Origin: Nitrospirota bacterium
GTDB lineage: Bacteria; Nitrospirota; Nitrospiria; Nitrospirales; Nitrospiraceae
Reading direction: 5' to 3'
Assembly (NCBI GenBank): GCA_040755395.1
Contig: JBFMAX010000004.1
Location: forward strand, 1-64,000
DNA: 64,000 nt
The translations under genes and the position numbers were made by a program. Numbering within the stretch: position 1 is the first letter of the stretch; each line of letters opens with the position of its first letter. The notes beneath the pieces are model-generated. The model made no database searches. It had not been told where the DNA came from and worked only from the letters and a program-made list of their open reading frames with translations. Below, in pieces: positions 1 through 64,000 of the stretch.

Positions 1-46
1 TTGGACTCGGCGGGGAACTTACTGGACTGAGGGCTCGTTCCTCCAT
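1..46 (-). CDS. Possible start of a cassette gene cut by the window edge
   Basis: An ATG at 46-44 on the minus strand opens a frame that reads 15 codons (MEERALSPVSSPPSP) to the edge without a stop. A purine-rich GGGAGGG lies just upstream as a ribosome binding site. It lies immediately downstream of the attC-like site at 127-198, where the next cassette gene of the array would be expected. The visible part is too short to identify a function. Confidence 0.3.
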   Translation of the reverse strand, partial: MEERALSPVSSPPSP

Positions 47-126
47 CGTGATTCCCTCCCTGTGCCCAGAGAGGGAGGAATTTCAGATGAAAACTCAGGG
101 GGGAGTTTCGCATGAAAGCTGACACG

Positions 127-198
127 GGCTAACGCCCACGCTGAGCGGCCGCGGGCGAGCATCGCGAGCCCGAGGTCCGCTCAAGCGTGATGTTCGGC
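127..198 (-). repeat. attC-like recombination site after the GNAT cassette
   Basis: Read on the minus strand, the site starts with GCCGAAC (198-192) and ends with GTTAGCC (133-127), matching the inverse-core/core layout of integron attC sites. The inner arms CACGCTTGAGCGG and CCGCTCAGCGTG pair with one unpaired base, a typical attC feature. It follows the stop of the acetyltransferase gene directly, as in a gene cassette. Its core is less perfect than those of the sites at 6694 and 7019. Confidence 0.6.
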
Positions 199-216
199 AA
201 CATACTTGAGCGCGAC

Positions 217-1074
217 TCAATAGAGAATCGACGGCAGATATGCGCCGGTAGGCGCGTTATACAGGCCGATCGTCATGAGCGTCGCCTGAGCGACGACACG
301 AAGATTGTTGGCCAGGCACCAGCGGAACAACTCACCGTTGCGAGACGGCAAAAGGAATCCGGGCCCAAGAAAGGACTGCGCCGCTCCGATCAACGCCTTC
401 AGGTCATCGTTGGTCTCGCCGACGGCATGATGGAACCAGCCAATCGCAGTCGAGTAGCCAGTAATCCGTCCGAGACGTTCGACGACGTTCGCGGTTCCGT
501 CGCGAATGGCGTCCGCCAACTCCCCGGCCCGGTCGTGGCCGTGTACGTGGAAGCAGAGCGCATTGCAAGCCGGGGCGTCCTCTGGGCGGGCTGGGCGCAC
601 GTCATATCCGGGGATCTTCAGGCGGAGAGACGGGCCCTGTAATCCCGAGATTGTCTCGCGGATCTCGAAGCCGAGCTTCGCGTAGAGCGCAAGCGAGCGG
701 TAGTGCCACGCGATTTGCAGGAGGCGGACACCCGGAATACGACGCTCAACGGCTCGATCCATGACCGCCCGCATGAGCTGGCGGCCGAGCGTGCTGTTCA
801 TTACTGGGGGATCGACCGAAACTGGACCGATGCCGGCGATGGTCGACCGCTCGTCCAAAAAGTTGCAACCCACGACTCGACCGTCGACCTCGGCTACGAC
901 GGAATAGAAGCGAGGATGGGAGAGGAGCATCGTAACGACATCCGTGGCGGCTTCGACCGAGGGGAAATCGGGTGGGAAATTGTGTTGCTGCCCGATCGAC
1001 TTGAACGCCTCGTACTGGATGCGCCCACATTCCTTGGCGTCTGCCGCAGTGCCAGGACGTAGTCGGACGTTCAT
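217..1074 (-). CDS. GNAT-family N-acetyltransferase, two-domain
   Basis: The 285-residue protein looks like two GNAT folds in tandem: residues 1-150 carry the better-preserved half (strand VVAEVDGRVVGCNFL, helix with LGRQLMRAVMDRAVERR, then ALYAKLGFEIRE), and residues 155-285 a diverged second half. Such enzymes transfer an acetyl group from acetyl-CoA to an amine; the substrate cannot be told. The start ATG is preceded by AAGGAGGGGATC. It lies between a C element (promoter side) and an attC-like site, so it has the form of one integron cassette. Acetyltransferases are common cassette cargo. Confidence 0.8.
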   Translation of the reverse strand: MNVRLRPGTAADAKECGRIQYEAFKSIGQQHNFPPDFPSVEAATDVVTMLLSHPRFYSVVAEVDGRVVGCNFLDERSTIAGIGPVSVDPPVMNSTLGRQLMRAVMDRAVERRIPGVRLLQIAWHYRSLALYAKLGFEIRETISGLQGPSLRLKIPGYDVRPARPEDAPACNALCFHVHGHDRAGELADAIRDGTANVVERLGRITGYSTAIGWFHHAVGETNDDLKALIGAAQSFLGPGFLLPSRNGELFRWCLANNLRVVAQATLMTIGLYNAPTGAYLPSILY

Positions 1075-1108
1075 GATCCCCTCCTTTGCTGCATCGCCTA
1101 TGTTGCCG

Positions 1109-1257
1109 AACTATTAAGTGAGTTGCGACAGGGACCCTGAGGCTGGCGGCCTATTCCTGACAGTCCCCTGACCCCTGTCGAGCAAAAATCGTAGGCATTG
1201 TTGTCAGGTACGGAAAGCGTGTCAAGTGCCACGTGCGGGCAAACACTGCCACTCCGC
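1109..1257 (-). repeat. C element copy 1
   Basis: This is one of four related repeats (the others start at 3069, 4545 and 7501). On the plus strand it begins AACTATTAAGTGAGTTGCGAC and runs to GCAAACACTGCCACTCC. On the minus strand it therefore ends at GTTCGGC, a degenerate integron-type core, about 35 bases before the GNAT start codon. It lacks the last 40 bases present in copies 2-4 and passes into GGGGTCGGGAGTC palindromes instead. Frame-disrupting differences between copies argue against a coding role. Confidence 0.7.
1197..1225 (-). promoter_or_regulatory. Promoter-like pair in C element 1
   Basis: On the minus strand TTGACA (1225-1220) is followed after 17 bases by AACAAT (1202-1197), pointing at the acetyltransferase gene. 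The pair and its spacing are kept in all four C elements. The -10 matches the consensus at only four of six positions, so activity is an inference. Confidence 0.4.
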
Positions 1258-1270
1258 GAAGGCAAGAAAA

Positions 1271-1406
1271 GGGGTCGGGAGTCGTTTCCTGAATGTCTGT
1301 GCTCTATTAAGACTCCCGACCCCGTTTTCTTCTTCCTCGACCCCGTTTTCTTCTTCGCTACCGCGGGGAGGAGGTTGCCGACAACCTATAAATGACTCCC
1401 GACCCC
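1271..1406. repeat. GGGGTCGGGAGTC palindrome cluster
   Basis: GGGGTCGGGAGTC at 1271-1283 pairs with GACTCCCGACCCC at 1311-1323. A further GACTCCCGACCCC lies at 1394-1406, and shorter CGACCCCGTTTTC and CGACCCCTTTTC units lie between and after. The same arms recur at 3279-3327 and as a half copy at 4820. They resemble REP-type palindromic repeats. The GC-rich stem followed by T-runs could also act as a terminator. Confidence 0.6.
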
Positions 1407-1454
1407 TTTTCCCGACCCCTTTTCATTCCCTCGTGAGGGTCGTCCAAACCGGTG

Positions 1455-1766
1455 CTAGAGCGCAAGTGCAAATCGCAGGGCCTGCCGGACTTGGGACATG
1501 CGGTCGGAACTCAATGTTGTGATGAGCGATCCGATCTTACCTTTGGACACGGTCTGGATGTGATCGAGGTTGACGGCGCAGGGTCGGGGCATGCCGTCGG
1601 CTTCGGTGAGCAGAACCTCGGACGGGATGTCACGGATCGTGCTGGTCACGGGCGCCACGGTCACTTCCCCAAGGAATTCGAGCGCCGAGTCCCGCGTGAG
1701 GATCACTACCGGCCTTCGCTTATCTGGACTGGGGAACTTGTACCAGCGGACCTCGCCGCGTCGCAT
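1455..1766 (-). CDS. mazF: MazF/PemK-family toxin endoribonuclease
   Basis: This 103-residue protein has the PemK/MazF signature from its first residues: RRGEVRWYKFPSPDKRRPVVILTRDSALE, then EVTVAPVTSTIRDIPSEVLL, and a C-terminal NLDHIQTVSKGKIG. MazF toxins cleave mRNA when released from their antitoxin. The start codon overlaps the stop of the antitoxin gene by one base (TGATG), the usual arrangement of the operon. The last 14 codons and the downstream 40 bases recur as a remnant at 4728-4807. It is a probable plasmid-maintenance-type system carried as a two-gene cassette. Confidence 0.9.
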   Translation of the reverse strand: MRRGEVRWYKFPSPDKRRPVVILTRDSALEFLGEVTVAPVTSTIRDIPSEVLLTEADGMPRPCAVNLDHIQTVSKGKIGSLITTLSSDRMSQVRQALRFALAL

Positions 1767-1996
1767 CAGTCGCCCCAGACCTGCTCACGTTCCCAGACGT
1801 CGAACTCCCCTCGCTTGGGCGGCTTCTTGGCATACCCTTCCCGCTGCTTGCGCTCGAGGTCCTGCATGCGGAGCCGCTCCAGCGCCGAACGGAGGGCGTC
1901 CCTGGTGAAGGCCGACCGAGTCGTCTTGAGCCGCTTGGCGGCCTTATCGATCAAACTGACCAACTCATCGTCGAGCGTCATTTGTACGGTTCTCAT
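1766..1996 (-). CDS. Ribbon-helix-helix antitoxin (MazE-type)
   Basis: From ATG at 1996 the 76-residue product begins MRTVQMTLDDELVSLIDKAAKRLKT, a ribbon-helix-helix DNA-binding domain, followed by a basic and aromatic tail (WEREQVWGD) that would bind the toxin. This start is chosen over a longer frame (to 2074) because GGAGGAAGG lies directly before it. It is the cognate antitoxin and autorepressor of the overlapping mazF. An upstream TATTATAG could serve as the -10 of its own promoter. Confidence 0.85.
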   Translation of the reverse strand: MRTVQMTLDDELVSLIDKAAKRLKTTRSAFTRDALRSALERLRMQDLERKQREGYAKKPPKRGEFDVWEREQVWGD

Positions 1997-2181
1997 CCTT
2001 CCTCCGATACAAGAATAGCTATAATAGACAACATTCATATAGACATCGCTGTCGAAATGCAAGCGCAGGCTCAATCGAGCCGCGTCCAGGCCAAGTCGGG
2101 CAAAGTTTCCCCTTTCAGCCGCCTCCCTACTTGGCTGCCGATTTCTTCTTGGAAGGAGTCACTTCCCACTCGATGCAGAAA

Positions 2182-3054
2182 TTAGGTTGCCTTGTGGACC
2201 GATCCGAAGAGAGCACTGGAGTCTCTGTCGCGCAGTTCGAACGAATAGGGGCCGAAGTCGGGCAAAGTGAATATCTTGGTCTGATCGGACGGCATGACAA
2301 CTGGCGGGCATTCTCCGGTCCGTTTGCAGTCCTCTACCGCCGCTACAATGGTATCTTGATTCTCATCAAACTCCTTCATGTCTATATAGTAGTTGCCATG
2401 GATACTGTCAGTCGCAGAAATCAGCCCAGGCTTTACCAGTGCGACATTGGCTAGGCGGCAGCGGGCAAAGGCACAGCACGCTGCCGCCAAAAGTGGAGTG
2501 GATGTGGGCCACCGATCATAGATTCGCTTATATGCTTCGATTCGCAAGGCCTTGTTCAGGACGACACCAGATCCGAGAGCTAATATCTCGATCAGAGGTT
2601 TCGCACCTGCTGGCTTGCGGCTCCAATATGCGTGCATCCACCGGGGATCCGCGTTCCAACCGAGGTTAAATGTGATCCACTCGGAGTCCACTTCAGTAAG
2701 TGCAGACGCGTCGAACTGAACCGCACTGATGTACCGCTTCAGATGCGGTATCCCCCAGCGATCGAGCGCTACGCGGGCGTCCTCTTCGGACCGGAAGAAG
2801 TACAGGCCGTGGAGCCGCGAGACGCAATCGCGGTAACCGCGCTGTCTGATGTACTCAAGTCGCAGCTCATTCTCGAAACGCTTCGGCTGATGATTTTGGA
2901 CATAGCTTTGCAGCAGAGAATACGCCCAGAGCGAGACGCCAAATCGCTCGCCGGTGATTTCCGTAACAGACTGCAATCGACCGATAGCCACCTCCCATGC
3001 GACCATCGGATGATCGATGTTCAAGTAAGCGAAGAACGTCTCCCTGGTGGCCAC
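2182..3054 (-). CDS. Unknown cassette protein, 290 residues
   Basis: I do not recognise this family with confidence. The protein is soluble with no signal peptide. Residues 85-140 (SRLHGLYFFRSEEDARVALDRWG and following) resemble small domains with an ADP-ribosyltransferase-like fold seen in uncharacterised proteins, but this is only an impression. The C-terminal part includes a predicted beta-rich segment and several Cys residues. The start is GTG or a nearby codon 12 bases from the core of C element 2 (GTTAGGT). The gene lies in the cassette array and on the same strand as its neighbours. Confidence 0.65.
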   Translation of the reverse strand: MATRETFFAYLNIDHPMVAWEVAIGRLQSVTEITGERFGVSLWAYSLLQSYVQNHQPKRFENELRLEYIRQRGYRDCVSRLHGLYFFRSEEDARVALDRWGIPHLKRYISAVQFDASALTEVDSEWITFNLGWNADPRWMHAYWSRKPAGAKPLIEILALGSGVVLNKALRIEAYKRIYDRWPTSTPLLAAACCAFARCRLANVALVKPGLISATDSIHGNYYIDMKEFDENQDTIVAAVEDCKRTGECPPVVMPSDQTKIFTLPDFGPYSFELRDRDSSALFGSVHKAT

Positions 3055-3068
3055 GATGGCAGCAACCT

Positions 3069-3250
3069 AACTGTTAAGTGAGTCGCGACAGGGCTGGCGG
3101 CCGATTCCTGACAGGCCCCTGCCCCAGTCGAGCCAAAATCGTCGGCATTGTTGTGAGGTAGGGAAAGCGTGTTAAGGGCCGCGTGCCGGCAAACACTGCC
3201 ACTCCAGCGGCCAATCTCCCTATTAGCTCGCAGCCTCTTTGTGCCAGCGG
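3069..3250 (-). repeat. C element copy 2
   Basis: This is the second copy of the repeat. It starts AACTGTTAAGTGAGTCGCGAC and extends to TTTGTGCCAGCGG. It ends, on the minus strand, at GTTAGGT, a perfect GTTRRRY core 12 bases before the next gene. Relative to the other copies it has a 6-base deletion and a single-base deletion, so a reading frame open in copies 3 and 4 is broken here. The opposite side is closed by GTCTAAC at the end of the upstream gene (3343-3349), the mirror core expected of an attC. Confidence 0.75.
3147..3175 (-). promoter_or_regulatory. Promoter-like pair in C element 2
   Basis: TTAACA (3175-3170) and AACAAT (3152-3147), 17 bases apart, lie on the minus strand and point at the 290-residue unknown gene. 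The -35 has one change from the other three copies. Confidence 0.35.
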
Positions 3251-3278
3251 GTAAGAAAGGGGGTCGGTGGGTGAAAAA

Positions 3279-3327
3279 GGGGTCGGGAGTCGTATCATGA
3301 GTGTGCACTATTAAGACTCCCGACCCC
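3279..3327. repeat. GGGGTCGGGAGTC palindrome, second copy
   Basis: GGGGTCGGGAGTC (3279-3291) and GACTCCCGACCCC (3315-3327) form a perfect 13-base inverted repeat around a 23-base loop containing GTGCACTATTAA. It is related to the copy at 1271-1323, and the loop's right part is shared with 4808-4820. It lies between C element 2 and the mirror core GTCTAAC. Confidence 0.7.
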
Positions 3328-3343
3328 TTTTTCTCTACTCTTG

Positions 3344-3871
3344 TTAGACACCGTGGGGATGACTCAGCTTTCGAAGCGCTTCGTCCAGGTCACGCAGTTT
3401 GGTTGCTATTAACCCAGTGTTGTGTTGGGCTTGGGACAGCTTGGCAAGCAGATTACTCGCCTCATCCGATTGGCCGTTCTCCAGAGAGGCTGCAAGGGAC
3501 TGTACCAGTTCGGTAATTGCTTTCCATCTCTTGCCCCCGAAGCGTGTGTTACGCCAAGCGGGATGGCCGAAGAGCTTGTGGAGTTGCTCAAGGTTAACTT
3601 TGAACCGTTGTTCAAATGGAAGAAGGGCAGCTTGCACAGTCTCAGCCTGTTTCGCCTCTGAACGAGTGCTTTGCAGCGCCTTCCACGCCTCGTTGCGGTT
3701 CTTGGGCAACCCTACAAGATGCTCCCATTGCTTCTTCCATTGCTTCCATTTTTCCGGTTCGACGGCCCGCTCTCGAAGCTCTCGAATGAGATGCCGCACA
3801 TTGCGCGCCTCGTGGTATACGAGGGCTGTGTAATCGACAAGCAAGGGTAGGTGTTCACAAGCGTTATTCAC
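3344..3871 (-). CDS. Unknown helical cassette protein, 175 residues
   Basis: The protein is predicted to be almost entirely helical and Lys/Glu-rich, with segments such as RNVRHLIRELRERAVEPEKWKQWKKQWEHL and a second half QRFKVNLEQLHKLFGHPAWRN. There is no signal peptide or membrane segment, and I cannot assign a family. The start is GTG at 3871, 32 bases after the stop of the phosphatase gene. Its stop codon TAA lies inside GTCTAAC, the mirror-core sequence that normally opens an attC. That is typical of genes built into cassettes. Confidence 0.6.
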   Translation of the reverse strand: MNNACEHLPLLVDYTALVYHEARNVRHLIRELRERAVEPEKWKQWKKQWEHLVGLPKNRNEAWKALQSTRSEAKQAETVQAALLPFEQRFKVNLEQLHKLFGHPAWRNTRFGGKRWKAITELVQSLAASLENGQSDEASNLLAKLSQAQHNTGLIATKLRDLDEALRKLSHPHGV

Positions 3872-3902
3872 AGGGGACGGCCTCTCGTTTCTTGCTGGGC
3901 GT

Positions 3903-4358
3903 CTAACGATCGAGCCCTAGCTTGCGTGCGAACGCCTCTAGGATTGCTTTTTGTTCTCGTGTTTCGACCGCATGAGGTCGCGCCGTGCGAACGTGTTGAA
4001 TCGCGTCCTCCGCTGTCTTACCCTTCGCCACCCAGTAAGCCGCCGCGAACGTGCCGGTTCTGCCGGTGCCGCCTTCGCAGTGAACGACGATCTTCGTTCC
4101 GGGAGGCAATCCATCAACGAGTCTGACGAACTGCTCAAGTTGCTCCACTGTCGGAGGACAGAAGTCCTGCACGGGTATGTTGTGTCGCTCATAGCCGAGC
4201 GCTGTGATGCGGGCGATGTCATAGCGCGGTGGCTGCTCCTCCTCACAGAGCAGAGAAACGAGCACCCCAAAGCCGTCGCTTCTCAACTGTTCGAGGTCGG
4301 TAGTGGTTGGATTCCTGCTACCCAGTAAATGAGGTCTGTCGATCCACCATGTATCCAT
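3903..4358 (-). CDS. Dual-specificity / tyrosine protein phosphatase
   Basis: The 151-residue protein carries the cysteine phosphatase P-loop HCEGGTGRTG, with the nucleophile Cys94 and Arg100. A probable general acid Asp65 (IPVQDFCPP) supports a complete active site. Such enzymes hydrolyse phosphate from protein Tyr/Ser/Thr or other phospho-compounds; the substrate is unknown. The gene ends in TAG within CGTTAGACGCCC, a GTTRRRY-type core, so a cassette junction lies between it and the next gene. A MITE separates its start from C element 3. Confidence 0.85.
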   Translation of the reverse strand: MDTWWIDRPHLLGSRNPTTTDLEQLRSDGFGVLVSLLCEEEQPPRYDIARITALGYERHNIPVQDFCPPTVEQLEQFVRLVDGLPPGTKIVVHCEGGTGRTGTFAAAYWVAKGKTAEDAIQHVRTARPHAVETREQKAILEAFARKLGLDR

Positions 4359-4380
4359 CGTCGCTTCTGCCTTCAGTGTC

Positions 4381-4545
4381 TAGAACCTATCTCAAAATTG
4401 GAAATCAGCGTTCTGGACCAGAGCAGCTGCGCGAAGTTGAAAAGCCAACGCGTGCGTTTTCAGGCAAATCCGGAACTTTGTGATGCTCATGGTTGTGTTG
4501 AGGGAGCTAGGCACTCCCCAAAAAACGATTTTGAGATAGGTTCTA
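4381..4545. mobile_element. MITE-like element with 18-bp inverted ends
   Basis: TAGAACCTATCTCAAAAT (4381-4398) is repeated exactly inverted at 4528-4545, enclosing about 130 bases without a convincing gene. The flanking dinucleotide is TA on both sides, as expected for an insertion that duplicates TA. It would be a non-autonomous derivative of a DDE transposon. It lies precisely between the phosphatase leader and the core end of C element 3, so it entered after that junction formed. Confidence 0.8.
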
Positions 4546-4735
4546 ACTATTAAATAAGTTCCGCCACGGACCCTTCTGCTGAAGGCCGATGCCTGACAGG
4601 CCCCTGCCCCCTGTCGAGCCAACATCGTCGGCATTGTTGTCAGGTGCAGCAAGCTTGTCAAGGGCCACATGCCGGCAAACACTGCCACTCCGGCAGCCGG
4701 TCTCCCTATTGGCCCGCGGCCGCTTCACGACCCTT
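4545..4735 (-). repeat. C element copy 3
   Basis: This third copy starts AACTATTAAATAAGTTCCGCC and runs to GGCCCGCGGCCGCTT. The core side reads GTTAGA before the MITE interrupts it, and the rest follows the other copies closely. It lies between the restriction endonuclease gene (its 3' side) and the phosphatase gene, the place where an attC would normally sit. Confidence 0.7.
4633..4661 (-). promoter_or_regulatory. Promoter-like pair in C element 3
   Basis: TTGACA (4661-4656) and AACAAT (4638-4633) lie 17 bases apart on the minus strand. They would read toward the phosphatase gene, through the MITE that now lies between. Confidence 0.35.
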
Positions 4736-4768
4736 TTCAGTCCCTCGTGAGGGTCGTCCAAACCGGTG

Positions 4769-4808
4769 CTAGAGCGCAAGTGCAAATCGGATGGCCTGCC
4801 GGACTTGT
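4769..4808 (-). pseudogene. Remnant of a mazF 3' end
   Basis: On the minus strand this codes QVRQAIRFALAL and a stop, one residue different from the end of the MazF at 1455-1766. The identity continues downstream over 40 bases, including a GACCCTCACGAGGGTC hairpin (whole shared block 4728-4807 against 1413-1493). It is the scar of a second, deleted mazF-like cassette, or of a recombination with the intact one. Confidence 0.65.
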
Positions 4809-4872
4809 GCACTATTTAAGACTCCCGCCCCCTTTTTCGCGTGCGATCACTTTTCTTGTGCCCAAGTAGCCT

Positions 4873-5592
4873 CTAGCGTCTAGCCGCGCCTCGGCCTTTT
4901 CGTAATATCACTTTCACCAGTTGATTGGCCGGCGTCTTGTAAATCTCAAACTCAGAAATATTCTTGTCTGTAATACCGATCTGGTATTCGATGCCTCCAC
5001 GATGTTGGTGGCTGCGATACTTGCTGGCTCTTACTTCGTCGTTCGACATTACCCAATACACGATTTCATCGACCCATACCCCAATGAATACGAAGACATC
5101 GCATAGATCAAGTTTGAGCTGCTGAAAGTTCAGCCAGAACGGTTCCCTGGATCGAAAGTGGAGAGCTTTGGACACCAGGTCTCCTCGCCTTTTGGTGTGG
5201 ATAGCCCTCGCGGCTTTAACTTCAATTCGAACACCATCTAACCAAAGATCATATTGCCCTTCGTGTTCGGGATCTAGCGAACGGTCGGGTTTCTGGAACC
5301 TCGGATCAACATCTCGAAGGTGAGTTTCGCCCCATACTTGACCGAAAATGCGAGGTGCCAGACCGAAAAGCCCCAAATATCGGTTGGCTGAAACGTAGTT
5401 GTGTCGTAGCTTCTCATATTCCCCGAAGCGGATAACTCGTCGGTCGACAAGGAATGTCAACATGTATTCATATTCGTTGAACGGAAAAACAGAGGTTAGA
5501 CCTTGGAGTCTCGCCTTCAGCAGGCGCTTGTCCTCCCCTTCCAAGCTAAGGGCGAGGCGATCAAGGTAAGCCCGAAGAGCCTGTAAGTTCAC
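4873..5592 (-). CDS. Probable type II restriction endonuclease (PD-(D/E)xK)
   Basis: The 239-residue protein overlaps the 3' end of a DNA methyltransferase gene by four bases (ATGA), a close translational coupling. Residues 114-126 contain YDLWLDGVRIEVK, which fits the D-x(n)-E-x-K metal-binding core of restriction nucleases (Asp115, Glu124, Lys126). No other family is recognised. Context and motif together suggest that it cuts unmodified DNA at the site protected by its partner. The recognition sequence cannot be predicted. Confidence 0.7.
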   Translation of the reverse strand: MNLQALRAYLDRLALSLEGEDKRLLKARLQGLTSVFPFNEYEYMLTFLVDRRVIRFGEYEKLRHNYVSANRYLGLFGLAPRIFGQVWGETHLRDVDPRFQKPDRSLDPEHEGQYDLWLDGVRIEVKAARAIHTKRRGDLVSKALHFRSREPFWLNFQQLKLDLCDVFVFIGVWVDEIVYWVMSNDEVRASKYRSHQHRGGIEYQIGITDKNISEFEIYKTPANQLVKVILRKGRGAARR

Positions 5593-6644
5593 CTGCCGCG
5601 GTCCTCTGGGTCGACTTCAGGAAACGGGCTGGCCCATTGCCATCCAGTCCTTCCTGTTTTTCGATAGTGCTCCAGGCGGCGAATTGTTATCTCGGCAAAG
5701 ATTGGGTCGCTGTCGAAGGTAAACACACGCCTGTTGAGCCGCTCCCCGGCGATCAGGGTCGTTCCTGAATGACAAAAGAAATCGGCTACTAGGTCACGCT
5801 CTCTTGTGCTCGCCAGGACTATACGCTCTATGGCTTTCAAAGGTTTCTGAGCATAACATCCGGGCACGTTTTCCTCTAACCTGTAAAACACTTGTTGTAT
5901 GTCAACCCAGACATTACCCGCACGGATGTTCTCGGACTTGGAGCGCTCCAGGTTTTCTTTGACCTGGCCATTAATGTCCTTGTAGTAGCCACGCAGTATT
6001 TTGGGGATGTCTGTGTACTCAGCTTCCACGTTGAAGGAGGGATTGCCCTTGACATAATACAGAAGCTCTTGGCGTACCCACATCCAATTCAGTTGAGTTC
6101 CGTAGCCTCGTTGGTTTCTCACTGTTATAAAGTTCCTCGCTTTCACTTGCTCGTGGAACTCACGCATGAGGATCATGAAATCCGGCAGAGGCTGAAATTT
6201 GTCCTTGTAATCTGCACCCATCCAGATATATAGGTGCGCGTTGTCATCAAGCGCGTCTAAAGCATTTTTGACCCATGCCCTGGAGAAATCCAAATAGGAG
6301 GAGATTTCGACTTTCGACAGGTTAGGGCTGTCTGTGTTCCCGACGATCACATTATAAGGAGGATCGCTGACTACCAACCGCGCCTTTTTAGAGCCCATGA
6401 TCCTCAAGACGTCCTGGGGATTTGTGGCGTCCAATACCCCGACACGATGTCCTCTGATTGGGTCCTCCCATACTTGCCCGGATTTTAACCGACAGTAGCG
6501 CACCAGACGCTTCCTCAAGTCTGGGTTTGCGTCTACCCTTTCGAGACGTTCTCTTGTTTTCCCACCTTGTCGTCCCGTCTTGTCTAGACGAATCGGAGTC
6601 GGGCTAACTCGTGGGAACAGAGAACCTTGATCTCGTAGTTTCAT
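5589..6644 (-). CDS. DNA adenine/cytosine-N4 methyltransferase
   Basis: The 351-residue enzyme has the catalytic DPPYNV at residues 94-99 and the AdoMet-binding motif FFCHSGTT at 289-296. The catalytic motif thus comes before the AdoMet motif, the beta-class order. It transfers a methyl group to an exocyclic amino group (N6-adenine or N4-cytosine). The central 100-280 region includes the target recognition part (RNQRGYGTQLNWMWVRQELLYY). With the overlapping nuclease gene it forms a restriction-modification operon that follows the attC-like site at 6694-6765, so both genes may form one cassette. Confidence 0.9.
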   Translation of the reverse strand: MKLRDQGSLFPRVSPTPIRLDKTGRQGGKTRERLERVDANPDLRKRLVRYCRLKSGQVWEDPIRGHRVGVLDATNPQDVLRIMGSKKARLVVSDPPYNVIVGNTDSPNLSKVEISSYLDFSRAWVKNALDALDDNAHLYIWMGADYKDKFQPLPDFMILMREFHEQVKARNFITVRNQRGYGTQLNWMWVRQELLYYVKGNPSFNVEAEYTDIPKILRGYYKDINGQVKENLERSKSENIRAGNVWVDIQQVFYRLEENVPGCYAQKPLKAIERIVLASTRERDLVADFFCHSGTTLIAGERLNRRVFTFDSDPIFAEITIRRLEHYRKTGRTGWQWASPFPEVDPEDRGR

Positions 6645-6693
6645 TTGACGAACTCCATCAACCTTAACGTTTGCACCTCAGAAGCCCTGTGCG

Positions 6694-6765
6694 GCCTAAC
6701 GTCCGCGATGACGCGCTAGAAGCGCACGGCGCTTTCTGGCGTCGCTGTCGATCGCACGGTTAGGC
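6694..6765 (-). repeat. attC site between membrane-protein and RM cassettes
   Basis: On the minus strand it opens with GCCTAAC (6765-6759) and closes with CGTTAGGC (core 6700-6694), both perfect consensus cores. The arms (CGTGCGATCGAC and TCATCGCGGACG) pair imperfectly with unpaired bases, enclosing a shorter inner hairpin. The length of 72 bases is typical. It lies 26 bases after the stop of the small membrane protein and 50 before the methyltransferase start. Confidence 0.85.
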
Positions 6766-6790
6766 TGATACACTGCGACTCGAGTCACGG

Positions 6791-6988
6791 TCAGCGCCAG
6801 GCCAGATATATTTGAAAGATGAGGCCGATGGTCATGACAAACGTCAGAAACGCAAGAACTCGCGTGAGAATCACAATTTCTTGTGTCTGGCGCGATGCCA
6901 CTTCGTTGAAATTGCGAATAGTCTCGTGAAGCTCGCGAGTGGCACCAGAACCGGACCACTCCGACAAAGGAATTCCTCCACTGGTCAT
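6791..6988 (-). CDS. Small membrane cassette protein
   Basis: The 65-residue protein has a soluble N-terminal half rich in Glu, Asn and Gln (ELHETIRNFNEVASRQTQEI). One transmembrane helix follows (ILTRVLAFLTFVMTIGLIFQIYLAW). Small single-span proteins of this build are frequent in integron arrays and have no known function. AAAGGAAAT lies before the ATG. The gene is framed on both sides by attC sites, making it the clearest single cassette of the window. Confidence 0.75.
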   Translation of the reverse strand: MTSGGIPLSEWSGSGATRELHETIRNFNEVASRQTQEIVILTRVLAFLTFVMTIGLIFQIYLAWR

Positions 6989-7018
6989 GGGATATTTCCT
7001 TTCGTTTATTTAGCAGCA

Positions 7019-7082
7019 GCCTAACGTCCCGCTTCAGGCGCGCGCCGCTCGCGGCGCGCCGCTCTGGAAGCGGCGGTTAGCT
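7019..7082 (-). repeat. attC site read through by the HTH gene
   Basis: On the minus strand this runs from GCTAAC (7081-7076) to the perfect core GTTAGGC (7025-7019). The arms CCGCTTCCAG and CTGAAGCGGG pair with one extra base on the first arm. The centre is a GC-rich hairpin (GGCGCGCCGCGAGCGGCGCGC). The length is 64 bases, and it matches the attC layout fully. It codes for the C-terminus of the upstream HTH protein. Confidence 0.88.
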
Positions 7083-7473
7083 TGCCCGCCCCCGTAATCC
7101 GTAGGCGTTTAGCAAGCGAGGCGTTCGCTCTTTTCCAGCGGCCAAACCAGTTCTTGAGTCCAAGATAGTCCACGTAGCGAATAAGCAGTTCGGCGTCAAC
7201 GTTCTTCGTTCCGCCGCGTTCAATCTCGGCGAGTCGATATCGGGCTACCTTGAGCGCGGCGGCTGCGGCCTTCAGATCAAGGCCGCGCTCAGCGCGTGCG
7301 CTCGCGAGCCGAACAGCGAGCGGGTGAAAGCGGAAATGATCTTCGGGGGAAACGCCGTAACGGTTCAGCATCCCGACCAACAGCTCGCCCATAAGCTGTC
7401 TGAATCTTTGCCCGAAAAACCGCACCTCTTCTGCGGTGAGGAGCCTTCGCTGAAGTTTTTCGAGCTTCGACAT
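7021..7473 (-). CDS. HTH transcriptional regulator (XRE-like)
   Basis: From ATG at 7473 the product is 150 residues; upstream TTG (7497) and GTG (7479) starts are also possible. A helix-turn-helix of XRE type lies in the middle (RLASARAERGLDLKAAAAALKVARYRLAEIERG). A basic C-terminal region follows. The last 17 residues (AASRAARRERRAPEAGR) are encoded by the attC hairpin and the stop TAG lies in its core, so this tail is probably an accident of cassette structure. It is the first cassette after the integrase remnant and lies right after C element 4. Confidence 0.75.
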   Translation of the reverse strand: MSKLEKLQRRLLTAEEVRFFGQRFRQLMGELLVGMLNRYGVSPEDHFRFHPLAVRLASARAERGLDLKAAAAALKVARYRLAEIERGGTKNVDAELLIRYVDYLGLKNWFGRWKRANASLAKRLRITGAGKLTAASRAARRERRAPEAGR

Positions 7474-7500
7474 CGGCACGGTCTCTGTTCGGGGCAATCT

Positions 7501-7693
7501 AACTATTAAGTGAGTTGCGACAGGGACCCTGAGGACGGCGGCCGATTGCTGACAGGCCGCTAACCCCAGTCGAGCCTAAATCGTCGGCATTGTTGCGAGG
7601 TACGGCAAGCGTGTCAAGGGCCACGTGCGGGCAAACACTGCCACTCCGGCGGCCTGTCTGCCTATTGGCCCGCAGCCTCTTTCTGCCCGATCG
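7501..7693 (-). repeat. C element copy 4, at the expected attI position
   Basis: This is the most complete copy. It runs from AACTATTAAGTGAGTTGCGAC at the core side to GCAGCCTCTTTCTGCCCGATCGG. On the minus strand it ends at GTTAGAT, a perfect GTTRRRY core, and the first cassette gene follows. It starts 23 bases after the stop codon of the integrase remnant. That position, between intI and the first cassette, is where attI and the cassette promoter are found in integrons. Confidence 0.75.
7589..7617 (-). promoter_or_regulatory. Promoter-like pair in C element 4 (possible cassette promoter)
   Basis: TTGACA (7617-7612) and AACAAT (7594-7589), 17 bases apart, lie about 90 bases before the core and read into the HTH cassette. 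Placement and strand fit the Pc promoter of an integron. Confidence 0.45.
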
Positions 7694-7715
7694 GAGCACC
7701 ACGGTCGCCTATCCC

Positions 7716-7871
7716 TCACCGGTCTGCGGGGTTGCGGATATTTCGTCCCCCTCGATTCTGGACATGCGTATAGATCATCGTGGTGCTTACGTCCTTGTGC
7801 CCAGGGAGTTCATGGAAGGTCCTGGTGTCGGAGCTGTCCAGAAGCAGGTAGGCTCCAAACGCGCTAGACAG
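7716..7871 (-). pseudogene. Integron integrase (IntI) C-terminal remnant
   Basis: On the minus strand about 50 codons end in a TGA at 7718-7716. They contain RTFHELPGHKDVSTTMIYTHV followed by NRGGRNIRNPADR. This matches the end of IntI-type tyrosine recombinases (motif LLGHxDVSTTMIYTHVLxRGGxGVRSPLD), including the catalytic His in GHKD and the nucleophile Tyr in IYTHV. Upstream the frame still aligns weakly (AFGAYLLLDSSDTRT against SFATHLLEGGYDIRT) but the catalytic Arg-His region is lost, so the gene is dead. It shares the strand of the cassettes, as in integrons with same-direction intI. Confidence 0.8.
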
Positions 7872-7960
7872 TATAGCGGCCGGTCCAGCGCGGCATCCTT
7901 TTCCTTATGGGGAAGTGGCCATGCTTGCGGTTATGTCATTGATGACATATACGAATCCTA

Positions 7961-8245
7961 TTGGCATCAGCCGGCAAGCCGCTGGTTCGGCTGCATGGAC
8001 AGGTACAAAGCCCGCCCTTTTCTCCCGCGGCCCGGCTCGAGGCCGGCGTGCTGCTACGCCGTTTGCAACGCGGTGAGAACCTGGAAATGCCACATTCCAG
8101 GCCTATGCCCAGCGTCGGCCCGCGTTGCCATGAACTGAGGATTCAGGATGAACGGGCGTCCTGGCGCATTGTGTACCGTGTGGGTTCCGATGCGATCGTG
8201 ATCGTCGAAGTCTTCAGCAAGAAGACGCAAACCATTCCGCGGTAG
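7961..8245 (+). CDS. HigB/Gp49-like toxin of a toxin-antitoxin pair
   Basis: The 94-residue protein shows the phage-derived Gp49-like (DUF891) pattern: LHGQVQSPPFSPAARLEAGVLLRRLQRGENLEMPHSRPMPSVGPRCHELRI, then WRIVYRVGSDAIVIVEVFSKKTQ. This group belongs to the RelE/HigB fold of mRNA interferases. The start appears to be TTG at 7961 without a clear binding site; no better start exists upstream of the conserved region. An HTH antitoxin follows 65 bases later, the HigBA order (toxin first). Confidence 0.85.
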   Translation: MASAGKPLVRLHGQVQSPPFSPAARLEAGVLLRRLQRGENLEMPHSRPMPSVGPRCHELRIQDERASWRIVYRVGSDAIVIVEVFSKKTQTIPR

Positions 8246-8310
8246 GTCATTGAGGTGTGTCAGCGGCGCTTGCGTCTGTACGATCAGGCAGCACGAGAGG
8301 AGGTGCGGTA

Positions 8311-8700
8311 ATGGACAAAGCAAAACGCAAGCGGCTTGAAGCGCGCGGGTGGCGAATCGGGACGGCAAGCGATTTCTTGGGACTGAATCCGGAAGAGACC
8401 GCGGTGGTCGAGATGAAGGTGTGCTTGAGCCAGGCGCTGCGCTCGCGCCGCGAAGCTCGAGGGCTTTCGCAGGTCGCCCTTGCCAAGCGACTGAAGTCGA
8501 GTCAATCGCGAGTGGTGAAGATGGAGGCGGCGGACCAGACCGTTTCGATCGACCTGCTCCTGCGAGGGTTGGTGGTGCTCGGTGCGACGCCGCGGGACAT
8601 TGCGAGGGTCTTGGGGCGCGACTCCGGGGTGGCCGCTTCACGCCCACGTCAGCGGCTCTTTGCATATCCTTCCATCCTTAAGAGCTCCCCCACATTCTGA
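8311..8700 (+). CDS. HigA-like XRE antitoxin
   Basis: From ATG at 8311 (binding site GAGGAGGTG) the product is 129 residues. The first 40 residues (GWRIGTASDFLGLNPEETAVVEMK) are typical of antitoxins paired with Gp49-like toxins. An XRE helix-turn-helix follows (LRSRREARGLSQVALAKRLKSSQSRVVKME). The final 25 residues overlap the convergent nuclease gene and look unrelated to the family, so the natural stop may have been lost. It would neutralise the upstream toxin and repress the operon. Confidence 0.85.
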   Translation: MDKAKRKRLEARGWRIGTASDFLGLNPEETAVVEMKVCLSQALRSRREARGLSQVALAKRLKSSQSRVVKMEAADQTVSIDLLLRGLVVLGATPRDIARVLGRDSGVAASRPRQRLFAYPSILKSSPTF

Positions 8701-9266
8701 TCATTGACGTACACGTCGGCGAGCAGGCGGCCGTAGATATCCCGCCCGTGCGGGACGAGGCGGATCTGCCCGTCCTTAAGAAGCCTGGCCAGGCGTTGCG
8801 TGGCGTCAAAGCCGCCGGTCTCGGTGAGTTCGGGCGTGTCGATCCCTCTGATGCGAATCCGCTCCATGCCGTACCGAATCGTGTCGCCGTCGATCGCCTG
8901 AATGTGCCACGGGTCCAGCAGATAGCCCGGTCCGCCCGTGGCGCTCAAGGCACGATGGGGGAGGGATCGCCGCAGGGATGATCGCGGCGCGCGACTGTGC
9001 CAGCGCAGTTTGCGGTGCGGGCGCCGCCCTTTCTTGATGTGATGTCCGTGCAACGGCGTTCCGGCGGACCGGAGTCGGCGTTGGCTGGGTTGAGTCGGAT
9101 TCCAGCAGAGATCGCAATGGGTGCGCAGGTCGCTTCCTAAGCCTGCCGCGTAGGTGTCTGGTTGCGACGTCGATGAAGGCTGTGGACCGGCCGCGAGAAT
9201 CGACTCAACGGGCTGTAGGAAAATGACCGACAGCCAGACTGCGCGCAAAACGTGTGTGGAGACCAT
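8649..9266 (-). CDS. Secreted thermonuclease-like (SNase) protein
   Basis: The start at 9266 (MVSTHVLRAVWLSVIFLQPVESILAAG) gives a signal peptide and a 205-residue product. The C-terminal 75 residues form a staphylococcal-nuclease domain: AIDGDTIRYGMERIRIRGIDTPEL, then DIYGRLLADVYVNDQNVGELLRMEGYA. The basic, Pro-rich linker (residues 30-110) has no known domain. The Asp and Arg residues of the active site are present, but the usual GxEA acidic residue is replaced by FDA, so activity is uncertain. The 3' end overlaps the antitoxin gene. Confidence 0.75.
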   Translation of the reverse strand: MVSTHVLRAVWLSVIFLQPVESILAAGPQPSSTSQPDTYAAGLGSDLRTHCDLCWNPTQPSQRRLRSAGTPLHGHHIKKGRRPHRKLRWHSRAPRSSLRRSLPHRALSATGGPGYLLDPWHIQAIDGDTIRYGMERIRIRGIDTPELTETGGFDATQRLARLLKDGQIRLVPHGRDIYGRLLADVYVNDQNVGELLRMEGYAKSR

Positions 9267-9374
9267 GGGCGGCTCCGCTCCGTGTGGAATTCCGTCACAT
9301 GCGCGAGACAAGAAGCACAGCCCGTGCCACTCGAAGATTGTGGCCTCCGCTCGGTTGACAAGGGAGAAAACCGC

Positions 9375-9509
9375 GTGCTGGAATACCGACAGCCCGATGG
9401 GCTGTCGGAGCGAGAGATGCGTGAAAGGCGGGAAATGCGAGACTCGCTTAAGGCGATCCTGGCGGTCCGGCGTTTCGCGCGGGTCTCGCGAGTCGCGCTA
9501 GGAGGTTAA
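9375..9509 (+). CDS. Possible small basic protein, 44 residues
   Basis: A GTG start with GGGAGAAAACC upstream opens a frame of 44 codons (VLEYRQPDGLSEREMRERREMRDSLK and a basic tail). It ends 3 bases before the next gene. The sequence is strongly charged and predicted helical. The close spacing to the following small gene suggests a two-gene unit. No family is recognised and the gene could be spurious. Confidence 0.35.
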   Translation: MLEYRQPDGLSEREMRERREMRDSLKAILAVRRFARVSRVALGG

Positions 9510-9512
9510 AAC

Positions 9513-9743
9513 ATGGATATGTTCGGCAAAGTGGGGTTGGTCGAGATCCCTGTCCTGATTGCGCCCGATCAGAAGGCGTGGATGGATAAGATGATCAAAG
9601 AGGGCAAGATCGCCATTCCGCCCGGCGGGACCTTGGAGAAGGGCTCGCTTTATTCGATGTTCATCCGCATGCTCCTGCATAACGCGATGGAGGAGCAGAA
9701 GCGGCAGGAGGCGCTAGAGGCGCAGGACGAAGATGATGAATAG
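9513..9743 (+). CDS. Small conserved-looking protein of unknown function
   Basis: The 76-residue acidic protein (MDMFGKVGLVEIPVLIAPDQKAWMDKMIKEGK, ending EEQKRQEALEAQDEDDE) is preceded by a strong AGGAGG at seven bases. It has no signal peptide or membrane segment. The middle PPGGTLEKGSLYSMFIRMLLHNAMEEQ is predicted helical. It lies between the accessory region and the conserved hemL gene. I cannot assign a function. Confidence 0.6.
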   Translation: MDMFGKVGLVEIPVLIAPDQKAWMDKMIKEGKIAIPPGGTLEKGSLYSMFIRMLLHNAMEEQKRQEALEAQDEDDE

Positions 9744-9799
9744 AAAAACGTGAAGCGTATCTCGTGAAGCGCGCACGACCACCGGGAAGAGACTCGAAC

Positions 9800-9839
9800 T
9801 GTATCTTAAACGATCCGGACCTGTATCGTTCCAGATACA
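9800..9839. other. Imperfect hairpin between small gene and hemL
   Basis: TGTATCTtaAACGAT (9800-9813) pairs with ATCGTTccAGATACA (9825-9839). There is no T-run, so it is not a clear terminator. It lies between two convergent genes and may still serve to separate them. Confidence 0.4.
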
Positions 9840-9910
9840 TCTGGTGGAGTGCGGAGAATGATCGCGCTCTGTTATTCAAGCTGATTTATTAGATGACGAG
9901 ATACGGCCGT

Positions 9911-11194
9911 CTAGAGACTTTTGAAGGCCGCGTGCGCGGCTGCGATTGTTTTCTTGATGTCGGCGTCGGTGTGGGCAGTTGAGAGGAACGCCGCCTCGAA
10001 CTGGGACGGCGCGAAGTAGACGCCCTTCTCCAGCATTCGGCGGAAAAATTTCGCGTAACGCTGCGTGTCCGACTGTTTCGCCGTCGTCCAGTCCACCACC
10101 GGCCCCGCGGTAAAAAACGCGCCCAGCATCGACCCCACCCGCGTTTGCGTCAGCGGCACTCCGGCTTTCCGAGCGGCCTCACCCAAGCCCTCCGCCAGCG
10201 TCGCCGATCGTTCCTCGAGTTTTGAGTACAAGCCGCGCGCCTTGAGCCGAGTCAGCGTCTCGATGCCCGCTGTGACAGCCAGCGGATTCCCCGACAGCGT
10301 CCCGGCCTGATACACCGGCCCGGCCGGCGCGATCAGATCCATGATCTCTTGCTTGCCTCCGTAGGCGCCCACCGGCAATCCTCCGCCGATGATCTTGCCC
10401 AAACAGGTCAGGTCCGGCGTCACCCCGTACAACGTCTGCGCGCCGCCGTAGTGCACGCGGAATCCGGTGATCACTTCATCGAAGATGAGCACGATGCCGT
10501 GTTGCTCCGTCAGGTGTCGCAAGGCCGGGAGGAAATCCTGGCCCGGCGGCACGACACCCATGTTGCCCGCGATCGGCTCGACGATGATACAGGCCAACCG
10601 TTGGTGGTGTTCCCTGACCAGTTGCGTGACTGTTCTGATGTCGTTGTAGGGCGCCGTGAGGGTGTGGCGCGTGAAATCAGCCGGCACCCCTGGCGAATCG
10701 GGAAGGCCCAAGGTCGCCAGACCCGAGCCGGCTTTGGCGAGCAGGTAGTCGCTGTGCCCGTGGTAGCAGCCTTCGAACTTGAGAATCGCGTCCCGTTTCG
10801 TGTAGGCGCGCGCGACGCGGATGGCGCTCATCACCGCTTCGGTGCCGGAGCTGACCAATCGGACTTTCTGCATCGACGGGATCGCCTCGCGGATCATGCG
10901 GGCCAACCGGACCTCCAGCTCGGTCGGCGCGCCGTAGCTGGTGCCGTTCTCGGCGGCTCGCTGAATCGCTTTGATCACCGGGGCCGGGGCATGGCCGAGG
11001 ATCATCGGTCCCCAGGACAGCACGTAGTCGATGAAGCTGTTCCCGTCCACATCATAGAGCCGGCTGCCCTTCGCCCGCTTGATGAAGAGCGGCCGGCCGC
11101 CGACCGAGCGGAAGGCCCGAACCGGGCTGTTCACGCCGCCGGGAATATAGCGTTGCGCTTCGGCAAAGAGCTTCTGGGACTTGGTGGTGTTCAT
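9911..11194 (-). CDS. hemL: Glutamate-1-semialdehyde 2,1-aminomutase
   Basis: The 427-residue PLP enzyme converts glutamate-1-semialdehyde to 5-aminolevulinate in tetrapyrrole synthesis. It is recognised by [15 protein letters not shown] at the start, [41 protein letters not shown] and the PLP lysine in [17 protein letters not shown]. The start at 11194 ([10 protein letters not shown]) is chosen because the longer frame runs into a repeat of GCGAATA/GCCAATA heptamers. The length fits the family. Haem is needed here for abundant cytochromes if the organism is Nitrospira-like. Confidence 0.95.
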
Positions 11195-11448
11195 AGTGAA
11201 CAGCAGGTAGCGAATAGCCAATAGCGTAAGAAAAAAGGCGGTGCAAGGTAACATGCCGCGCGCGAATCGGTCAACGCGTGCTCATGATCGCGTCGCTTCG
11301 AGCGGCATTGCCGGAGGTGCGGGAACGGAGCGGCGGCGGTCAACCGAGCGAGTCACCGATGGTCCGTTGAGCCGCGAAGTGCGCGCCGCCGAGAAAAAAC
11401 GGCTGAGGAAGGGGGCTGGTCCGCGGAAGTCGGGCTCGTGCGAAAATC

Positions 11449-13770
11449 TCAGCGAAGTTCCGTTCCGTGCATCCGGGCGAACAGCTCCCAATCGAACTGC
11501 TTGGGCGCGACGGCGTGCAGAGGAATCGTCTCGATGGTCGCGGGGTCGCGATAGGCCACCATACAGCCGACGATCGACTCCGGCCGTTCCACCAACCGCC
11601 GCACGGTCTCGTATGCCAGATGCTGCGCAATCGCCTTGTCCTCGGGAGTCGGCGGCGCACCCCTCAAGGTATGACCGAGAATCGTCGCTTTGGTCGCGAG
11701 CGTCAGCGGATAGCGGCCGGGTCTTGCCTGACGCTGCGGCCACCGCGCAATCGTGTTCGCGACGTAGTCGACCAGTCCGTGGACGCCTCCCTCCCGTGCA
11801 TGGCGGTGGGGCGTGCGTTCGGCCACCACAAACAGATGGCTCTTGTTCGGCACTCCCAGGGTCCGCTTCAGCGTCCCGAGAATGATGTCATCGATGTAGG
11901 CGTCGGGATCGGGATGCTCGTTCACCAGGACTCCCTCCGCCCTCGCCTGATAGGCGCAGGCCAGCGCGAGGTGACCCGATCCCGCCCCCATCACCTCGAC
12001 GAAAAACACGCTGCCCATCGCCGCGCTGGTCGCCTTCAGCGATTCGATGGACTGGTTCGCCAAGGCGACCGCGGAGTGAAAACCGAGTGACGTGGTGCCC
12101 GCGATGTTGTTGTCGATGGTGCCGGGAATCCCCGCCACCTGCACGCCGAAGGTTTCGTAGATGGCGCGGGCGCCGCGCAGGCTGCCGTCGCCTCCCAGGA
12201 CGACCACGGCGCCGTCCTCCAGGTAGGGTTCGAGGTGGCGCATGGCGGCCACTTGAACCTCTTCGTCCTTGAAATCCTCGAAACGGCTGCTTCCGATCGG
12301 GCTGCTCGCATGACTGCTCATGCCGCGCGTATCCTCTTCCGTGACCGCCTCGATCCAGTTGTTGGCCAGGCCGAGAAATCCATGGCGGACGAAATAAATG
12401 TCGAGTCCCAGGCGGTTCCCGGTCACGCGCAGTTCCTTCAGCGCGGCTCCGGCGCCGGCGAAGTCGCCGCCCGACACCAGCGCGATGAGTCGCTTGAGGC
12501 GTCGCGGCTTCAACGTCACCCGGTCCTTCCGAGCCTGTTCGAGGGAGACCCAGGCGTCCCGCGCGGCGCGCTCGCTTTCCGACAGCCCCACCGCGGTGGA
12601 GTATCCGGAGAGCTGGCCGTTCTCGAACGTCAACAGGACGACGTTATCTTGCCCCTCCTTGTATTCGCCGAACTCGGTGAAGGCCTCGCGGAACGGCCGG
12701 GGGTCGAGGAAAATCCTGAGCGCCCGCAGTGTGGAACTGTGGGTGTACAAGCAGAAGACCGCTCCCGGCCGGGACCGGCCCAAGACATGGAGCCCGTCGA
12801 TGACGTCGAGATAGAGATCGAAGAACGAGTGTCCTCCGGGATGGCTGTAGAAGGGATGCTTGAGGAGTCGCTTGGCGGTGTTTCCATCCACGCTGAACGC
12901 CGTCGCCGCTTCTTCCACTTCGGTTTGCTTGTCCAGTCCGGTCGCCCAGCCGAAATCCTGGGAGTCCAACGCCGGTTCGATCTCGACGCGCGGGCGCTCG
13001 GACACTCCGGGGAGCAGCGCGGCGACGATGCGCTCGCAAAGCTGTTTCGTATTGGGCGTGCTGCTGGTGAGATGGAGAAAGGTGCGCGGATCGAGATAAT
13101 TGTGGAGACGGAGATAGTCCAGTTGCTGGCCCACCACGCCGATCATGCGCGCCAGCGCCGCGCCGACCGCATCCGCCTTCTGCACGCCCCGCTCGGGGTC
13201 CAGCACGTTGGCCAGGCGGCGCCCCACGCGATGCGTTTTGCTCTCGACCCGGGAGATGCCGTGACGCATAGTGAAAAACAGGGTGCGACCGGCCAGGTCA
13301 CGCGGCAGCAACCAGAATCGGTCGTCGCCCAAATCCAGCACGATGCGACCTTCCGCCAGTTGAGGCGTCAAATGCGCGCGCGGAACGATCGCGACAGGCC
13401 GGCGGTGGACGGGCTTCTGAACCGCTCCGATCGGCGCCCGGTAGAGCGGCGCGAGTTCGCCTTCCGCGAGGAGTCGGTTCCAGGCGGCGAACCAGACCAG
13501 TTCATCGCCTCCGCAACTCTGGGCGAGCAGGGCCCTCCGCTCGGCCCGGTAGATCTGGGCGCTGGGGAGGCCGGCTTGCGCGCGCCGGACGAAGGCCCGG
13601 ATGCCGTCCATCGCTTCCCGGACACGCTGTGATCGAGCGGGGGAGGGAACGGGAGGCGGCGGGAGGTCGATGCCCTCGCTCGATGTTCGGCGGGCCAGTG
13701 CCTCCCCGTACCTCAGTAAGCCTTCAACGGTCACGAAGTCCAACTTGTCCGTCGGCGAATTCATGCTCAC
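11449..13770 (-). CDS. Histidine phosphatase - 6-phosphofructokinase fusion
   Basis: The 773-residue protein joins two enzymes. Residues about 160-360 form a histidine-phosphatase domain: TMRHG with the catalytic His170, STPNTKQ, LDSQDFGWATGL, and the second His344 in LYTHSSTLRAL. Residues 425-773 form a phosphofructokinase: SGGDFAGAGA, GGDGSLRGA (526-534) and PGTIDNN (549-555). GGDGS rather than GGDD favours ATP over pyrophosphate as donor. The N-terminal 150 residues are not recognised. The pairing recalls eukaryotic PFK-2/FBPase-2 but uses a PFK-1-type kinase domain. It is divergent from pyruvate kinase, so both lie at a glycolytic locus. Confidence 0.85.
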   Translation of the reverse strand: MSMNSPTDKLDFVTVEGLLRYGEALARRTSSEGIDLPPPPVPSPARSQRVREAMDGIRAFVRRAQAGLPSAQIYRAERRALLAQSCGGDELVWFAAWNRLLAEGELAPLYRAPIGAVQKPVHRRPVAIVPRAHLTPQLAEGRIVLDLGDDRFWLLPRDLAGRTLFFTMRHGISRVESKTHRVGRRLANVLDPERGVQKADAVGAALARMIGVVGQQLDYLRLHNYLDPRTFLHLTSSTPNTKQLCERIVAALLPGVSERPRVEIEPALDSQDFGWATGLDKQTEVEEAATAFSVDGNTAKRLLKHPFYSHPGGHSFFDLYLDVIDGLHVLGRSRPGAVFCLYTHSSTLRALRIFLDPRPFREAFTEFGEYKEGQDNVVLLTFENGQLSGYSTAVGLSESERAARDAWVSLEQARKDRVTLKPRRLKRLIALVSGGDFAGAGAALKELRVTGNRLGLDIYFVRHGFLGLANNWIEAVTEEDTRGMSSHASSPIGSSRFEDFKDEEVQVAAMRHLEPYLEDGAVVVLGGDGSLRGARAIYETFGVQVAGIPGTIDNNIAGTTSLGFHSAVALANQSIESLKATSAAMGSVFFVEVMGAGSGHLALACAYQARAEGVLVNEHPDPDAYIDDIILGTLKRTLGVPNKSHLFVVAERTPHRHAREGGVHGLVDYVANTIARWPQRQARPGRYPLTLATKATILGHTLRGAPPTPEDKAIAQHLAYETVRRLVERPESIVGCMVAYRDPATIETIPLHAVAPKQFDWELFARMHGTELR

Positions 13771-13849
13771 CTCTCCGCCTCGTCAGGAGCCGGCAGGTCT
13801 GGTTTCCTTCGCGCGCCGGGTCATTCGTCGCGCACGAACGGGTGTTCCT

Positions 13850-13878
13850 TTGCGGCGGAAAAGCGCGTTTGCTAGAAT
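13850..13878 (+). promoter_or_regulatory. Sigma-70-type promoter for pyk
   Basis: TTGCGG (13850-13855) and TAGAAT (13873-13878) are separated by exactly 17 bases, about 120 bases upstream of the pyruvate kinase start and pointing at it. Both boxes match the consensus at four of six positions or better. This is the best promoter in the divergent region. Confidence 0.6.
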
Positions 13879-13997
13879 GGCGGCGAGTTGCGACGGGCGC
13901 GGCGACGAATGTTGACGACGCGCCCCCGGACCGCGCCCTTCCGTCTCACCACAAGATGGTCCGCACGATCAATCTTGTCAAGCGGGAAGACCGAGGC

Positions 13998-15461
13998 ATG
14001 CGCAAAGCGAAGATCGTCTGCACCATCGGCCCGGCCAGCGATTCCCCCGCGCTGCTCGATCAGCTCATCGAGAGCGGGATGGACGCCGCGCGGCTGAACT
14101 TCTCGCACGGCAGTCATGAGTCGCATGGGCGCGCCCTTCACGCGGTTCGCGCGGCAGCCGAGCGTCGCCGGGTCGCGGTGGCCGTCATCCTGGATCTCCA
14201 AGGACCGCGGATTCGCGTCGGTGAGCTGGATGACGGTGGGGTGGATGTCGTGCCCGGTCAGCAGGTGATTCTGCAGACCATGCTGTTGCGTTCCGGCGGC
14301 CAGATCGGCGCCCACACCGTCGCGCGGGCGGGAACCCCCGGCGACGTTCCCGAGATACCGGTGACCTACCCCTACCTGGCGCGCGATGTCCAGCCCGGGG
14401 CCCGGATTTTCATCGATGACGGGCTGGTCGAGATGAAGGCGAATCGGATCTCGGGCGGCGCCGTCGAATGTACGGTCGTCGCCGGCGGTCGGATCGCCTC
14501 CCATAAGGGTATCAACCTCCCCGGCACACGGGTCAGCGCTCCGACGCTGACCGACAAGGATCGAGAAGACCTGCGGTTCGGCATCGCGCAGGGGGTGGAT
14601 TACGTGGCGCTCTCGTTCGTGCGGGGGCCGGAAGACATTCTTGACGCAAAGAACCTGATCGCGGACTGCGGCGGCGATCAGCCGGTCATCGCGAAGATCG
14701 AGCGGGCGGAGGCTATCACGGCCCTGGATGCGATTCTGGAGCAAGCCGACGGGGTCATGATCGCGCGCGGCGATCTCGGAGTCGAGATGGGGCCGGAAGC
14801 CGTGCCGGTTCTGCAAAAACGCGTCATCGCGGAAGCGAATGGTCGCCGTCGCCTCGTGATTACCGCGACCCAGATGCTGGAATCCATGACCCACAAGACC
14901 AGGCCGACCAGGGCGGAAGCCTCGGATGTCGCGAACGCCGTCTTTGACGGAACCGATGCCGTGATGCTGTCCGCGGAAACGGCCATCGGACGGTATCCGG
15001 TCGAGGCGGTGCGTGTGATGGATCGCATTATTCGGGCGGCGGAAGAAGGCACCGGGCCGGCGTTCGCGCGTCGGGCCGACGACGGCCGCGGCGAAGTCTC
15101 CTTTCCCGAAGCCATCTGCACGTCGGCGTCGGCGGCCGCCTCCGCGGTGGGCGCCAGCGCCATCGTGGCTTTCAGCGAATTGGGCATGACGGCTCGTCTC
15201 GTCTCCAAGCAGCGTCCGCACGCGCCGATCATCGCCTTTACCCCGTTCGGAGCGGTCCGGCAACGGATGGCGCTCTATTGGGGCGTGATTCCCCACACGA
15301 TGCCGCAGATCAACCAGACCGACGAGCGGGTGAGCGAAGCCGAACGACGGTTAAAGGCGGAAGGGCTCGTCAAAGCCGGGCAGCGGATCGTGATCTTGTC
15401 GGGGACCCAGATCGGCCGGCCCGGCGGGACCAACCTGATGAAATTGCACGAAGTGACGTGA
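13998..15461 (+). CDS. pyk: Pyruvate kinase
   Basis: The enzyme converts phosphoenolpyruvate and ADP to pyruvate and ATP. From ATG at 13998 the product has 487 residues and begins MRKAKIVCTIGPAS, the canonical start. Further signatures are AARLNFSHGSHE, the catalytic IAKIERAEAI, GVMIARGDLGVEMG and TQMLESMTHKTRPTRAEASDVANAVFDG. The C-terminal allosteric domain is present (SASAAASAVGASAIVAFSELGMTARLVSKQRP). A longer frame upstream has no family match. Its divergent partner is the phosphofructokinase fusion. Confidence 0.95.
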   Translation: MRKAKIVCTIGPASDSPALLDQLIESGMDAARLNFSHGSHESHGRALHAVRAAAERRRVAVAVILDLQGPRIRVGELDDGGVDVVPGQQVILQTMLLRSGGQIGAHTVARAGTPGDVPEIPVTYPYLARDVQPGARIFIDDGLVEMKANRISGGAVECTVVAGGRIASHKGINLPGTRVSAPTLTDKDREDLRFGIAQGVDYVALSFVRGPEDILDAKNLIADCGGDQPVIAKIERAEAITALDAILEQADGVMIARGDLGVEMGPEAVPVLQKRVIAEANGRRRLVITATQMLESMTHKTRPTRAEASDVANAVFDGTDAVMLSAETAIGRYPVEAVRVMDRIIRAAEEGTGPAFARRADDGRGEVSFPEAICTSASAAASAVGASAIVAFSELGMTARLVSKQRPHAPIIAFTPFGAVRQRMALYWGVIPHTMPQINQTDERVSEAERRLKAEGLVKAGQRIVILSGTQIGRPGGTNLMKLHEVT

Positions 15462-15598
15462 ACACCGATCGTCAACGGTCAATCGTCATTCGTCAATCGA
15501 TTCAGACCGCGCGCATTCACGATTGACATATGACCAGTGACGGCCGGTGCATCTTGTCGGAATGTCCGCCTGGACCATTGACGAATGACGATTGACGA

Positions 15599-16153
15599 AT
15601 GACGAAACACCGGTGGCTGCGACTCACGATAGTGAGCCTCCTGGGTGTCGTGTTGGCGGCGGGCCCGGGGTTCACCCAGACCGGGTCGATCGCGAATTCG
15701 CCGGCTGAGGTGGTCAAGAAATACCTTTCGCTGGATGCCCGAGGGGCTCGGTTAGACGGCATGTCCTTCGACGCGGTCGTGCCGTACATCGGGTGGAAGG
15801 AAGAACCGGCCTGGGGGCATGTCGTCGTGATCGAGAGCTACGTCGTGCCCGAGCAGTTGAAGCAATGGGAGATCGTCAACATGCTGGAGGTCGTGATTCC
15901 CGTCGAGTTCCGGGTGCTCGGCGCCGTCTACCTGGAGACGGCGTCGTTCATCCCGGAGGACGCGACCGAACAGGTCAAGATCCGAGTCCGGGCGGTGAAG
16001 AACCGCTGGCGGATCGTCGAGCCGATCCTGCCGCCTCACGTGGGGCAGAAGCGCATGCTCAACTTCGTGCGGGAGGCCATCCTGCAGGAATCCGATGCCG
16101 GCCGCCGCGCGCGACTGGCCGCGCTCCGGGACGAATTGCGAAAGGCGAAGTGA
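15599..16153 (+). CDS. Exported protein of unknown function
   Basis: The 184-residue product starts with a signal peptide (MTKHRWLRLTIVSLLGVVLAAGPGFTQT). A mixed alpha/beta domain of about 150 residues follows, with EVVKKYLSLDARGARLDGMSF and KIRVRAVKNRWRIVEPILPPHVG. No catalytic motif is seen. The stop codon is directly followed by the start of the phosphoglycolate phosphatase gene, so the two are co-transcribed. The start lies in a run of TGACGAA heptamer repeats. Confidence 0.7.
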   Translation: MTKHRWLRLTIVSLLGVVLAAGPGFTQTGSIANSPAEVVKKYLSLDARGARLDGMSFDAVVPYIGWKEEPAWGHVVVIESYVVPEQLKQWEIVNMLEVVIPVEFRVLGAVYLETASFIPEDATEQVKIRVRAVKNRWRIVEPILPPHVGQKRMLNFVREAILQESDAGRRARLAALRDELRKAK

Positions 16154-16804
16154 ATGGCCAAGAAAGCGCCGGTTGATCTCCTGATCTTCGACCTGGACGG
16201 GACGCTGATCGAGTCCAAGTGGGACATCGCCCACTCGGTCAACCTCACGCTGGAGGAACTCGGGCTGCCCCGCCGCCCGCAGGAAGAAATCTTCGGGTTC
16301 GTGGGGGACGGCGTCAAGCGCCTGCTGCGGCTGGCGGTCGGCGAGGAGAACCAGGCCGAGTACGAGGAGGCCTTGCGCGTCTTTCGCGGCCATTACCTGG
16401 CGCACTGCCTGGACCGCACCCGGTTTTATCCGGGCGTCGAGACGGCGCTCGCGCATTTCGCCGACAAGCACAAGGCGGTGGCGACCAACAAATCCATGGA
16501 ATACACCAAGGTGATTCTGGACGGGTTGGGGAGCCACCACTTCGCTTATGTGATCGGCGGCGACGACGGCTACGGGCTGAAGCCCGAACCGGGGATGCTG
16601 CTGAAAATCATGGAGGCGTTGCGCGTCCCTCGGGAGCGGACCGTGCTGATCGGCGACAGCACCAACGACATCAACGGCGGGCACAACGCCGGCATCCGCG
16701 TCTGCGCGGTCGGCTACGGGATGGGGAATCGCGAGAAGATGGCGGCCTGCCAACCTGACTGGTTCATCGAACGACCGGAAGAATTGATGGAGATCTTTAT
16801 ATGA
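16154..16804 (+). CDS. gph: HAD-family phosphoglycolate phosphatase
   Basis: The 216-residue HAD hydrolase has motif I FDLDGTL (Asp nucleophile), motif II ATNKS, and motifs III and IV KPEPGM and IGDSTNDINGGHNAG. The cap between motifs I and II is the helical type of phosphoglycolate phosphatases (FVGDGVKRLL is the hallmark). It would remove 2-phosphoglycolate, a by-product of Rubisco or of DNA repair. The start abuts the preceding stop and the end overlaps the next frame by four bases. Confidence 0.85.
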   Translation: MAKKAPVDLLIFDLDGTLIESKWDIAHSVNLTLEELGLPRRPQEEIFGFVGDGVKRLLRLAVGEENQAEYEEALRVFRGHYLAHCLDRTRFYPGVETALAHFADKHKAVATNKSMEYTKVILDGLGSHHFAYVIGGDDGYGLKPEPGMLLKIMEALRVPRERTVLIGDSTNDINGGHNAGIRVCAVGYGMGNREKMAACQPDWFIERPEELMEIFI

Positions 16805-16881
16805 AGAAGAAAACGTTCCTCGTCTCTCGTCTCTCGTCGTTCGTCGCTCCTTCCTTGCGAGATACGCTTTACGCTTCACGT

Positions 16882-18447
16882 ATGACGACGCTAATTTTCG
16901 TCCTGACCCTCGGCCTCAGCCTTAACCTGAGCCTCGATCTGCTGCACGCCGACATGTCCGGGCTGGCGGAGCGGGTCATCGAGCATCAACTCTCGAACGG
17001 CATGAAGGTGCTGATGGTCGAACGGCACCAGACGCCGGTCGTCTCGATCAACCTCACCTTCGGCGTCGGCGGCATGAACGAACACACCGGCCGCACCGGC
17101 GTGGCCCATTTCTATGAACACATGGCCTTCAAAGGCACCAGGAGGGTCGGCACGAAGGATTACGAGAAAGAACGCCCGCTGCTGGAGGAGTTGCATCGGC
17201 TCGGCAGCGAAATCGAGCGGCGGCAGCGGGAAGCGGCGGCGGTGAAAACGTCGGGCAGGAAGGAAGCCGACGGCGCGCCTGCGCTCGATCAGCTCATGCA
17301 GCGATTCCAAGAACTGCAAGACAAGGCCGGCGAGTACGTGGTCGGCAACGAGATGGCGCTGCTGTACCAGCGTCACGGCGCGGTGGGGCTGAACGCCGCC
17401 ACGGGCAAGGACCTCACACGTTACATGGTCAGCCTGCCTTCGAACCGGCTGCCGCTGTGGGCGGCCCTGGAGGCGGACCGCATGGCCCACCCGGTGCTGC
17501 GCGAATTTTATAAGGAACGCAGCGTCGTGATGGAAGAGCGGCGGCTTCGGACGGACGACAATCCCCACGGGCTCTTGTTCGAGGCCTTCACGGCCGCCGC
17601 GTTTCAGGCCCATCCGTACGGACTTCCGACCATCGGGTGGGCGTCGGACATTCAAGCGCTCACGCCCGCGGCGACCGAGGAGTTCTTCAAGACCTATTAT
17701 GGGCCGGCAGGGGCCACGGTCGCCATCGTCGGCGACATCGACCCGAAAGAGGTGATCGATCTGCTCCAACGGACGTTCGGCACCATTCCCCCGACGCCGC
17801 CCCCGCCGCCGGTCGTGACGGTCGAGCCGCAACAGCGCGGCGAACGCCGGGTCGAAGTCGAGTTCGACGCGGAGCCGACGCTGCTGATCGGGTATCACAA
17901 GCCGGGCATCGGGCATCCCGACGATTTCGTCTTCGACGTGATCGACGCGGTGCTGTCGGACGGCGTGACCTCCCGCCTGTACAGCCGTCTGGTGCGGGAC
18001 AAGCGCCTTGCGGTCTCCGTCGTGACGGACACCAATTACCCCGGCGTGCGGGCGCCCAACCTGTTCGTGATCAGCGCCACGCCGTTGGCGCCTCACACCG
18101 CCGCCGAGGTGGAAGCGGCGATTTATGAAGAGTTGGAACGGTTGAAGACCGAGCCGGTGACGCCGCAGGAACTGGAAAAGGTGCTGAACAACCTGGACGC
18201 CTCGCTCGTCCGGTCGCTCCGGTCGAACGGCGGGCTGGCCTCGCAGTTGGCCTTTTATCAGACGGTCGCCGGAGACTGGCGATACGTCATCGAGGCGCGC
18301 GATCGCATCGCCAAGGTGACCCCGGAGGACATTCAGCGGGTGGTGACCCAGTATCTGAAGAAATCCAATCGAACCGTCGCGACGCTGGTCAAGACCCCCG
18401 CCAATCGCAAAGTCGCGGCGAAGGCGGGCGTCGAGGTGAAGCCATGA
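16882..18447 (+). CDS. M16 zinc peptidase, catalytic subunit
   Basis: The 521-residue product has a signal-like N-terminus (MTTLIFVLTLGLSLNLSLDLLHADMSG), then the inverted zinc motif HFYEH with its distant Glu in LEADRM, and the RLYSRLVRDKRLAVSV region of M16 peptidases. An insertion of about 80 charged, coiled-coil-like residues follows HFYEH. The longer frame from 16801 covers CGTCTCT heptamer repeats, so ATG at 16882 is preferred. It forms a pair with the next gene, the usual two-subunit pitrilysin/processing-peptidase arrangement of periplasmic M16B proteases. Confidence 0.88.
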   Translation: MTTLIFVLTLGLSLNLSLDLLHADMSGLAERVIEHQLSNGMKVLMVERHQTPVVSINLTFGVGGMNEHTGRTGVAHFYEHMAFKGTRRVGTKDYEKERPLLEELHRLGSEIERRQREAAAVKTSGRKEADGAPALDQLMQRFQELQDKAGEYVVGNEMALLYQRHGAVGLNAATGKDLTRYMVSLPSNRLPLWAALEADRMAHPVLREFYKERSVVMEERRLRTDDNPHGLLFEAFTAAAFQAHPYGLPTIGWASDIQALTPAATEEFFKTYYGPAGATVAIVGDIDPKEVIDLLQRTFGTIPPTPPPPPVVTVEPQQRGERRVEVEFDAEPTLLIGYHKPGIGHPDDFVFDVIDAVLSDGVTSRLYSRLVRDKRLAVSVVTDTNYPGVRAPNLFVISATPLAPHTAAEVEAAIYEELERLKTEPVTPQELEKVLNNLDASLVRSLRSNGGLASQLAFYQTVAGDWRYVIEARDRIAKVTPEDIQRVVTQYLKKSNRTVATLVKTPANRKVAAKAGVEVKP

Positions 18448-18500
18448 AGCGCGTGACACGTGAAACGTTACGCGTGAAGTGGCGGGAACAGAGGGGATTT

Positions 18501-19970
18501 ATGTCGAACCGGTTTGCGGCAATGCCGACTGTGGTGGGCACAATCGTCGTGTGGATATTCATGACGGTCAATGGTGTCTCGGGCGCCTTTGCGGCCCATG
18601 TGGCGCAGACCGATCCGCGGCTCATGCGCTTCGCGCCGGTGGAGTTCAATCCGCCCGAGCCGGAGCGGCTGGTTTTGGACAACGGCATGGTGGTGTACCT
18701 GCTGGAAGATCACGAACTGCCGCTGGTCACCGTCCAGGCCATCATACGGACCGGTAGTTGGCTCGATCCGGCCGACAAGATCGGATTGGCCGGGTTGACC
18801 GGCGTGGTCATGCGCACGGGCGGGTCCAAGCGGATGTCCGCAGCGGACACGGACGAGGAACTCGAACGGCTGGCGGCCACGATCACGATCGGCATCGGCA
18901 AAGAATCCGGCTCCGCCATGCTGGATGTGCTGAAAAAGGATCTCAAGCGGGGGCTGCAGATCTTCGCCGACTTGCTGCGGATGCCGGCGTTCGAGCCGGA
19001 TCGAGTCGAATTGGCCAAGCTCCAGGCGATCGAAAGCATCCGGCGCCGGCAGGACAGTCCGCAATCGATCGCCGGGCGGGAGTTCGCCAAGCTGATCTAT
19101 GGCGCCGATCATCCCAGCGCGCGGGAAAGCACGATCGAATCCGTCACGCGCGTGACCCGTGATGATCTCGTGGCGTTCCACCAGCGGACGGTCCATCCTA
19201 ACGGGATCATCCTCGGCATCACCGGCGACTTCGACAAGGCGGATGTGCTGGCCGCGTTGCGGGAGCTGTTCGGGGACTGGCCCAAAGGCGACGTGCCGGA
19301 ATTGAAGATCCCCGAGGTCGTCGATGCGGGTGCCGACGGCGCCAAACCGATGGTCCGCTATATCAGCAAGGACACCTCGCAGACGCACCTGCGCGTGGGG
19401 CATCTCACCATCAAAGAGAACGATCCCGACTATCCGGCCCTTTCCCTGCTCAACGACATTCTCGGCGGCAGTTCCTTTCGCAGCCGGTTGTTCCGGGACG
19501 TGCGGACCAAACGGGGGCTGGCCTACTCCGTCGGCAGCGGGCTGCGGGTGAGCACGCACGATCAGGGGGTGTGGTATCTGCGCGCCGAGACCAAGCTGTC
19601 CACGACGCACGAAGTCATCGACCGGTTCATCGCCAACGTCGAGCGGTTGCGTAGGGAGCCGGTAACGGACGACGAATTGGAAGAGGCGAAGGAAGCCTTC
19701 GTCAATTCGTTCGTCTTCTCCTTCACCAGCGCTTCGAGCATCGTGGGGCGGCTGATGGGGTTGGAATATGACGGCTTGCCGAAGGATTTTCTCCAGCAGC
19801 TTCGCGACCAGGTGGTGAAACTGACCAAAGACGACCTCCTCCGGGCGGCGAGCAAACATCTCCATCCCGAGAGATTCAGGATTCTCGCGGTCGGCTCCGC
19901 CGAGACGTTGCCGCGCCTGCTGTCGGCGTTCGGGGAGGTGAAGGAGATTAAGTTGGCTCCGGAGGGATAA
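18501..19970 (+). CDS. M16 peptidase-like, non-catalytic partner
   Basis: The 489-residue protein starts at ATG 18501 after GAGGGG and has a signal peptide (PTVVGTIVVWIFMTVNGVSGAFA). It keeps the M16 fold (LVLDNGMVVYLLEDHELPLVTVQAIIRTGSW, SSFRSRLFRDVRTKRGLAYSVGSGL). The HxxEH zinc motif is absent at the expected place (GLAGLTGVVMRTGG). This is typical of the regulatory subunit that helps the catalytic one to bind substrate. It follows the catalytic gene with a short overlap of frames. Confidence 0.85.
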   Translation: MSNRFAAMPTVVGTIVVWIFMTVNGVSGAFAAHVAQTDPRLMRFAPVEFNPPEPERLVLDNGMVVYLLEDHELPLVTVQAIIRTGSWLDPADKIGLAGLTGVVMRTGGSKRMSAADTDEELERLAATITIGIGKESGSAMLDVLKKDLKRGLQIFADLLRMPAFEPDRVELAKLQAIESIRRRQDSPQSIAGREFAKLIYGADHPSARESTIESVTRVTRDDLVAFHQRTVHPNGIILGITGDFDKADVLAALRELFGDWPKGDVPELKIPEVVDAGADGAKPMVRYISKDTSQTHLRVGHLTIKENDPDYPALSLLNDILGGSSFRSRLFRDVRTKRGLAYSVGSGLRVSTHDQGVWYLRAETKLSTTHEVIDRFIANVERLRREPVTDDELEEAKEAFVNSFVFSFTSASSIVGRLMGLEYDGLPKDFLQQLRDQVVKLTKDDLLRAASKHLHPERFRILAVGSAETLPRLLSAFGEVKEIKLAPEG

Positions 19971-19977
19971 CGCGGGG

Positions 19978-20210
19978 CTGGTCCATCGAGGCGGTGAACT
20001 CCGCTTCAGCGCGGCCCCGCCTAGCTGCTGTAGCTACCGGGCGAACGGCTGCGGCGCCTCCCATCCCCCACATCTGAATGTGGGGTGTTTTCCGATCCGC
20101 CGATACCTGTTTCAGCAGGCATCGGCGGTCGGGCCTCGCTCGTTCGTCCGCTACGCACATCAGCACGGCGCGTCCGCGAAGGCGCTCCGTCCACCGCCTC
20201 GATGGACCAA
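19978..20210. repeat. Long palindromic element E1
   Basis: GGTCCATCGAGGCGGTG (19980-19996) recurs exactly inverted at 20192-20208, and the inner arms continue to pair imperfectly. The whole 230 bases can therefore fold back on itself. Smaller hairpins fill the centre (20066-20085 and 20096-20133). It begins within ten bases of the M16 stop codon and is followed by AT-rich DNA. No gene is contained. Confidence 0.7.
20066..20090 (+). terminator. Rho-independent terminator-like hairpin in E1
   Basis: CCCCACAT-CTGA-ATGTGGGG followed by TGTTTT forms a perfect eight-pair stem with a four-base loop. It would end transcription of the M16 pair. Confidence 0.6.
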
Positions 20211-20260
20211 GCTCGTACAGAAGCAAGATCGTTCTCGTGTGATGAATGTTAGGTAAGCCA

Positions 20261-20554
20261 ATGCCAAGATATTCTGAACCCATAATCCCCAAGTTCGTCG
20301 AGATCGTCGAAATCGTCGAAAGTAAATTCAGAGTCGTACGGGCCAGCACTTCGAACATACTCCATTTGTTTAGAGACACTGAGGGATCAATTGCGAGCCT
20401 GAGCGACCTGCAAAGCATTATGAGAGACATTGCTGGGCCGGGAGACTTTGGTCTATGCGTTCTTGAAAGCGAAGTTGACTTTTGGAGTCCCAGCGAAACC
20501 GTCTTACGGAAATTGAAAGACGATTATGCACACGATGGGCGATGGTGTTGCTAG
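20261..20554 (+). CDS. AT-rich unknown gene, possibly frameshifted
   Basis: The 97-residue product (MPRYSEPIIPKFVEIVEIVESKFRVV and so on) is coded in DNA clearly poorer in GC than its surroundings, suggesting recent transfer. A second frame at 20482-20727 (ENSPTVGFFYNSEEVTNSIPGWYANL) overlaps its end and looks protein-like, so the two may be halves of one broken gene. The start follows GTTAGGT, which also resembles an integron core. No family is recognised. Confidence 0.4.
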   Translation: MPRYSEPIIPKFVEIVEIVESKFRVVRASTSNILHLFRDTEGSIASLSDLQSIMRDIAGPGDFGLCVLESEVDFWSPSETVLRKLKDDYAHDGRWCC

Positions 20555-21023
20555 AGAATTCTCCCACGGTTGGATTTTTCTACAACTCCGAAGAGGTCAC
20601 GAATTCGATCCCTGGTTGGTACGCCAATCTTAGGATTACCAAATCCAACTTGGGTGGTTGCAGGTCGTTTTGTGGTATGGAGACGTTCTGGGAATTACCG
20701 GATGAGGCAGTTATCGGGGGAAAATGAACTTGGTTGCCGTCTGCCGATTAGATTTGGACTTGTTCGAGGCCAGTACTGTCCGGCCAAATCACAAATGGTC
20801 ATTTATGTAGTTCTAACCAATTGATTCATAATGGGGTCGGTTTTCTCTTCATGTTCAAGTCGGAGACACGTTAACAATTGCGAAACGGCGCTCTGGTATT
20901 GGCTAAAAGTGACGTCATGCCATTTTCAACCGGACGCTACTGGTTCGAGGCGTCTACTTTGTATAGGCCTGACGGGCAGCGGGAACGGTGTGTTAGAATC
21001 GCGGCGATGAAGCGAGGCGGTCT
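20555..21023. other. AT-rich stretch without a clear intact gene
   Basis: Apart from the possible continuation frame to 20727, no convincing gene is seen. GC content rises again at about 20940. TTAGAAT at 20994-21000 may be a -10 box for the hicBA pair. Confidence 0.4.
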
Positions 21024-21299
21024 ATGAAACGGACCCATGCACTTGCCGAAAAGATTGAGCCGATCATCTACGAATTCCCGGTGAGGTATCAACACGACCG
21101 GACTGGGTGGATGGCGTGGCCAGAGGGGCTGCCTGTCACAGCCATTGCGCCGACGAAGACCGGAGTGCGTCGGAAACTCAGAGGCGCGGTCAAGGCGTAC
21201 TTTCGCAGCACACTTCGTTATGGCGATCCCTTGCCTCCTCCGCCGCGTCGAGTTCCTGCCGAGGCTGACACAATTATGGTCTGCGCGTGGCCAAGCTGA
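21024..21299 (+). CDS. hicB: HicB-like antitoxin
   Basis: The 91-residue protein has the short RNase H-like core of HicB antitoxins: EFPVRYQHDRTGWMAWPEGLPVTAIAPTKTGVRRKLRGAVKAYF, the region that begins as one strand and ends in a helix. It overlaps a HicA-like toxin gene by 13 bases. Here the antitoxin gene comes first. A GAGG lies before the start. Assignment rests on this context together with the weak sequence similarity. Confidence 0.65.
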   Translation: MKRTHALAEKIEPIIYEFPVRYQHDRTGWMAWPEGLPVTAIAPTKTGVRRKLRGAVKAYFRSTLRYGDPLPPPPRRVPAEADTIMVCAWPS

Positions 21300-21493
21300 G
21301 GGACCTGCTTCGGTTCCTCAAAGCCCACGGTTGGGAGCAAGATCGGCAGGAGTCTAGTCATCGAGTGTGGCGTCACCGCGATGGCCGGCGCATCGTGATC
21401 GCAGCGCATGAGAGCCAAGAACTCAGCCGGTCCAAGCTGTCAAAGATCCTCAAAGATGCCGGCCACACCTTGGAAGACTTTTTCGGCCGCTGA
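21287..21493 (+). CDS. hicA: HicA-family toxin
   Basis: The 68-residue protein matches the HicA (YcfA) dsRNA-binding fold: KLRDLLRFLKAHGWEQDRQESSHRVWRHRDGRRIVIAAHESQELSRSKLSKILKDAG. The catalytic His is in SSHRVWRH. HicA toxins bind and cleave mRNA. It starts with GTG inside the end of hicB. The start context gives translational coupling so the toxin is made only with its antitoxin. Confidence 0.85.
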   Translation: MAKLRDLLRFLKAHGWEQDRQESSHRVWRHRDGRRIVIAAHESQELSRSKLSKILKDAGHTLEDFFGR

Positions 21494-21545
21494 GAGCTTT
21501 CTTCCCTACGACAGTCGTCTTATCTACGCTGAGATCGTTTGACCA

Positions 21546-22061
21546 ATGGACAAGACAAGTCTCACGATCACCGTCGTCCAAGGCAGCATTCTCGACGCGG
21601 AGGCTGAGGTGATCGTCAATGCGGCGAACAGCCAGGGCGTCATGGGCGGCGGGGTCGCGGGCGTGATCAAGCGGGCGGCGGGGCAGGAGGTGGAGGCGGA
21701 GGCGAGGAAGCAGGCGCCGATTCCGGTGGGGAGCGCGGTACTGACCTCCGGAGGCAAGACCAAGTTCAGGGGGATCATTCACGCGCCGACGATGCCGGGG
21801 CCGGCCATGCGGATTCCCGCGCAGAACGTCGCGGCGGCGACGAAGGCGGCGTTGGCGTTGGCGGATGAGAAGAACTTCGAGTCGATCGCCGTTCCGGGCA
21901 TGGGCACCGGCGTCGGCGGAGTCGCGCACGAGGAAGCGGCCCGGCTCATGGTGCACGAGATCCGCGCCTTTTCGGCGCGCTCGCTGCGCACGGTTATCCT
22001 CGTCGATGTGGATGAGCACATGGTGAACGCGTGGCGCCTTGCGCTAGCTAATAGCGAATAG
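21546..22061 (+). CDS. Macro-domain protein (ADP-ribose binding or deacylation)
   Basis: The 171-residue protein is a stand-alone macro domain: VVQGSILDAEAEVIVNAANSQGVMGGGVAGVIKRAAG, and later SIAVPGMGTGVGGVAHEEAARLM. Such proteins bind ADP-ribose and often hydrolyse O-acetyl-ADP-ribose or remove ADP-ribose from proteins. The NAAN and GGGVAG motifs are intact. The last residues (ALANSE) are encoded in a heptamer repeat array. The upstream neighbours are hicBA; no functional link is evident. Confidence 0.9.
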   Translation: MDKTSLTITVVQGSILDAEAEVIVNAANSQGVMGGGVAGVIKRAAGQEVEAEARKQAPIPVGSAVLTSGGKTKFRGIIHAPTMPGPAMRIPAQNVAAATKAALALADEKNFESIAVPGMGTGVGGVAHEEAARLMVHEIRAFSARSLRTVILVDVDEHMVNAWRLALANSE

Positions 22062-22136
22062 CCAATAGCGGGTAGCACGAAGCAGAAAGCGTTGAACCAC
22101 TTTCCTCTGTGCTATTCGCTCCCAGCTTTATTTTTT

Positions 22137-22982
22137 ATGCCGCTCGAAGACGACTTTTGCGACATCATCAAAAAGGCGCGAACCGGTCAAGGGTTGACGG
22201 TGGGGGACCTGGCCCGCATGACCGGTCTGCCCGGGCACGACATCACCGCGCTGGAGCGCGGCGATCAACCGAGGGACCGCGAGGAGGTGCACGCGATCGC
22301 CAAGGCATTGGGTCTCAGGCCCGAGCCCTTGGAGACCATCGCGTCGAAGGGCTGGATGCCCGAGCCGGCGCCTGCGTCCATCACCTGCGTCGAAACCATC
22401 CACGGCGACATCGGCGGCTACGCCGTGAAGGGCTATGTGCTGCACGATTCGGGCGAGGCGCTGCTGATCGATACGGGCTGCAACGCCGGCGCCGTGCTCG
22501 ACTTCTTGAGCCGCCGGGGGCTGCGGCTGGTCGCCGTCTGTCTCACGCACGGCCACGCGGATCATGCGGAGGGGATCGACCGGATTCTCGCGGCGTGGCC
22601 TGTGCCCGTCTATGTGGGGCCGGACGATGTCGCGCTCCTCAACTGGAAGCCCCCGAGCGAGCGGCTTTCCGTTCCGGAAGACGGGCGAGCGATCCAGGTC
22701 GGGCGCCTGACGGTCCGGTGTCTGACTACGCCCGGGCACACGCCGGGCGGCATCTGCTACCGCGTCGAGCGCGGCGGGCAACCGATCTGCTTCGTGGGAG
22801 ACACGCTGTTCGCCGGGTCGATCGGCCGGGCCAATCCGGCAAAACTGTACCCGGTCCATCTCGAATCGGTGCGCACGCGGGTCCTGACGCTTCCGCACGA
22901 CACCGTTCTCTTCCCCGGTCATGGACCGTCCACGACGGTGCATGAGGAACTGGTGTACAATCCCTTTGCAGGAGCAGCCTGA
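22137..22982 (+). CDS. HTH - metallo-beta-lactamase-fold hydrolase fusion
   Basis: From ATG at 22137 the 281-residue product has an N-terminal XRE-type helix-turn-helix (GLTVGDLARMTGLPGHDITALERG), then from about residue 80 a metallo-beta-lactamase fold of glyoxalase II type: THGHADHAEG, TPGHTPGG, FVGDTLFAG and FPGHGP, with all zinc ligands present. Candidate activity is thioester or persulfide hydrolysis. A DNA-binding domain fused to such an enzyme is unusual and suggests a sensor of a small thiol ester. The longer frame from 22092 is in repeat DNA. Confidence 0.85.
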   Translation: MPLEDDFCDIIKKARTGQGLTVGDLARMTGLPGHDITALERGDQPRDREEVHAIAKALGLRPEPLETIASKGWMPEPAPASITCVETIHGDIGGYAVKGYVLHDSGEALLIDTGCNAGAVLDFLSRRGLRLVAVCLTHGHADHAEGIDRILAAWPVPVYVGPDDVALLNWKPPSERLSVPEDGRAIQVGRLTVRCLTTPGHTPGGICYRVERGGQPICFVGDTLFAGSIGRANPAKLYPVHLESVRTRVLTLPHDTVLFPGHGPSTTVHEELVYNPFAGAA

Positions 22983-22994
22983 GGGGGTGGCGAG

Positions 22995-23993
22995 ATGGAT
23001 CGTGACGAACGAGGCGGCGAGTGGCCCGGGCGCTCGATTCATGACCCCTGGCCTCGTCCGAGGTTCGAGCCTGCAGAGAGCAGCGATCCTCAAGGAGAGC
23101 GACTGATTCCGGTCGTCGAAGAACCGGCAAGACGCGCATCGTCCCAACTCTTCCTCCCTGCAGCCCTTTTCCTCATCACCGTGTTCACCACGCTCTGGGC
23201 GGGCGCGTACCAAACGAACACGACGCCGTTTCTGGGAGCCTGGCGGTTTCTGGTGCAGGATCCCAGCGTGTTGTGGCGTGGGGTGCCTTTCGCGGCCACG
23301 TTGCTCGGCATTCTGGTCACCCATGAACTGGGCCATTACGTGCTGTCGCGGATTCACCGCGTCCCCGCCTCGCTGCCGCTGTTCATTCCGGGGCCGCCGC
23401 ATTTCATCGGGACGTTCGGCGCGATCATCCGGATGCGGGGCCCCATCCTGAGCCGGAAGGCGTTGTTCGATATCGGGGTCGCCGGGCCGATCGCCGGGTT
23501 CGTGGTGGCGGTCATCGCGTTGATCATCGGGCTCCGGCTGTCCAAGGTCGTGTCGGGTGAGACCGCCTACGGCCTGCACCTGGGGGAGCCGCTCCTGCTT
23601 CAATTCATGTCCTGGCTCGTGATCGGCCCACTGCCGCCCAACGCGGATGTCGTGCTGCATCCGATCGGATTTGCCGCGTGGTTCGGGTTGTTTGTGACTT
23701 CGTTGAATCTGATCCCGATCGGGCAGCTCGACGGCGGCCACGTCGCCTATGCGCTCTGGGGTTCGCGGCAGCGGACGATGGCCGTCGCGATCGTGCCGGC
23801 GCTCATTGTGCTGGGATTCGTCGGGTGGCCCGGATGGTTCTTGTGGGCCGGCATGGCGGGCCTGTGGGGGCTCGCGCACCCTCCAGTGCAGGATCCAGAG
23901 GTCGCCCTCGGCCGGACCCGCATCTGGGTCGGCTGGGGGGCCCTGGCGATTTTCGTCCTGACCTTTGCACCGGTGCCGTTCTCCGTGCACTAA
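22995..23993 (+). CDS. Site-2 protease family membrane metalloprotease
   Basis: The 332-residue protein has several membrane helices after a 48-residue cytosolic N-terminus. It carries the zinc motif HELGH (residues 110-114) and the second motif NLIPIGQLDGGH, both in membrane segments. S2P-type proteases cut transmembrane substrates. This form, with FIPGPPHFIGTFGAIIRMRGP, resembles the plant EGY and bacterial homologue group. The start lies 12 bases after the preceding stop, so it is co-transcribed with the HTH-hydrolase gene. Confidence 0.9.
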   Translation: MDRDERGGEWPGRSIHDPWPRPRFEPAESSDPQGERLIPVVEEPARRASSQLFLPAALFLITVFTTLWAGAYQTNTTPFLGAWRFLVQDPSVLWRGVPFAATLLGILVTHELGHYVLSRIHRVPASLPLFIPGPPHFIGTFGAIIRMRGPILSRKALFDIGVAGPIAGFVVAVIALIIGLRLSKVVSGETAYGLHLGEPLLLQFMSWLVIGPLPPNADVVLHPIGFAAWFGLFVTSLNLIPIGQLDGGHVAYALWGSRQRTMAVAIVPALIVLGFVGWPGWFLWAGMAGLWGLAHPPVQDPEVALGRTRIWVGWGALAIFVLTFAPVPFSVH

Positions 23994-24117
23994 CAGGATG
24001 TTGAAAAAGTCCGCCAGCTTTGTTCTCGCGTCGCTCAGAGGCTCAACGTACCGCAAAGAGTACGCCTCGCCTCTTCGCTCGCTGCGGCCGCACTGGACGG
24101 CCTTTTTGAACATCCTG
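23994..24117. repeat. Dispersed palindromic repeat (MITE-like), 124 bp
   Basis: CAGGATGTTGAAAAAG (23994-24009) faces CTTTTTGAACATCCTG (24102-24117) with one mismatch, and the next bases also pair (CCGCCAG/CTGGACGG). It begins two bases after the protease stop codon. Elements of this look are common between genes in Nitrospira-like genomes as I recall them. In this window there is one copy. Confidence 0.7.
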
Positions 24118-24236
24118 CGGGCCATTCTTATGCGGTCCGTCATCTCTTGCAGTCCTGTCTTTCCGGGATGCTCCAAAGTTTTTTCAACGGCCTGCCAATG
24201 AGGTGTTCCGTTGTCGGACAGTGTGATCGACCTGTG

Positions 24237-24704
24237 ATGTCCCAAACACCACACCGAGGTTGGGCGGTGCTCTTCGGATTTGGGCTGTGGGCTCTGGCGT
24301 CGCCGCTTGCCGCGGCCGACCGGTTCACGACGGTCTTCAACGGCGAAGCCGTCAAGGACAACCAGACCGGACTCATCTGGGAACGGGAGCCGGACCGTGA
24401 GTTCGATGTCTGGAGCGCCTCGATTGCGCGCTGCGAGACGAAGACCGTCGGGGGACAAACCGGCTGGCGGGCTCCGACGGTCGAGGAATTGAAGACCTTG
24501 GTGGATCCGTCGCAAAAAGATCCGGCGCTCCCGCCCGGCCATCCCTTTGTCAACATCAAGTCGGCGATCTACTGGACGGCCACGCCGTCGCCCACCGATG
24601 AGATCGTCGCCTGGCAAGTCAGCTTCTTCTCCGGCGAAGCCGTCACCGATCAGAAGTCCGGCACGCGTCGCGTCTGGTGCGTACTCGGCGAGCCGAAGAA
24701 GTGA
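24237..24704 (+). CDS. Exported DUF1566 (Lcl-type) protein
   Basis: The 155-residue product has a signal peptide (GWAVLFGFGLWALASPLAAA). A single domain of the DUF1566 type follows: VKDNQTGLIWEREP, GWRAPTVEELKTLVDP, HPFVNIKSAIYWTATPS and GTRRVWCVLG. The family is secreted, often in surface lipoproteins, with no known activity. The start MSQTPHRGW is preferred over the longer frame, which covers the dispersed repeat's flank. It is followed after 22 bases by a membrane protein gene. Confidence 0.75.
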   Translation: MSQTPHRGWAVLFGFGLWALASPLAAADRFTTVFNGEAVKDNQTGLIWEREPDREFDVWSASIARCETKTVGGQTGWRAPTVEELKTLVDPSQKDPALPPGHPFVNIKSAIYWTATPSPTDEIVAWQVSFFSGEAVTDQKSGTRRVWCVLGEPKK

Positions 24705-24726
24705 TCGGCTCCCTCCCACCCGCCTG

Positions 24727-25299
24727 ATGCCGACGAATCCCTTCGGGACCGTGTTCGACTGCGCCCGCCGGATTCACGGGTACCCATGGAAGCCGGTCTC
24801 GAATGGACAGTGTGCGGTTGCGCTGTCGGGGCTGGCGGGATTGTTCGCCTTGCTGGCGACGGACGACGACGGCTTCATGTTCCTCGATCACGTCAACCTC
24901 GTCTTCCATGAGGCGGGCCATCCGCTCTTCGGCATCTTCGGAGAGACGGTGGGTCTCTACGGCGGGACGCTCGGGCAGCTCGCGATGCCGTTCCTCGTCT
25001 GGCTGGCGTTTTGGCGGCAACGGGACACGCTCGGATGCGCCGTCGCGGGTGTCTGGTTCTTCGAAAATGTTCTCAACATCGCGCGGTACATGGCCGACGC
25101 CCGCGCACAAGCGCTCCCGTTGGTCGGCGGCGGAGAACATGATTGGGAACAGATCTTCGGCCGCTGGGGCGTGTTGGCGTCGGACACGGTGATCGCTTAC
25201 TGGGTTGCCGTCCTCGGTTGGATCGGCATGTTGGCGACCTGTGCGTGGTTGGTGTGGCGGTGGTATCGGTCGGAACTCCAGAAACCCGAATCTGCCTGA
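24727..25299 (+). CDS. Membrane protein with HEAGH motif
   Basis: The 190-residue protein has about four hydrophobic helices. It contains FHEAGHPLF, which fits the HExxH zinc motif of metalloproteases, next to LDHVNLVFHEAGH and GTLGQLAMPFLVWLAFW. A second zinc ligand region is not clear. The protein could be a small membrane protease or a structural relative without activity. The start MPTNPFGTV is chosen because upstream codons lie in the previous gene in another frame. Confidence 0.65.
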   Translation: MPTNPFGTVFDCARRIHGYPWKPVSNGQCAVALSGLAGLFALLATDDDGFMFLDHVNLVFHEAGHPLFGIFGETVGLYGGTLGQLAMPFLVWLAFWRQRDTLGCAVAGVWFFENVLNIARYMADARAQALPLVGGGEHDWEQIFGRWGVLASDTVIAYWVAVLGWIGMLATCAWLVWRWYRSELQKPESA

Positions 25300-25432
25300 G
25301 TATGCCCTCTCTTCGCTTCTTTTCAGCTCTTCACGATTTTACGCCGTCTTGATAGTCTCCCTTCCTCTTTTCACCTCCTTTTGATGCGGCATCGGGTACG
25401 GTTCGAAACGGGAAGAGAAAGGGAGAGAACTG

Positions 25433-26662
25433 ATGACGAAGCGGTGGTCGGGAGCGAGCGCGGCGATGCTGTTCTGCTGGTGGATGTCGGGGGGGCACGT
25501 CGTCGCCGAACATCCACCCGCTCAGGGTCCGCGTCCGGAACACCGGGAAGACATCGTCGATCTCAGCATCCGGAAAAAGCCGAACGCGGAGCGCAAGGCC
25601 CCGACATCCGACTGGCACTACGGCGGGTTTGTCGATCTTGGCTATTCACTCGACTTCGATTTTCCTGCCAACCATCTGTTCCGGAACCGCGGCACGACAC
25701 CCCGCGTCAACGAACTGGACCTGAATATGGGAGGGGCCTACATCCGCAAAGATGCCACGGAGCAGTCGCGTTGGGGCATGGAACTCATGGGGCATGGCGG
25801 CCAGGATGCGAGGGTGTTCGGGTTTCATGCGAACCAGCCGAAGGTCGGCTCTTCGGACCAGCTCCGCCACTTTGGACGGGCCAACGTGTCATATCTGGCT
25901 CCGGTGGGAAACGGGCTGACGATCCAGGGCGGGCTCTTCAACAGCCTGATCGGCTATGACTCGCTCTATGCCAAAGACAACATCAATTACACCAGGCCGT
26001 GGATCGGAGACTATTCGCCGTATGTGATGTTCGGACTCAACGTCAGCTATCCCTTCAATGAGCAAGTGACCGGTACGTTGTACGTGATCAACGGCTACTT
26101 TCACCTCTCACACCCGAACGACCAGCCGAGTTACGGCGGACAACTGGCCTATAAAGCCACTCCGCGCCTGACGGTTAAGGAGACCGTCTATTACGGGCCG
26201 GAGCAGGCCGATACCTCGCTCGAGTTCTGGCGGCTGTTCTTCGACACCATCGCAGAATGGAAAGGAGACGAGGTGACCATCGCGTTCGAGCACCAGATCG
26301 GCACCGAGAACCTGGCCGTGCCCGGCAATCCTCGGACCTTCTGGACCGGTGCGATGCTGCCGATTCGATGGAATTTCAGCGGACCCTGGAGCATCGCGGT
26401 CCGACCGGAATTCTATTGGGACCGCAACGGCCGCTTGACGGGGTTCGAGCAGTTCGTCAAAGCCGTCACGACCACGTTGGGATACAGGGTGCCCTACAAG
26501 CGGACGAACACGATTCTCCGGCTGGAGCACCGGTTCGATGAATCGACCGGCGTCGGCGGCGGGTTCTTCAAGGGCAACGAGATCAGCCCCGGGGTCATCG
26601 GTCTCACGGCAGCCCAGCACGTGCTGATCTTCTCGGCCATTGTGATCTTCGATTCGCCGTGA
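25433..26662 (+). CDS. Outer-membrane beta-barrel protein (porin-like)
   Basis: The 409-residue protein has a signal peptide and, from residue 60, alternating beta strands rich in aromatic residues (WHYGGFVDLGYSLDF, WGMELMGHGG and others). These are typical of the putative beta-barrel porin-2 (bbp2) family. The C-terminus HVLIFSAIVIFDSP ends with hydrophobic residues in strand form. It probably forms a channel in the outer membrane. The start is preceded by GGGAGAG. Confidence 0.8.
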   Translation: MTKRWSGASAAMLFCWWMSGGHVVAEHPPAQGPRPEHREDIVDLSIRKKPNAERKAPTSDWHYGGFVDLGYSLDFDFPANHLFRNRGTTPRVNELDLNMGGAYIRKDATEQSRWGMELMGHGGQDARVFGFHANQPKVGSSDQLRHFGRANVSYLAPVGNGLTIQGGLFNSLIGYDSLYAKDNINYTRPWIGDYSPYVMFGLNVSYPFNEQVTGTLYVINGYFHLSHPNDQPSYGGQLAYKATPRLTVKETVYYGPEQADTSLEFWRLFFDTIAEWKGDEVTIAFEHQIGTENLAVPGNPRTFWTGAMLPIRWNFSGPWSIAVRPEFYWDRNGRLTGFEQFVKAVTTTLGYRVPYKRTNTILRLEHRFDESTGVGGGFFKGNEISPGVIGLTAAQHVLIFSAIVIFDSP

Positions 26663-26673
26663 GATGGATGGCG

Positions 26674-27369
26674 TTACTGCTTGACGAGGTGAGATTTCAG
26701 ATGATCCTCCAATCGCTTGCCGAAGGCTTCGAGCGCCTGGTGTTTCGCCCGCTCGATGGTGTCGTGATCGCGCACAAACGCCGCGGGACCGACGGTCTTG
26801 GCCAGTCCTTCGACTTCTATTGAGAAGCGGAGTGACTGGGTACGGATCTCCCAGAACGTCCCTTCGAGCAACACCAGCGCGTCGCTGTGTGTTCCGGACG
26901 CCAGGTAGGCGCCGAGAATCGTCCAATACGCGAAGGCAGCCTTCGCATTGTTGTATCGGTCGACGGCCGCCGCGCCGTCCACGATCAAGACCGCGTCCGC
27001 GCCGTAGCGGGCTGCGGCGAGCCTGATCTCGTTCAGCGTCGTGCCGTGAACCGATGAATCCGCAAGCAGCAGGATGTCCGACAGGAGGCCCTCGCGCTTG
27101 AGCCTCCTGCCCCAGGCCGCCAGCGTTTCCTTGTCGGCGTCAGTCCACTCGAACCGCCGGTGGAGGTAGTTCGCGGGTGTGAAGTACACCCCCAGCGTAA
27201 AGGGCACCACGAGGCGAGACACCTGAGGCGGAGATGGATTGCCTTGGGCAAGGAGCTGGTCGGCACCCCGGCGAAGCGTCTCCTGTAGCGCGGCTCGATC
27301 CAATCCCTTGCTGCCGGCGCAGCCTGTGAGAATCAGAATAGCGAAACCGAAAAGGGCCGTTCTCATCAT
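26674..27369 (-). CDS. Lipoprotein of unknown function
   Basis: The N-terminus MMRTALFGFAILILTGCAGS has a lipobox (LTGC), so the 231-residue product is a lipoprotein. The body shows an alternating pattern with SDILLLADSSVHGTTLNEIRLAAARYGADAVLIVDG, resembling envelope proteins that are predicted to handle stress signals, but no family is certain. It is transcribed against the porin gene and divergently from the transglutaminase gene. A GTG two codons earlier is an alternative start. Confidence 0.7.
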   Translation of the reverse strand: MMRTALFGFAILILTGCAGSKGLDRAALQETLRRGADQLLAQGNPSPPQVSRLVVPFTLGVYFTPANYLHRRFEWTDADKETLAAWGRRLKREGLLSDILLLADSSVHGTTLNEIRLAAARYGADAVLIVDGAAAVDRYNNAKAAFAYWTILGAYLASGTHSDALVLLEGTFWEIRTQSLRFSIEVEGLAKTVGPAAFVRDHDTIERAKHQALEAFGKRLEDHLKSHLVKQ

Positions 27370-27582
27370 GCCCACGCCCGTGCCGATCCAGCCGATTCAA
27401 GTCGCAGCCGGGAGAATCTGTTTCATCGGTCGCTTGGAAGGAGTCTCACCTTGCCCCAGGCACCGCGCCTTTCTAGCACAGAACTCGAGCGGGGAGAAAT
27501 GGCTGTAGGAGACCGCAGGCAAAGCTCGTATAATCGTCCGGGAGGCGGTGCGCTGTCAGTGAACGTGGAGCATGGGTGCGGA

Positions 27583-29133
27583 ATGACCGGGACTTCCTCG
27601 GCGCGCGACGGCGTGAACAGGTCGCAGCTCCTGCTTGTGCTGCTGCTCCTGACCGGGTGCGCCAGCGCTTACTTCCGCGAGGCGCCCCCGCCCTCGCAGC
27701 AACCCTTTCACTATGCGCTGTCGGCGTGGCCTTATCAGGCCTATTGGACCGGCATCGTCTTCAACGGCGAGAAGATTGGGCTCACACACTTGGCCCTGAT
27801 CCCGGACGGCCCCGGCGGCGATCGGTACGAACTGCGTTCAGAAGCGCTCTTGGCGTTTCACTTTCTGGGCTTCAGCAAGACCGTGACGCTCAAGGCGCAG
27901 GACTGGGTGGCGGGCGATCTCACCTTGGTGCGGTTTGTTCATGAATACGATCTCGACGGTCAAAAGATGAAACTGACGGGACGCGTCGAGCGCGGCCGGC
28001 TGACCGTCGAGCGGGAGAACGCGGGGCGGCTCAGTCACGAGACGATCCCGGTCGCCGAGGCGGTATATCCTACCAGCGCCGTGGTCTTGTACCCGACGCT
28101 GCAGGGGCTCGAGGTCGGCAAGCGATACGACTATCTCGCCTATGACGGGCAACGCGGGCAAGTCGTCCGGGTGTCTCAAGCCATCGAAGCGTACCAAGAA
28201 AGCGACCTCTACGAAGGACGCGCCTTTCGGGTCGCCACCTCGGCGGGGGGTCAGGACTCCATGCTGTGGCTCAACGACCGGGGCGAGCCGGTGCTGGAGA
28301 TGGCTTGGCACGGGGTCTTGATCTCCACGCTGGAATCAGAGGCGCGGGCAAAGGCCTACCTGGCGCGCGCAAGCCTCAACAAGCGGGAGGTCTTATTGGA
28401 ATACAGCCGGGTCCGCACGAAGACGACGCTGCCTCGTCCGCGGGCGGTAACATCGATGGCCGTTACGGTGGATGGCCTTCCCGGCGCGTTCACCATGCCG
28501 GCCGACGCTTTGCAGCAGTGCGGGCGGCCGGATGAACGGCACCACGGTCGGATCCAGTGCCTTATCCTCGCCGCTGAACTTTCGCGTCTCGGCGCGACGG
28601 TCCGGACGTCCGAGTCGCAGGAGACCGACCTGACACCGTACATGAATCCGACAGCGGCTATTCAAAGCCACGATGACACAATCCGGAGCGCGGCGAGAGG
28701 CATTGTCGGTGAACACCTCGATCGGCTCGCGCACGTTCGTCTCCTGGTCGAATGGATCCGAGAGCATGTCGCGCAGAAGCCGGTGGATGTGTTCTCGGCG
28801 CTGGAAGTCCTCAAAGGCCGGAAAGCCGAGTGCCAAGGCATCACGCTGCTCTACGCAGCCCTGGCGCGCAGCCTCGGCATCCCCACGAAGGTCACGAACG
28901 GCCTGGTGTACACCGACGAGCCGGAGGGCTTTCTCTACCACACCTGGGCGGAAAGCTATGTTGACGGGGTCTGGCTTCCGGTCGATCCGACGTTCGGGCA
29001 GGTCGGCGTCGATGCGACGCACATTAAATTGATCGACGGCGAGCGCCCGGCCGATCTCCTGCCGCTTGTGGACCTGGTCGGGAAGATCCAAGTGGACATT
29101 CTCTCATTCGCTCCGATCCATGAAGAACGTTGA
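27583..29133 (+). CDS. Transglutaminase-domain lipoprotein
   Basis: From ATG at 27583 the 516-residue product has a lipobox (LLLVLLLLTGC). The C-terminal 150 residues are a transglutaminase-like fold with the catalytic Cys in KAECQGITLLYAALARSLGIPTKVTNGL, His in YHTWAESYVDGVW and Asp in PVDPTF. The N-terminal 300 residues form an unrecognised beta-rich part. Such proteins act in the periplasm as proteases or cross-linkers. The next gene follows after 30 bases. Confidence 0.85.
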   Translation: MTGTSSARDGVNRSQLLLVLLLLTGCASAYFREAPPPSQQPFHYALSAWPYQAYWTGIVFNGEKIGLTHLALIPDGPGGDRYELRSEALLAFHFLGFSKTVTLKAQDWVAGDLTLVRFVHEYDLDGQKMKLTGRVERGRLTVERENAGRLSHETIPVAEAVYPTSAVVLYPTLQGLEVGKRYDYLAYDGQRGQVVRVSQAIEAYQESDLYEGRAFRVATSAGGQDSMLWLNDRGEPVLEMAWHGVLISTLESEARAKAYLARASLNKREVLLEYSRVRTKTTLPRPRAVTSMAVTVDGLPGAFTMPADALQQCGRPDERHHGRIQCLILAAELSRLGATVRTSESQETDLTPYMNPTAAIQSHDDTIRSAARGIVGEHLDRLAHVRLLVEWIREHVAQKPVDVFSALEVLKGRKAECQGITLLYAALARSLGIPTKVTNGLVYTDEPEGFLYHTWAESYVDGVWLPVDPTFGQVGVDATHIKLIDGERPADLLPLVDLVGKIQVDILSFAPIHEER

Positions 29134-29163
29134 AAAGCCGGCCACGCGTTCGGACTCAGCCTG

Positions 29164-30144
29164 ATGGGTGTCATGTCACGGTCGGATTCCATATTCTGGT
29201 TCGTCCTCTGGAGCGCGTGGAGCCTTCTCGCCGCCGCGAACGCGGCGGCGGACCATGACCGCGGCCGGCTGATGCGGCAAGCCGCCGACGGGAGCGCGGA
29301 GGACAGCACCGAAGTCCTCGCCGCGACGAAGAACAATCTGGCGATCATGCTTCAAAAGGACGCGGAGCGCGGCATCGATCCCGTCAACAATCTGCAGCGG
29401 GCGATGACCCTGTTCCAGGAGGCGCTCGTCCTGTTGAACGACAGACAGGGCTCCGCCATGTATGCCGGCGTCTTGACCAACTTGGGGATCACCTACCGGA
29501 TGCTGTCGGAGTGGGGTGTCGAGTCCCGCGCGAATCTGGAGTATTCGGGCAGCGCCTTGCAGGAGGCGGCCGAGATCCATCAACGGCAGGGAAACAGCGC
29601 CGGTCTGGCCACGGCGATGAACGGTCTGGGGTTGACGTACCGCATGCTGGCCGAGGACGAGCCGGAGCCGGCCGAGCATCTCAAAAAATCCGAGGACGCC
29701 CTGCGGATCGCCGCCGAGCTGTGGAAGCGGCTGGAGAACGAGGGAAACCACGCGGGTGCGCTCAATAACCTGGGCATCACCTATCAAGTCATGGCGCAAC
29801 GCGGCATCGAGCCGGAACAGAACCTCACGCGATCGATCGCGGTGATCCAAGACGCGATTCGCCTGCGCCACCGACAGGAAGCCTGGCTGAGCTATGGTCG
29901 CGCGCAGAACAATCTTGGGACGGCGTATCGGATGCTGGCGGACCGAGGAGTTCAGCGGTCGAGCAATCTGGAGTCGGCTCGCGGAGCGTTCGAAGAAGCG
30001 TTGCGGGTGTTCGGAGAGCTCGGCCGTCGATCGTATCAAGCCGGGGTGAAGGCCGAGTTGATCAAAGTCCTCCAGGCCCTCGTTGAATCCGGCGTGAACC
30101 CGGAGCAACACCGCGCGCGGCTGAAGGAATTGCAGGGGTCGTAA
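29164..30144 (+). CDS. Exported tetratricopeptide-like repeat protein
   Basis: The 326-residue product has a signal peptide and about five degenerate TPR-like repeats of roughly 50 residues with a shared core: LTNLGITYRMLSEWGVESRANLE, MNGLGLTYRMLAEDEPEPAEHLK, LNNLGITYQVMAQRGIEPEQNLT, QNNLGTAYRMLADRGVQRSSNLE. Each likely forms helix pairs for protein binding in the periplasm. It lies directly behind the transglutaminase lipoprotein and is probably co-transcribed. The partner is not known. Confidence 0.75.
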   Translation: MGVMSRSDSIFWFVLWSAWSLLAAANAAADHDRGRLMRQAADGSAEDSTEVLAATKNNLAIMLQKDAERGIDPVNNLQRAMTLFQEALVLLNDRQGSAMYAGVLTNLGITYRMLSEWGVESRANLEYSGSALQEAAEIHQRQGNSAGLATAMNGLGLTYRMLAEDEPEPAEHLKKSEDALRIAAELWKRLENEGNHAGALNNLGITYQVMAQRGIEPEQNLTRSIAVIQDAIRLRHRQEAWLSYGRAQNNLGTAYRMLADRGVQRSSNLESARGAFEEALRVFGELGRRSYQAGVKAELIKVLQALVESGVNPEQHRARLKELQGS

Positions 30145-30201
30145 GGCCAGGGGAGCCGCGTTCAGGCGCTGATCCCGGGACCGGTGCACGCCAAAGCGTT
30201 G

Positions 30202-30582
30202 TCAGGCGTTTTTCTCCAAGACCTCGCGTACCTTGCGCGCCAGATCGGCGGGCGTGAAGGGTTTCTGGATATAGGTAATGGCGGATTGGCCAGCGAGGTG
30301 AGCGGGAAAGACGTTGCCGGTATAGCCCGACATGTAGAGGATCCGGATATCCGGACGGAACGACCTGATCTGCTCCGCCAGCGCTCGCCCGTTCATCTCC
30401 GGCATCAGCACATCGGTGAGAAGGAGATGGATCGGTCCCGCATGTTCGCGGCAGATTCGCAGGGCCTCGGCTCCACAGTGAGCTTCCAGCACGGCGTAAC
30501 CGTGTCTCTGAAGAATGGCGCCGACAAGATCCCGCACCATCCGTTCATCATCGACAAGCAGAATCGTGGCATGGCCTGCCAT
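30202..30582 (-). CDS. Single-domain response regulator (CheY-like)
   Basis: The 126-residue protein is a receiver domain alone: ILLVDDERMV with acidic pocket, LLLTDVLMPEMNG with the phosphorylated Asp, YMSGYTG, and the conserved Lys in IQKPFTPADL. It lacks an output domain, so it must act by binding to another protein or by passing on phosphate. No kinase is encoded next to it. The gene is followed by a convergent repeat protein. Confidence 0.9.
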   Translation of the reverse strand: MAGHATILLVDDERMVRDLVGAILQRHGYAVLEAHCGAEALRICREHAGPIHLLLTDVLMPEMNGRALAEQIRSFRPDIRILYMSGYTGNVFPAHLAGQSAITYIQKPFTPADLARKVREVLEKNA

Positions 30583-30924
30583 GCTTCGACCTTTCCATCG
30601 ACTCGCTCAGGCGGGCTGAGCCTCCCCAGCCTCCGGTCGCAGCCCAGACTGCCACATTGAATCCCCTGTGAAATGTCGCTAGACTTCTGCCCTTAATAAA
30701 GGCGGAGCGTATCGGTCCTCCAAGACAGCGGATACGCCCCGCCCTGCCACGGGCGCGCCAATGAGACAGGCCCGTGGTGTGTTCAGACACCCGTTCACCA
30801 ACCGGTCGCGGAGCGTGAGCCTCGACGTGTCGGTCTTTCTCGATGGCAAGCGACGGCCTTCTGCGCTCTGAGGGAATGTAAGTAAATCCTTATTCCATGT
30901 CAACATGAAATAAGCTGATATCGA
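30583..30924. other. Intergenic region with no recognised gene
   Basis: A 340-base gap lies between two divergent genes. It is likely to hold the promoters of both, but I see no convincing -35/-10 pair; TTATTCCATGTCAACATGAAAT at the right end has a small CATGTcaACATG inverted repeat that may be an operator. Confidence 0.3.
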
Positions 30925-31395
30925 ATGGGGTCAGAACCTCGCGAAATTATTGACCGGCTGCTTCAGGCTCTGAATCTGAAGACGCAGGCGCAGCTTGCCG
31001 TCAGCTTGGAGATTCGTCCCCAGTCCATCGTCTCCGCCGTCCATCGCGGCGAAATCCCTGAAGGGTGGTTGTATCGAGTCGCGTATCTCACGGGAAGAAA
31101 TGTGGAATGGCTGCGGACCGGCAAGGGGCCGATCTGGCATGCGGATGTTGCCGCGGAAACGTCGCCTGCGGGTTACGGGGCAGGCAGAATCCCTGACGCG
31201 ACGGTTCGGCGTTTAGCCGAAGTGTGGGAAGAGCTCGATGCGGAAGAGCAAGCCTCCCTGGAGCGCTGTGCCGAAATCCTCAGAGTCGGCGACCGGGACG
31301 TTCGGGAGCATTTGATCGGGCAGCTGAAGCTGATGGAAGAAGCGGTTCAGCTCCGACGACGCAAACGGTCCCGTGTCCGCCGCCGGTCTCCCTAA
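30925..31395 (+). CDS. Helix-turn-helix protein, CI-repressor-like
   Basis: The 156-residue protein begins with a domain of the phage CI repressor type: REIIDRLLQALNLKTQAQLAVSLEIRPQSIVSAVHRGEIPEGWLYRVAYLTGRNVEWLRTGKGP. The rest (residues 75-156) is helical and basic at the end (RRRKRSRVRRR). There is no peptidase domain, so it is not an SOS-cleaved repressor. It stands alone and may control itself or a lost prophage. Confidence 0.75.
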   Translation: MGSEPREIIDRLLQALNLKTQAQLAVSLEIRPQSIVSAVHRGEIPEGWLYRVAYLTGRNVEWLRTGKGPIWHADVAAETSPAGYGAGRIPDATVRRLAEVWEELDAEEQASLERCAEILRVGDRDVREHLIGQLKLMEEAVQLRRRKRSRVRRRSP

Positions 31396-31438
31396 ACACA
31401 CCAGCCGCGACTGAACGCTTGGCTGTTGTTCTCGGCCC

Positions 31439-32020
31439 TCACGACGCCCGCTTGGTTTCCTTCCGCACGCGATCCAGGTATTTGCCGGTTTCCACCTCCA
31501 CCAGGACGGTGTCGCCAGCGTGAATGAACTGGGGAACCAGGATCGTCAAGCCGTTCTCCAGCGTCGCGTCCTTCATGGTATTTTCGCCCTGACCGCGAAT
31601 GCCCGAGCCACAGAAGGTCACGGTCATCGGGATGGACTTCGGGAGATCCACCGCCACCGGTTTTCCGTCGTAGCATTCGACCTGGATCGTGTCGCCTTCT
31701 TTGAGAAACGGGAGCGCTTTCTGCAACGCCGGCCGAGGCAGCGAGACCTGTTCATAGGTCTGCGGATGCATGAAGAACACGAGATCCTCGTCGGCGTAGA
31801 GGAACTGCATCTTCACGCGCTCGAGCAGCACGTCGTCGATCCGGTCGTCCAAGTTCCAGCGGATCTCCCGCTCCTTTCCCGTCTCGAGATGTCGAAGCGT
31901 CGCCCGCACGATGCCGGAAAATTTCGCGGTGCCCGAATGATGCTCGATGGACAGGACCTTATAGAGTTCACCGTTGAGGAGAATGGCTTGGCCTTCCTTG
32001 AGTTCCTGTGCGGCTCGCAT
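31439..32020 (-). CDS. efp: Elongation factor P-like protein
   Basis: The 193-residue, three-domain protein aligns with elongation factor P along its length (MRAAQELKEGQAILLNGELYKVLSIEHHSGTAKF, YEQVSLPRPAL, GKPVAVDLPKSI, YLDRVRKE). EF-P relieves ribosome stalling at proline runs. The tip of domain I normally carries a modifiable Lys or Arg in PGKGxA; here it reads HSGTAKF, so Thr holds this place. It may be a variant working without the modification. The binding site GAAAGGAGGGAG is strong. Confidence 0.85.
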   Translation of the reverse strand: MRAAQELKEGQAILLNGELYKVLSIEHHSGTAKFSGIVRATLRHLETGKEREIRWNLDDRIDDVLLERVKMQFLYADEDLVFFMHPQTYEQVSLPRPALQKALPFLKEGDTIQVECYDGKPVAVDLPKSIPMTVTFCGSGIRGQGENTMKDATLENGLTILVPQFIHAGDTVLVEVETGKYLDRVRKETKRAS

Positions 32021-32127
32021 CGGATCTCCCTCCTTTCATCGTCGTGGGCCTATCCTACCGGAATGTTCGGGGACGGGGTCAAGAGCCGGGGAGTCTCGAT
32101 GGGCGGGAAACGGCGAAGCCGACCGCG

Positions 32128-32583
32128 TTACTCGGCCGACCGTTCGATCCTGGTCGCGACGGCTTGCACCTGCCCACGTTCCGCCGTGGAGATGCGCAGG
32201 CCCTCCAGCGTCAGGTAATAACTGCCGTGGCCCGGCGCCTGAATGGTGGCCGTGACCGTCACGCGGTCGCCTTCCTCGACGTCCGGGTCTCGGAACACCG
32301 GCACGCCGCAGACGCCCAGGACGGCGACGGGCAGGGACCCCGTGTCGTCGTCGAGGCGAAAGAGATAGGCGCTGTAACAGGTGACTCCGCTCGGCTGCGT
32401 GTAGGGGTCGAGCGGCTGGATGTCCCGCGCGGTGCCGTGGACCGTCACGAGCCGCAAGTGGTAGGCGTCGGGATTGGCGAGGATGTCCTGAACCGGCGTC
32501 GGCTCGTCGGCCCACACGAGGGGCGGGCTGAGCATCAGGAGGAACGTCAACAGCGGCAGCGCCGGTGCCGGGTTCGCGCTCAT
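32128..32583 (-). CDS. Exported OB-fold-like protein
   Basis: The 151-residue product has a signal peptide (ALPLLTFLLMLSPPLVWA). A domain with the pattern of periplasmic nucleic acid-like OB folds follows: LRLVTVHGTARDIQPLDPYTQ, GSLPVAVLGV, EEGDRVTVTATIQAPGHGSYYLTLEGLRI. The exact role is unknown. The start at 32583 is preferred over longer options as it gives a clean signal peptide. It is divergent from the M20 peptidase gene. Confidence 0.6.
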   Translation of the reverse strand: MSANPAPALPLLTFLLMLSPPLVWADEPTPVQDILANPDAYHLRLVTVHGTARDIQPLDPYTQPSGVTCYSAYLFRLDDDTGSLPVAVLGVCGVPVFRDPDVEEGDRVTVTATIQAPGHGSYYLTLEGLRISTAERGQVQAVATRIERSAE

Positions 32584-32681
32584 CGTCCGCGATTCTACCA
32601 TGCTTCTGCCGGCTTTCTCCCACCGCCGCGTCCGGCTATAATGCCGCTCCCGCGCGATGTGTGACGGGAGGAGGAGCGGCG

Positions 32682-34049
32682 ATGGCAACGAGCAAGAAAT
32701 TGATCGATGCGTACGTTAACGAGGCTCGGCCGCGATTTGAAGAGATGCTGGCCGAGATCGTCCAACTTCCGTCGATCAGCATGGACCCCCGGCGGGCGAC
32801 GGATATCCGGCGGACGGCCGACCTGGCCGTGCAGTTTCTGACCAGTCTCGGGGCCGAGGCGCGCGTGGTGGAAACCGGCGGCTATCCGGTCGTGTCCGGC
32901 GGCTGGACAACCGGCGCAAGGCACCCGACGGTCACGGTTTACAACCATCTCGACGTGCAGCCGGCGCAGGAGCCGGAGTGGCGCCACGCGCCGTTCGCCT
33001 TCCGCAAGGAGGACGGCCGCTACCATGGACGCGGCGCCACCGATGACAAGGGCCCGGCGCTGACCGCGCTCCTCGGCGCCCGGTACGCGGTCGAGCGGGG
33101 CGTGCCGATCAACATCCGTTTTCTCTGGGAACTGGAGGAAGAAATCGGCAGCCCGAATTTTGCGGCCGCCCTGCGCGATCACGAGGCGGTCCCGCGTCCG
33201 GATTCCGTGGTCGTGTCGGATACGATCTGGATCGCGAAAGGGCGACCCGCTGTGCCGTACGGGTTGCGCGGGTTGCTGGGCGCGCGGCTGATGTTGCGCA
33301 CGGGCGACAAGGACGCGCACTCGGGCCTGACGGGCGGCGCGGCGCGGAACCCGCTCGCGGAACTGGCCGATCTGGTGCACGCCTGCGTCGATGCCAAGAC
33401 CGGCCGCGTGAAGATTCCCGGCTTCTACGACGATGTGGTCAAGCCGACCCAAGCCGAGATCAAAAGCTTCCTGGCGTCGGGCTTTCAGGTGCAGCGCTTC
33501 ATGCGGGCCTACGGCTTCCAGACGCTGCGCACGACCGAGCGGGCCGATGTGCTCCGGCGGATCTGGGCTTCGCCCACGTTCGAAGTGCATGGCATGGTCG
33601 GCGGCTATCAGGGACCGGGCGTGAAGACGATCGTTCCGGGCTACGGAGAGCTGAAGGTCAGTATGCGGCTGGTGCCGAACCAGACGCCGGAGAAGATCTT
33701 CCGGCTGCTGCGGCAATTCGTCGCCAAGCAGAATCCCCGCGTCGTCGTCGAGCGCGAAGGCATGCTGCAGCCGTTCCGCGGTCTGTTCGACGGGCCCTAT
33801 GTCGACGCGGTGAAGCGGGCGCTGAAGGCAGGGTTCGGGAAAGAGCCGGCCTTCATCCGCGAGGGCGGGTCGATCGGCGCGGTGGTGACGATGCAGCGGG
33901 CGTGGAACGTACCCATCCTCTTCCTCGGCCTGAGCCTGCCCGAGCACGGCTACCACGCGCCCAACGAGTTCTTCGACTGGGGCCAAGCCGCCGGCGGCAT
34001 GAAAGCCTTTGCGGCGTATTTTGACGAGCTGGCGAAGATGAAGAAATGA
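32682..34049 (+). CDS. M20-family metallopeptidase (dipeptidase)
   Basis: The 455-residue enzyme belongs to the M20 zinc peptidases: YNHLDVQPAQEPEWRHAPF with the first His-Asp ligand, RGATDDKGPALTALL, WELEEEIGSPNF, and a dimerisation domain in the middle. It likely cleaves dipeptides in the cytoplasm. ATG at 32682 has GGAGGAG ahead; the longer frame is not in the family. Its TGA stop codon forms the very start of palindromic element E2. Confidence 0.9.
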   Translation: MATSKKLIDAYVNEARPRFEEMLAEIVQLPSISMDPRRATDIRRTADLAVQFLTSLGAEARVVETGGYPVVSGGWTTGARHPTVTVYNHLDVQPAQEPEWRHAPFAFRKEDGRYHGRGATDDKGPALTALLGARYAVERGVPINIRFLWELEEEIGSPNFAAALRDHEAVPRPDSVVVSDTIWIAKGRPAVPYGLRGLLGARLMLRTGDKDAHSGLTGGAARNPLAELADLVHACVDAKTGRVKIPGFYDDVVKPTQAEIKSFLASGFQVQRFMRAYGFQTLRTTERADVLRRIWASPTFEVHGMVGGYQGPGVKTIVPGYGELKVSMRLVPNQTPEKIFRLLRQFVAKQNPRVVVEREGMLQPFRGLFDGPYVDAVKRALKAGFGKEPAFIREGGSIGAVVTMQRAWNVPILFLGLSLPEHGYHAPNEFFDWGQAAGGMKAFAAYFDELAKMKK

Positions 34050-34257
34050 GGGATGGTGCGCCCCGCGCTGCTCAGGTGCTCCAGCTCGACCGCACGTAAG
34101 CCTCACATCTGACTCGGCTGCGCAACTTGTTCAGTCCTGAGCCTCGCTCGAACGGACATTCGAACAGTGCTCGCCGTCGCTTACAGCGACCGCATCTGCT
34201 CGGCAAGTGCGGAACCGAGCCTCCGCGCAATTCGCGACGCAAGCCGCGCCATCCCTC
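34048..34257. repeat. Long palindromic element E2
   Basis: GAGGGATGG (34048-34056) recurs inverted as CCATCCCTC (34249-34257), with imperfect pairing of inner arms, for example CTCGACCGCAC against GTGCGGAACCGAG. The 210-base element starts in the peptidase stop codon and ends just before an AT-rich island. It holds no gene. In position and size it corresponds to E1 at 19978-20210, although the sequences differ. Confidence 0.6.
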
Positions 34258-34285
34258 AAAATAGAACCGTCGAACATAGGAACAT

Positions 34286-34429
34286 ATGAAGAGCAGTGCC
34301 GAGGAACCTATTGCTCTTCATGATGCAAAGGGTGGTGATGCGTACAGTGGAGGACCAACGAGGCCGCCTATGCGACAGGGGCAAGAATCTCGGCCAAGGG
34401 GTACTTCTTCGCAGATCAAAGGTCCTTAG
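34286..34429 (+). CDS. Possible 47-residue leader protein of the TIGR04255 module
   Basis: ATG at 34286 with AGGA upstream opens a frame of 47 codons (MKSSAEEPIALHDAKGGDAY, later Pro/Arg-rich) that ends in TAG at 34427-34429. The frame is the same as that of the next gene, which starts 39 bases later, with only this single stop between. It could be a separate small protein or a broken N-terminal extension. Composition is low complexity and no family is known. Confidence 0.35.
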   Translation: MKSSAEEPIALHDAKGGDAYSGGPTRPPMRQGQESRPRGTSSQIKGP

Positions 34430-34468
34430 CCTGTTGTCTTCACCGGCGGCAATCACTATATTACCTTC

Positions 34469-35239
34469 ATGTTTGCTGTACCTTCCTATGAGAGGCCTCC
34501 AGTCCGTGAGGCGTTGATTGATATTAGGGTTAACCGACTCCCAGCAGAAAAACTTCCTGCTTTAGAGAAACTTCATGAGGCTCTTCGGGCACAGTATCCC
34601 CACAAGAGGCCTCAGCAGACATGGGAGGGTAAGTTTGAGTTCCGTGAAGATGCTTTGCTGTCGGCACAGAAGGCTTACGGAATTACTGGCTTCCACTTCG
34701 AATCAGACGACAAAAAGAGAATTATCCAGTACCGGTTGGATGGGTTCACCTGCAATTTCTTGAAGCCAGACCCCAAAGAGAGATGGCCAGGCTGGGAGGC
34801 TCTCCGTGACGAAGCCAAGCGTGCTTGGGAGTTATATGCAAACAGCGTTGGTATCGTCGAGGTTAAGCGTCTCGCGGTTCGTTACATTAATCAGATCGTA
34901 ATACCTGCGCCAATAGTTGAGTTGAGCGATTATCTAACTGCTCCACCTAGCGCTCCCAAGGATTGTAAGTATCAGGATTTTAGGGATTTCCTGAGCCGGG
35001 TTACACTTGATATACCAGAACTGAACGCAATAGCAATTGTGACCCAAGCACCAGCCCAAGAAATGCAGCCGGACTCGGTCCACTTACTGCTCGACATTGA
35101 CGTCATCCGTGCGGAGGCTTTACCTGCACATACTGAAGCAATGTGGAGAATTCTTGAACGATTTCGTGATATAAAGAACGAAGTATTTGAGAAAAGTCTT
35201 CATCAGAAGGCCAAGGATCTCTTCGGACCTCTGCAATGA
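34469..35239 (+). CDS. TIGR04255-family protein
   Basis: The 256-residue protein matches the sporadic TIGR04255 family from its start (MFAVPSYERPPVREALIDIRV, then YQYRLDGFTCNFLKP-like and RLAVRYINQIVIP). The family is found scattered in bacteria, often in variable islands, with no known function. The DNA is AT-rich compared with neighbours. Its end overlaps the next gene by four bases. There is no signal peptide or membrane helix, so it should act in the cytoplasm. Confidence 0.75.
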   Translation: MFAVPSYERPPVREALIDIRVNRLPAEKLPALEKLHEALRAQYPHKRPQQTWEGKFEFREDALLSAQKAYGITGFHFESDDKKRIIQYRLDGFTCNFLKPDPKERWPGWEALRDEAKRAWELYANSVGIVEVKRLAVRYINQIVIPAPIVELSDYLTAPPSAPKDCKYQDFRDFLSRVTLDIPELNAIAIVTQAPAQEMQPDSVHLLLDIDVIRAEALPAHTEAMWRILERFRDIKNEVFEKSLHQKAKDLFGPLQ

Positions 35240-35748
35240 GCCGAGCTCTTGCTATTGGTGTACGCCGTACCTGGCTGGTTGAGCCTGGACGAAGTGAGGA
35301 ATCGGTCAAGCTTCGGCGTAAGCTTTCGAGCGTCCGCGAGCACACATACGAGCCGATTTCGCTGGGATGGAAACGTCTACTGTACGATGAGGCTATGGAA
35401 ATCGGGAAACAATGCTCAACCGCGGCTTGGGATGGATATGATGCTCTTCCGATTTCAGATGAGGCAGTTGTCAGAACGTTGAAGCTTATTCAATCACTTC
35501 CCGACACGATTGCATCGCCGGACCTTGTACCATCTCCCGAAGGTGAAATCTCGTTTGAATGGCACGATTCGCAGCATAGAATGGTGTCGGTCACGCCTGG
35601 GCCGGATAGACTAATCTGGGCTGCGATGATGTCGGATGAACATGCTCAGTATGGCAAAGCCCCGCTCTCCGAAGGTTGGCCCAGGGTCGTGCTAGAAATA
35701 CTCGATTGCTATTTCCCGAATGCAAGATTCTTTACCACAAGAGATTGA
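35236..35748 (+). CDS. Unknown partner gene 2 of the TIGR04255 module
   Basis: The 170-residue protein overlaps the TIGR04255 gene (ATGA) and the next gene by 29 bases, so all three are translated from one message. Residues 62-170 (WDGYDALPISDEAVVRTLKLIQSLP, GEISFEWHDSQHRMVSVTPGPDRLIWA) form a mixed alpha/beta domain I cannot place in a family. Codon use is AT-rich like its neighbours. It has no signal peptide. Confidence 0.65.
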   Translation: MSRALAIGVRRTWLVEPGRSEESVKLRRKLSSVREHTYEPISLGWKRLLYDEAMEIGKQCSTAAWDGYDALPISDEAVVRTLKLIQSLPDTIASPDLVPSPEGEISFEWHDSQHRMVSVTPGPDRLIWAAMMSDEHAQYGKAPLSEGWPRVVLEILDCYFPNARFFTTRD

Positions 35749-36145
35749 CCCAAGAGAGCGCATTACCCGCTTTCTGACTAACCCTAAGTGGTTTAACACC
35801 GGAACTCAAAATATCTCTCCTCAGGCATTTAAGCCTTCCTCTCCTAGACCACCAACTCGTCCAGTTCGACGAACCTCCGTCTATAGAACCCAAGACTGTA
35901 GTGATGGAGAAATATGGATGATTGGCGAGGAGTATGTTACCAAACAGCTCGAACGGAAGTTGCCGGTTCTGGGACGGGCAGACGTCCAAGCCCAGATCAT
36001 TCTGGACGAAAATTTATTCATCGTTCCACGGCCCCATCCCCACCCTCGCCACGCCGACATCGAGAATTGGCCTGAGGACGACGTACAGCGCCAGATAAAA
36101 GCAGTTGCGCTTGCTCGAAAGGCCACGCTGCTGGTTAAGTGTTAA
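35720..36145 (+). CDS. Unknown partner gene 3 of the TIGR04255 module
   Basis: The 141-residue protein overlaps the previous gene by 29 bases. The first half is loop-rich with many prolines and Arg (SSPRPPTRPVRRTSVYRT); the second half has FIVPRPHPHPRHADIENWPEDD, rich in His and Asp. No enzyme motif is certain, but the His/Asp cluster could bind metal. A terminator follows its stop, so it closes the operon. Confidence 0.6.
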   Translation: MQDSLPQEIDPRERITRFLTNPKWFNTGTQNISPQAFKPSSPRPPTRPVRRTSVYRTQDCSDGEIWMIGEEYVTKQLERKLPVLGRADVQAQIILDENLFIVPRPHPHPRHADIENWPEDDVQRQIKAVALARKATLLVKC

Positions 36146-36154
36146 CGTGAATTC

Positions 36155-36178
36155 GGCGTCACTTGACGCGATTTTTTA
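36155..36178 (+). terminator. Rho-independent terminator of the TIGR04255 module
   Basis: GCGTCA-CT-TGACGC followed by GATTTTTT forms a six-pair stem with a run of six T directly after the last gene. This is a good intrinsic terminator. Confidence 0.75.
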
Positions 36179-36229
36179 TGGTCTAACGCTCTGGCGGACG
36201 CCAAATGAGCTCCACGAGCGGCATAGTCC

Positions 36230-36252
36230 AAACCTCACGTTTGGTGAGGTTT
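36230..36252. terminator. Second hairpin after the module
   Basis: AAACCTCAC-GTTTG-GTGAGGTTT is a perfect nine-pair stem with a five-base loop, A-rich on one side and T-rich on the other. It can act as a terminator in either direction. The remaining bases to 36469 show no gene. Confidence 0.6.
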
Positions 36253-36469
36253 CCACTGTAAGCCCCGAATTCATTTCAGACCAGGGGCTACAATGAGAAT
36301 TCCGAACTGAATCTGGGGATCGCGCTGGATTCAGGTTAACGCACCATAAACTGGGCGGGTCTTAACAAGACGGAAACCTGTACGGAGCGGTGATTCACAG
36401 GTAATTGGGCGAATGTGAGGCGACGTGCTGATGCAGGCACGAGGGTCGTTTTGTATCCTTGGCTTGCCT

Positions 36470-36727
36470 TTACACGTCCTCACCACGCCGAGACTCTCCT
36501 CGCTCTCTGTCCTTCTTCCGTTCGTTCAGCAATTCTTCCGTGATAGAGGTGACGCTCTTCAGCATGCCGCACATGCTTCGGATGTATTTCTTGGTCAGCG
36601 GCTGAAGGACAATTTCACTACCTTGTTCGATGAAGCGTACCTTGGTGCCCGGTTTGATTCCGAGCTTCCGACGAAGCCGGACCGGGATGACAATCCGACC
36701 CCTGGTTGTCACATAACCAGAATCCAT
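36470..36727 (-). CDS. AbrB/MazE-type DNA-binding protein (orphan antitoxin)
   Basis: The 85-residue protein starts with a swapped-hairpin AbrB domain: DSGYVTTRGRIVIPVRLRRKLGIKPGTKVRFIEQGSEIVLQPL. The C-terminal part (YIRSMCGMLKSVTSITEELLNERKKDRE) is the kind of tail by which VapB antitoxins bind a PIN toxin. No toxin gene lies next to it on either side. It is therefore either an orphan antitoxin or a stand-alone regulator. Confidence 0.8.
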   Translation of the reverse strand: MDSGYVTTRGRIVIPVRLRRKLGIKPGTKVRFIEQGSEIVLQPLTKKYIRSMCGMLKSVTSITEELLNERKKDRERGESRRGEDV

Positions 36728-36773
36728 GACTTCACCGTGCTGAAAGCTGACCGCTGGCGTCTGAGAGCTTGAG

Positions 36774-38483
36774 TTACGACGCCGCCAGCAACGGCTTGAA
36801 CTTGGGGTCCGCGTCGAGCACCGCTTTCAGGAGTTCCTGCCCGAGCCAGTAGTGCCACACTTCCTGCGACGCGCCCGGGATCTGCTCGTACCAGCGCCGC
36901 GCTTCCGTGAGATGGTTGAGCATGGCGTCATGGTCGCGGTTCGGCATGAAGAGCATACTGTAGGCCATCGTATAGGCGGCGGTGAATTTGTCCAGCGGCT
37001 GATCGGCGAGCTTCAAGGCTTCGCCCGCTTCCCGGTACGCCTGTTGGATTTCCGGATCGTCGTAGAACCGGTTCCAGGCGACTTTTTCGATCCGCGACCA
37101 GGCCAGCTCGATGAGCACCCGCGCCCGCAGCGCCGCGCGCTCCGGCGGGACATCTTTCAGCAGCGCCTCGTGGGTTTGAATGGCCGCGAGCTGATCATTG
37201 TTCCAGCGGTAGGCGATGCCCAGCCGCAGCCGATTCTCGGTGACTTCCGGCCGCACCCGGGCGAGCTTCTCCATGGCGGGAATCACGCGATAGAGATAGT
37301 CGGCCGCCGTCGGCTTGTCGAACCCGCCCATTTCCATCCCGAGCGACAAGTCCGTTCTGGTCGTCTGGGCATAGGTGTTCCAATAGAGCTCGCTGACGCG
37401 GTCGGCCAGCGCGCCATCCCTCACGGGGACCTGATGCGCGGCCGCCCCTTCCCGCAGAAGCATTGCGTACAGGTCGCGCGTGAGCACCGTGAGGGCTTCC
37501 GGCTGGTTGGGATCGATGATCAGCACCCGGTTCAGCATCGCGACGCGGTCGCGCAGGTCCGGGAACAACGCGGCCCGCCCGACGGCCGCGATCAGCAACC
37601 CTGGCGCGTCTTTCGGTCCCCACCAGACCAGCGAGTCGCGAACCGCTCCGCTGGTTTCCGTGACGAACGGAATGGCCTCCTGTACCCCTTCGGTTCCGTC
37701 ACCCAGGGTCGCCACCGGTAGATTGAGGACTGCGAGATCGCTCGGGAACCCGTGCTTGCCCAAGCCCGACATGACGACCCACTGCACCACCAGCGACTTG
37801 AGCGCCCGACGCGGACGTTTGATCGTGTTCGCCCACTTGTACGTGCCCGGCGCGTACGTCACCGGCGAGGTGAGGGGATCCTGATAGGTGACTGTGAGCT
37901 TCACCAACGTCGCCGGCGCCCCGAGTACCGGCCCGTCCGGCAGCACGCGAAAGGAAGCGGCGGGCAGCGGCGCAGTTCCTTGGGGCTCCACGCGCAGTCC
38001 GCTTCCCGGCGGCGACAGTCCCAGCTTGTCCATGACAAAGGCCGAGGCCGGATAGCGATTCAACTCCTCGCCGAAGAAGACAAAGTCGCCCTTGCTGGGC
38101 CATAAGAGGTCCATACCCTGATCGCTCGTGTCGATGGCGGGCGTATGGGCGTCCGTGATCTGTTTCCAACATGTTTCGTACACGGGGTCGGATTCCGCCG
38201 GGAATGTCTTAAGCTTGCCTCCGGCCGCCTTCACCATGGTATACGAGCACGCGAAATCGAGCCGGCCGACGGTGACGCGATCGCCCTTGGCCAACGCTTC
38301 CGCATACCGCTGAGCGGCGGCAACCGGCGGTGAGGGGCGACCGGACGGCTTGGCTTTCTTGCCGGTCTTCGAGGCCGACGCGGCAGACGCTTGACTGCCG
38401 TCCGTCAGCCCCCATGCGATGAACGCACTCACGGCAAGGCACAGAAGAACAGGAGCGGTTCGCAACGAGGTGTGCCAGAACAT
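36774..38483 (-). CDS. Large exported protein of unknown function, TPR-like end
   Basis: From ATG at 38483 (GGAGG upstream) the 569-residue product has a signal peptide (APVLLCLAVSAFIAWGLTDGSQASA). Residues 60-300 contain an unrecognised domain. The C-terminal 250 residues are helical with TPR-like pairs (AMLNRVLIIDPNQPEALTVLTRDLYAMLL, RLGIAYRWNNDQLAAIQTHEALLKDVPPE). It probably binds other periplasmic proteins. The frame is alone on this strand, upstream of the AbrB gene. Confidence 0.7.
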   Translation of the reverse strand: MFWHTSLRTAPVLLCLAVSAFIAWGLTDGSQASAASASKTGKKAKPSGRPSPPVAAAQRYAEALAKGDRVTVGRLDFACSYTMVKAAGGKLKTFPAESDPVYETCWKQITDAHTPAIDTSDQGMDLLWPSKGDFVFFGEELNRYPASAFVMDKLGLSPPGSGLRVEPQGTAPLPAASFRVLPDGPVLGAPATLVKLTVTYQDPLTSPVTYAPGTYKWANTIKRPRRALKSLVVQWVVMSGLGKHGFPSDLAVLNLPVATLGDGTEGVQEAIPFVTETSGAVRDSLVWWGPKDAPGLLIAAVGRAALFPDLRDRVAMLNRVLIIDPNQPEALTVLTRDLYAMLLREGAAAHQVPVRDGALADRVSELYWNTYAQTTRTDLSLGMEMGGFDKPTAADYLYRVIPAMEKLARVRPEVTENRLRLGIAYRWNNDQLAAIQTHEALLKDVPPERAALRARVLIELAWSRIEKVAWNRFYDDPEIQQAYREAGEALKLADQPLDKFTAAYTMAYSMLFMPNRDHDAMLNHLTEARRWYEQIPGASQEVWHYWLGQELLKAVLDADPKFKPLLAAS

Positions 38484-38577
38484 ATGATCGATCCTCCGTT
38501 CCAAAGAATATCCCGAAAAAATGACACCTTAGCATGTCATTCGCGCGAGAGGAAAGAGGGACGAGAGAGGACGGGCT

Positions 38578-39036
38578 TTATTGACTGCCGGCCGGTGGAG
38601 GCGGGGTCAGCAAGGGCTGGCTAAAGCGGATCAACGACCGGATGTACCTCAACACGTCTCGCTGCTCCTCCTCGCTCAGGGTATCCTTCCACGCCGGCAT
38701 CGCAGTCCGGGGTTTCCCGTTCGCGATGACGCGCAGCAGTTCCTGATCCGTCTTGGCCGACGTCGCTGCCGAAATCAGACTGGCCGGCCTAGGCGAGAGG
38801 AAGGGCGCCTGCACCCCGTCGCCCCGGCCTTCCGGCCCATGACACCCGGCGCAGCGCTGCTCGTAGATCGCCTTGCCGCGCTCCAGATGACCGGGTTGGA
38901 CGCTGCCGGCCAGCGCCGCGGCGGCGATCCCGACCGGACCGATCATCACGACCCAGCGCACCAAGCCACCGGCGGCCCGGCTGCGACAGGAACCGGGAAA
39001 GGGATGTCGCTGCGACGAACGACTTCGCGCCCTCAT
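38578..39036 (-). CDS. Periplasmic c-type cytochrome
   Basis: The 152-residue product has a hydrophobic N-terminal segment (GLVRWVVMIGPVGIAAAALAGS) that anchors or exports it. A single haem c motif CAGCH follows with GPEGRGDG, and the axial Met is likely in RTAMPAWKDTLSEEEQRDVLRYIRSL. It shuttles electrons in the periplasm. It follows the cupredoxin gene by three bases, so the two proteins are made together. Confidence 0.88.
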   Translation of the reverse strand: MRARSRSSQRHPFPGSCRSRAAGGLVRWVVMIGPVGIAAAALAGSVQPGHLERGKAIYEQRCAGCHGPEGRGDGVQAPFLSPRPASLISAATSAKTDQELLRVIANGKPRTAMPAWKDTLSEEEQRDVLRYIRSLIRFSQPLLTPPPPAGSQ

Positions 39037-39039
39037 GCC

Positions 39040-39465
39040 TCACTGGACGACAATCGTCGCCCGCATCTCATGACCGGGCATATCGCAGAAGAACGCGTAC
39101 TCGCCGGGCCGGTCGGGAACGAACCGAATCTCGGCGCGGCCGTCGGGGGGGATAATCACGCGCTTGAATCCATGCGCATCAAATTCCGGCGCCCCGTTGC
39201 CGGCGATATTGACGTTGACGCCCGCGAAAAGCCCCACCGGGACAAAGGCGTGCAACTCCGAATCCTGGTTGAGAAAGACAAGCGCGGTCTTTCGCCCGGA
39301 CTGCAGCACGACGCGATCCGGCAGAAATTGTCTGGAGCGAATCTCGACCGTGACCGGCTGCTCCTGCCCGCTGTCGGCGCCGGCCCGTCCGGGTGGAGCG
39401 GGCCAGAGGAGGCCGATGATGGTGAGGCAGAGAACTATCCCGATCCGCAAACCGGGTTGCTCCAT
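39040..39465 (-). CDS. Cupredoxin-domain protein
   Basis: The 141-residue product (start at ATG 39465, longer starts at 39492 and 39510 are possible) has a signal peptide and a single plastocyanin-like domain. The type 1 copper ligands are visible: His in SELHAF, then Cys, His and Met in YAFFCDMPGHEM. It probably passes electrons together with the cytochrome coded next. TATGAT at 39518-39513 may be a -10 box, which would exclude the longest start. Confidence 0.85.
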   Translation of the reverse strand: MEQPGLRIGIVLCLTIIGLLWPAPPGRAGADSGQEQPVTVEIRSRQFLPDRVVLQSGRKTALVFLNQDSELHAFVPVGLFAGVNVNIAGNGAPEFDAHGFKRVIIPPDGRAEIRFVPDRPGEYAFFCDMPGHEMRATIVVQ

Positions 39466-39611
39466 GAGTTCCGTTCGGGTTGGGTTGCCCATCGGCATCG
39501 CCGCTTGCATCTATCATACTGCGGAGCCGCTCGGCGACGCCACCCGCTCCTGTGGGCGGGCGGGTCTGTCTCCGGCAACAGCCGCGGCACGACGGCGTCC
39601 CGAGTTCTTGA

Positions 39612-39914
39612 TCAGAGGGAAGCGGCTACCTCGAGGATTTGACGGCGAAGCCGGGCTTTGGCGGTCGGGGACAACGGCCGGACGGGGTGGTGTCGGCAGA
39701 GGGTGATGGTTTGTTTAAGGGATTCGATAAATTCTTCGCAGTTGGGACAGGCGCCCAAGTGTTTGCGGATTTCTTCACACACTTCGCGAGACAGCTCTTC
39801 ATCGAGGTACGCGGACAACTGTTTCAGGATTTTGAGACAATGAGCTTTCCCATGACCGTGGCGTTGATGGGACTGGTTCTTTCCCGCCGGCGCCGTCCGG
39901 GACCGCCTTGTCAT
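39612..39914 (-). CDS. Zinc-finger anti-sigma factor
   Basis: From ATG at 39914 the 100-residue protein has a ZAS-type motif: HCLKILKQLSAYLDEELSREVCEEIRKHLGACPNCEEF (His-x3-Cys-x2-Cys spacing). Such proteins hold an ECF sigma factor inactive. There is no transmembrane helix, so it is a soluble anti-sigma factor that can respond to redox or metal changes. Its start overlaps the sigma gene stop (ATGA). Confidence 0.85.
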   Translation of the reverse strand: MTRRSRTAPAGKNQSHQRHGHGKAHCLKILKQLSAYLDEELSREVCEEIRKHLGACPNCEEFIESLKQTITLCRHHPVRPLSPTAKARLRRQILEVAASL

Positions 39915-40543
39915 GGGACCATCCTTTCTTCGGTGCCGGTCCCGCCCTGTCGGGCGATGCCGCGCGCGCTCAACTCTCGTCGCACAAACAACCGGGCCCG
40001 GTGGAGACGCGATTTCACCGCCCGTTCGTTCAGTCCCATGATGGTGCCGACCTCCTTGGCGCTCAGTCCTTCCATATCCCGCAAGACCAGCACCATCCGA
40101 TACTTGGGCGGCAGTTTCTCGATGGCCTGATCGAGAGCCCGCCGCAATTCCTTGTTTTGCAGCGCTTCCTCGGGCGTGAGGCCGTCCATCGGGATCTGCA
40201 GCTTGAATTCGCCTTCGGACGTGGGGATGAATTCTTCCAGGGAAAGTTCCCGCTCCGGCTCTCCTTTCCGCTTCCGCCGCATCCGAAGGCATGCCCGAGA
40301 GGCGATGGTGTAGAGCCAGGTGGAAACCTGCGCATCTCCTCGGAATTTCTTGAATCCACGATAGGCGTTGAGGAACGTGTCCTGAACGATGTCTTTGGCC
40401 GCGTCCGCTTCGCCGCAGAGCCGCTGGGCAAAACGATAGATGAGATCGACATGATCTCGGTAGAGCTGATCGAAGGCTGCGGGCTCATTAGGTCCAGGCG
40501 ATGGGCGGGTCCCCGGATGGCGGCCCTGGGAGCGAATCTTCAT
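39911..40543 (-). CDS. ECF-type sigma factor
   Basis: The 210-residue protein has region 2 (FDQLYRDHVDLIYRFAQRLCGEADAAKDIVQDTFLNAYRGFKKFRGDAQVSTWLYTIASRACL) and region 4 (ALDQAIEKLPPKYRMVLVLRDMEGLSAKEVGTIMGLNERAVKSRLHRARLFVRREL). It lacks regions 1 and 3, as ECF sigma factors do. The gene is in tight operon with its anti-sigma factor. A neighbour, the two-repeat exported protein upstream, may be part of its regulon. Confidence 0.92.
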   Translation of the reverse strand: MKIRSQGRHPGTRPSPGPNEPAAFDQLYRDHVDLIYRFAQRLCGEADAAKDIVQDTFLNAYRGFKKFRGDAQVSTWLYTIASRACLRMRRKRKGEPERELSLEEFIPTSEGEFKLQIPMDGLTPEEALQNKELRRALDQAIEKLPPKYRMVLVLRDMEGLSAKEVGTIMGLNERAVKSRLHRARLFVRRELSARGIARQGGTGTEERMVP

Positions 40544-40713
40544 ACGTTGGGCGGAGTCTACGGGGGTTCCGTAGGCCTGTCAAGCCAGCGCCGGGCGAGG
40601 GGTGCGAGGCGACGGGCAGGCGCGAGAGAGGAGGAAAGGAAGAGACCCCCGACCCAGAGCAAGTGGATCCGTTAGAGAGGAAAGCGGCGACCGGGTCGGA
40701 AGGAACGGGCAAT

Positions 40714-41697
40714 TTATCCGGCCTTGCGGATGTCGATCACCATGCCCCGATCATTGATCTCGACCGTGATCGGGGTGCCTTCCTTGATCGTGGCGAGGAC
40801 GGCCTTCCCTCGCTCGGCCGGGAAGGTTTGTTCCCCTTCCGGCGCCCACAGGGTCACGGCCTTGCGATCCGGCGAGGCATACGTCAACCGGCCCGTCAGA
40901 AAGCGGGTGCTCGGCGTGGCGGCGCCGTTCTGCTGCAGGTCGATGACCACGCTGGTATCGTGCGCCCAAAGCGTCAGCGCGTGACCGACTTTCGCGTTGC
41001 GAACGCCCGTTTTGGCGCTGATGGTGACGACACCGATGGGAGTCTTCAGAAAGACGAACCCCGATTTGAGCTTGGCGACGGTCCCGGTCAGTTTCATATG
41101 CAGGTCGGATGAATGCTGCGGCGGATGGCTGATCTGCAGATCATATTGCAAGTCATGGAACCCCGTGATCGTTCCCGCTTCATCCACCTCGACGGTGATC
41201 GGCCGGTTCTCCGCCTTCCCGCTCAACTTTGCCCCGTAGGCCTCGACCGAGAAAGTTTTCTCCCCTTCGGGAGTCCACAACGACACCGCTTTCTTGTCCG
41301 GCGCGGTGTAACGGAGGTCGCCGGAGACATAGCGGTGCACCAGCGAGGCGTCGCTTTTCTTTCTGATGTCGACCACGGCGCTCGTCCCGTTGATCCAGAG
41401 CGTTACGGTGTGACTGCCCTTGACATCCCGCAGACCGGTTTTCGAGCTGAGCGTCAGAAGACCGACCGGCGTCTTCAGGAAGACAATTCCTGATTTCATT
41501 CGCCACACGGAGCCGCTCAACTTGATCGACGGCCAGACTTCCTCTTCCGTCGGCGAGGCCGGCTCAGCAAGATTGGCCGCGGGGCGGGCCGTGTCGGCCG
41601 GGCTACCGGCGGGCTGTTCGGCGGCGATTGGAGAGAGGCAGAGCGCCAGAACCATAGCGACGACGGGCGGAAACAAATATCGTTGGCCAGCCCCCAT
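40714..41697 (-). CDS. Exported protein with two internal repeats
   Basis: From ATG at 41697 (AGGAGAG upstream) the 327-residue product has a signal peptide. It has two related halves of about 110 residues: KLSGSVWRMKSGIVFLKTPVGLLTLSSKTGLRD and KLTGTVAKLKSGFVFLKTPIGVVTISAKTGVRN, each followed by a segment with TLWxxGTSAVVDIR and YASPDRKAVTLWAPEGEQTF-like strands. All are predicted beta-rich. The function is unknown; the protein probably sits in the periplasm. Confidence 0.7.
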   Translation of the reverse strand: MGAGQRYLFPPVVAMVLALCLSPIAAEQPAGSPADTARPAANLAEPASPTEEEVWPSIKLSGSVWRMKSGIVFLKTPVGLLTLSSKTGLRDVKGSHTVTLWINGTSAVVDIRKKSDASLVHRYVSGDLRYTAPDKKAVSLWTPEGEKTFSVEAYGAKLSGKAENRPITVEVDEAGTITGFHDLQYDLQISHPPQHSSDLHMKLTGTVAKLKSGFVFLKTPIGVVTISAKTGVRNAKVGHALTLWAHDTSVVIDLQQNGAATPSTRFLTGRLTYASPDRKAVTLWAPEGEQTFPAERGKAVLATIKEGTPITVEINDRGMVIDIRKAG

Positions 41698-41936
41698 GAT
41701 GCTCTCCTGCAACGTCGGATTCAGGGTGATGGTTCGGATGCGTGAGACACCGAACGTGGATGACGAGAGAGATCGGGTCCCGCTCCCCGCCGAGAACAAC
41801 TGTTGTGCGAATAACATGAGGCTGTGAGACAGTCAAGCAGAAAGCCGCGCTCGAGTGGGAGAGTCGGTGAAGGCTGGGATGGCAGCAGGCGGCGGCTCCG
41901 CAGGATCGAACGGGGCGCGAGCCACGCGGACCAGGG

Positions 41937-42362
41937 CTATGAACAGAAAGAGCCTAGCGGCGGTGAAGAGGAAATCAGCATCGCCTGCAGTGTAATGACG
42001 ACCCGCGATCGTTGGCGTTCCTGCCGATCGGGCAATCCGAACCCGCGCAACAGGATCGGCTGTTCGGGGGTACCGGCGATCCGCTTGATTTCGAATTGGG
42101 TCCAGTCTTCCGCTTCCATGCGCCGGTTCAGCGACTCCACAATCTCGTCACACAGGTCTCTGAGCGCCTCCGGAAGCACTCGATCGCCGTCTCCGCATTC
42201 CGGAGTCTGCTCCTGCACGCTGTTGAGCGTTCGCGAAAGGACCAGCGCCTGTTCATTCATGTGCAACAACCGCATGGACGGGGAGAAGACAATGACGCCG
42301 GGGCCGATGGCCGAACCGGCCGAATGGGAGGAACGACGGGAAGCTGAAAATTCGATGTTCAT
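41937..42362 (-). CDS. PAS-like signalling protein, probably truncated
   Basis: From ATG at 42362 the 141-residue product has a PAS-like start (GPGVIVFSPSMRLLHMNEQALVLSRTL) and continues into RRMEAEDWTQFEIKRIAGTPEQPILLRGFGLPDRQERQRSRVVITLQ. In the related proteins I recall, a LuxR-type DNA-binding domain follows this. Here the frame changes to an unrelated 17-residue end, so the output domain is lost or frameshifted. Confidence 0.5.
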   Translation of the reverse strand: MNIEFSASRRSSHSAGSAIGPGVIVFSPSMRLLHMNEQALVLSRTLNSVQEQTPECGDGDRVLPEALRDLCDEIVESLNRRMEAEDWTQFEIKRIAGTPEQPILLRGFGLPDRQERQRSRVVITLQAMLISSSPPLGSFCS

Positions 42363-42672
42363 AGGACATTTTCTCCAAAATTCACTCGTACCTCCGATGG
42401 TCTGTCGGATGGCAAGACGATTGAGCAGATTCTCGCAGGCTGACCGCAACCGCTCGGCGCTCCGTGGTCTTTTAAGCGAGCAAGTTCCGGGCCCGATAGG
42501 AACGAACAGAAGAAGCTGGGGAAATACCGGCTTTTGAGCCATCCTCAGCTCTTGCGGAGACATGGGATAGGGACAAAAACCGTATCTTTCTTGATCCGGT
42601 GGCGTATCTGTTTGTGCTCACGACCCGAGGCGGAGTGTCACAGTCGGCGAAAGCCTGTCGCCGTCTGTCTGT

Positions 42673-43998
42673 TCATTTTCTCCGCACCAGGATGCGGATG
42701 GGTGAGCCGGAGAATTGATATTCCGCTCTGAGGCGGTTCTCCAGGAATCGGAGATACGAAGGCGTCACGTTTTCCGGTTGGCCCACGAACAACGCGAACG
42801 CCGGGGGTCTGGTGGCCACCTGCGTCATATAAACAGATTTCGTCGTCCGGGAGGGCGTGCCCTTTCGAACCGGCAGGGGATTTTCTTCGACGATCTCCTG
42901 CAGGAATTTATTGAGCGGTCCGGTCGGGACCCTTGAGGTAAAGGCCGCCGCCACTCGGTCGATCAACGGAAAAATCTCGCGCAAGGAGTCCGGTTTCAGG
43001 GCCGAAGCGAAGAGCACCGGCGCCCAAGACAGGAACGGAAACCGCCGGCGCAGATCGGCTTCGTACTCCGCTCGAGCCCGCGCGTCGCCTTCACGGAGGT
43101 CCCACTTGTTGACCAGCAGGACACAGGCGCGTCCTTGCCGCAACACCAGGCCGGCGATCTTGGTGTCCTGCTCCGTGACGCCCTCGACCGCATCGAGCAG
43201 CAGGATGGCGAGATCGGACCGTCCGATCGCGCGCAACGACCGGGCGACGCTGTATCCTTCGATCCCCCGATCGACTCGCCCCCGCCGCCTGATACCGGCC
43301 GTATCGGTGAGCAGATAGTGACGGTTTTGATAGGTCACGATTGAATCGATCGGGTCGCGCGTGGTGCCCGGCGCCTCGCTGACGACGACTCGCTCCTGTC
43401 CCAGCAGCGTATTCACCAAGGTGGACTTGCCGACATTAGGTCGCCCGATGATGGCCACACGTGGCATCTCCCGGGCATCATCCTGGTCCGCGGATTCCGG
43501 CAAGAGGGGAAAGATCGCGTCCAGCAGCTCGGCCACCCCAAGCCCATGCTCGGCTGAAAGGGGATAGAGTCGGTCCTGTCCCAACCGATAGAAGTCGGCG
43601 ATCAACGGGTCGGACTTCGGCGTGTCGAGCTTGTTGATCGCAAAGAAGACCGGCTTGCGCGTGCCTCGCAGGAGGCGGACGACTTCCTCGTCCGGCGGGG
43701 TCAGGCCCGCACGGCCGTCCATTACCAGGATCAGGATGTCCGCTTCCGCGATCGCGATCTGCGACTGCCGGCGGATGAGGGCCAGCATGCCTTCGGAGGC
43801 CGACGGGTCCAATCCTCCGGTGTCCACGAGACGGAAGCGCCGGCCTCGATACGTGGTGTCGGCGTAATTCCGGTCCCGGGTGACGCCGGGCACGTCGTCC
43901 ACGATCGCCGTTCTGGCGCCGAGAACACGGTTGAACAGGGTCGATTTGCCGACGTTGGGGCGGCCGATGATGGCGACCAGCGGAACCGAGGGTGTCAT
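42673..43998 (-). CDS. der: Ribosome biogenesis GTPase Der (EngA)
   Basis: The 441-residue protein has two Era-like GTPase domains in tandem, each with GRPNVGKST (P-loop), DTGGL or DTAGI, and NKLD or NKWD. A C-terminal KH-like domain follows (FALFVGQPENVTPSYLRFLENRLRAEYQFSGSPIRI). It is needed for assembly of the 50S ribosomal subunit. The length is typical. It is transcribed alone, opposite to the HAD phosphatase gene. Confidence 0.97.
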   Translation of the reverse strand: MTPSVPLVAIIGRPNVGKSTLFNRVLGARTAIVDDVPGVTRDRNYADTTYRGRRFRLVDTGGLDPSASEGMLALIRRQSQIAIAEADILILVMDGRAGLTPPDEEVVRLLRGTRKPVFFAINKLDTPKSDPLIADFYRLGQDRLYPLSAEHGLGVAELLDAIFPLLPESADQDDAREMPRVAIIGRPNVGKSTLVNTLLGQERVVVSEAPGTTRDPIDSIVTYQNRHYLLTDTAGIRRRGRVDRGIEGYSVARSLRAIGRSDLAILLLDAVEGVTEQDTKIAGLVLRQGRACVLLVNKWDLREGDARARAEYEADLRRRFPFLSWAPVLFASALKPDSLREIFPLIDRVAAAFTSRVPTGPLNKFLQEIVEENPLPVRKGTPSRTTKSVYMTQVATRPPAFALFVGQPENVTPSYLRFLENRLRAEYQFSGSPIRILVRRK

Positions 43999-44151
43999 CG
44001 GTCACTCGTCATTCGTCATGGTGAAAGATCCGGGGCGGGAAGACCGTAACACACGAGTGCCTCGAAGACAAGAAAGCCCGCCATGGAAAGCCCGCCATGG
44101 ATTCCCGCGGTGCGTTATAATTACGCTCCTGCCACGATTGACGAGTGACCG

Positions 44152-44829
44152 ATGACGATTGACGGTTTTTCCTGGGATCTGGTCGACGATGTCCTGCTCG
44201 ACATGGACGGGACGCTGCTGGACCGTCATTTCGACAATTTCTTCTTTGAAGAGGAATTGCCGCGTCGCTACGCGGCCCTGCACGGCCTGGCGTTCGACCA
44301 GGCGCGCGAGCGTCTGATGGCGATGTATCACGCCGTGGAGGGAGAGCTGGACTGGACGGATCTGAATTACTGGACGGGACGAATCGGCGTCGACGTGGTC
44401 GCGTTGACGAAAGAGCTCGATGCGATGATCGATTTTCTTCCCGACGCGCAAGACTTTCTGCGACATCTTCGAACGCTGGGGAAACGGGTCACGATTCTGA
44501 CGAACGCCCATCGATCGGGCGTGGAGATCAAGATCGCGAAAACCGGCGTGAACACGTACGTCGACCGCATCGTGACGGCCTTTGAAGTGGGGTATCTGAA
44601 AATGCGGTCCGAGTATTGGCCGAGTTGCCAACGGCTGCTCGGTTTCGATCCCGCACGGGCGCTGTACATCGACGACGATCAGGCCTGCTTAGCCGCGGCC
44701 GGACGGTTCGGCATCGGGTATCTCGTTCATCGCGCCAAGTCCAGCTCCCGTCTCCCGCCCGAACCATCGACGCGGTTTCCCGCCATCGAAAGTTTTCACG
44801 CTTTGATGCGTCGGCCCGACCTTCGATAG
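44152..44829 (+). CDS. HAD-superfamily hydrolase (YrfG-like)
   Basis: The 225-residue phosphatase has motif I LLDMDGTLLDRH, a helical cap (FFFEEELPRRYAALHGL), motif II ILTNAHRSG, motif III Lys in GYLKMRSEYW and motif IV YIDDDQAC. It resembles the GMP/IMP nucleotidase YrfG. The start lies in a run of ATTGACGAGTGACC heptamer-type repeats. It overlaps no neighbour. The likely substrates are purine mononucleotides. Confidence 0.8.
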   Translation: MTIDGFSWDLVDDVLLDMDGTLLDRHFDNFFFEEELPRRYAALHGLAFDQARERLMAMYHAVEGELDWTDLNYWTGRIGVDVVALTKELDAMIDFLPDAQDFLRHLRTLGKRVTILTNAHRSGVEIKIAKTGVNTYVDRIVTAFEVGYLKMRSEYWPSCQRLLGFDPARALYIDDDQACLAAAGRFGIGYLVHRAKSSSRLPPEPSTRFPAIESFHALMRRPDLR

Positions 44830-44859
44830 GCGGCTTGTCGGCGCCGGGTTTCCGCCCGA

Positions 44860-45474
44860 TCAACGGGTCGCCACGCCCCGGTACATCTCGGCGGCGATCT
44901 GAGGAAGCTCGGGTATCCGGTAGCGGTCCAATTGTGTGATGCGAAAGCCGGCTTGTGCGATGAGGTCGTCGATCCTGCGATTGAGGTGACAGCCGCAGGC
45001 GATGAGGCGCTGCACCGGCGTGAGGAGATCCTGCCATCTGGCGATTTTGGCGTCGTCGCTGCGTCCGTGCTCCAGGAACAAGAAGAGGCCCCCCGGCTTC
45101 AGGACGCGGCGGACTTCGCTCAGCACGGGCTTGGGGTCGCGGACGCTGCACAGCGTGAAGGTGCTGACGGCGCAATCGAAACGCGCATCTTCAAACGGCA
45201 GGGCTTCGGCGCTGACGTACTGGATCTGAATCGGGAAGGACGCCTGCGACGCGCGTTGCTTGACTCTCTGAGGCAGCATGTTGACCGGGTCCACCGCGCG
45301 CAACCATGAGAGCTTGGACGGGTAGTGCGGCACGTTCAGACCTGTCCCGAAGCCGAGTTCCAGGACCTCCCCGTGAGCCTGGCTCAGCGTGCGTTGCCGC
45401 TCCTGCTGGAACCGCTCTCCGCTGAGCATCCAGTCCATGAGGTGCGGGAAAATTCGTCGTGCATACACGCCCAC
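44860..45474 (-). CDS. Class I SAM-dependent methyltransferase
   Basis: The 204-residue enzyme has motif I EVLELGFGTGLNVPHY, an acidic residue AVDPVN, and SVREPKP-like motifs with LKPGGLFLFLEHG, typical of UbiE/phospholipid-type methyltransferases. The C-terminus CHLNRRIDDLIAQAGF matches this small group. The GTG start at 45474 is chosen since GGAGGAGACCT precedes it; the longer frame has no match. Its substrate is not known. Confidence 0.85.
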   Translation of the reverse strand: MGVYARRIFPHLMDWMLSGERFQQERQRTLSQAHGEVLELGFGTGLNVPHYPSKLSWLRAVDPVNMLPQRVKQRASQASFPIQIQYVSAEALPFEDARFDCAVSTFTLCSVRDPKPVLSEVRRVLKPGGLFLFLEHGRSDDAKIARWQDLLTPVQRLIACGCHLNRRIDDLIAQAGFRITQLDRYRIPELPQIAAEMYRGVATR

Positions 45475-45721
45475 AGGTCTCCTCCGGTCGATGAGATGCG
45501 TTCCGCGACACTGTAGCACGAACGCCGGCGCTTGCCACATCAAACTATGGGGCAGGTGAACCGTCACGGCGGCCCCGGCTGCCGGGGTTGATTCTTGTGA
45601 CCCCCGGCGGTCTATGTTAGATTCCCTCGGAGCCTCGGCCGGGAAGTCGTGAAGCCGGAAAGTCCTCACTTTCCAGGTGTCCGCTCTAGCGTGTGCTGAC
45701 TCGGAGACTTGCCGATCCGTC

Positions 45722-48163
45722 ATGGGCAAAACCTACGAACACCACGCCATCGAGGCCAAGTGGCAGGCCTATTGGGAGGAGCATCGGATCTTCAAGGCCA
45801 CGGAGGATCCGGTACGTCCCAAGTTTTACTGCCTGGACATGTTCCCGTACCCTTCAGGGTCCGGCCTGCACGTCGGCCATCTCGAGGGCTATACCGCGAC
45901 CGACATCGTCTCGCGTTACAAACGCATGCGGGGCTTCAACGTGCTGCACCCGATGGGCTGGGACGCGTTCGGTTTGCCGGCCGAACAGTACGCGGTGAGG
46001 ACGGGTATCCATCCGGCGATCACGACGGCGCAAAACATCGCCACTTTTAAACGGCAGATGCGGCGGGTCGGGCTGTCCTATGACTGGGACCGCGAGATCA
46101 GCACCACCGATCCTTCGTACTACCGCTGGACCCAATGGATCTTCTTGAAACTCTTTGAGCGCGGGCTGGCTTACGTGGCGGAGGTGCCGGTGAACTGGTG
46201 TCCGGCATTGGGGACTGTGCTCGCCAACGAGGAGATCGTGGACGGCCGCAGCGAGGTCGGGGGGTTCGAGGTCATCCGCAAGCCGATGCGCCAGTGGGTG
46301 CTCAAGATCACCGCCTATGCGGACCGGCTGCTGGACGATCTCAAGCTGGTCGATTGGCCCGCAAGCACGCTGGAGATGCAAAAAAACTGGATCGGCCGCT
46401 CGGTGGGGGCCGAAGTGGAATTTCCATTGGCCGGGGTGCACGGAAGCATCCGGATTTTCACGACCAGACCCGATACCCTCTTCGGCGCGACCTACGTGGT
46501 GCTGGCGCCGGAACATCCGCTGGTCGAGGTAGTGACGACGCCGGACCGGCGGATCGAAGTGGATGCCTATCGCGAGGCGGCGGCGCGCAAGAGCGACTTG
46601 CAACGTCAGGATCTGGAAAAGGAAAAGACCGGCGTTTTCACCGGCGGCTATGCCGTCAATCCGGTGAACGGGGAGCAGCTGCCCATCTGGATCGCCGACT
46701 ATGTGCTGATGAGTTACGGGACCGGCGCGATTATGGCGGTTCCCGCGCATGACCAGCGCGACTGGGAGTTCGCGCACGCACACAAGCTGCCGATCCGCGA
46801 GGTCATCTCCGGCGGCGACATAGAGAGGGAAGCCTTCGTCAGCATCGATCAGGGCACGGTCGTGAATTCCACGACGCCGGACGGGTCGTTCTCGATCGAC
46901 GGCATCACGCCTGCCGACGCGATTCCCAAAATCACGGCTTGGCTGGAAGCCAAAGGGAAGGGGCGCAAGGCCGTCAATTACAAGCTGCGCGACTGGCTCT
47001 TTGCGCGGCAACGGTACTGGGGTGAGCCGTTCCCGATCATCTGGGTGGATGGCGAACCGCGACCTCTGCCCGAAGAGCAACTTCCGTTGACCTTGCCCGA
47101 GACCAGCAACTTCAAGCCATCGGGAACCGGAGAGAGCCCGCTCGCCAATCTGACGGACTGGGTTGCCACCACCGATCCGGTCACCGGCAAGCCGGCGCGC
47201 CGAGAGACCAATACTATGCCCCAATGGGCCGGTTCGTGTTGGTACTATCTGCGGTTCATCGATCCGAAGAATGACCGCCAGTTGGTCGATCCGGCCAAGG
47301 AACGGTACTGGATGCCGGTGGATCTCTATATCGGGGGCAGCGAGCACGCCGTGTTGCATCTCCTCTATGCGCGTTTCTGGCACAAGGTCCTGTACGACAT
47401 CGGCGTCGTGAGCACCCCCGAGCCGTTCATGAAGCTGGTTCACCAGGGCACCGTGTTGGGCGAGGACAATCAGAAGATGTCCAAGTCGCGCGGCAACGTG
47501 GTGAACCCGGACGAAATGATCGACAAGTTCGGCGCGGACGCCGTGCGGCTGTATGAGATGTTCATGGGCCCGCTCGAAGCGATGAAGCCTTGGAGCACCA
47601 GGGGCGTCGAAGGCATCACCCGTTTCCTAGACCGGGTCTGGCGGCTCGTCGTGGGCGAGGACGGCGGATTGAGCCGCGCCGTCGTCGAGTCCGAGCCGAC
47701 GCTCGACCAGAAGCGATTGCTGCACCAGACGATCAAGAAAGTCACGGAGGACATCGAGGAGCTGCGCTTTAACACCGCAATTGCGCAGATGATGGTGTTT
47801 ACCAACGAGATGACGAAGCTCAACGAGCGACCGCGATCCTTGCTGGAACCGTTCATCCTGCTCTTGTCTCCTTTCGCTCCCCATCTGTGCGAGGAGTTGT
47901 GGGAACGATTGGGGCATCAACCCAGTCTCGCCCGGCACCCATGGCCTTCGCATGATCCCGCGCTGATTGTCAGCGAGCGGATGACGATCCCCGTCCAGAT
48001 CAACGGGAAGTTGCGAAGCAAAATCGAGGTGACCGCGGATGCCGCCCGCGAACAGGTGATCGCGGTGGCCCGGCAGGATGCGAAGGTGCGGGAGTGGTTG
48101 CAAGGCAAAGAACCGCGCAACGTGATTTACGTTGAAAAGAAGCTCATCAACTTTGTGGTGTGA
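45722..48163 (+). CDS. leuS: Leucyl-tRNA synthetase
   Basis: The 813-residue enzyme charges tRNA-Leu. It shows the HIGH motif as [11 protein letters not shown], an editing domain in residues 225-420, a KMSKS motif ([18 protein letters not shown]), and a C-terminal tRNA-binding end ([15 protein letters not shown]). ATG at 45722 gives [15 protein letters not shown], the usual start. It heads a run with lptE and holA. Confidence 0.97.
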
Positions 48164-48170
48164 GGAAATT

Positions 48171-48863
48171 GTGCGAGACAGGCGAGACACGTCGGAAAGG
48201 CGCGGAAAGCCGGGGGCACCGAAAACTCTGGCGACCAGAGGCTATGTTGCGGCTCCCGCTTTTTGGGCGTTTCTCGCATTTCTCGCGGCGGCGGTGTTTG
48301 CCGCGTGCGGCTATCAATTTCGCGTCGAGGGGGCCGGGCCGACCATCGGCGGATCGGCCGGCGTCGAACCGACGAAGGACGCGCCGCGCCTGGCGGTCCG
48401 TATGCTCGAAAACAAAAGTTTCGAGCCGAACCTGGAAATCAAGTTGACGGACTATGTCCGGCACGAGTTTTCGGTCGGAAGCGGCGCGCGGGTCGTCTCG
48501 GATTCCGAATCGGCCGATCTGGTGTTGACGGGGCAGATCATCGGCGTGAGTTTGCCGACGCTGAGCTTCAGTCAGACGACGACGCTGGAAAGCCGCGCGG
48601 AAGTGATCGTGGCCGTCAAAATCGAAGAGGTTCGCACCAAAAAGACGGTGTGGACTCAGACGGCCAAGGCGTCTTCCGAGTTCTTTGTGACGCCGGATCT
48701 CCAGTTCAATCGCGTGTTGCAAAACCGGGCATTGGAACAGGCGGGGCGGCTGATCGCGGAAGATCTGGCGTCGCGATTCCTGTTGCACCTGGAATCGAAC
48801 GTCACGGCCGTTGACGGGTCGGCGGCCCCCGTCTCCGATGAAAGCCCGGCGAAGTCGCGCTGA
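48171..48863 (+). CDS. lptE: LPS-assembly lipoprotein LptE
   Basis: The 230-residue protein has a hydrophobic segment ending in a lipobox (FLAAAVFAACGYQFRVEG), and CGYQFR is the hallmark of LptE. LptE plugs and assembles the LptD channel that puts lipopolysaccharide in the outer membrane, so the organism is diderm. GTG at 48171 follows GAGGAAATT, directly after leuS. The N-terminus before the lipid segment is unusually long. Next is holA, the common order leuS-lptE-holA. Confidence 0.88.
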   Translation: MRDRRDTSERRGKPGAPKTLATRGYVAAPAFWAFLAFLAAAVFAACGYQFRVEGAGPTIGGSAGVEPTKDAPRLAVRMLENKSFEPNLEIKLTDYVRHEFSVGSGARVVSDSESADLVLTGQIIGVSLPTLSFSQTTTLESRAEVIVAVKIEEVRTKKTVWTQTAKASSEFFVTPDLQFNRVLQNRALEQAGRLIAEDLASRFLLHLESNVTAVDGSAAPVSDESPAKSR

Positions 48864-48890
48864 TCCCACTCCTCGCATCGAGCACGTTGC

Positions 48891-49994
48891 GTGAGATACC
48901 AGGACCTCGCTGCCGCGTTGAAGAAGAACGGTCCGGCTCCTGTGTATGTGGTCACAGGTGAAGAAGATTATCTGCGGGATCAGGCTCTGGCCCAGATCAC
49001 GGCCGCCGTGCTGGGAGATCAAGAGATCGCCGGGTTCAATTACGACCTCTTTTACGGAGGCGAGGCGGCCGCGGCGGACGTCGTGGCCTGCGCCGCGGAA
49101 GTTCCCGCCTTCGCGCCACGGCGGTTGGTCGTCTACAAGGCGGCCGACAAGATTTCGGCCCGGGACGCAGACGTGTTGTTGCCGTATCTGGAGACCCCCT
49201 CCGAGTCTACGACGCTTGTCTTCGTTGCAGCCAAGCTGGACGGACGGTTGAAGCTCAGTCAAGCCCTGAACCGTTGCGCGGTGACGATCGACTGCGCGCC
49301 GTTGAGAGACGCGCAGCTAGCCGCCTGGATTCGGGAGGAAGCCCGGCGCATTGGTCTTCGACTGCAAGAGGAGGCTGTCACCCTGCTCAAGGACACGGCC
49401 GGAGAGGCGCTCTACGCTGTGCGGCAGGAACTTGAAAAGCTCGCGGCTTATGTGCCTCCCGGTGCTCTGGCCGGCCCTCGTGAAGTCGAGATGCTGCGAG
49501 GGACCGAGCCGGGAGCGTCGGTCTTCGATCTGGCGGCCGCTATCGGTGCGCAAGACCGCCGGCGCGCCTTGGCCATTCTGGCCAGGAATTTGGAGGCAGG
49601 AGAAGCGCCCTTGCGCATCCTGGGCGCGCTGATCTGGCAGTACCGCCGTCTTTGGAGAGTGAAAGAGACGCTCCGTCAGAACGGCCAAGAGTTCGAGGCG
49701 GCGCGAATGTTGCGGATGGATCATCGCAGGGTCCGTCCATTTCTGGCACAGTTTTCCGACGCGCATCTCCGGACGGCGTTCCAACTATTTCTGGAAGCGG
49801 ATTCGCGGTTGAAAGGCGGGAGCGCCGGGTCGGGCCGACGGGTCCTGGAAGCCCTGTTGCTCGGATTATGCGAGATGACCGGTGCATCATCCGTCGCCGG
49901 ATCCCAGCCGGACCAGGAAATTTTCCCTCGTCAGGGTTCGGGGAAGAAAGCGGTTCGGCCGACGGAGACGGTCACGCGGACTGGGAAGCCGTGA
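48891..49994 (+). CDS. holA: DNA polymerase III subunit delta
   Basis: The 367-residue clamp-loader subunit begins MRYQDLAAALKKNGPAPVYVVTGEEDYLRDQAL, typical of HolA, and continues through the AAA-type domain (AAEVPAFAPRRLVVYKAADKI) to the C-terminal helical domain (LRILGALIWQYRRLWRVKE). It opens the sliding clamp for loading on DNA. The start is GTG. Its last 23 bases overlap the convergent rpsT gene. Confidence 0.92.
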   Translation: MRYQDLAAALKKNGPAPVYVVTGEEDYLRDQALAQITAAVLGDQEIAGFNYDLFYGGEAAAADVVACAAEVPAFAPRRLVVYKAADKISARDADVLLPYLETPSESTTLVFVAAKLDGRLKLSQALNRCAVTIDCAPLRDAQLAAWIREEARRIGLRLQEEAVTLLKDTAGEALYAVRQELEKLAAYVPPGALAGPREVEMLRGTEPGASVFDLAAAIGAQDRRRALAILARNLEAGEAPLRILGALIWQYRRLWRVKETLRQNGQEFEAARMLRMDHRRVRPFLAQFSDAHLRTAFQLFLEADSRLKGGSAGSGRRVLEALLLGLCEMTGASSVAGSQPDQEIFPRQGSGKKAVRPTETVTRTGKP

Positions 49995-50253
49995 GCAAGT
50001 TGACCCTGGCGGCGAGCCGGGCAATGCGGCGGGAGGCGGTGTTGCGCTTGAGGACGCCTTTGGTCACCGCTTTGCTCAACGCCGAGGCGGCTTCCCGCAA
50101 CGATGCTCTCGCCTCGTCGACCTTCTTTTCGTCCACCGCGACCAGCACTTTCTTAACGAGACTCTTGACCGCGCTCAGCGTCGCCCGGTTGCGCTGGCGG
50201 CGCCGTTCCGATTGGCGCGCACGGCGGATCGTGGACTTGTGAACCACAGCCAT
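49972..50253 (-). CDS. rpsT: 30S ribosomal protein S20
   Basis: From ATG at 50253 (AGGAG upstream) the 93-residue basic protein begins MAVVHKSTIRRARQSERRRQRNRATLSAVKSLVKKV and ends in LKRNTASRRIARLAARVN. This is the S20 pattern of three helices binding 16S rRNA. It is convergent with holA, as often seen next to it. The longer frame upstream is not part of the gene. Confidence 0.95.
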   Translation of the reverse strand: MAVVHKSTIRRARQSERRRQRNRATLSAVKSLVKKVLVAVDEKKVDEARASLREAASALSKAVTKGVLKRNTASRRIARLAARVNLLTASQSA

Positions 50254-50355
50254 AACGATACTCCTATTCCGAGAAGGCCGAGTTTGTAACACAAGACTCA
50301 TGAGACGGTCAAGGAGATCGCGGAAGGACCGAGAGATGGGAGGCGGCACACTGCG

Positions 50356-51102
50356 ATGAAGCCCACGACGGCGTACATTGACGCCCGTGATCGGTTGATC
50401 TTCGCGCTGGATGTCCCGACCTCAGATGAGGCCGAACGGCTCCTGTCCCGTGTGGGAGACTCGGTGACGTTCATCAAGGTGGGCTTGGAGCTCTATACGG
50501 CCGCCGGCCCCGAGATGGTTCAGCGTTTGATCACGCGGGGGAAGCGCGTGTTTCTCGATCTCAAGTTTCTGGACATCGAAGAAACCGTGCGCCGGGCCAC
50601 GGCGAGGGTTGCGGAGATGGGTGTCGACTTTCTCACGGTCCACGCGAACCGGAAAGCCCTCACGGCGGCGGTCCAGGGGCGCGGGCAGTCTCGCTTACGG
50701 GTGCTGGCGGTTACGGTCCTGACCAACTTCGATGGGAACGACCTGCGTGAAATAGGGATCCAATGGACCATCGAGGACCTTGTAACGGCGCGAGCCGCGC
50801 TTGCAGCTGAGGTCGGATGCGACGGCGTGATCGCCTCGGGCGAGGAGCCGGCAGCGATTCGGCGCAAGGTCGGGTCGCGCTTGTTGATTGTCACGCCCGG
50901 CGTCCGGCCGGCCGGGAAAAGGACGGACGACCACGCCCGCGTGACCACGCCTGCTCAGGCCATCTCGGCCGGCGCAGACTACCTGGTCGTCGGCCGGCCG
51001 ATCCGGGACGCCGCCGACCCAGCCTCGGCAGCAGCGGCGATCCTAGCGGAAATGCAGGCCGCCTTTGATGCCCGAGGCACGAACCCGCCGGATCTCTTGT
51101 GA
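50356..51102 (+). CDS. pyrF: Orotidine 5'-phosphate decarboxylase
   Basis: The 248-residue TIM-barrel enzyme makes UMP from orotidine monophosphate in pyrimidine synthesis. The catalytic tetrad is in DLKFLDIEETVRRA, with KVGLELYTAAGPEM before it and the phosphate-binding end YLVVGRPIRDAADP. The start is ATG at 50356, preceded by AGGCGGC. The gene stands between rpsT and the tRNA. Confidence 0.96.
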   Translation: MKPTTAYIDARDRLIFALDVPTSDEAERLLSRVGDSVTFIKVGLELYTAAGPEMVQRLITRGKRVFLDLKFLDIEETVRRATARVAEMGVDFLTVHANRKALTAAVQGRGQSRLRVLAVTVLTNFDGNDLREIGIQWTIEDLVTARAALAAEVGCDGVIASGEEPAAIRRKVGSRLLIVTPGVRPAGKRTDDHARVTTPAQAISAGADYLVVGRPIRDAADPASAAAAILAEMQAAFDARGTNPPDLL

Positions 51103-51251
51103 AGCGCGAAGCGTTGCGCGCGAGTATCCAGGAGTTGTCCTCTCCGTTTGACGAACGACCCGCCGCGAGCGGCGCTTCATGCAGGCGGTTGCGGCTGTTC
51201 TTTCCACTTTGCTAAGATTCCTTCGCCACGTCTTTTCATGCCGACCTGAGT

Positions 51252-51328
51252 GGTGGGTGTAGCTCAACGGTTAGAGCGCCTGGCTGTGGCCCAGGAGGTT
51301 GCGGGTTCGAAACCCGTCACTCACCCCA
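51252..51328 (+). tRNA. tRNA-His (anticodon GTG)
   Basis: The acceptor stem GTGGGTG pairs with CACTCAC, with the extra 5' G typical of histidine tRNA facing C73. The anticodon stem-loop CCTGG-CTGTGGC-CCAGG shows GTG. The T-arm reads GCGGG-TTCGAAA-CCCGT and the 3' CCA is encoded. Confidence 0.95.
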
Positions 51329-51571
51329 ACTTCGCTTTCAACTCTCCCGGCTGGTTGTCTAGTTTGCCCTTGAAGGAATCCGGTGCGAAATCAGGCTCAG
51401 GAATGCGATCACTTCCTCGACAGTTACGTCGTGCGACGATCTGCCATTCACTTCCATCTAAAACCGGTTTGCCCCCTCCTTCGCGGTACATCCTCTGAGG
51501 AATAGCGAACACGCCGGACTCCATCTACATTTGGAGCGATAATTCGTCCATCGGAGTAGAGAGGTGCGTTG

Positions 51572-51934
51572 ATGGCATCCATCCTTCTCATTGACGACGA
51601 GCCGGGAATCCGCGCCCTCCTCCGCACCGCTCTTGAAAGTGTGGGACACGAGGTGATCGAAGCCGCGAACGGCCGAATGGGCGTGGATCTGTACCGTCGC
51701 CGCCCGACAGACTTGGTCATCACCGATCTGTACATGCCAGAACAGAATGGGCTTCAGACCATCCTGGAGCTGACCCGCGAATTCCTGGATACCAAAGTGA
51801 TCGCCATGTCAGGTGCCCACGGGGAACAGAATTGCTTGGATGTGGCGAAGCTCTTGGGTGCCCGGAGGACGTTCCGGAAGCCATTCAGTATCCAGGAGTT
51901 GCTGAACGCGGTCCAGTACGAACTCCACCACTAG
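51572..51934 (+). CDS. Single-domain response regulator
   Basis: The 120-residue protein is a receiver domain: ILLIDDEPGIRALLRTAL, the phospho-acceptor in LVITDLYMPEQNGLQ, VIAMSGAH, and the conserved Lys in TFRKPFSIQELL. It has no output domain. ATG at 51572 after GAGGTGCG is preferred to the TTG codon before it. It is followed by a PilZ protein, so the two may form a signalling pair with c-di-GMP input. Confidence 0.9.
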   Translation: MASILLIDDEPGIRALLRTALESVGHEVIEAANGRMGVDLYRRRPTDLVITDLYMPEQNGLQTILELTREFLDTKVIAMSGAHGEQNCLDVAKLLGARRTFRKPFSIQELLNAVQYELHH

Positions 51935-52080
51935 GGCGGCCTGCCCTGTTTTCGGTTATCTGCGCGATTCTTCCATTCAATCTGCCGTGTTGCCCGCATC
52001 TGCTCTACGCGGCGGCCCCCCATTCGCGTAGGGCCGTTGGACTCTATTTCGTCACTGAACTATGTGCTACGAGTTGGCCT

Positions 52081-52407
52081 ATGGAGCAGCCAAGCATGGA
52101 GGATGTCCGCTTGCACACCCGAATTCCAGTTCAGTTTCGAGCAAGTTTCACATCGGTGCGCGTGGGAACGGGGGAGGGAGCGATCGTGGACTTATCCCCG
52201 GTAGGCTGCCGCATTGAAAGTTCTGAACCTGTGCCCGTGACGACCTATCTGGAGCTGCGCCTTGAGGTCTCGTTAAAAGAGCCACCGATCCTCGTGGATC
52301 TGGCGGCGGTCCGTTGGGCGCGGGGGACACAGTTCGGCGTCCAATTTCTCAGCCTGCGTCGTGAACACCAGGATCGGCTGAATCGCGTTATCGAGCGGGT
52401 TCGTTGA
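52081..52407 (+). CDS. PilZ-domain protein
   Basis: The 108-residue protein is a single PilZ domain: RLHTRIPVQFRASF, then VDLSPVGCRIESSEPVP with the D-x-S-x-x-G motif, and GVQFLSLRREHQDRLNRVI. PilZ domains bind c-di-GMP through an RxxxR at the N-terminus; here the Arg spacing is RLHTR. The start ATG lies at 52081; a second ATG at 52096 is possible. Confidence 0.85.
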   Translation: MEQPSMEDVRLHTRIPVQFRASFTSVRVGTGEGAIVDLSPVGCRIESSEPVPVTTYLELRLEVSLKEPPILVDLAAVRWARGTQFGVQFLSLRREHQDRLNRVIERVR

Positions 52408-53245
52408 GGCGCGTCAGGATAAGAGTCCGGGCGAGTCGAACTGATTACCGACAGGTATAGCGGGGACTTTCTTCAATCCGCCATTTACATCGTTCCGGCG
52501 TGGGAATGATGTGTGGAAAATTGGGCGATGGCGCGCATCTGCAGCATGAGGGTTTTCGCAGCATCGACGGCGGAGAAGCGCCGAACGGCTTCTGCAATTC
52601 TTGCTCGCAAGGAGTAAGGGCACAGAACCAAGAACCTCTCATCGCTCCCCTGTGATGTTTTGACACGGCTGCCCGCCGTCGAAACGCTGCCCGCACGGCT
52701 CGCGGGTCTTTTCCTCGTTGCCGATATTTCTGGCGACCCCTCGGTGCCCAATCCAACCGGCTCCCCGGCTGCTCCGCTGTGAAAGTTCACCTGAAATAAG
52801 TCATCGGCTCTGCACCGGAAGATCTGGCCCGACTTCACCGCTCCACCCAGCTCATCTGATCAGCACAAGAGACTAGGCTTCTTGGAGATCATGTTGAATC
52901 CACTCGCGCGTGAACTCCTCGAGAATCGATTGCAACGGTTTTCAAAGGCGTCTTGTTCTGCATTGTGCATGGATGTACCGGCGAGGAGACATTTTGCGTC
53001 CCGTTCAATTCGTGTCGGTCGGATATCGAATTTTGGTACCAAAGGCGGAAACGTTTTACCCCGGGCCAGGCTATGGGGACTTCCTAAGTGCTGAGAGAGC
53101 CTGGACAAAGGGGACAAGCCAGGCCACACGGCATACCGCTTGCGACCTAGGGTTTGGCAGAAGCACGAGTGGATCTGTGCCGAGTTGTTTCAAGAACGGA
53201 AAAAAGTCGGCGCGGGCCACCTGGCACTGGAAGGAGGAGAAAAAT
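52408..53245. other. 838-base stretch without a convincing gene
   Basis: Longer frames here cross several others and lack recognisable protein features. A GGCATACCGCTTGC at 53130-53143 has the GG-N10-GC spacing of a sigma-54 promoter, pointing to the coiled-coil gene. The rest is likely an untranslated leader or decayed DNA. Confidence 0.4.
53130..53143 (+). promoter_or_regulatory. Sigma-54-like promoter element
   Basis: GGCATACCGCTTGC keeps GGCA, TTGC and the 10-base spacing between GG and GC of -24/-12 promoters. It lies about 100 bases before the following start codon. A single match of this kind can be by chance. Confidence 0.3.
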
Positions 53246-54115
53246 ATGAACACCTCACATGATGGGCGATGCTTTTCTTGCATCAAGGGGTGCTCTGGAA
53301 ATATCTTAGGTAAAAACATATTTGTCAGTCTTCTGCTTGTCTGCATAATGGGCATAGGAACGCCGCTCACGGTCTTCGCAGGAGACCGGCACGGTGATCG
53401 TGACAGCGAGCGGTATCGACTGATTAATCAGCGCTTGAAGGCCAAAATTGAAGCTCTGCGAAATAAGATCAAGGAACACAAGCGGGAACAGCACAACAAT
53501 TCTGGAGGCGGTCTGGCCGATCTACAGACTCAGGTGACGGATCTTCAAAATAAAGTGGCCGCATTGACGAGCACTCAGGAGTCTTTGCTGAACCTACTCG
53601 GGGAAGCCCAGAATCAGATCGGAACCTTGCAGATCAGAGTGAATACGCTGGAATCCGCTGATGGTGCGAGCAGTATCCCACCCAGCCTGACAGCGCTTTC
53701 CAAGTACCTGACTGTCGATCCGAATCCGATCAACGGCTTGAATGGCCCTCACGTGATCTTCACGGGAGTCAACCTCCATGTTCGTAGCGGATCGGGTTCG
53801 ACCGGCGACAACGGCACGCCCACTGGCTTGGGCAACCTCGTTGTGGGGTATAACGAAGGTCCGCATCCCACAGGCGGTCGGACCGGTTCCCACAACCTTA
53901 TCGGGGGGACGCTCAATGCCTTTACGTCTTCGGGAGGTCTCGTGTTCGGGTCGCGCAATTGGATTTCTCGCCCTTACGCCGCAGTCCTCGGAGGAGAAGG
54001 CAACCAGGCGGACGGTTTGGCGTCGAGCGTCCTTGGAGGGAGAGGAAATTGGCTAGGCTCCTCCTATTCTTACTTCCCCAGCACATCCTCTTCAGGAGGG
54101 TGCGCGGGTTGCTGA
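53246..54115 (+). CDS. Surface protein with coiled coil and YadA-head-like repeats
   Basis: From ATG at 53246 (AAGGAGGAG upstream) the 289-residue product has a signal segment (IFVSLLLVCIMGIGTPLTVFAG). A coiled coil of about 100 residues follows (RLINQRLKAKIEALRNKIKEHKREQ, DLQTQVTDLQNKVAALTSTQESLL). The end holds repeats with AAVLGGEGNQADGLASSVLGGRGNWLG, as in YadA-type trimeric adhesin heads. The C-terminus is Ser- and Cys-rich and lacks a membrane anchor, so it is probably a secreted trimer. Confidence 0.75.
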   Translation: MNTSHDGRCFSCIKGCSGNILGKNIFVSLLLVCIMGIGTPLTVFAGDRHGDRDSERYRLINQRLKAKIEALRNKIKEHKREQHNNSGGGLADLQTQVTDLQNKVAALTSTQESLLNLLGEAQNQIGTLQIRVNTLESADGASSIPPSLTALSKYLTVDPNPINGLNGPHVIFTGVNLHVRSGSGSTGDNGTPTGLGNLVVGYNEGPHPTGGRTGSHNLIGGTLNAFTSSGGLVFGSRNWISRPYAAVLGGEGNQADGLASSVLGGRGNWLGSSYSYFPSTSSSGGCAGC

Positions 54116-54171
54116 GTCTTTTGCGCTTGCTCAGTGGGTAGGCCACTCCTCCCCAGGGTAGTTGAGACTGT

Positions 54172-54209
54172 CGGGCCCGGCTCGCCAAGAACCGGGCCCG
54201 CGCATTTTG
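54172..54209 (+). terminator. Terminator after the coiled-coil surface gene
   Basis: CGGGCCCGG (54172-54180) pairs fully with CCGGGCCCG (54192-54200), followed by CGCATTTTG. The stem is GC-rich and the T-run is short but fits a terminator. The rest of the gap to 54439 shows no gene. Confidence 0.6.
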
Positions 54210-54439
54210 TAGGTGGGAATTGGGGTATACGGCTTGGGCTCTTCATGTGCACTTGAAGCGGCTCGGGTTCCTTTCCGATCCCTTTGATTTGTCTTCGGTT
54301 ATGAGCGGCAAAGATCCTCAGAAAATTTTTAATCTTTGTGGAACAGGCTGGAGTCGGCGGGAAAGGACCAGTGCGAACTGTCATGAGTGCTATATTTTTG
54401 AGAAGAAGCGCGAGATCGGTTTAACGTGGAGAATGAGCC

Positions 54440-55270
54440 ATGAAGATTCGCGACATCACATTGACCTGTTTGGCGGCCGCGTTACTGCTCACTGTGGGAG
54501 CCGGTTGTACAAGTAAGTGGCTGGGCGGCGGATCTGAGTCCCAGTCGTCTGAGCGACGGCTTTCCGGAAGCCAATCCGGACGCACAGCCGACACATCCAA
54601 GGACGGAATAGAACGAAGAGCGGAGCAGGACGCGCAGGAGCGGGAATCGACTCGACGACAAGATACCGGTGGGGACGTTCCGGATCTCGCGGTTTCCGGT
54701 CCGGACTCCAGCAGCACCGGCCCCGGTGCTTTCGGGCTCAGCGGGCTTGATCCCGTGATTCCAGGCGTAGCGCCGCCGGAGGAGCAGTTGACCCCTAACA
54801 ACCTTGTGGCAAGTGCACCGCATATTCAAGATATTCAAGGCAGGGATCAACAGGATCGGGATAAAGAAATACGCAGGATTGAAGCTGCCGCTGCAGCCGC
54901 CGCAGGTTTGAACGACGTCTTTTTCGGTTATGACAGTTGGATGTTGAGCGAAGAAGGTCAACGCACACTGAGCGCCAATGCAGCGTGGATGAAGGCGAAT
55001 CCTGCGGCCATACTCAGGGTTGAGGGGCACTGCGACGAGCGAGGCACCCACGATTACAACCTGATTCTGGGCGAAAAACGCGCCAAAACAGTTCGCAGCT
55101 ATCTGGTTGAGCTGGGGGTCAACAGTTCGCAGGTGTCGATCGTGTCATATGGCAAAGATCGGCCGTTCTGCCAGGAACACCACGAGACCTGCTACCGACA
55201 AAATCGCCGGGGGCACATGACGTTGCGGCTCTCTAGGTCCTCGGCTGCAGCACCGCCTGCTGTACGATAA
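54440..55270 (+). CDS. Pal/OmpA-domain lipoprotein
   Basis: The 276-residue lipoprotein has a lipobox (LTVGAGC). A Ser/Gly/Asp-rich linker to about residue 150 is followed by an OmpA-type peptidoglycan-binding domain: NDVFFGYDSWMLSEEGQRTLSANAAWMKANPAAILRVEGHCDERGTHDYNLILGEKRAKTVRSYL. This is the Pal form (HCDERGTxxYN). It links the outer membrane to peptidoglycan. No tol genes lie near. The long linker is unusual for Pal. Confidence 0.85.
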   Translation: MKIRDITLTCLAAALLLTVGAGCTSKWLGGGSESQSSERRLSGSQSGRTADTSKDGIERRAEQDAQERESTRRQDTGGDVPDLAVSGPDSSSTGPGAFGLSGLDPVIPGVAPPEEQLTPNNLVASAPHIQDIQGRDQQDRDKEIRRIEAAAAAAAGLNDVFFGYDSWMLSEEGQRTLSANAAWMKANPAAILRVEGHCDERGTHDYNLILGEKRAKTVRSYLVELGVNSSQVSIVSYGKDRPFCQEHHETCYRQNRRGHMTLRLSRSSAAAPPAVR

Positions 55271-55867
55271 CTGAACTCCGGAGGGTGAAGCGGAAGGCTG
55301 CCGGGCAGCCGAGAGTCTTTGCTCAGGTGGCCTCGTCCACGCAGCAGACAGAGCTTGAGGTCTGGTAAGCCTTGTCTGCACAGTCTTGGCGTTTGCTCTC
55401 CCCTCCCTGAGATCCCTTTTTAATCACGACATTCTGTTCTCAACCAACCTCAGTCGTTCACCCTCTTCGACGATCAGTTGAGTAATGTGATCGCAGGAGC
55501 AGCTCTCGTGAGCCTGTGTCGGAGCCCGGCTGCGGTATTGGAGCGACAGCGGCCCTTGGGATGGTGAACGAGTGAAAGGACCGGCATATTCCAGGCACTG
55601 GTGGAGATCACGTCACCCCATACATCACATCCATCTGCACAGAGCCGCCCGCACGACGAGTGAAACTGAGCGACAGTCATTGCACAACTCATTGATGTCA
55701 ATGAGCGTTTTCACATTTCATCGCCAAGACATTTGCGGTATTGGGTTTGCTATTAGACTTTGAGCTCTCAGAAAGCTACAGACTTTGTCGGTCCAAGCCG
55801 ATGAAGCGCATAAACAGACGGTAATGGCAGGTCCTTCGCTCTTCCTTGTATCTGCTAAGGTTGTACT
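55271..55867. other. 600-base stretch without a recognised gene
   Basis: No frame has signal, motif or binding site to support it. GGCTGCCGGGCAGCC at about 55293 forms a small hairpin that may end the Pal message. The rest likely holds the promoter of the large gene that follows. Confidence 0.4.
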
Positions 55868-58800
55868 GTGCGAACAGATAAACGATTTTCTAAGAAGGCG
55901 CCTCCCCGGGCCCCCAAAAGGGGTGTCGTCGGGTTCAGCAAGAAAACTGCTCTCCTCGAAGAAGCCGTGACACAGATGAATGCCGGCAAGTATGGCCGGT
56001 CGTCTTCTGTGTTGAAGGAGCTGCTGGCTCTCGACCCCCAGAATCTCGAAGCACGCCGGCTTTTCGCCACCTTGCACCTCAGGCTGGGCAGCCTCATGAC
56101 GGCTCGAGCGGCGTTCGAGTCGCTCGCGATGGAGGCGTTGCAACGGCAAGACTATTGGCTCGCCGAGTCACTGCTCAGAGAATATCTCGCCGCTGGCCCG
56201 CGGTGTGTCCCCTTCCTGGAATTACTCGGCCACGTGTATGAAGAGAAGGGCGATCCGATGGCCGCGGTGACTGAGTACGGAAAAGCCATCGAAGTCCTGG
56301 TAGAAGATCCGGATTCTGACCGCCCACAGCGGGCCGCGGAACTCTACGCCAAGATCCGTGAGTTGGCCCCTGCCAGCCCGGTCGCCTTCAGGCTGGCTCC
56401 TATGTTCGATGCGAGAACAGGCGAACTGGCTGTGATGCCCCCTGTTCGTGCGCCCGGAGAATCGGCAGATGGATCCGAAACACAATCGAATGTTTCCTCG
56501 CTGCGCAAGGAAATCAGCCAGAACGATGCCCCTATTCGCCTTCCCTGGGAGACGGCCGAGGACGAAGCGAAGTCGGCATCTCGCGCCGAAGGGGAATTGG
56601 ACGGTTCGCCTGTCGTCGAAAACAGTCAAGAATCGACCTCCTCACCCGAGTGCGGATCGTCCGAGGGCAAGCCGGACGAAGGCCGGAGCGTTCCCGTCAC
56701 CTTCGCGTCGCAGGGAGTCGCGGTCCGCGACAGCAAACGGGTTGGTCCCACTCCCTCCACTGAAGACATGGCCTGCCTGCGCGCGCGAGGGGATGAGTCC
56801 CTGTTACACGACACGGTCCTCACCACTGACGCCCAGCCGACTGTACCAGCCCGTGAGGAATTGGCAGGGTATGAGCTACCGAGTCCGGTCGGCGAAACCA
56901 CATCGCCACCTGTTGCGTCCGGACTCTCGACTACGCCGGTCGAGTCTCAGGACGTGGAACATGCGACCATGGCCCAGCCTCCCGGGTCGTCCTTCATCAT
57001 TGACGAACCTATCAGTATGCCGGTCTTGGAGGCAACGACCCAACCTGCCGCCGGCGCGGACACACTGGCGGCTCCGATGCCGTGGGAACAGGTGGAAGAA
57101 ACCACTGTCACTATCCTCCAACCGGAGCCTGTAGCTGACGATTCTGCACAGCAGGAAACCGAGGCCGCGCCGCCAATCGATGAAGCCGTACAGATCCCAC
57201 CGCCGCGCGAATCCGACGCGGGAATGCATGACGAGATACGGAAGCTGCCTCCGCTGGAGTGGAAAACGCCGGCGACAGAGGACAAAGCGGACGCGCCCTC
57301 CGGACCCGAGGCGGGAGAACAGGCGTCGCCAGTGCCGATGGTCACGGGGACGAATAGGGATATTTCTTTGGTTGCTCCGATGCCGTGGGAGCAGGTAGAG
57401 GAAACGACGGTGTCGATTCCCCGGTCGGAGCCGGAAACGATTGAGACACGCGATGTTGTCTCGATCGTTGACGTCAGCGGGCGGGAATCGACGATCGGCT
57501 GGACCGGAGGGGAACGGGCCGACGCCGGGGTTCCAGCGGTTGACGAAACCGACTTGACGGAAGGAACGGCCACGGCGAGTCAGCCCGAAGCGACGAAGTC
57601 GGGACCGCCTGCCACCAAGCAAAAGACCGAGCCGGCGCCAATTCCGGAACCGCAGCCCTCTCCCCCGAAGCCGGAGCCGGAGGCCGACTCGTCTTCGTCA
57701 GAGCTACTGCGGGTGCTGGAGCCCGTTGTCGAGTCGGTTGCGCACAAGCCCGAAGAGGATCTATCGAGTGAGAAGGCAATACCCAAGATTGCCGCGATCC
57801 AGGTTAAGGAGAGTCTCGTCCGGCAAGAGAGTACTGAGGAGAAGGCCGCGGCCGCGCCTGAATTCCGGCTGAAGGAGAAGGCAGACGGAAAGGCAGAGGC
57901 GACCGCGGCACACGAACGGCACGACCTCGAATCACAGCGGCATTCTGACGAGAAAAGGCCAGGTGTCGATCGAGAGTTCCTTCCGCCTCTCGAACCCTAC
58001 GTCGGCGAAGGGTCAGCGTTTGCGCAACAGACGGCTCCACCAAACCAGGACAGTGTTTTTGTCCCTGACGAAGTATCGATCCGCTCTGCTTCCGCTGAAC
58101 CGGCTGGAACGGCGCCTCGCTCCAGGGATTCGACCGCAGAATGGACGCCGATGACTCCTCCATCGGCTTCCGCCACGGCGCCTCCCGACTGGACCGCGTC
58201 CGACACGACTTCAACCCACAGAGGAACGGGCTCCGGCAAGGGCATCGTGTCGGCCGTCGATGTGTTGTTTGGCGGCTCGGAAGGCAGAACCTCGGCGACG
58301 CCGTCACCGGTGTTTGCTCCTCGTAAGTCGCGGGGGTGGTTGTCATTGGCTCCGGCGCGTCTCCGCCTGGGCGTCGTCACGTTTGTCCGGAGCAGCCTCG
58401 CCACGACGCACTCGCTCGCGATGTCGCTTTTGATGCTCGCAGTGATCGGCGTGGCGGGGCTGGCGGTGGGGGTCGGTTTGGTCGGGCTTGCCTGGATTGT
58501 GATGGAAGAGCAGCCCAGCAACGCCTTCCACAATCTCAGCAGCGCTCCCGAACGGACGGTGCTTGATCCCGGGAAGAACGGATACCTCCTGCTCCTGGGA
58601 TTCGATGCCGACCCATCACGCGATCCCGTGCAGGCCGGCTACGAGAGAAAGTTTACGGCCGCCGACCTCGAACTCTCCAAATCCTGTACGGGGGGCGATC
58701 GGGGAACAATGCTCGCGGTTCGAAAAACGGCATCGGCCAGCGCCATTGCGAGTTGGTTCCGGACATCCGACCCCGCCGCGCTTTTCAGGGATCAGGCCGG

Positions 58801-59797
58801 AGGAATCAGAACCTGGCTTCCGCAATACGAAGCATCGCTCGAACGGTATCGTCGGTGGTTGAAGATGCCGTTCGAGGACTGGGGCTATGGTCAACTCGTG
58901 AGCCCGAACTGCTCCGAAATCCTGGCTGCCCATCGGCTCTACGTCGCCGAAGGGTTTTCGGAGACCGCCGAGGCAGGGATCACCCGGTTGGAAGGAGACC
59001 TGGCCGCATGGAGGACAGCACTGGCTCAGGCTAAGACTCTGCCTATCAAAATGATGGCGGCCGATGCGATCAATGACGATGTCGCGGTCATATCGGGTCT
59101 GTTGACACGACTCGACCTGGAGGAAAAGTTCGTGCCTCGTTTGATGAAGATGGTTCGACCGTTGGATCAAGTCGAGCAATCGCTGCGCTGGCCGATGCAA
59201 AGCCAGTTCGTGATCGCTTCAAAGGCCAGCGATCCCGGACTCAAACGGGAAAAGCCGGAGGATCGACCGTTCTACGTGTCGATCGTCGCGGCTATGCCGC
59301 TGCCCAAGCAAAAGCGGCTCAATGCGTACGCCGAGTATTACGAGGCGGCGATGAAAAACGGCGAAGGCCCGCGTGCCTTCTCGCCCAAGCTTTACACCTA
59401 CGTCAGGACTCCACCGCAAAACTGGTTAGATTACCTACTGAATCCCATCGATAACGTGGTGGGCCTGGAACCGCTGCCTCCGTGGGACCTCTTTAGTGGT
59501 CGAGTGCTGGAAGCGGACGCGCGCCTCCGGCTGGCCAGCCTCCAGGCCTGGATTAAACAGAGCCCGCAGGGCGCAGATCTCTTGGCGCGTATCGCCAGGG
59601 CAGGCCAGAGCTTCTACGATCCGTTCACCGGGTTGCCGATGCTACTCAGTGCCAAGAAAAACTTACTGTACAGCGTCGGCAAAGACGGGAAGGACGACGA
59701 CGGCGATCCCGGGCTAGACGTTACCGTGCTGATCCCCCATTCTGCTCCTTCCGTCTCCACCGAGACCCGTCGAGCGGCTGCTTCGAAGTCCAAGTAG
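55868..59797 (+). CDS. Large TPR-membrane protein with long disordered middle
   Basis: The 1309-residue protein has three parts. Residues 1-190 are TPR-like (EEAVTQMNAGKYGRSSSVLKELLALDPQN, WLAESLLREYLAAGP). Residues about 190-845 are disordered, rich in Pro, Glu, Ser and Thr, and contain a repeated linear motif APMPWEQVEETTVTI, twice, with a related LPWETAEDEA. Residues about 852-882 form a membrane helix, and the last 420 residues form an unrecognised extracytoplasmic region. GTG starts the gene. It could connect cytosolic partners with an envelope structure. Confidence 0.7.
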   Translation: MRTDKRFSKKAPPRAPKRGVVGFSKKTALLEEAVTQMNAGKYGRSSSVLKELLALDPQNLEARRLFATLHLRLGSLMTARAAFESLAMEALQRQDYWLAESLLREYLAAGPRCVPFLELLGHVYEEKGDPMAAVTEYGKAIEVLVEDPDSDRPQRAAELYAKIRELAPASPVAFRLAPMFDARTGELAVMPPVRAPGESADGSETQSNVSSLRKEISQNDAPIRLPWETAEDEAKSASRAEGELDGSPVVENSQESTSSPECGSSEGKPDEGRSVPVTFASQGVAVRDSKRVGPTPSTEDMACLRARGDESLLHDTVLTTDAQPTVPAREELAGYELPSPVGETTSPPVASGLSTTPVESQDVEHATMAQPPGSSFIIDEPISMPVLEATTQPAAGADTLAAPMPWEQVEETTVTILQPEPVADDSAQQETEAAPPIDEAVQIPPPRESDAGMHDEIRKLPPLEWKTPATEDKADAPSGPEAGEQASPVPMVTGTNRDISLVAPMPWEQVEETTVSIPRSEPETIETRDVVSIVDVSGRESTIGWTGGERADAGVPAVDETDLTEGTATASQPEATKSGPPATKQKTEPAPIPEPQPSPPKPEPEADSSSSELLRVLEPVVESVAHKPEEDLSSEKAIPKIAAIQVKESLVRQESTEEKAAAAPEFRLKEKADGKAEATAAHERHDLESQRHSDEKRPGVDREFLPPLEPYVGEGSAFAQQTAPPNQDSVFVPDEVSIRSASAEPAGTAPRSRDSTAEWTPMTPPSASATAPPDWTASDTTSTHRGTGSGKGIVSAVDVLFGGSEGRTSATPSPVFAPRKSRGWLSLAPARLRLGVVTFVRSSLATTHSLAMSLLMLAVIGVAGLAVGVGLVGLAWIVMEEQPSNAFHNLSSAPERTVLDPGKNGYLLLLGFDADPSRDPVQAGYERKFTAADLELSKSCTGGDRGTMLAVRKTASASAIASWFRTSDPAALFRDQAGGIRTWLPQYEASLERYRRWLKMPFEDWGYGQLVSPNCSEILAAHRLYVAEGFSETAEAGITRLEGDLAAWRTALAQAKTLPIKMMAADAINDDVAVISGLLTRLDLEEKFVPRLMKMVRPLDQVEQSLRWPMQSQFVIASKASDPGLKREKPEDRPFYVSIVAAMPLPKQKRLNAYAEYYEAAMKNGEGPRAFSPKLYTYVRTPPQNWLDYLLNPIDNVVGLEPLPPWDLFSGRVLEADARLRLASLQAWIKQSPQGADLLARIARAGQSFYDPFTGLPMLLSAKKNLLYSVGKDGKDDDGDPGLDVTVLIPHSAPSVSTETRRAAASKSK

Positions 59798-59807
59798 TTG
59801 CCTTCCT

Positions 59808-60167
59808 CTACGGGGTCGCAGTCACTTTCGTGGCCTCTTTCACCGGCGGTTCGATCTTGATCTCGGGCCCTTGCACCTTCGGCAGGACTCCTGCACCCTC
59901 CTTCTTCAGCACCCGCTGATTGTTCGGATCCACGAGGTTCTGCATGACATGGCTGTCATCGAACGACGCGGCTTCAAGCGCTGCCTTTTCGCCGCTCGCA
60001 TTGGTCTGGCCGGGATCGTTCGCCAAAGGCTGTCCCGTGACCGGACTGACCGCCTTTCCCATCGGGTATCCAGGGTGCTTGGGTAACATCGCAGGATTAG
60101 CCAGCACAACGGATGCGCAGAATCCCCCACCGATGACCGCGGATAGAACGAGAAGTGCCGACCTCAT
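59808..60167 (-). CDS. Small exported protein of unknown function
   Basis: From ATG at 60167 (AAAAGGAGG upstream) the 119-residue product has a signal peptide (MRSALLVLSAVIGGGFCASVVLA). The rest is predicted flexible and rich in Pro, Lys and Gly (PVTGQPLANDPGQTNASGEK). The 5' leader holds a strong hairpin with a T-run (60224-60187). No family is recognised. Confidence 0.65.
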   Translation of the reverse strand: MRSALLVLSAVIGGGFCASVVLANPAMLPKHPGYPMGKAVSPVTGQPLANDPGQTNASGEKAALEAASFDDSHVMQNLVDPNNQRVLKKEGAGVLPKVQGPEIKIEPPVKEATKVTATP

Positions 60168-60186
60168 GACGGACCTCCTTTTGTGA

Positions 60187-60224
60187 AAACAAAAATGCCT
60201 TCTCGGGGCCGGCCCCAAGAAGGC
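60187..60224 (-). terminator. Hairpin plus T-run in the leader of the small exported gene
   Basis: On the minus strand GCCTTCT...AGAAGGC (60224-60197) with inner GGGGCC/GGCCCC forms a long stem, then ATTTTTGTTTTC. It sits directly before AAAGGAGG of the gene. It may be an attenuator of this gene, or the terminator of transcription from upstream. Confidence 0.6.
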
Positions 60225-60417
60225 ACACACCGCCTGCACAAATCGAACTCCGAGGTGCCTGACTCCGTTTACCCCGGTTTCATGGCGAGTTTACTCCCCC
60301 TGAATCGAGAGTAACGTCATGAACAACATGCTCCTCGAATCCTTGCTCGTCAAGGCGGACCAACTACGTATGGGGCCGGCGTTTCCTCTCGACCGGTTTC
60401 CCCCGTCCGGGGTGCCT

Positions 60418-60446
60418 TGACAGGCCCCGGCGCATTCCACACAATC
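60418..60446 (+). promoter_or_regulatory. Sigma-70 promoter for the amidohydrolase gene
   Basis: TTGACA (60418-60423), perfect, and CACAAT (60441-60446) are separated by 17 bases and lie 28 bases before the start codon. Spacing and position fit a promoter with a short leader. Confidence 0.6.
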
Positions 60447-60473
60447 TAGCTCGCTTCTGACCCATCAAGGAGC

Positions 60474-61961
60474 ATGGCCATGCGACATCGCGGAGGATTT
60501 CGGCGCAAGCCCGGCATGAAGCAAGGCGTTATTTCGCTGACGCCCATTCCGACCAGGATCGTCTCCAACGAGGAATTCACCCCGCCGCCTCAGACGCAGG
60601 CTCAAGCGAGAGTCGAAGCCCTTATCACTTCGCTCGCGGACGAGGGCTCACACCGATTGGGGGTCACGCGCCGGGACTTTCTCAGAACTTCGAGCGGTAT
60701 GGCCGCGGCGTTGCTCGCGATGAACGCCGTGTTCGGCAAGTTCTTCGACGTGCTCGACGTTGAGGCGGTCGAGACCGCCGCATTCGCCGAGCGGCGGGGC
60801 GATCCGTTCTTTATCTTCGACGTTCAGACGCATTACGTCGGGGCGCACTATGATCCCACGGATGCCGAAACGAAACGCAAGGGGGCGGTGACCAAACAGG
60901 CCCTGCTGGGATTGCGCCGCCGTGTGCGCGAAGCGGGGCTGAACCCCAAGTTGGCCGGCGACAAAGGCACGATCGACGATCTCTCGTGGGAGAACTTCAT
61001 CAAGGAGGTCTTCCTGGACAGCGAGACGTCCGTCGGGTTGATCAGCACGCCGCCGGGACCTTATCCGCAGGAAGCGGTGGTTCCGCCGAAAGAGATGGCC
61101 CACATCCGGGACGAGATCAACCGCGTCGCCGGCTCGCAACGGATGTTGGCGCACGGTCTCGTGACCCCACAGCTCGGCCAAGCGGACCTGGACTTCATGG
61201 AGATGCAGGCCGGCGCGCTGAAGGTGGACGCATGGAAGTGTTACACCGGTTCGCCGCCGAAGGGTGTCGAGCACGGATGGTGGATGAACGATGAGCGGGT
61301 CGCCTACCCGATGCTGGAGAAGGCGAGGAAGCTCGGTGTGCCTCGCGTTTGCGTCCACAAGGGACTCCCGCTTGGACCGGTCGAGGAGTACAATCACCCG
61401 CGCGACCTGATCAAGGCGGCCAGGGATTTTCCGGATATCGCCTTTCTCGTGTATCACTCGGGGTTCAAAGGCGCCGCCTCCCTCGCGGAGACTTTCGCGA
61501 AGACGGGGGAGATTCCGTGGACGAGCGAATTTTGCCGGATGAAGCAGGCCGAGCCGGGCATCCGCAATATCTACATGGAACTCGGTTCGACGTTCGGCCA
61601 GTTGGTCATCACTCATCCGGCCATCTGTGCGCATCTGCTCGGTCAGATCATCGAGGCGTTCGGCGCGGATCATGTCCTCTGGGGCACCGATTCGATCTGG
61701 TACGGCACACCGCAGTGGCAGATCGAGGCCTTCCGCCGGTTCCAGATTCCGGATCAGTTGATCGAGAAGCATGGCTACCACACCCTCACGCGCGAGGTGA
61801 AAGCGCAGATTTTCGGCTTGAACGCGGCGCGTGTGTTCGGGGTGGACGTCCACGCCAAACGGAACGAAGTCCCGAAGGATTATGTCAGCCGTATCAGGAT
61901 GGCTTATCTGGAGGAAGGGCCGGAGCCGAGCCATCGGCTGTATGGGTGGATCGCAGGTTAG
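60474..61961 (+). CDS. Amidohydrolase-family enzyme with twin-arginine signal
   Basis: The 495-residue protein has a Tat-type motif TRRDFLRTSSGMAAALLAMN at residues 64-83, unusually far from the N-terminus. A TIM-barrel amidohydrolase of the ACMSD-like group follows: FFIFDVQTHYVGAHYD, VDAWKCYTGSPP, HKGLPLG, LVYHSGF and the metal-binding Asp in LWGTDSIWYG. It probably hydrolyses or decarboxylates a carboxylic compound after export as a folded, metal-loaded protein. A promoter with TTGACA lies just before it. Confidence 0.85.
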   Translation: MAMRHRGGFRRKPGMKQGVISLTPIPTRIVSNEEFTPPPQTQAQARVEALITSLADEGSHRLGVTRRDFLRTSSGMAAALLAMNAVFGKFFDVLDVEAVETAAFAERRGDPFFIFDVQTHYVGAHYDPTDAETKRKGAVTKQALLGLRRRVREAGLNPKLAGDKGTIDDLSWENFIKEVFLDSETSVGLISTPPGPYPQEAVVPPKEMAHIRDEINRVAGSQRMLAHGLVTPQLGQADLDFMEMQAGALKVDAWKCYTGSPPKGVEHGWWMNDERVAYPMLEKARKLGVPRVCVHKGLPLGPVEEYNHPRDLIKAARDFPDIAFLVYHSGFKGAASLAETFAKTGEIPWTSEFCRMKQAEPGIRNIYMELGSTFGQLVITHPAICAHLLGQIIEAFGADHVLWGTDSIWYGTPQWQIEAFRRFQIPDQLIEKHGYHTLTREVKAQIFGLNAARVFGVDVHAKRNEVPKDYVSRIRMAYLEEGPEPSHRLYGWIAG

Positions 61962-62054
61962 AGGCGATGGGCGAGAGGCAATAGGTCGGAAGTCAAGATG
62001 GCTTACCCATCGCCCCTAGTTCGCACCTCTCGCGGCCTTTAAGGGAGACTCGTA

Positions 62055-62738
62055 ATGAAAAGCGAAATCTTATATCCGGGCGCGTTTCCGATGGTACGGG
62101 TGTATCTGGCGGCGGGGGAAAGTGTGAAGGCGGAGTCCGGGGCAATGGTGGCGGCGTCCCCGACGATTGATGTCGAGAGCAAGATGGAAGGCGGGTTTCT
62201 CGGCGCACTGTCCCGCAAGCTCCTCACCGGCGAAAAATTCTTCTTTCAGACGCTCCGGGCGACCCGCGGAGCAGGAGAGGTGTTGTTGGCACCTACGGTA
62301 CCCGGTGACATCGTCGTTCTCGAACTGGATGGAGTGAACGAGTACCTCGTGCAGAAGGACGGGTTTCTGGCCGGGGCCGAGGATGTCAGGATCGAAAGTC
62401 AGATGCAGAGTCTCAGCCGGGGCTTGCTCGGGGGCGAAGGGTTCTTCATCCTGAGAATCGGCGGAACCGGGCAATTGATTCTGAACAGCTTCGGCGCCAT
62501 CCACAAAGTCGAGCTTAAGCCGGACGAAGAATATATCGTGGACAACAGCCATCTCGTGGCGTGGACGGCTACCACGACCTACAGCATTGAAAAGGCGGCG
62601 GCGGGCTGGATCGCCAGTTTCACCTCCGGCGAAGGGTTCGTCTGCCGGTTCCGCGGTCCCGGCCTGGTCTACATTCAAAGTCGCAACCCCAGCGGGTTCG
62701 GGGCCTGGATCAGGCAGTTCATCCCCGTCTCCGAATAG
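62055..62738 (+). CDS. AIM24/TIGR00266-family protein
   Basis: The 227-residue protein matches TIGR00266: ILYPGAFPMVRVYLAAGESVKAESGAMVAASPTIDVESK, GGFLGALSRKLLTGEKFF, GDIVVLELDG, FLAGAEDVRIE and FTSGEGFVCRFRGPGLVYIQSRN. The family forms beta-helix-like trimers of unknown role, related to mitochondrial AIM24. There is no signal peptide. The start is ATG at 62055 with AAGGGAGAC ahead. Confidence 0.9.
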   Translation: MKSEILYPGAFPMVRVYLAAGESVKAESGAMVAASPTIDVESKMEGGFLGALSRKLLTGEKFFFQTLRATRGAGEVLLAPTVPGDIVVLELDGVNEYLVQKDGFLAGAEDVRIESQMQSLSRGLLGGEGFFILRIGGTGQLILNSFGAIHKVELKPDEEYIVDNSHLVAWTATTTYSIEKAAAGWIASFTSGEGFVCRFRGPGLVYIQSRNPSGFGAWIRQFIPVSE

Positions 62739-62856
62739 AGGGGCGAGGGGTAACGGGAGAGAAGGATACCGGGATGGATAGGCAAGCAATCCTTCATGCT
62801 GGTATCTGCGCACGCGCTAGACACGCTATCCCTGTGCACCGCTACCCCGCTCTCAC

Positions 62857-63996
62857 ATGACTCGCACGCCCAACGCCCTCTGTTTCGGCCATGACCTGCC
62901 GGGCGCGGGAGTGCCTTGCCGTGTCACTGTCGGTCCTGATGGACTGTCGATCGAGTTCACCGACCAGGCCAACCGACTCGCGAGGGAGATCGTCCCGTTC
63001 TCTGCTCTGTCGATCGGAGCGGGCGGGTTCGATCACGATCACCTCGTCTTGCAATGGACCGCGAACGGGGCAGGCCGAACGGTCTATCTGAAGGATCCAA
63101 CGGCCATCGTCGCCTTTCGGCAATCCGCTCCGCAGGGGCTGACGGACCATCTGGAGCGGACCGCGGAGCGTGTACGGCGCTCGCGACGGAGCCGGCGCAC
63201 TGTCATCGCGGTGTCCGCCGCTTCCCTGCTGGGGTTGCTGCTTGCCCTGTGGTTTGGCTTCGACGCCATCGTGTCGATGGCCGTGAGTCGCATTCCTGTA
63301 GCATGGGAGGAGAAGATCGGGGAAACGGTGCAGCGCGACTTCCTGGCCGGACAGACGATGCTTCCCGGCGGGCCGGCGGTCGAGGCGGTCCAGGAGATCA
63401 CCAAACGGCTCACATCTCACCTTCCCGACAATCCCTACACGTTTCACGTCACGGTAGTCCGGAGCGATGTTGTGAACGCCTTCGCCTTGCCGGGCGGGTA
63501 TGTCGTCGTGTTCACCGGGTTACTCCAGAAGGCGGAGAATCCGGAAGAAGTGGCGGGCGTCCTGAGCCATGAGCTCAATCACGTGCTCCAGCGGCATGGG
63601 CTGGAGCGGATCGTCAAAACATTGGGGGTTGTGGCGGTGGTCACCATCCTGGTCGGCGATCAGCAGGGCCTGATCGGGCTGGCCAAGCAATTGGGCGTGG
63701 AACTGCTCACGTTGAAGTTCAGCCGCGAGCAAGAGACAGAGGCGGACGTGACGGGGCTGAAGCTGCTCCACCGGGCCAAGATTGCGCCGGATGGCATGAT
63801 CCGGTTCTTCGAGCGGCTCTCCGAGTCGGAGAGCGGGCGCGTCGAACTGCTCTCGACTCACCCGATGAGCGCCGCGCGGGCGGAGCGACTGAAGGCGGAA
63901 GCGGCGTCGCTCCCGCGCCAGGTGCCGGAGCCGTTCGGTTTCGAGTGGAGCAGAGTTCAGGAGTCTCTGGGGCGGGGCCAGAAAGGCTCGCCATGA
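62857..63996 (+). CDS. M48-family metalloprotease
   Basis: The 379-residue protein has an unrecognised N-terminal domain (residues 1-100), a transmembrane helix (TVIAVSAASLLGLLLALWFGFDAIV), and an M48 peptidase with HELNH in VLSHELNHVLQRHGLERI and the second ligand in EQETEADVTGLKLL. The active site lies outside the cytoplasm. Members degrade damaged envelope proteins. The stop lies four bases from the window end. Confidence 0.9.
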   Translation: MTRTPNALCFGHDLPGAGVPCRVTVGPDGLSIEFTDQANRLAREIVPFSALSIGAGGFDHDHLVLQWTANGAGRTVYLKDPTAIVAFRQSAPQGLTDHLERTAERVRRSRRSRRTVIAVSAASLLGLLLALWFGFDAIVSMAVSRIPVAWEEKIGETVQRDFLAGQTMLPGGPAVEAVQEITKRLTSHLPDNPYTFHVTVVRSDVVNAFALPGGYVVVFTGLLQKAENPEEVAGVLSHELNHVLQRHGLERIVKTLGVVAVVTILVGDQQGLIGLAKQLGVELLTLKFSREQETEADVTGLKLLHRAKIAPDGMIRFFERLSESESGRVELLSTHPMSAARAERLKAEAASLPRQVPEPFGFEWSRVQESLGRGQKGSP

Positions 63997-64000
63997 GTCC

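Follow-up and report, generated by a model that had tools for sequence, protein, structure and literature searches.

A histidine-phosphatase fold fused to a PFK-A-fold kinase in Nitrospirota: both active sites depart from their families

Introduction

Nitrospira are major nitrite oxidisers, comammox organisms included, and whether they can break down sugar is judged from the presence of genes like that for phosphofructokinase (PFK). Great Lakes Nitrospira were reported to be without PFK (PMC9239080). The window analysed here, a stretch of 64,000 nucleotides from a Nitrospirota bacterium (contig JBFMAX010000004.1), encodes a protein in which a histidine-phosphatase (HP) fold is joined to a PFK fold. 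The locus raises the question of whether one chain both makes and removes a sugar bisphosphate, as an earlier note on this DNA had suggested, or whether the two domains have been turned to another function. No earlier description of an HP-PFK fusion was found in a literature search conducted mostly without subscription papers. The accessible part of the 2025 superfamily review (PMC12203962) lists tandem duplication and a yeast glyoxalase-like fusion, and the HP-PFK fusion is not mentioned there.

Reading frame and domain layout

The fusion of an HP with a PFK-1-type kinase, as first noticed from the sequence, was confirmed. The protein is encoded by a single 773-codon open reading frame (Table 1), PF00365 (PFK) is matched at residues 429-724 with an E value of 5.7e-55, both folds are matched, and the architecture is conserved. 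The ATG at 13764, which gives 771 aa, is likely the start rather than the GTG at 13770, as suggested by an SD-like GAGAGG upstream and by the starts of homologues.

Table 1 Features of the fusion locus and its neighbours.
Feature	Coordinates	Strand	Basis or remark
Whole fusion ORF	11449..13770	-	773 codons counted from GTG
Helical N-terminal region, residues 10-127	13390..13743	-	AlphaFold2 pLDDT mostly >85
HP branch-1 fold, residues 156-401, catalytically degenerate	12568..13305	-	Pfam, structure, alignment
PFK-A fold kinase domain, residues 424-770, ATP-type signatures, altered fructose-6-phosphate site	11461..12501	-	Profile, structure, alignment
Intergenic region between divergent fusion and pyk	13771..13997	.	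ORF starts
Pyruvate kinase (pyk), PF00224, head-to-head neighbour of fusion	13998..15461	+	Pfam, linkage in relatives
Class-III aminotransferase, hemL-like, downstream, same strand	9911..11254	-	Adjacent to fusion in some relatives only

When the full-length window protein was compared with Pfam at E <= 1, no family besides PF00365 was matched. No NCBIfam PFK model reached its curated cut-off for this protein (best subfamily 179.9 bits vs 253), which indicates that the window PFK is atypical. The AlphaFold2 model of the fusion, built with 33 family sequences, has a mean pLDDT of 77.7; most of the first 400 residues exceed 85. The PFK active-site loops (577-619, 636-652 and 691-704) are poorly modelled with pLDDT <50, so the model gives no view of the altered sugar pocket. 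Residues 10-127 matched no family in the Pfam search and are the least conserved part of the fusion (mean conservation 0.70).

Distribution of the fusion

The relatives were scanned with one genome per species across 84,980 species, a scan that reaches close relatives only. It returned 77 distinct fusion loci, nearly all labelled Nitrospirae or Nitrospirota. The carriers are Nitrospira, other Nitrospirales, and Manganitrophus/Troglogloeales; the odd labels 'Nitrosospira' and 'Nitrospinota' look like mislabelled bins. The intact members are collinear and near full length. Since the fusion is encoded at 77 loci and its intact members are near full length, an assembly accident or chance is excluded.

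In a class-level draw of 196 genomes, more than 100 match along nearly all of the 769-position fusion model. In a phylum draw of 118 Nitrospirota genomes, the N-terminal module was found in 17, once each and always in a frame of at least 764 aa; none of the 118 yielded this HP variant outside the fusion. Two candidate split forms were rejected, as L070 breaks off in a stretch of N and L074 is frameshifted within SGGDFAG. Several other split or truncated members sit at contig ends. The plasmids searched held ordinary PFKs only, and nothing was matched in the viral contigs searched.

Two short fusion-like pieces were observed a few kb from an intact fusion. One is in L042 (11908-12132, about 69% identical), and the other, in G261 (contig C44, 4134-4370), matches the C-terminal end of the fusion (691-769, with one TGA). 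Both look like remnants of a tandem duplication.

The phosphatase-fold domain has lost catalytic residues

PF00300 (His_Phos_1) is sub-threshold in the window protein itself (E 0.052), and it matches the N-terminal half in 30 of 31 family members, with a best E value of 1.1e-6. Among PDB sequences, the N-terminal half returned no more than a marginal match to PhoE (E 1.3), so the HP assignment rests on Pfam across the family and on structure. When modelled alone with AlphaFold2, the N-terminal half reached a pLDDT of 84.7. Model residues 162-401 were aligned with HP enzymes at a VIA Z of about 17 and an rmsd of 2.4-2.8 over about 197 residues (4ij6, Z 17.4, 197 residues, 2.8 A; 1h2e, Z 17.1; 1e59, Z 16.5). 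TIGAR, a fructose-2,6-bisphosphatase, was the first Foldseek match of the HP part, and the top rows were close together.

The common core of the HP superfamily consists of two Arg and two His. Residues were counted in 68 near-full-length fusion sequences, the window protein included. R169, H170 and G171 (RHG) and the second His, H344, are kept in 68/68. Asn240 takes the place of the second catalytic Arg in 68/68, Ser270 that of the acid Glu in 67/68, and Glu or Asp176 that of the Asn six residues past the nucleophile in 68/68; the Glu of RHGE is mostly hydrophobic. In the reference HPs (18 ordinary ones from related genomes and E. coli GpmA), the Arg, the Glu and the Asn are each present in 19/19. 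Compared with HP branch 1 (PF00300: PhoE, PspA, phosphoglycerate mutase and TIGAR), the fusion thus shares the fold, the RHG and the second His, but differs in having Asn for the second Arg, Ser for Glu and Glu/Asp for Asn, and the window protein falls below the Pfam cut-off.

The placement of Ser270 on the Glu was obtained by profile-profile alignment of the whole domain with the 19 HPs (P 3e-4), in which the Arg region aligned loosely. The Arg was therefore assigned to Asn240 by the ungapped register after strand beta2 (232-235 in the model), together with the finding that neither candidate column holds an invariant Arg, the alternative column 242 included. The residues of the E. coli GpmA and PfkA references are borne out independently by the 18 HPs and about 50 distinct Nitrospirota PFKs.

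The earlier note had read a complete-looking phosphatase from the motifs RHG, LDSQDFG and THSSTLRAL. The RHG and the His of THSSTLRAL are present as described, but LDSQDFG has Ser for the catalytic Glu and the second catalytic Arg is Asn, so the domain is not complete. At the level of sequence and secondary structure, catalytic residues are missing. Because the second Arg, the acid Glu and the conserved Asn are replaced, ordinary phosphohistidine catalysis is not predicted for this domain. Both catalytic His and the Arg of RHG are invariant, and a residual or altered phosphatase or phosphotransfer chemistry could be retained. The HP part is strongly conserved (mean conservation 0.81 vs 0.86 in the PFK part), which indicates selection on its pocket even though this is not of the standard catalytic kind.

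The kinase keeps its donor site and changes its sugar site

Kinase residues are given in E. coli PfkA numbering unless a fusion position is stated. Residues 424-770 were matched to 1pfk with a VIA Z of 27.2 over 250 residues, which covers the two-domain PFK fold. The kinase half is thus of the PFK-1 (PFK-A) fold and not PFK-2, as the earlier note had stated, although the altered kinase site was overlooked there. Gly11, Thr/Ser125 and Met169 are kept in the fusion, as are Arg72, Asp103, Gly104, Gly108, Gly124, Asp127, Glu222, His249 and Arg252, which are invariant across the fusion family. The ATP-type donor positions (GGDG, the Gly before TID and the Gly at 108) are the invariant G529, G550 and G533. 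The rule of three donor-specificity positions for the ATP type is given in PMC12203962.

The catalytic base Asp127 is kept in 68/68 fusions. Asp129 is Asn (N555) in 67/68, so that the fusion motif is PGTIDNN vs the PFK consensus P(G/K)TIDxD. Arg162 is Ser or Thr (S/T587) in all 68, Arg171 is Ala (A596) in 68/68, and Arg243 is Lys (K694) in all fusion members with data. These changes are confined to residues that serve the acceptor, the metal or the transition state. Asp129 contacts the Mg2+ cofactor (PMC10339645), and Arg162' binds the phosphate of fructose-6-phosphate (F6P; PMC12203962). The F6P phosphate clamp is incomplete, with Arg162' and Arg243' replaced and His249 and Arg252 kept. The F6P site and Asp127 are highly conserved across PFK-A (PMC11609450). 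Among non-fused Nitrospirota PFKs, 53/53 rows, about 50 of them distinct, keep Asp129, Arg162 and Arg171, and 11 short or medium PFKs of the same class keep Asp129 and Arg162, with Arg171 being Lys or His in two.

The short ATP-type PFK-A of E. coli (1PFK) is therefore like the fusion in fold, ATP-donor residues, Asp127, Glu222, His249 and Arg252. It differs at the four replaced positions, and the fusion has about 420 extra N-terminal residues and a very long phylogenetic stem. In the maximum-likelihood tree, the fused PFKs form one clade with a stem of 4.55 changes per site; the clade is placed weakly near E. coli PfkA, and long-branch attraction is possible. The fusions share a conserved TPHRHH-GG stretch following Glu222 that E. 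coli PfkA lacks.

Gene neighbourhood

The pyruvate kinase said to face the fusion is indeed present, as a PF00224 gene arranged head-to-head with a gap of about 230 bp between the starts. The scan of the intergenic region for a promoter gave no sigma-70-type consensus. Most Nitrospira loci show this divergent pair of pyruvate kinase and fusion, and the linkage holds in most Nitrospirales loci; the fusion members inspected outside Nitrospirales are without it. In several other Nitrospirales loci, a pyruvate kinase only about 35% identical to that of Nitrospira adjoins the fusion or sits within a few kb; loci with this neighbour are L028, L035, L036, L040, L042, L043, L045, L063, L070 and L076. 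The link is thus kept despite the differing pyruvate kinase type. The hemL-like gene downstream is presumably a glutamate-1-semialdehyde aminotransferase.

Other sugar-phosphate enzymes in the carrier genomes

A second, canonical-type PFK is held by 13 of the 17 fusion genomes of the phylum draw. It belongs to the 410-465-aa class and is of the PPi type (Asp104, Lys124) in those sampled. In the other 4/17, the window's genome included, the fusion is the sole PFK-A protein, and it could serve as the glycolytic PFK there. Among same-family genomes without the fusion, four have the second PFK only and two have neither. Outside the family, the fusion occurs alongside a canonical short PFK, for example in G141, G144 and G148.

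The PPi-type PFK is patchy within the family (G000 compared with G055, G085, G094 and others), where fusion with PPi-type PFK, fusion only, PPi-type PFK only and neither are all observed.

The window's genome contains a class I FBPase gene, a DeoC/LacD-type aldolase-family gene (PF01791) about 0.7 kb from it on the same contig, its own gpmA-like gene and glucan-phosphorylase-family genes. It also has six PfkB-family genes, so a PfkB-type PFK may be present.

Function of the fused protein

The fusion probably works as a kinase that has been repurposed or regulates itself, rather than as a maker and breaker of a sugar bisphosphate. The ATP and base residues are kept, the phosphate clamp is changed, and the HP pocket is conserved but its catalytic residues are exchanged. 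These data are best fitted by a kinase of the PFK fold that depends on ATP, has an altered sugar site and is regulated by an HP-fold domain that senses without catalysing, a tentative reading to which we assign a probability of about 0.48. The kinase would be active and ATP-using, and its acceptor pocket would lack the standard F6P phosphate clamp; the acceptor may be a compound other than F6P, or F6P may be bound differently. The HP domain would no longer hydrolyse phosphate by the superfamily mechanism and would act as a ligand-binding regulatory domain, which may sense a phosphometabolite and control the kinase. Together with the pyruvate kinase, the fusion may tune carbon flow between gluconeogenesis and the use of storage sugar. 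The second suggestion of the earlier note, that the phosphatase part serves as a sensor, is compatible with these results.

A narrower version, in which the PFK-A fold has been adapted to a non-F6P acceptor and is switched by an HP pocket turned ligand or metal sensor, is somewhat doubtful. The converted pocket would consist of the two His and the newly invariant Glu/Asp, with the Arg lost. If it is true, the annotation 'phosphofructokinase' is wrong for some Nitrospira, and upper glycolysis in them would run via the PPi-type PFK or a PfkB-type enzyme, or be absent. Where the fusion is the sole PFK-A gene, as in the window's genome, any pathway call based on it is wrong if the protein does not act as a 6-phosphofructokinase. 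In that case it would be an uncommon departure in a kinase family with a highly conserved F6P site, and nature would have paired two remodelled active sites within a single chain.

The main rival is that the whole protein is a pseudoenzyme, with both domains binding metabolites, neither being catalytic, and the protein regulating another enzyme, such as the pyruvate kinase encoded next to it or the PPi-type PFK. The loss of canonical residues from both sites, the conserved pyk linkage and the canonical PFK in most sampled fusion genomes all agree with it, and Asn in place of Asp129 is reminiscent of the C-half of mammalian PFK, which is non-catalytic (human PFKL has 'NN' there in the alignment). 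We nevertheless consider it unlikely. A dead site would have no need to keep Asp127, the GGDG donor motif, Glu222 and Arg252, yet all are invariant in the fusion family, and the window's genome retains the aldolase-family gene and pyk although it has no other PFK-A gene.

It is less likely, and rated as improbable, that the protein is a usual ATP-dependent 6-phosphofructokinase to which a regulatory N-terminal part has been added. The substitutions would have to be tolerated, with Lys694 standing in for Arg243 and another residue for Arg162. Against this, Arg162 is lost in all fusions and kept in every non-fused and same-class PFK compared, and the Mg2+ cofactor residue is replaced in all fusions except one. 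What speaks for it is the PFK-A fold with ATP-type signatures, the place beside pyruvate kinase expected of a glycolytic PFK, and the lack of any other PFK-A gene in four genomes of the phylum draw, the window's included.

A bifunctional enzyme that makes and removes a sugar bisphosphate, PFKFB-like but built on a PFK-A kinase, is very improbable, since the fused folds, the invariant RHG and second His and the leading TIGAR match are outweighed by the essentially family-wide absence of the second catalytic Arg and the acid Glu, the conserved Asn turned acidic, a kinase pocket without two F6P-phosphate ligands, and a separate class I FBPase gene in the genome.

Comparison with other fused kinases

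Eukaryotic PFKFB (PFK-2/FBPase-2) likewise combines a kinase for sugar phosphates with an HP domain on a single polypeptide. Its kinase is a P-loop PFK-2 at the N terminus followed by a C-terminal HP, whereas the fusion kinase has the unrelated PFK-A fold and is C-terminal, and the HP residues of the fusion are not catalytically competent by the usual criteria. A PGG-S stretch after the acid motif of the fusion presumably resembles PFKFB. The yeast PFK, as described in PMC12203962, is also of the PFK-A family and carries an additional N-terminal domain that derives from an enzyme, but the added fold is glyoxalase-I-like and the PFK is of the eukaryotic duplicated form.

Further observations in the window

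The genes at 13998-18447 encode the pyruvate kinase, a 184-aa protein without a Pfam family, a HAD phosphatase (phosphoglycolate-phosphatase-like) and an M16 peptidase, and this order beside the fusion is conserved in many Nitrospira. An ORF at 8649-9311 on the reverse strand carries a C-terminal staphylococcal-nuclease-like domain (PF00565, E 9e-9).
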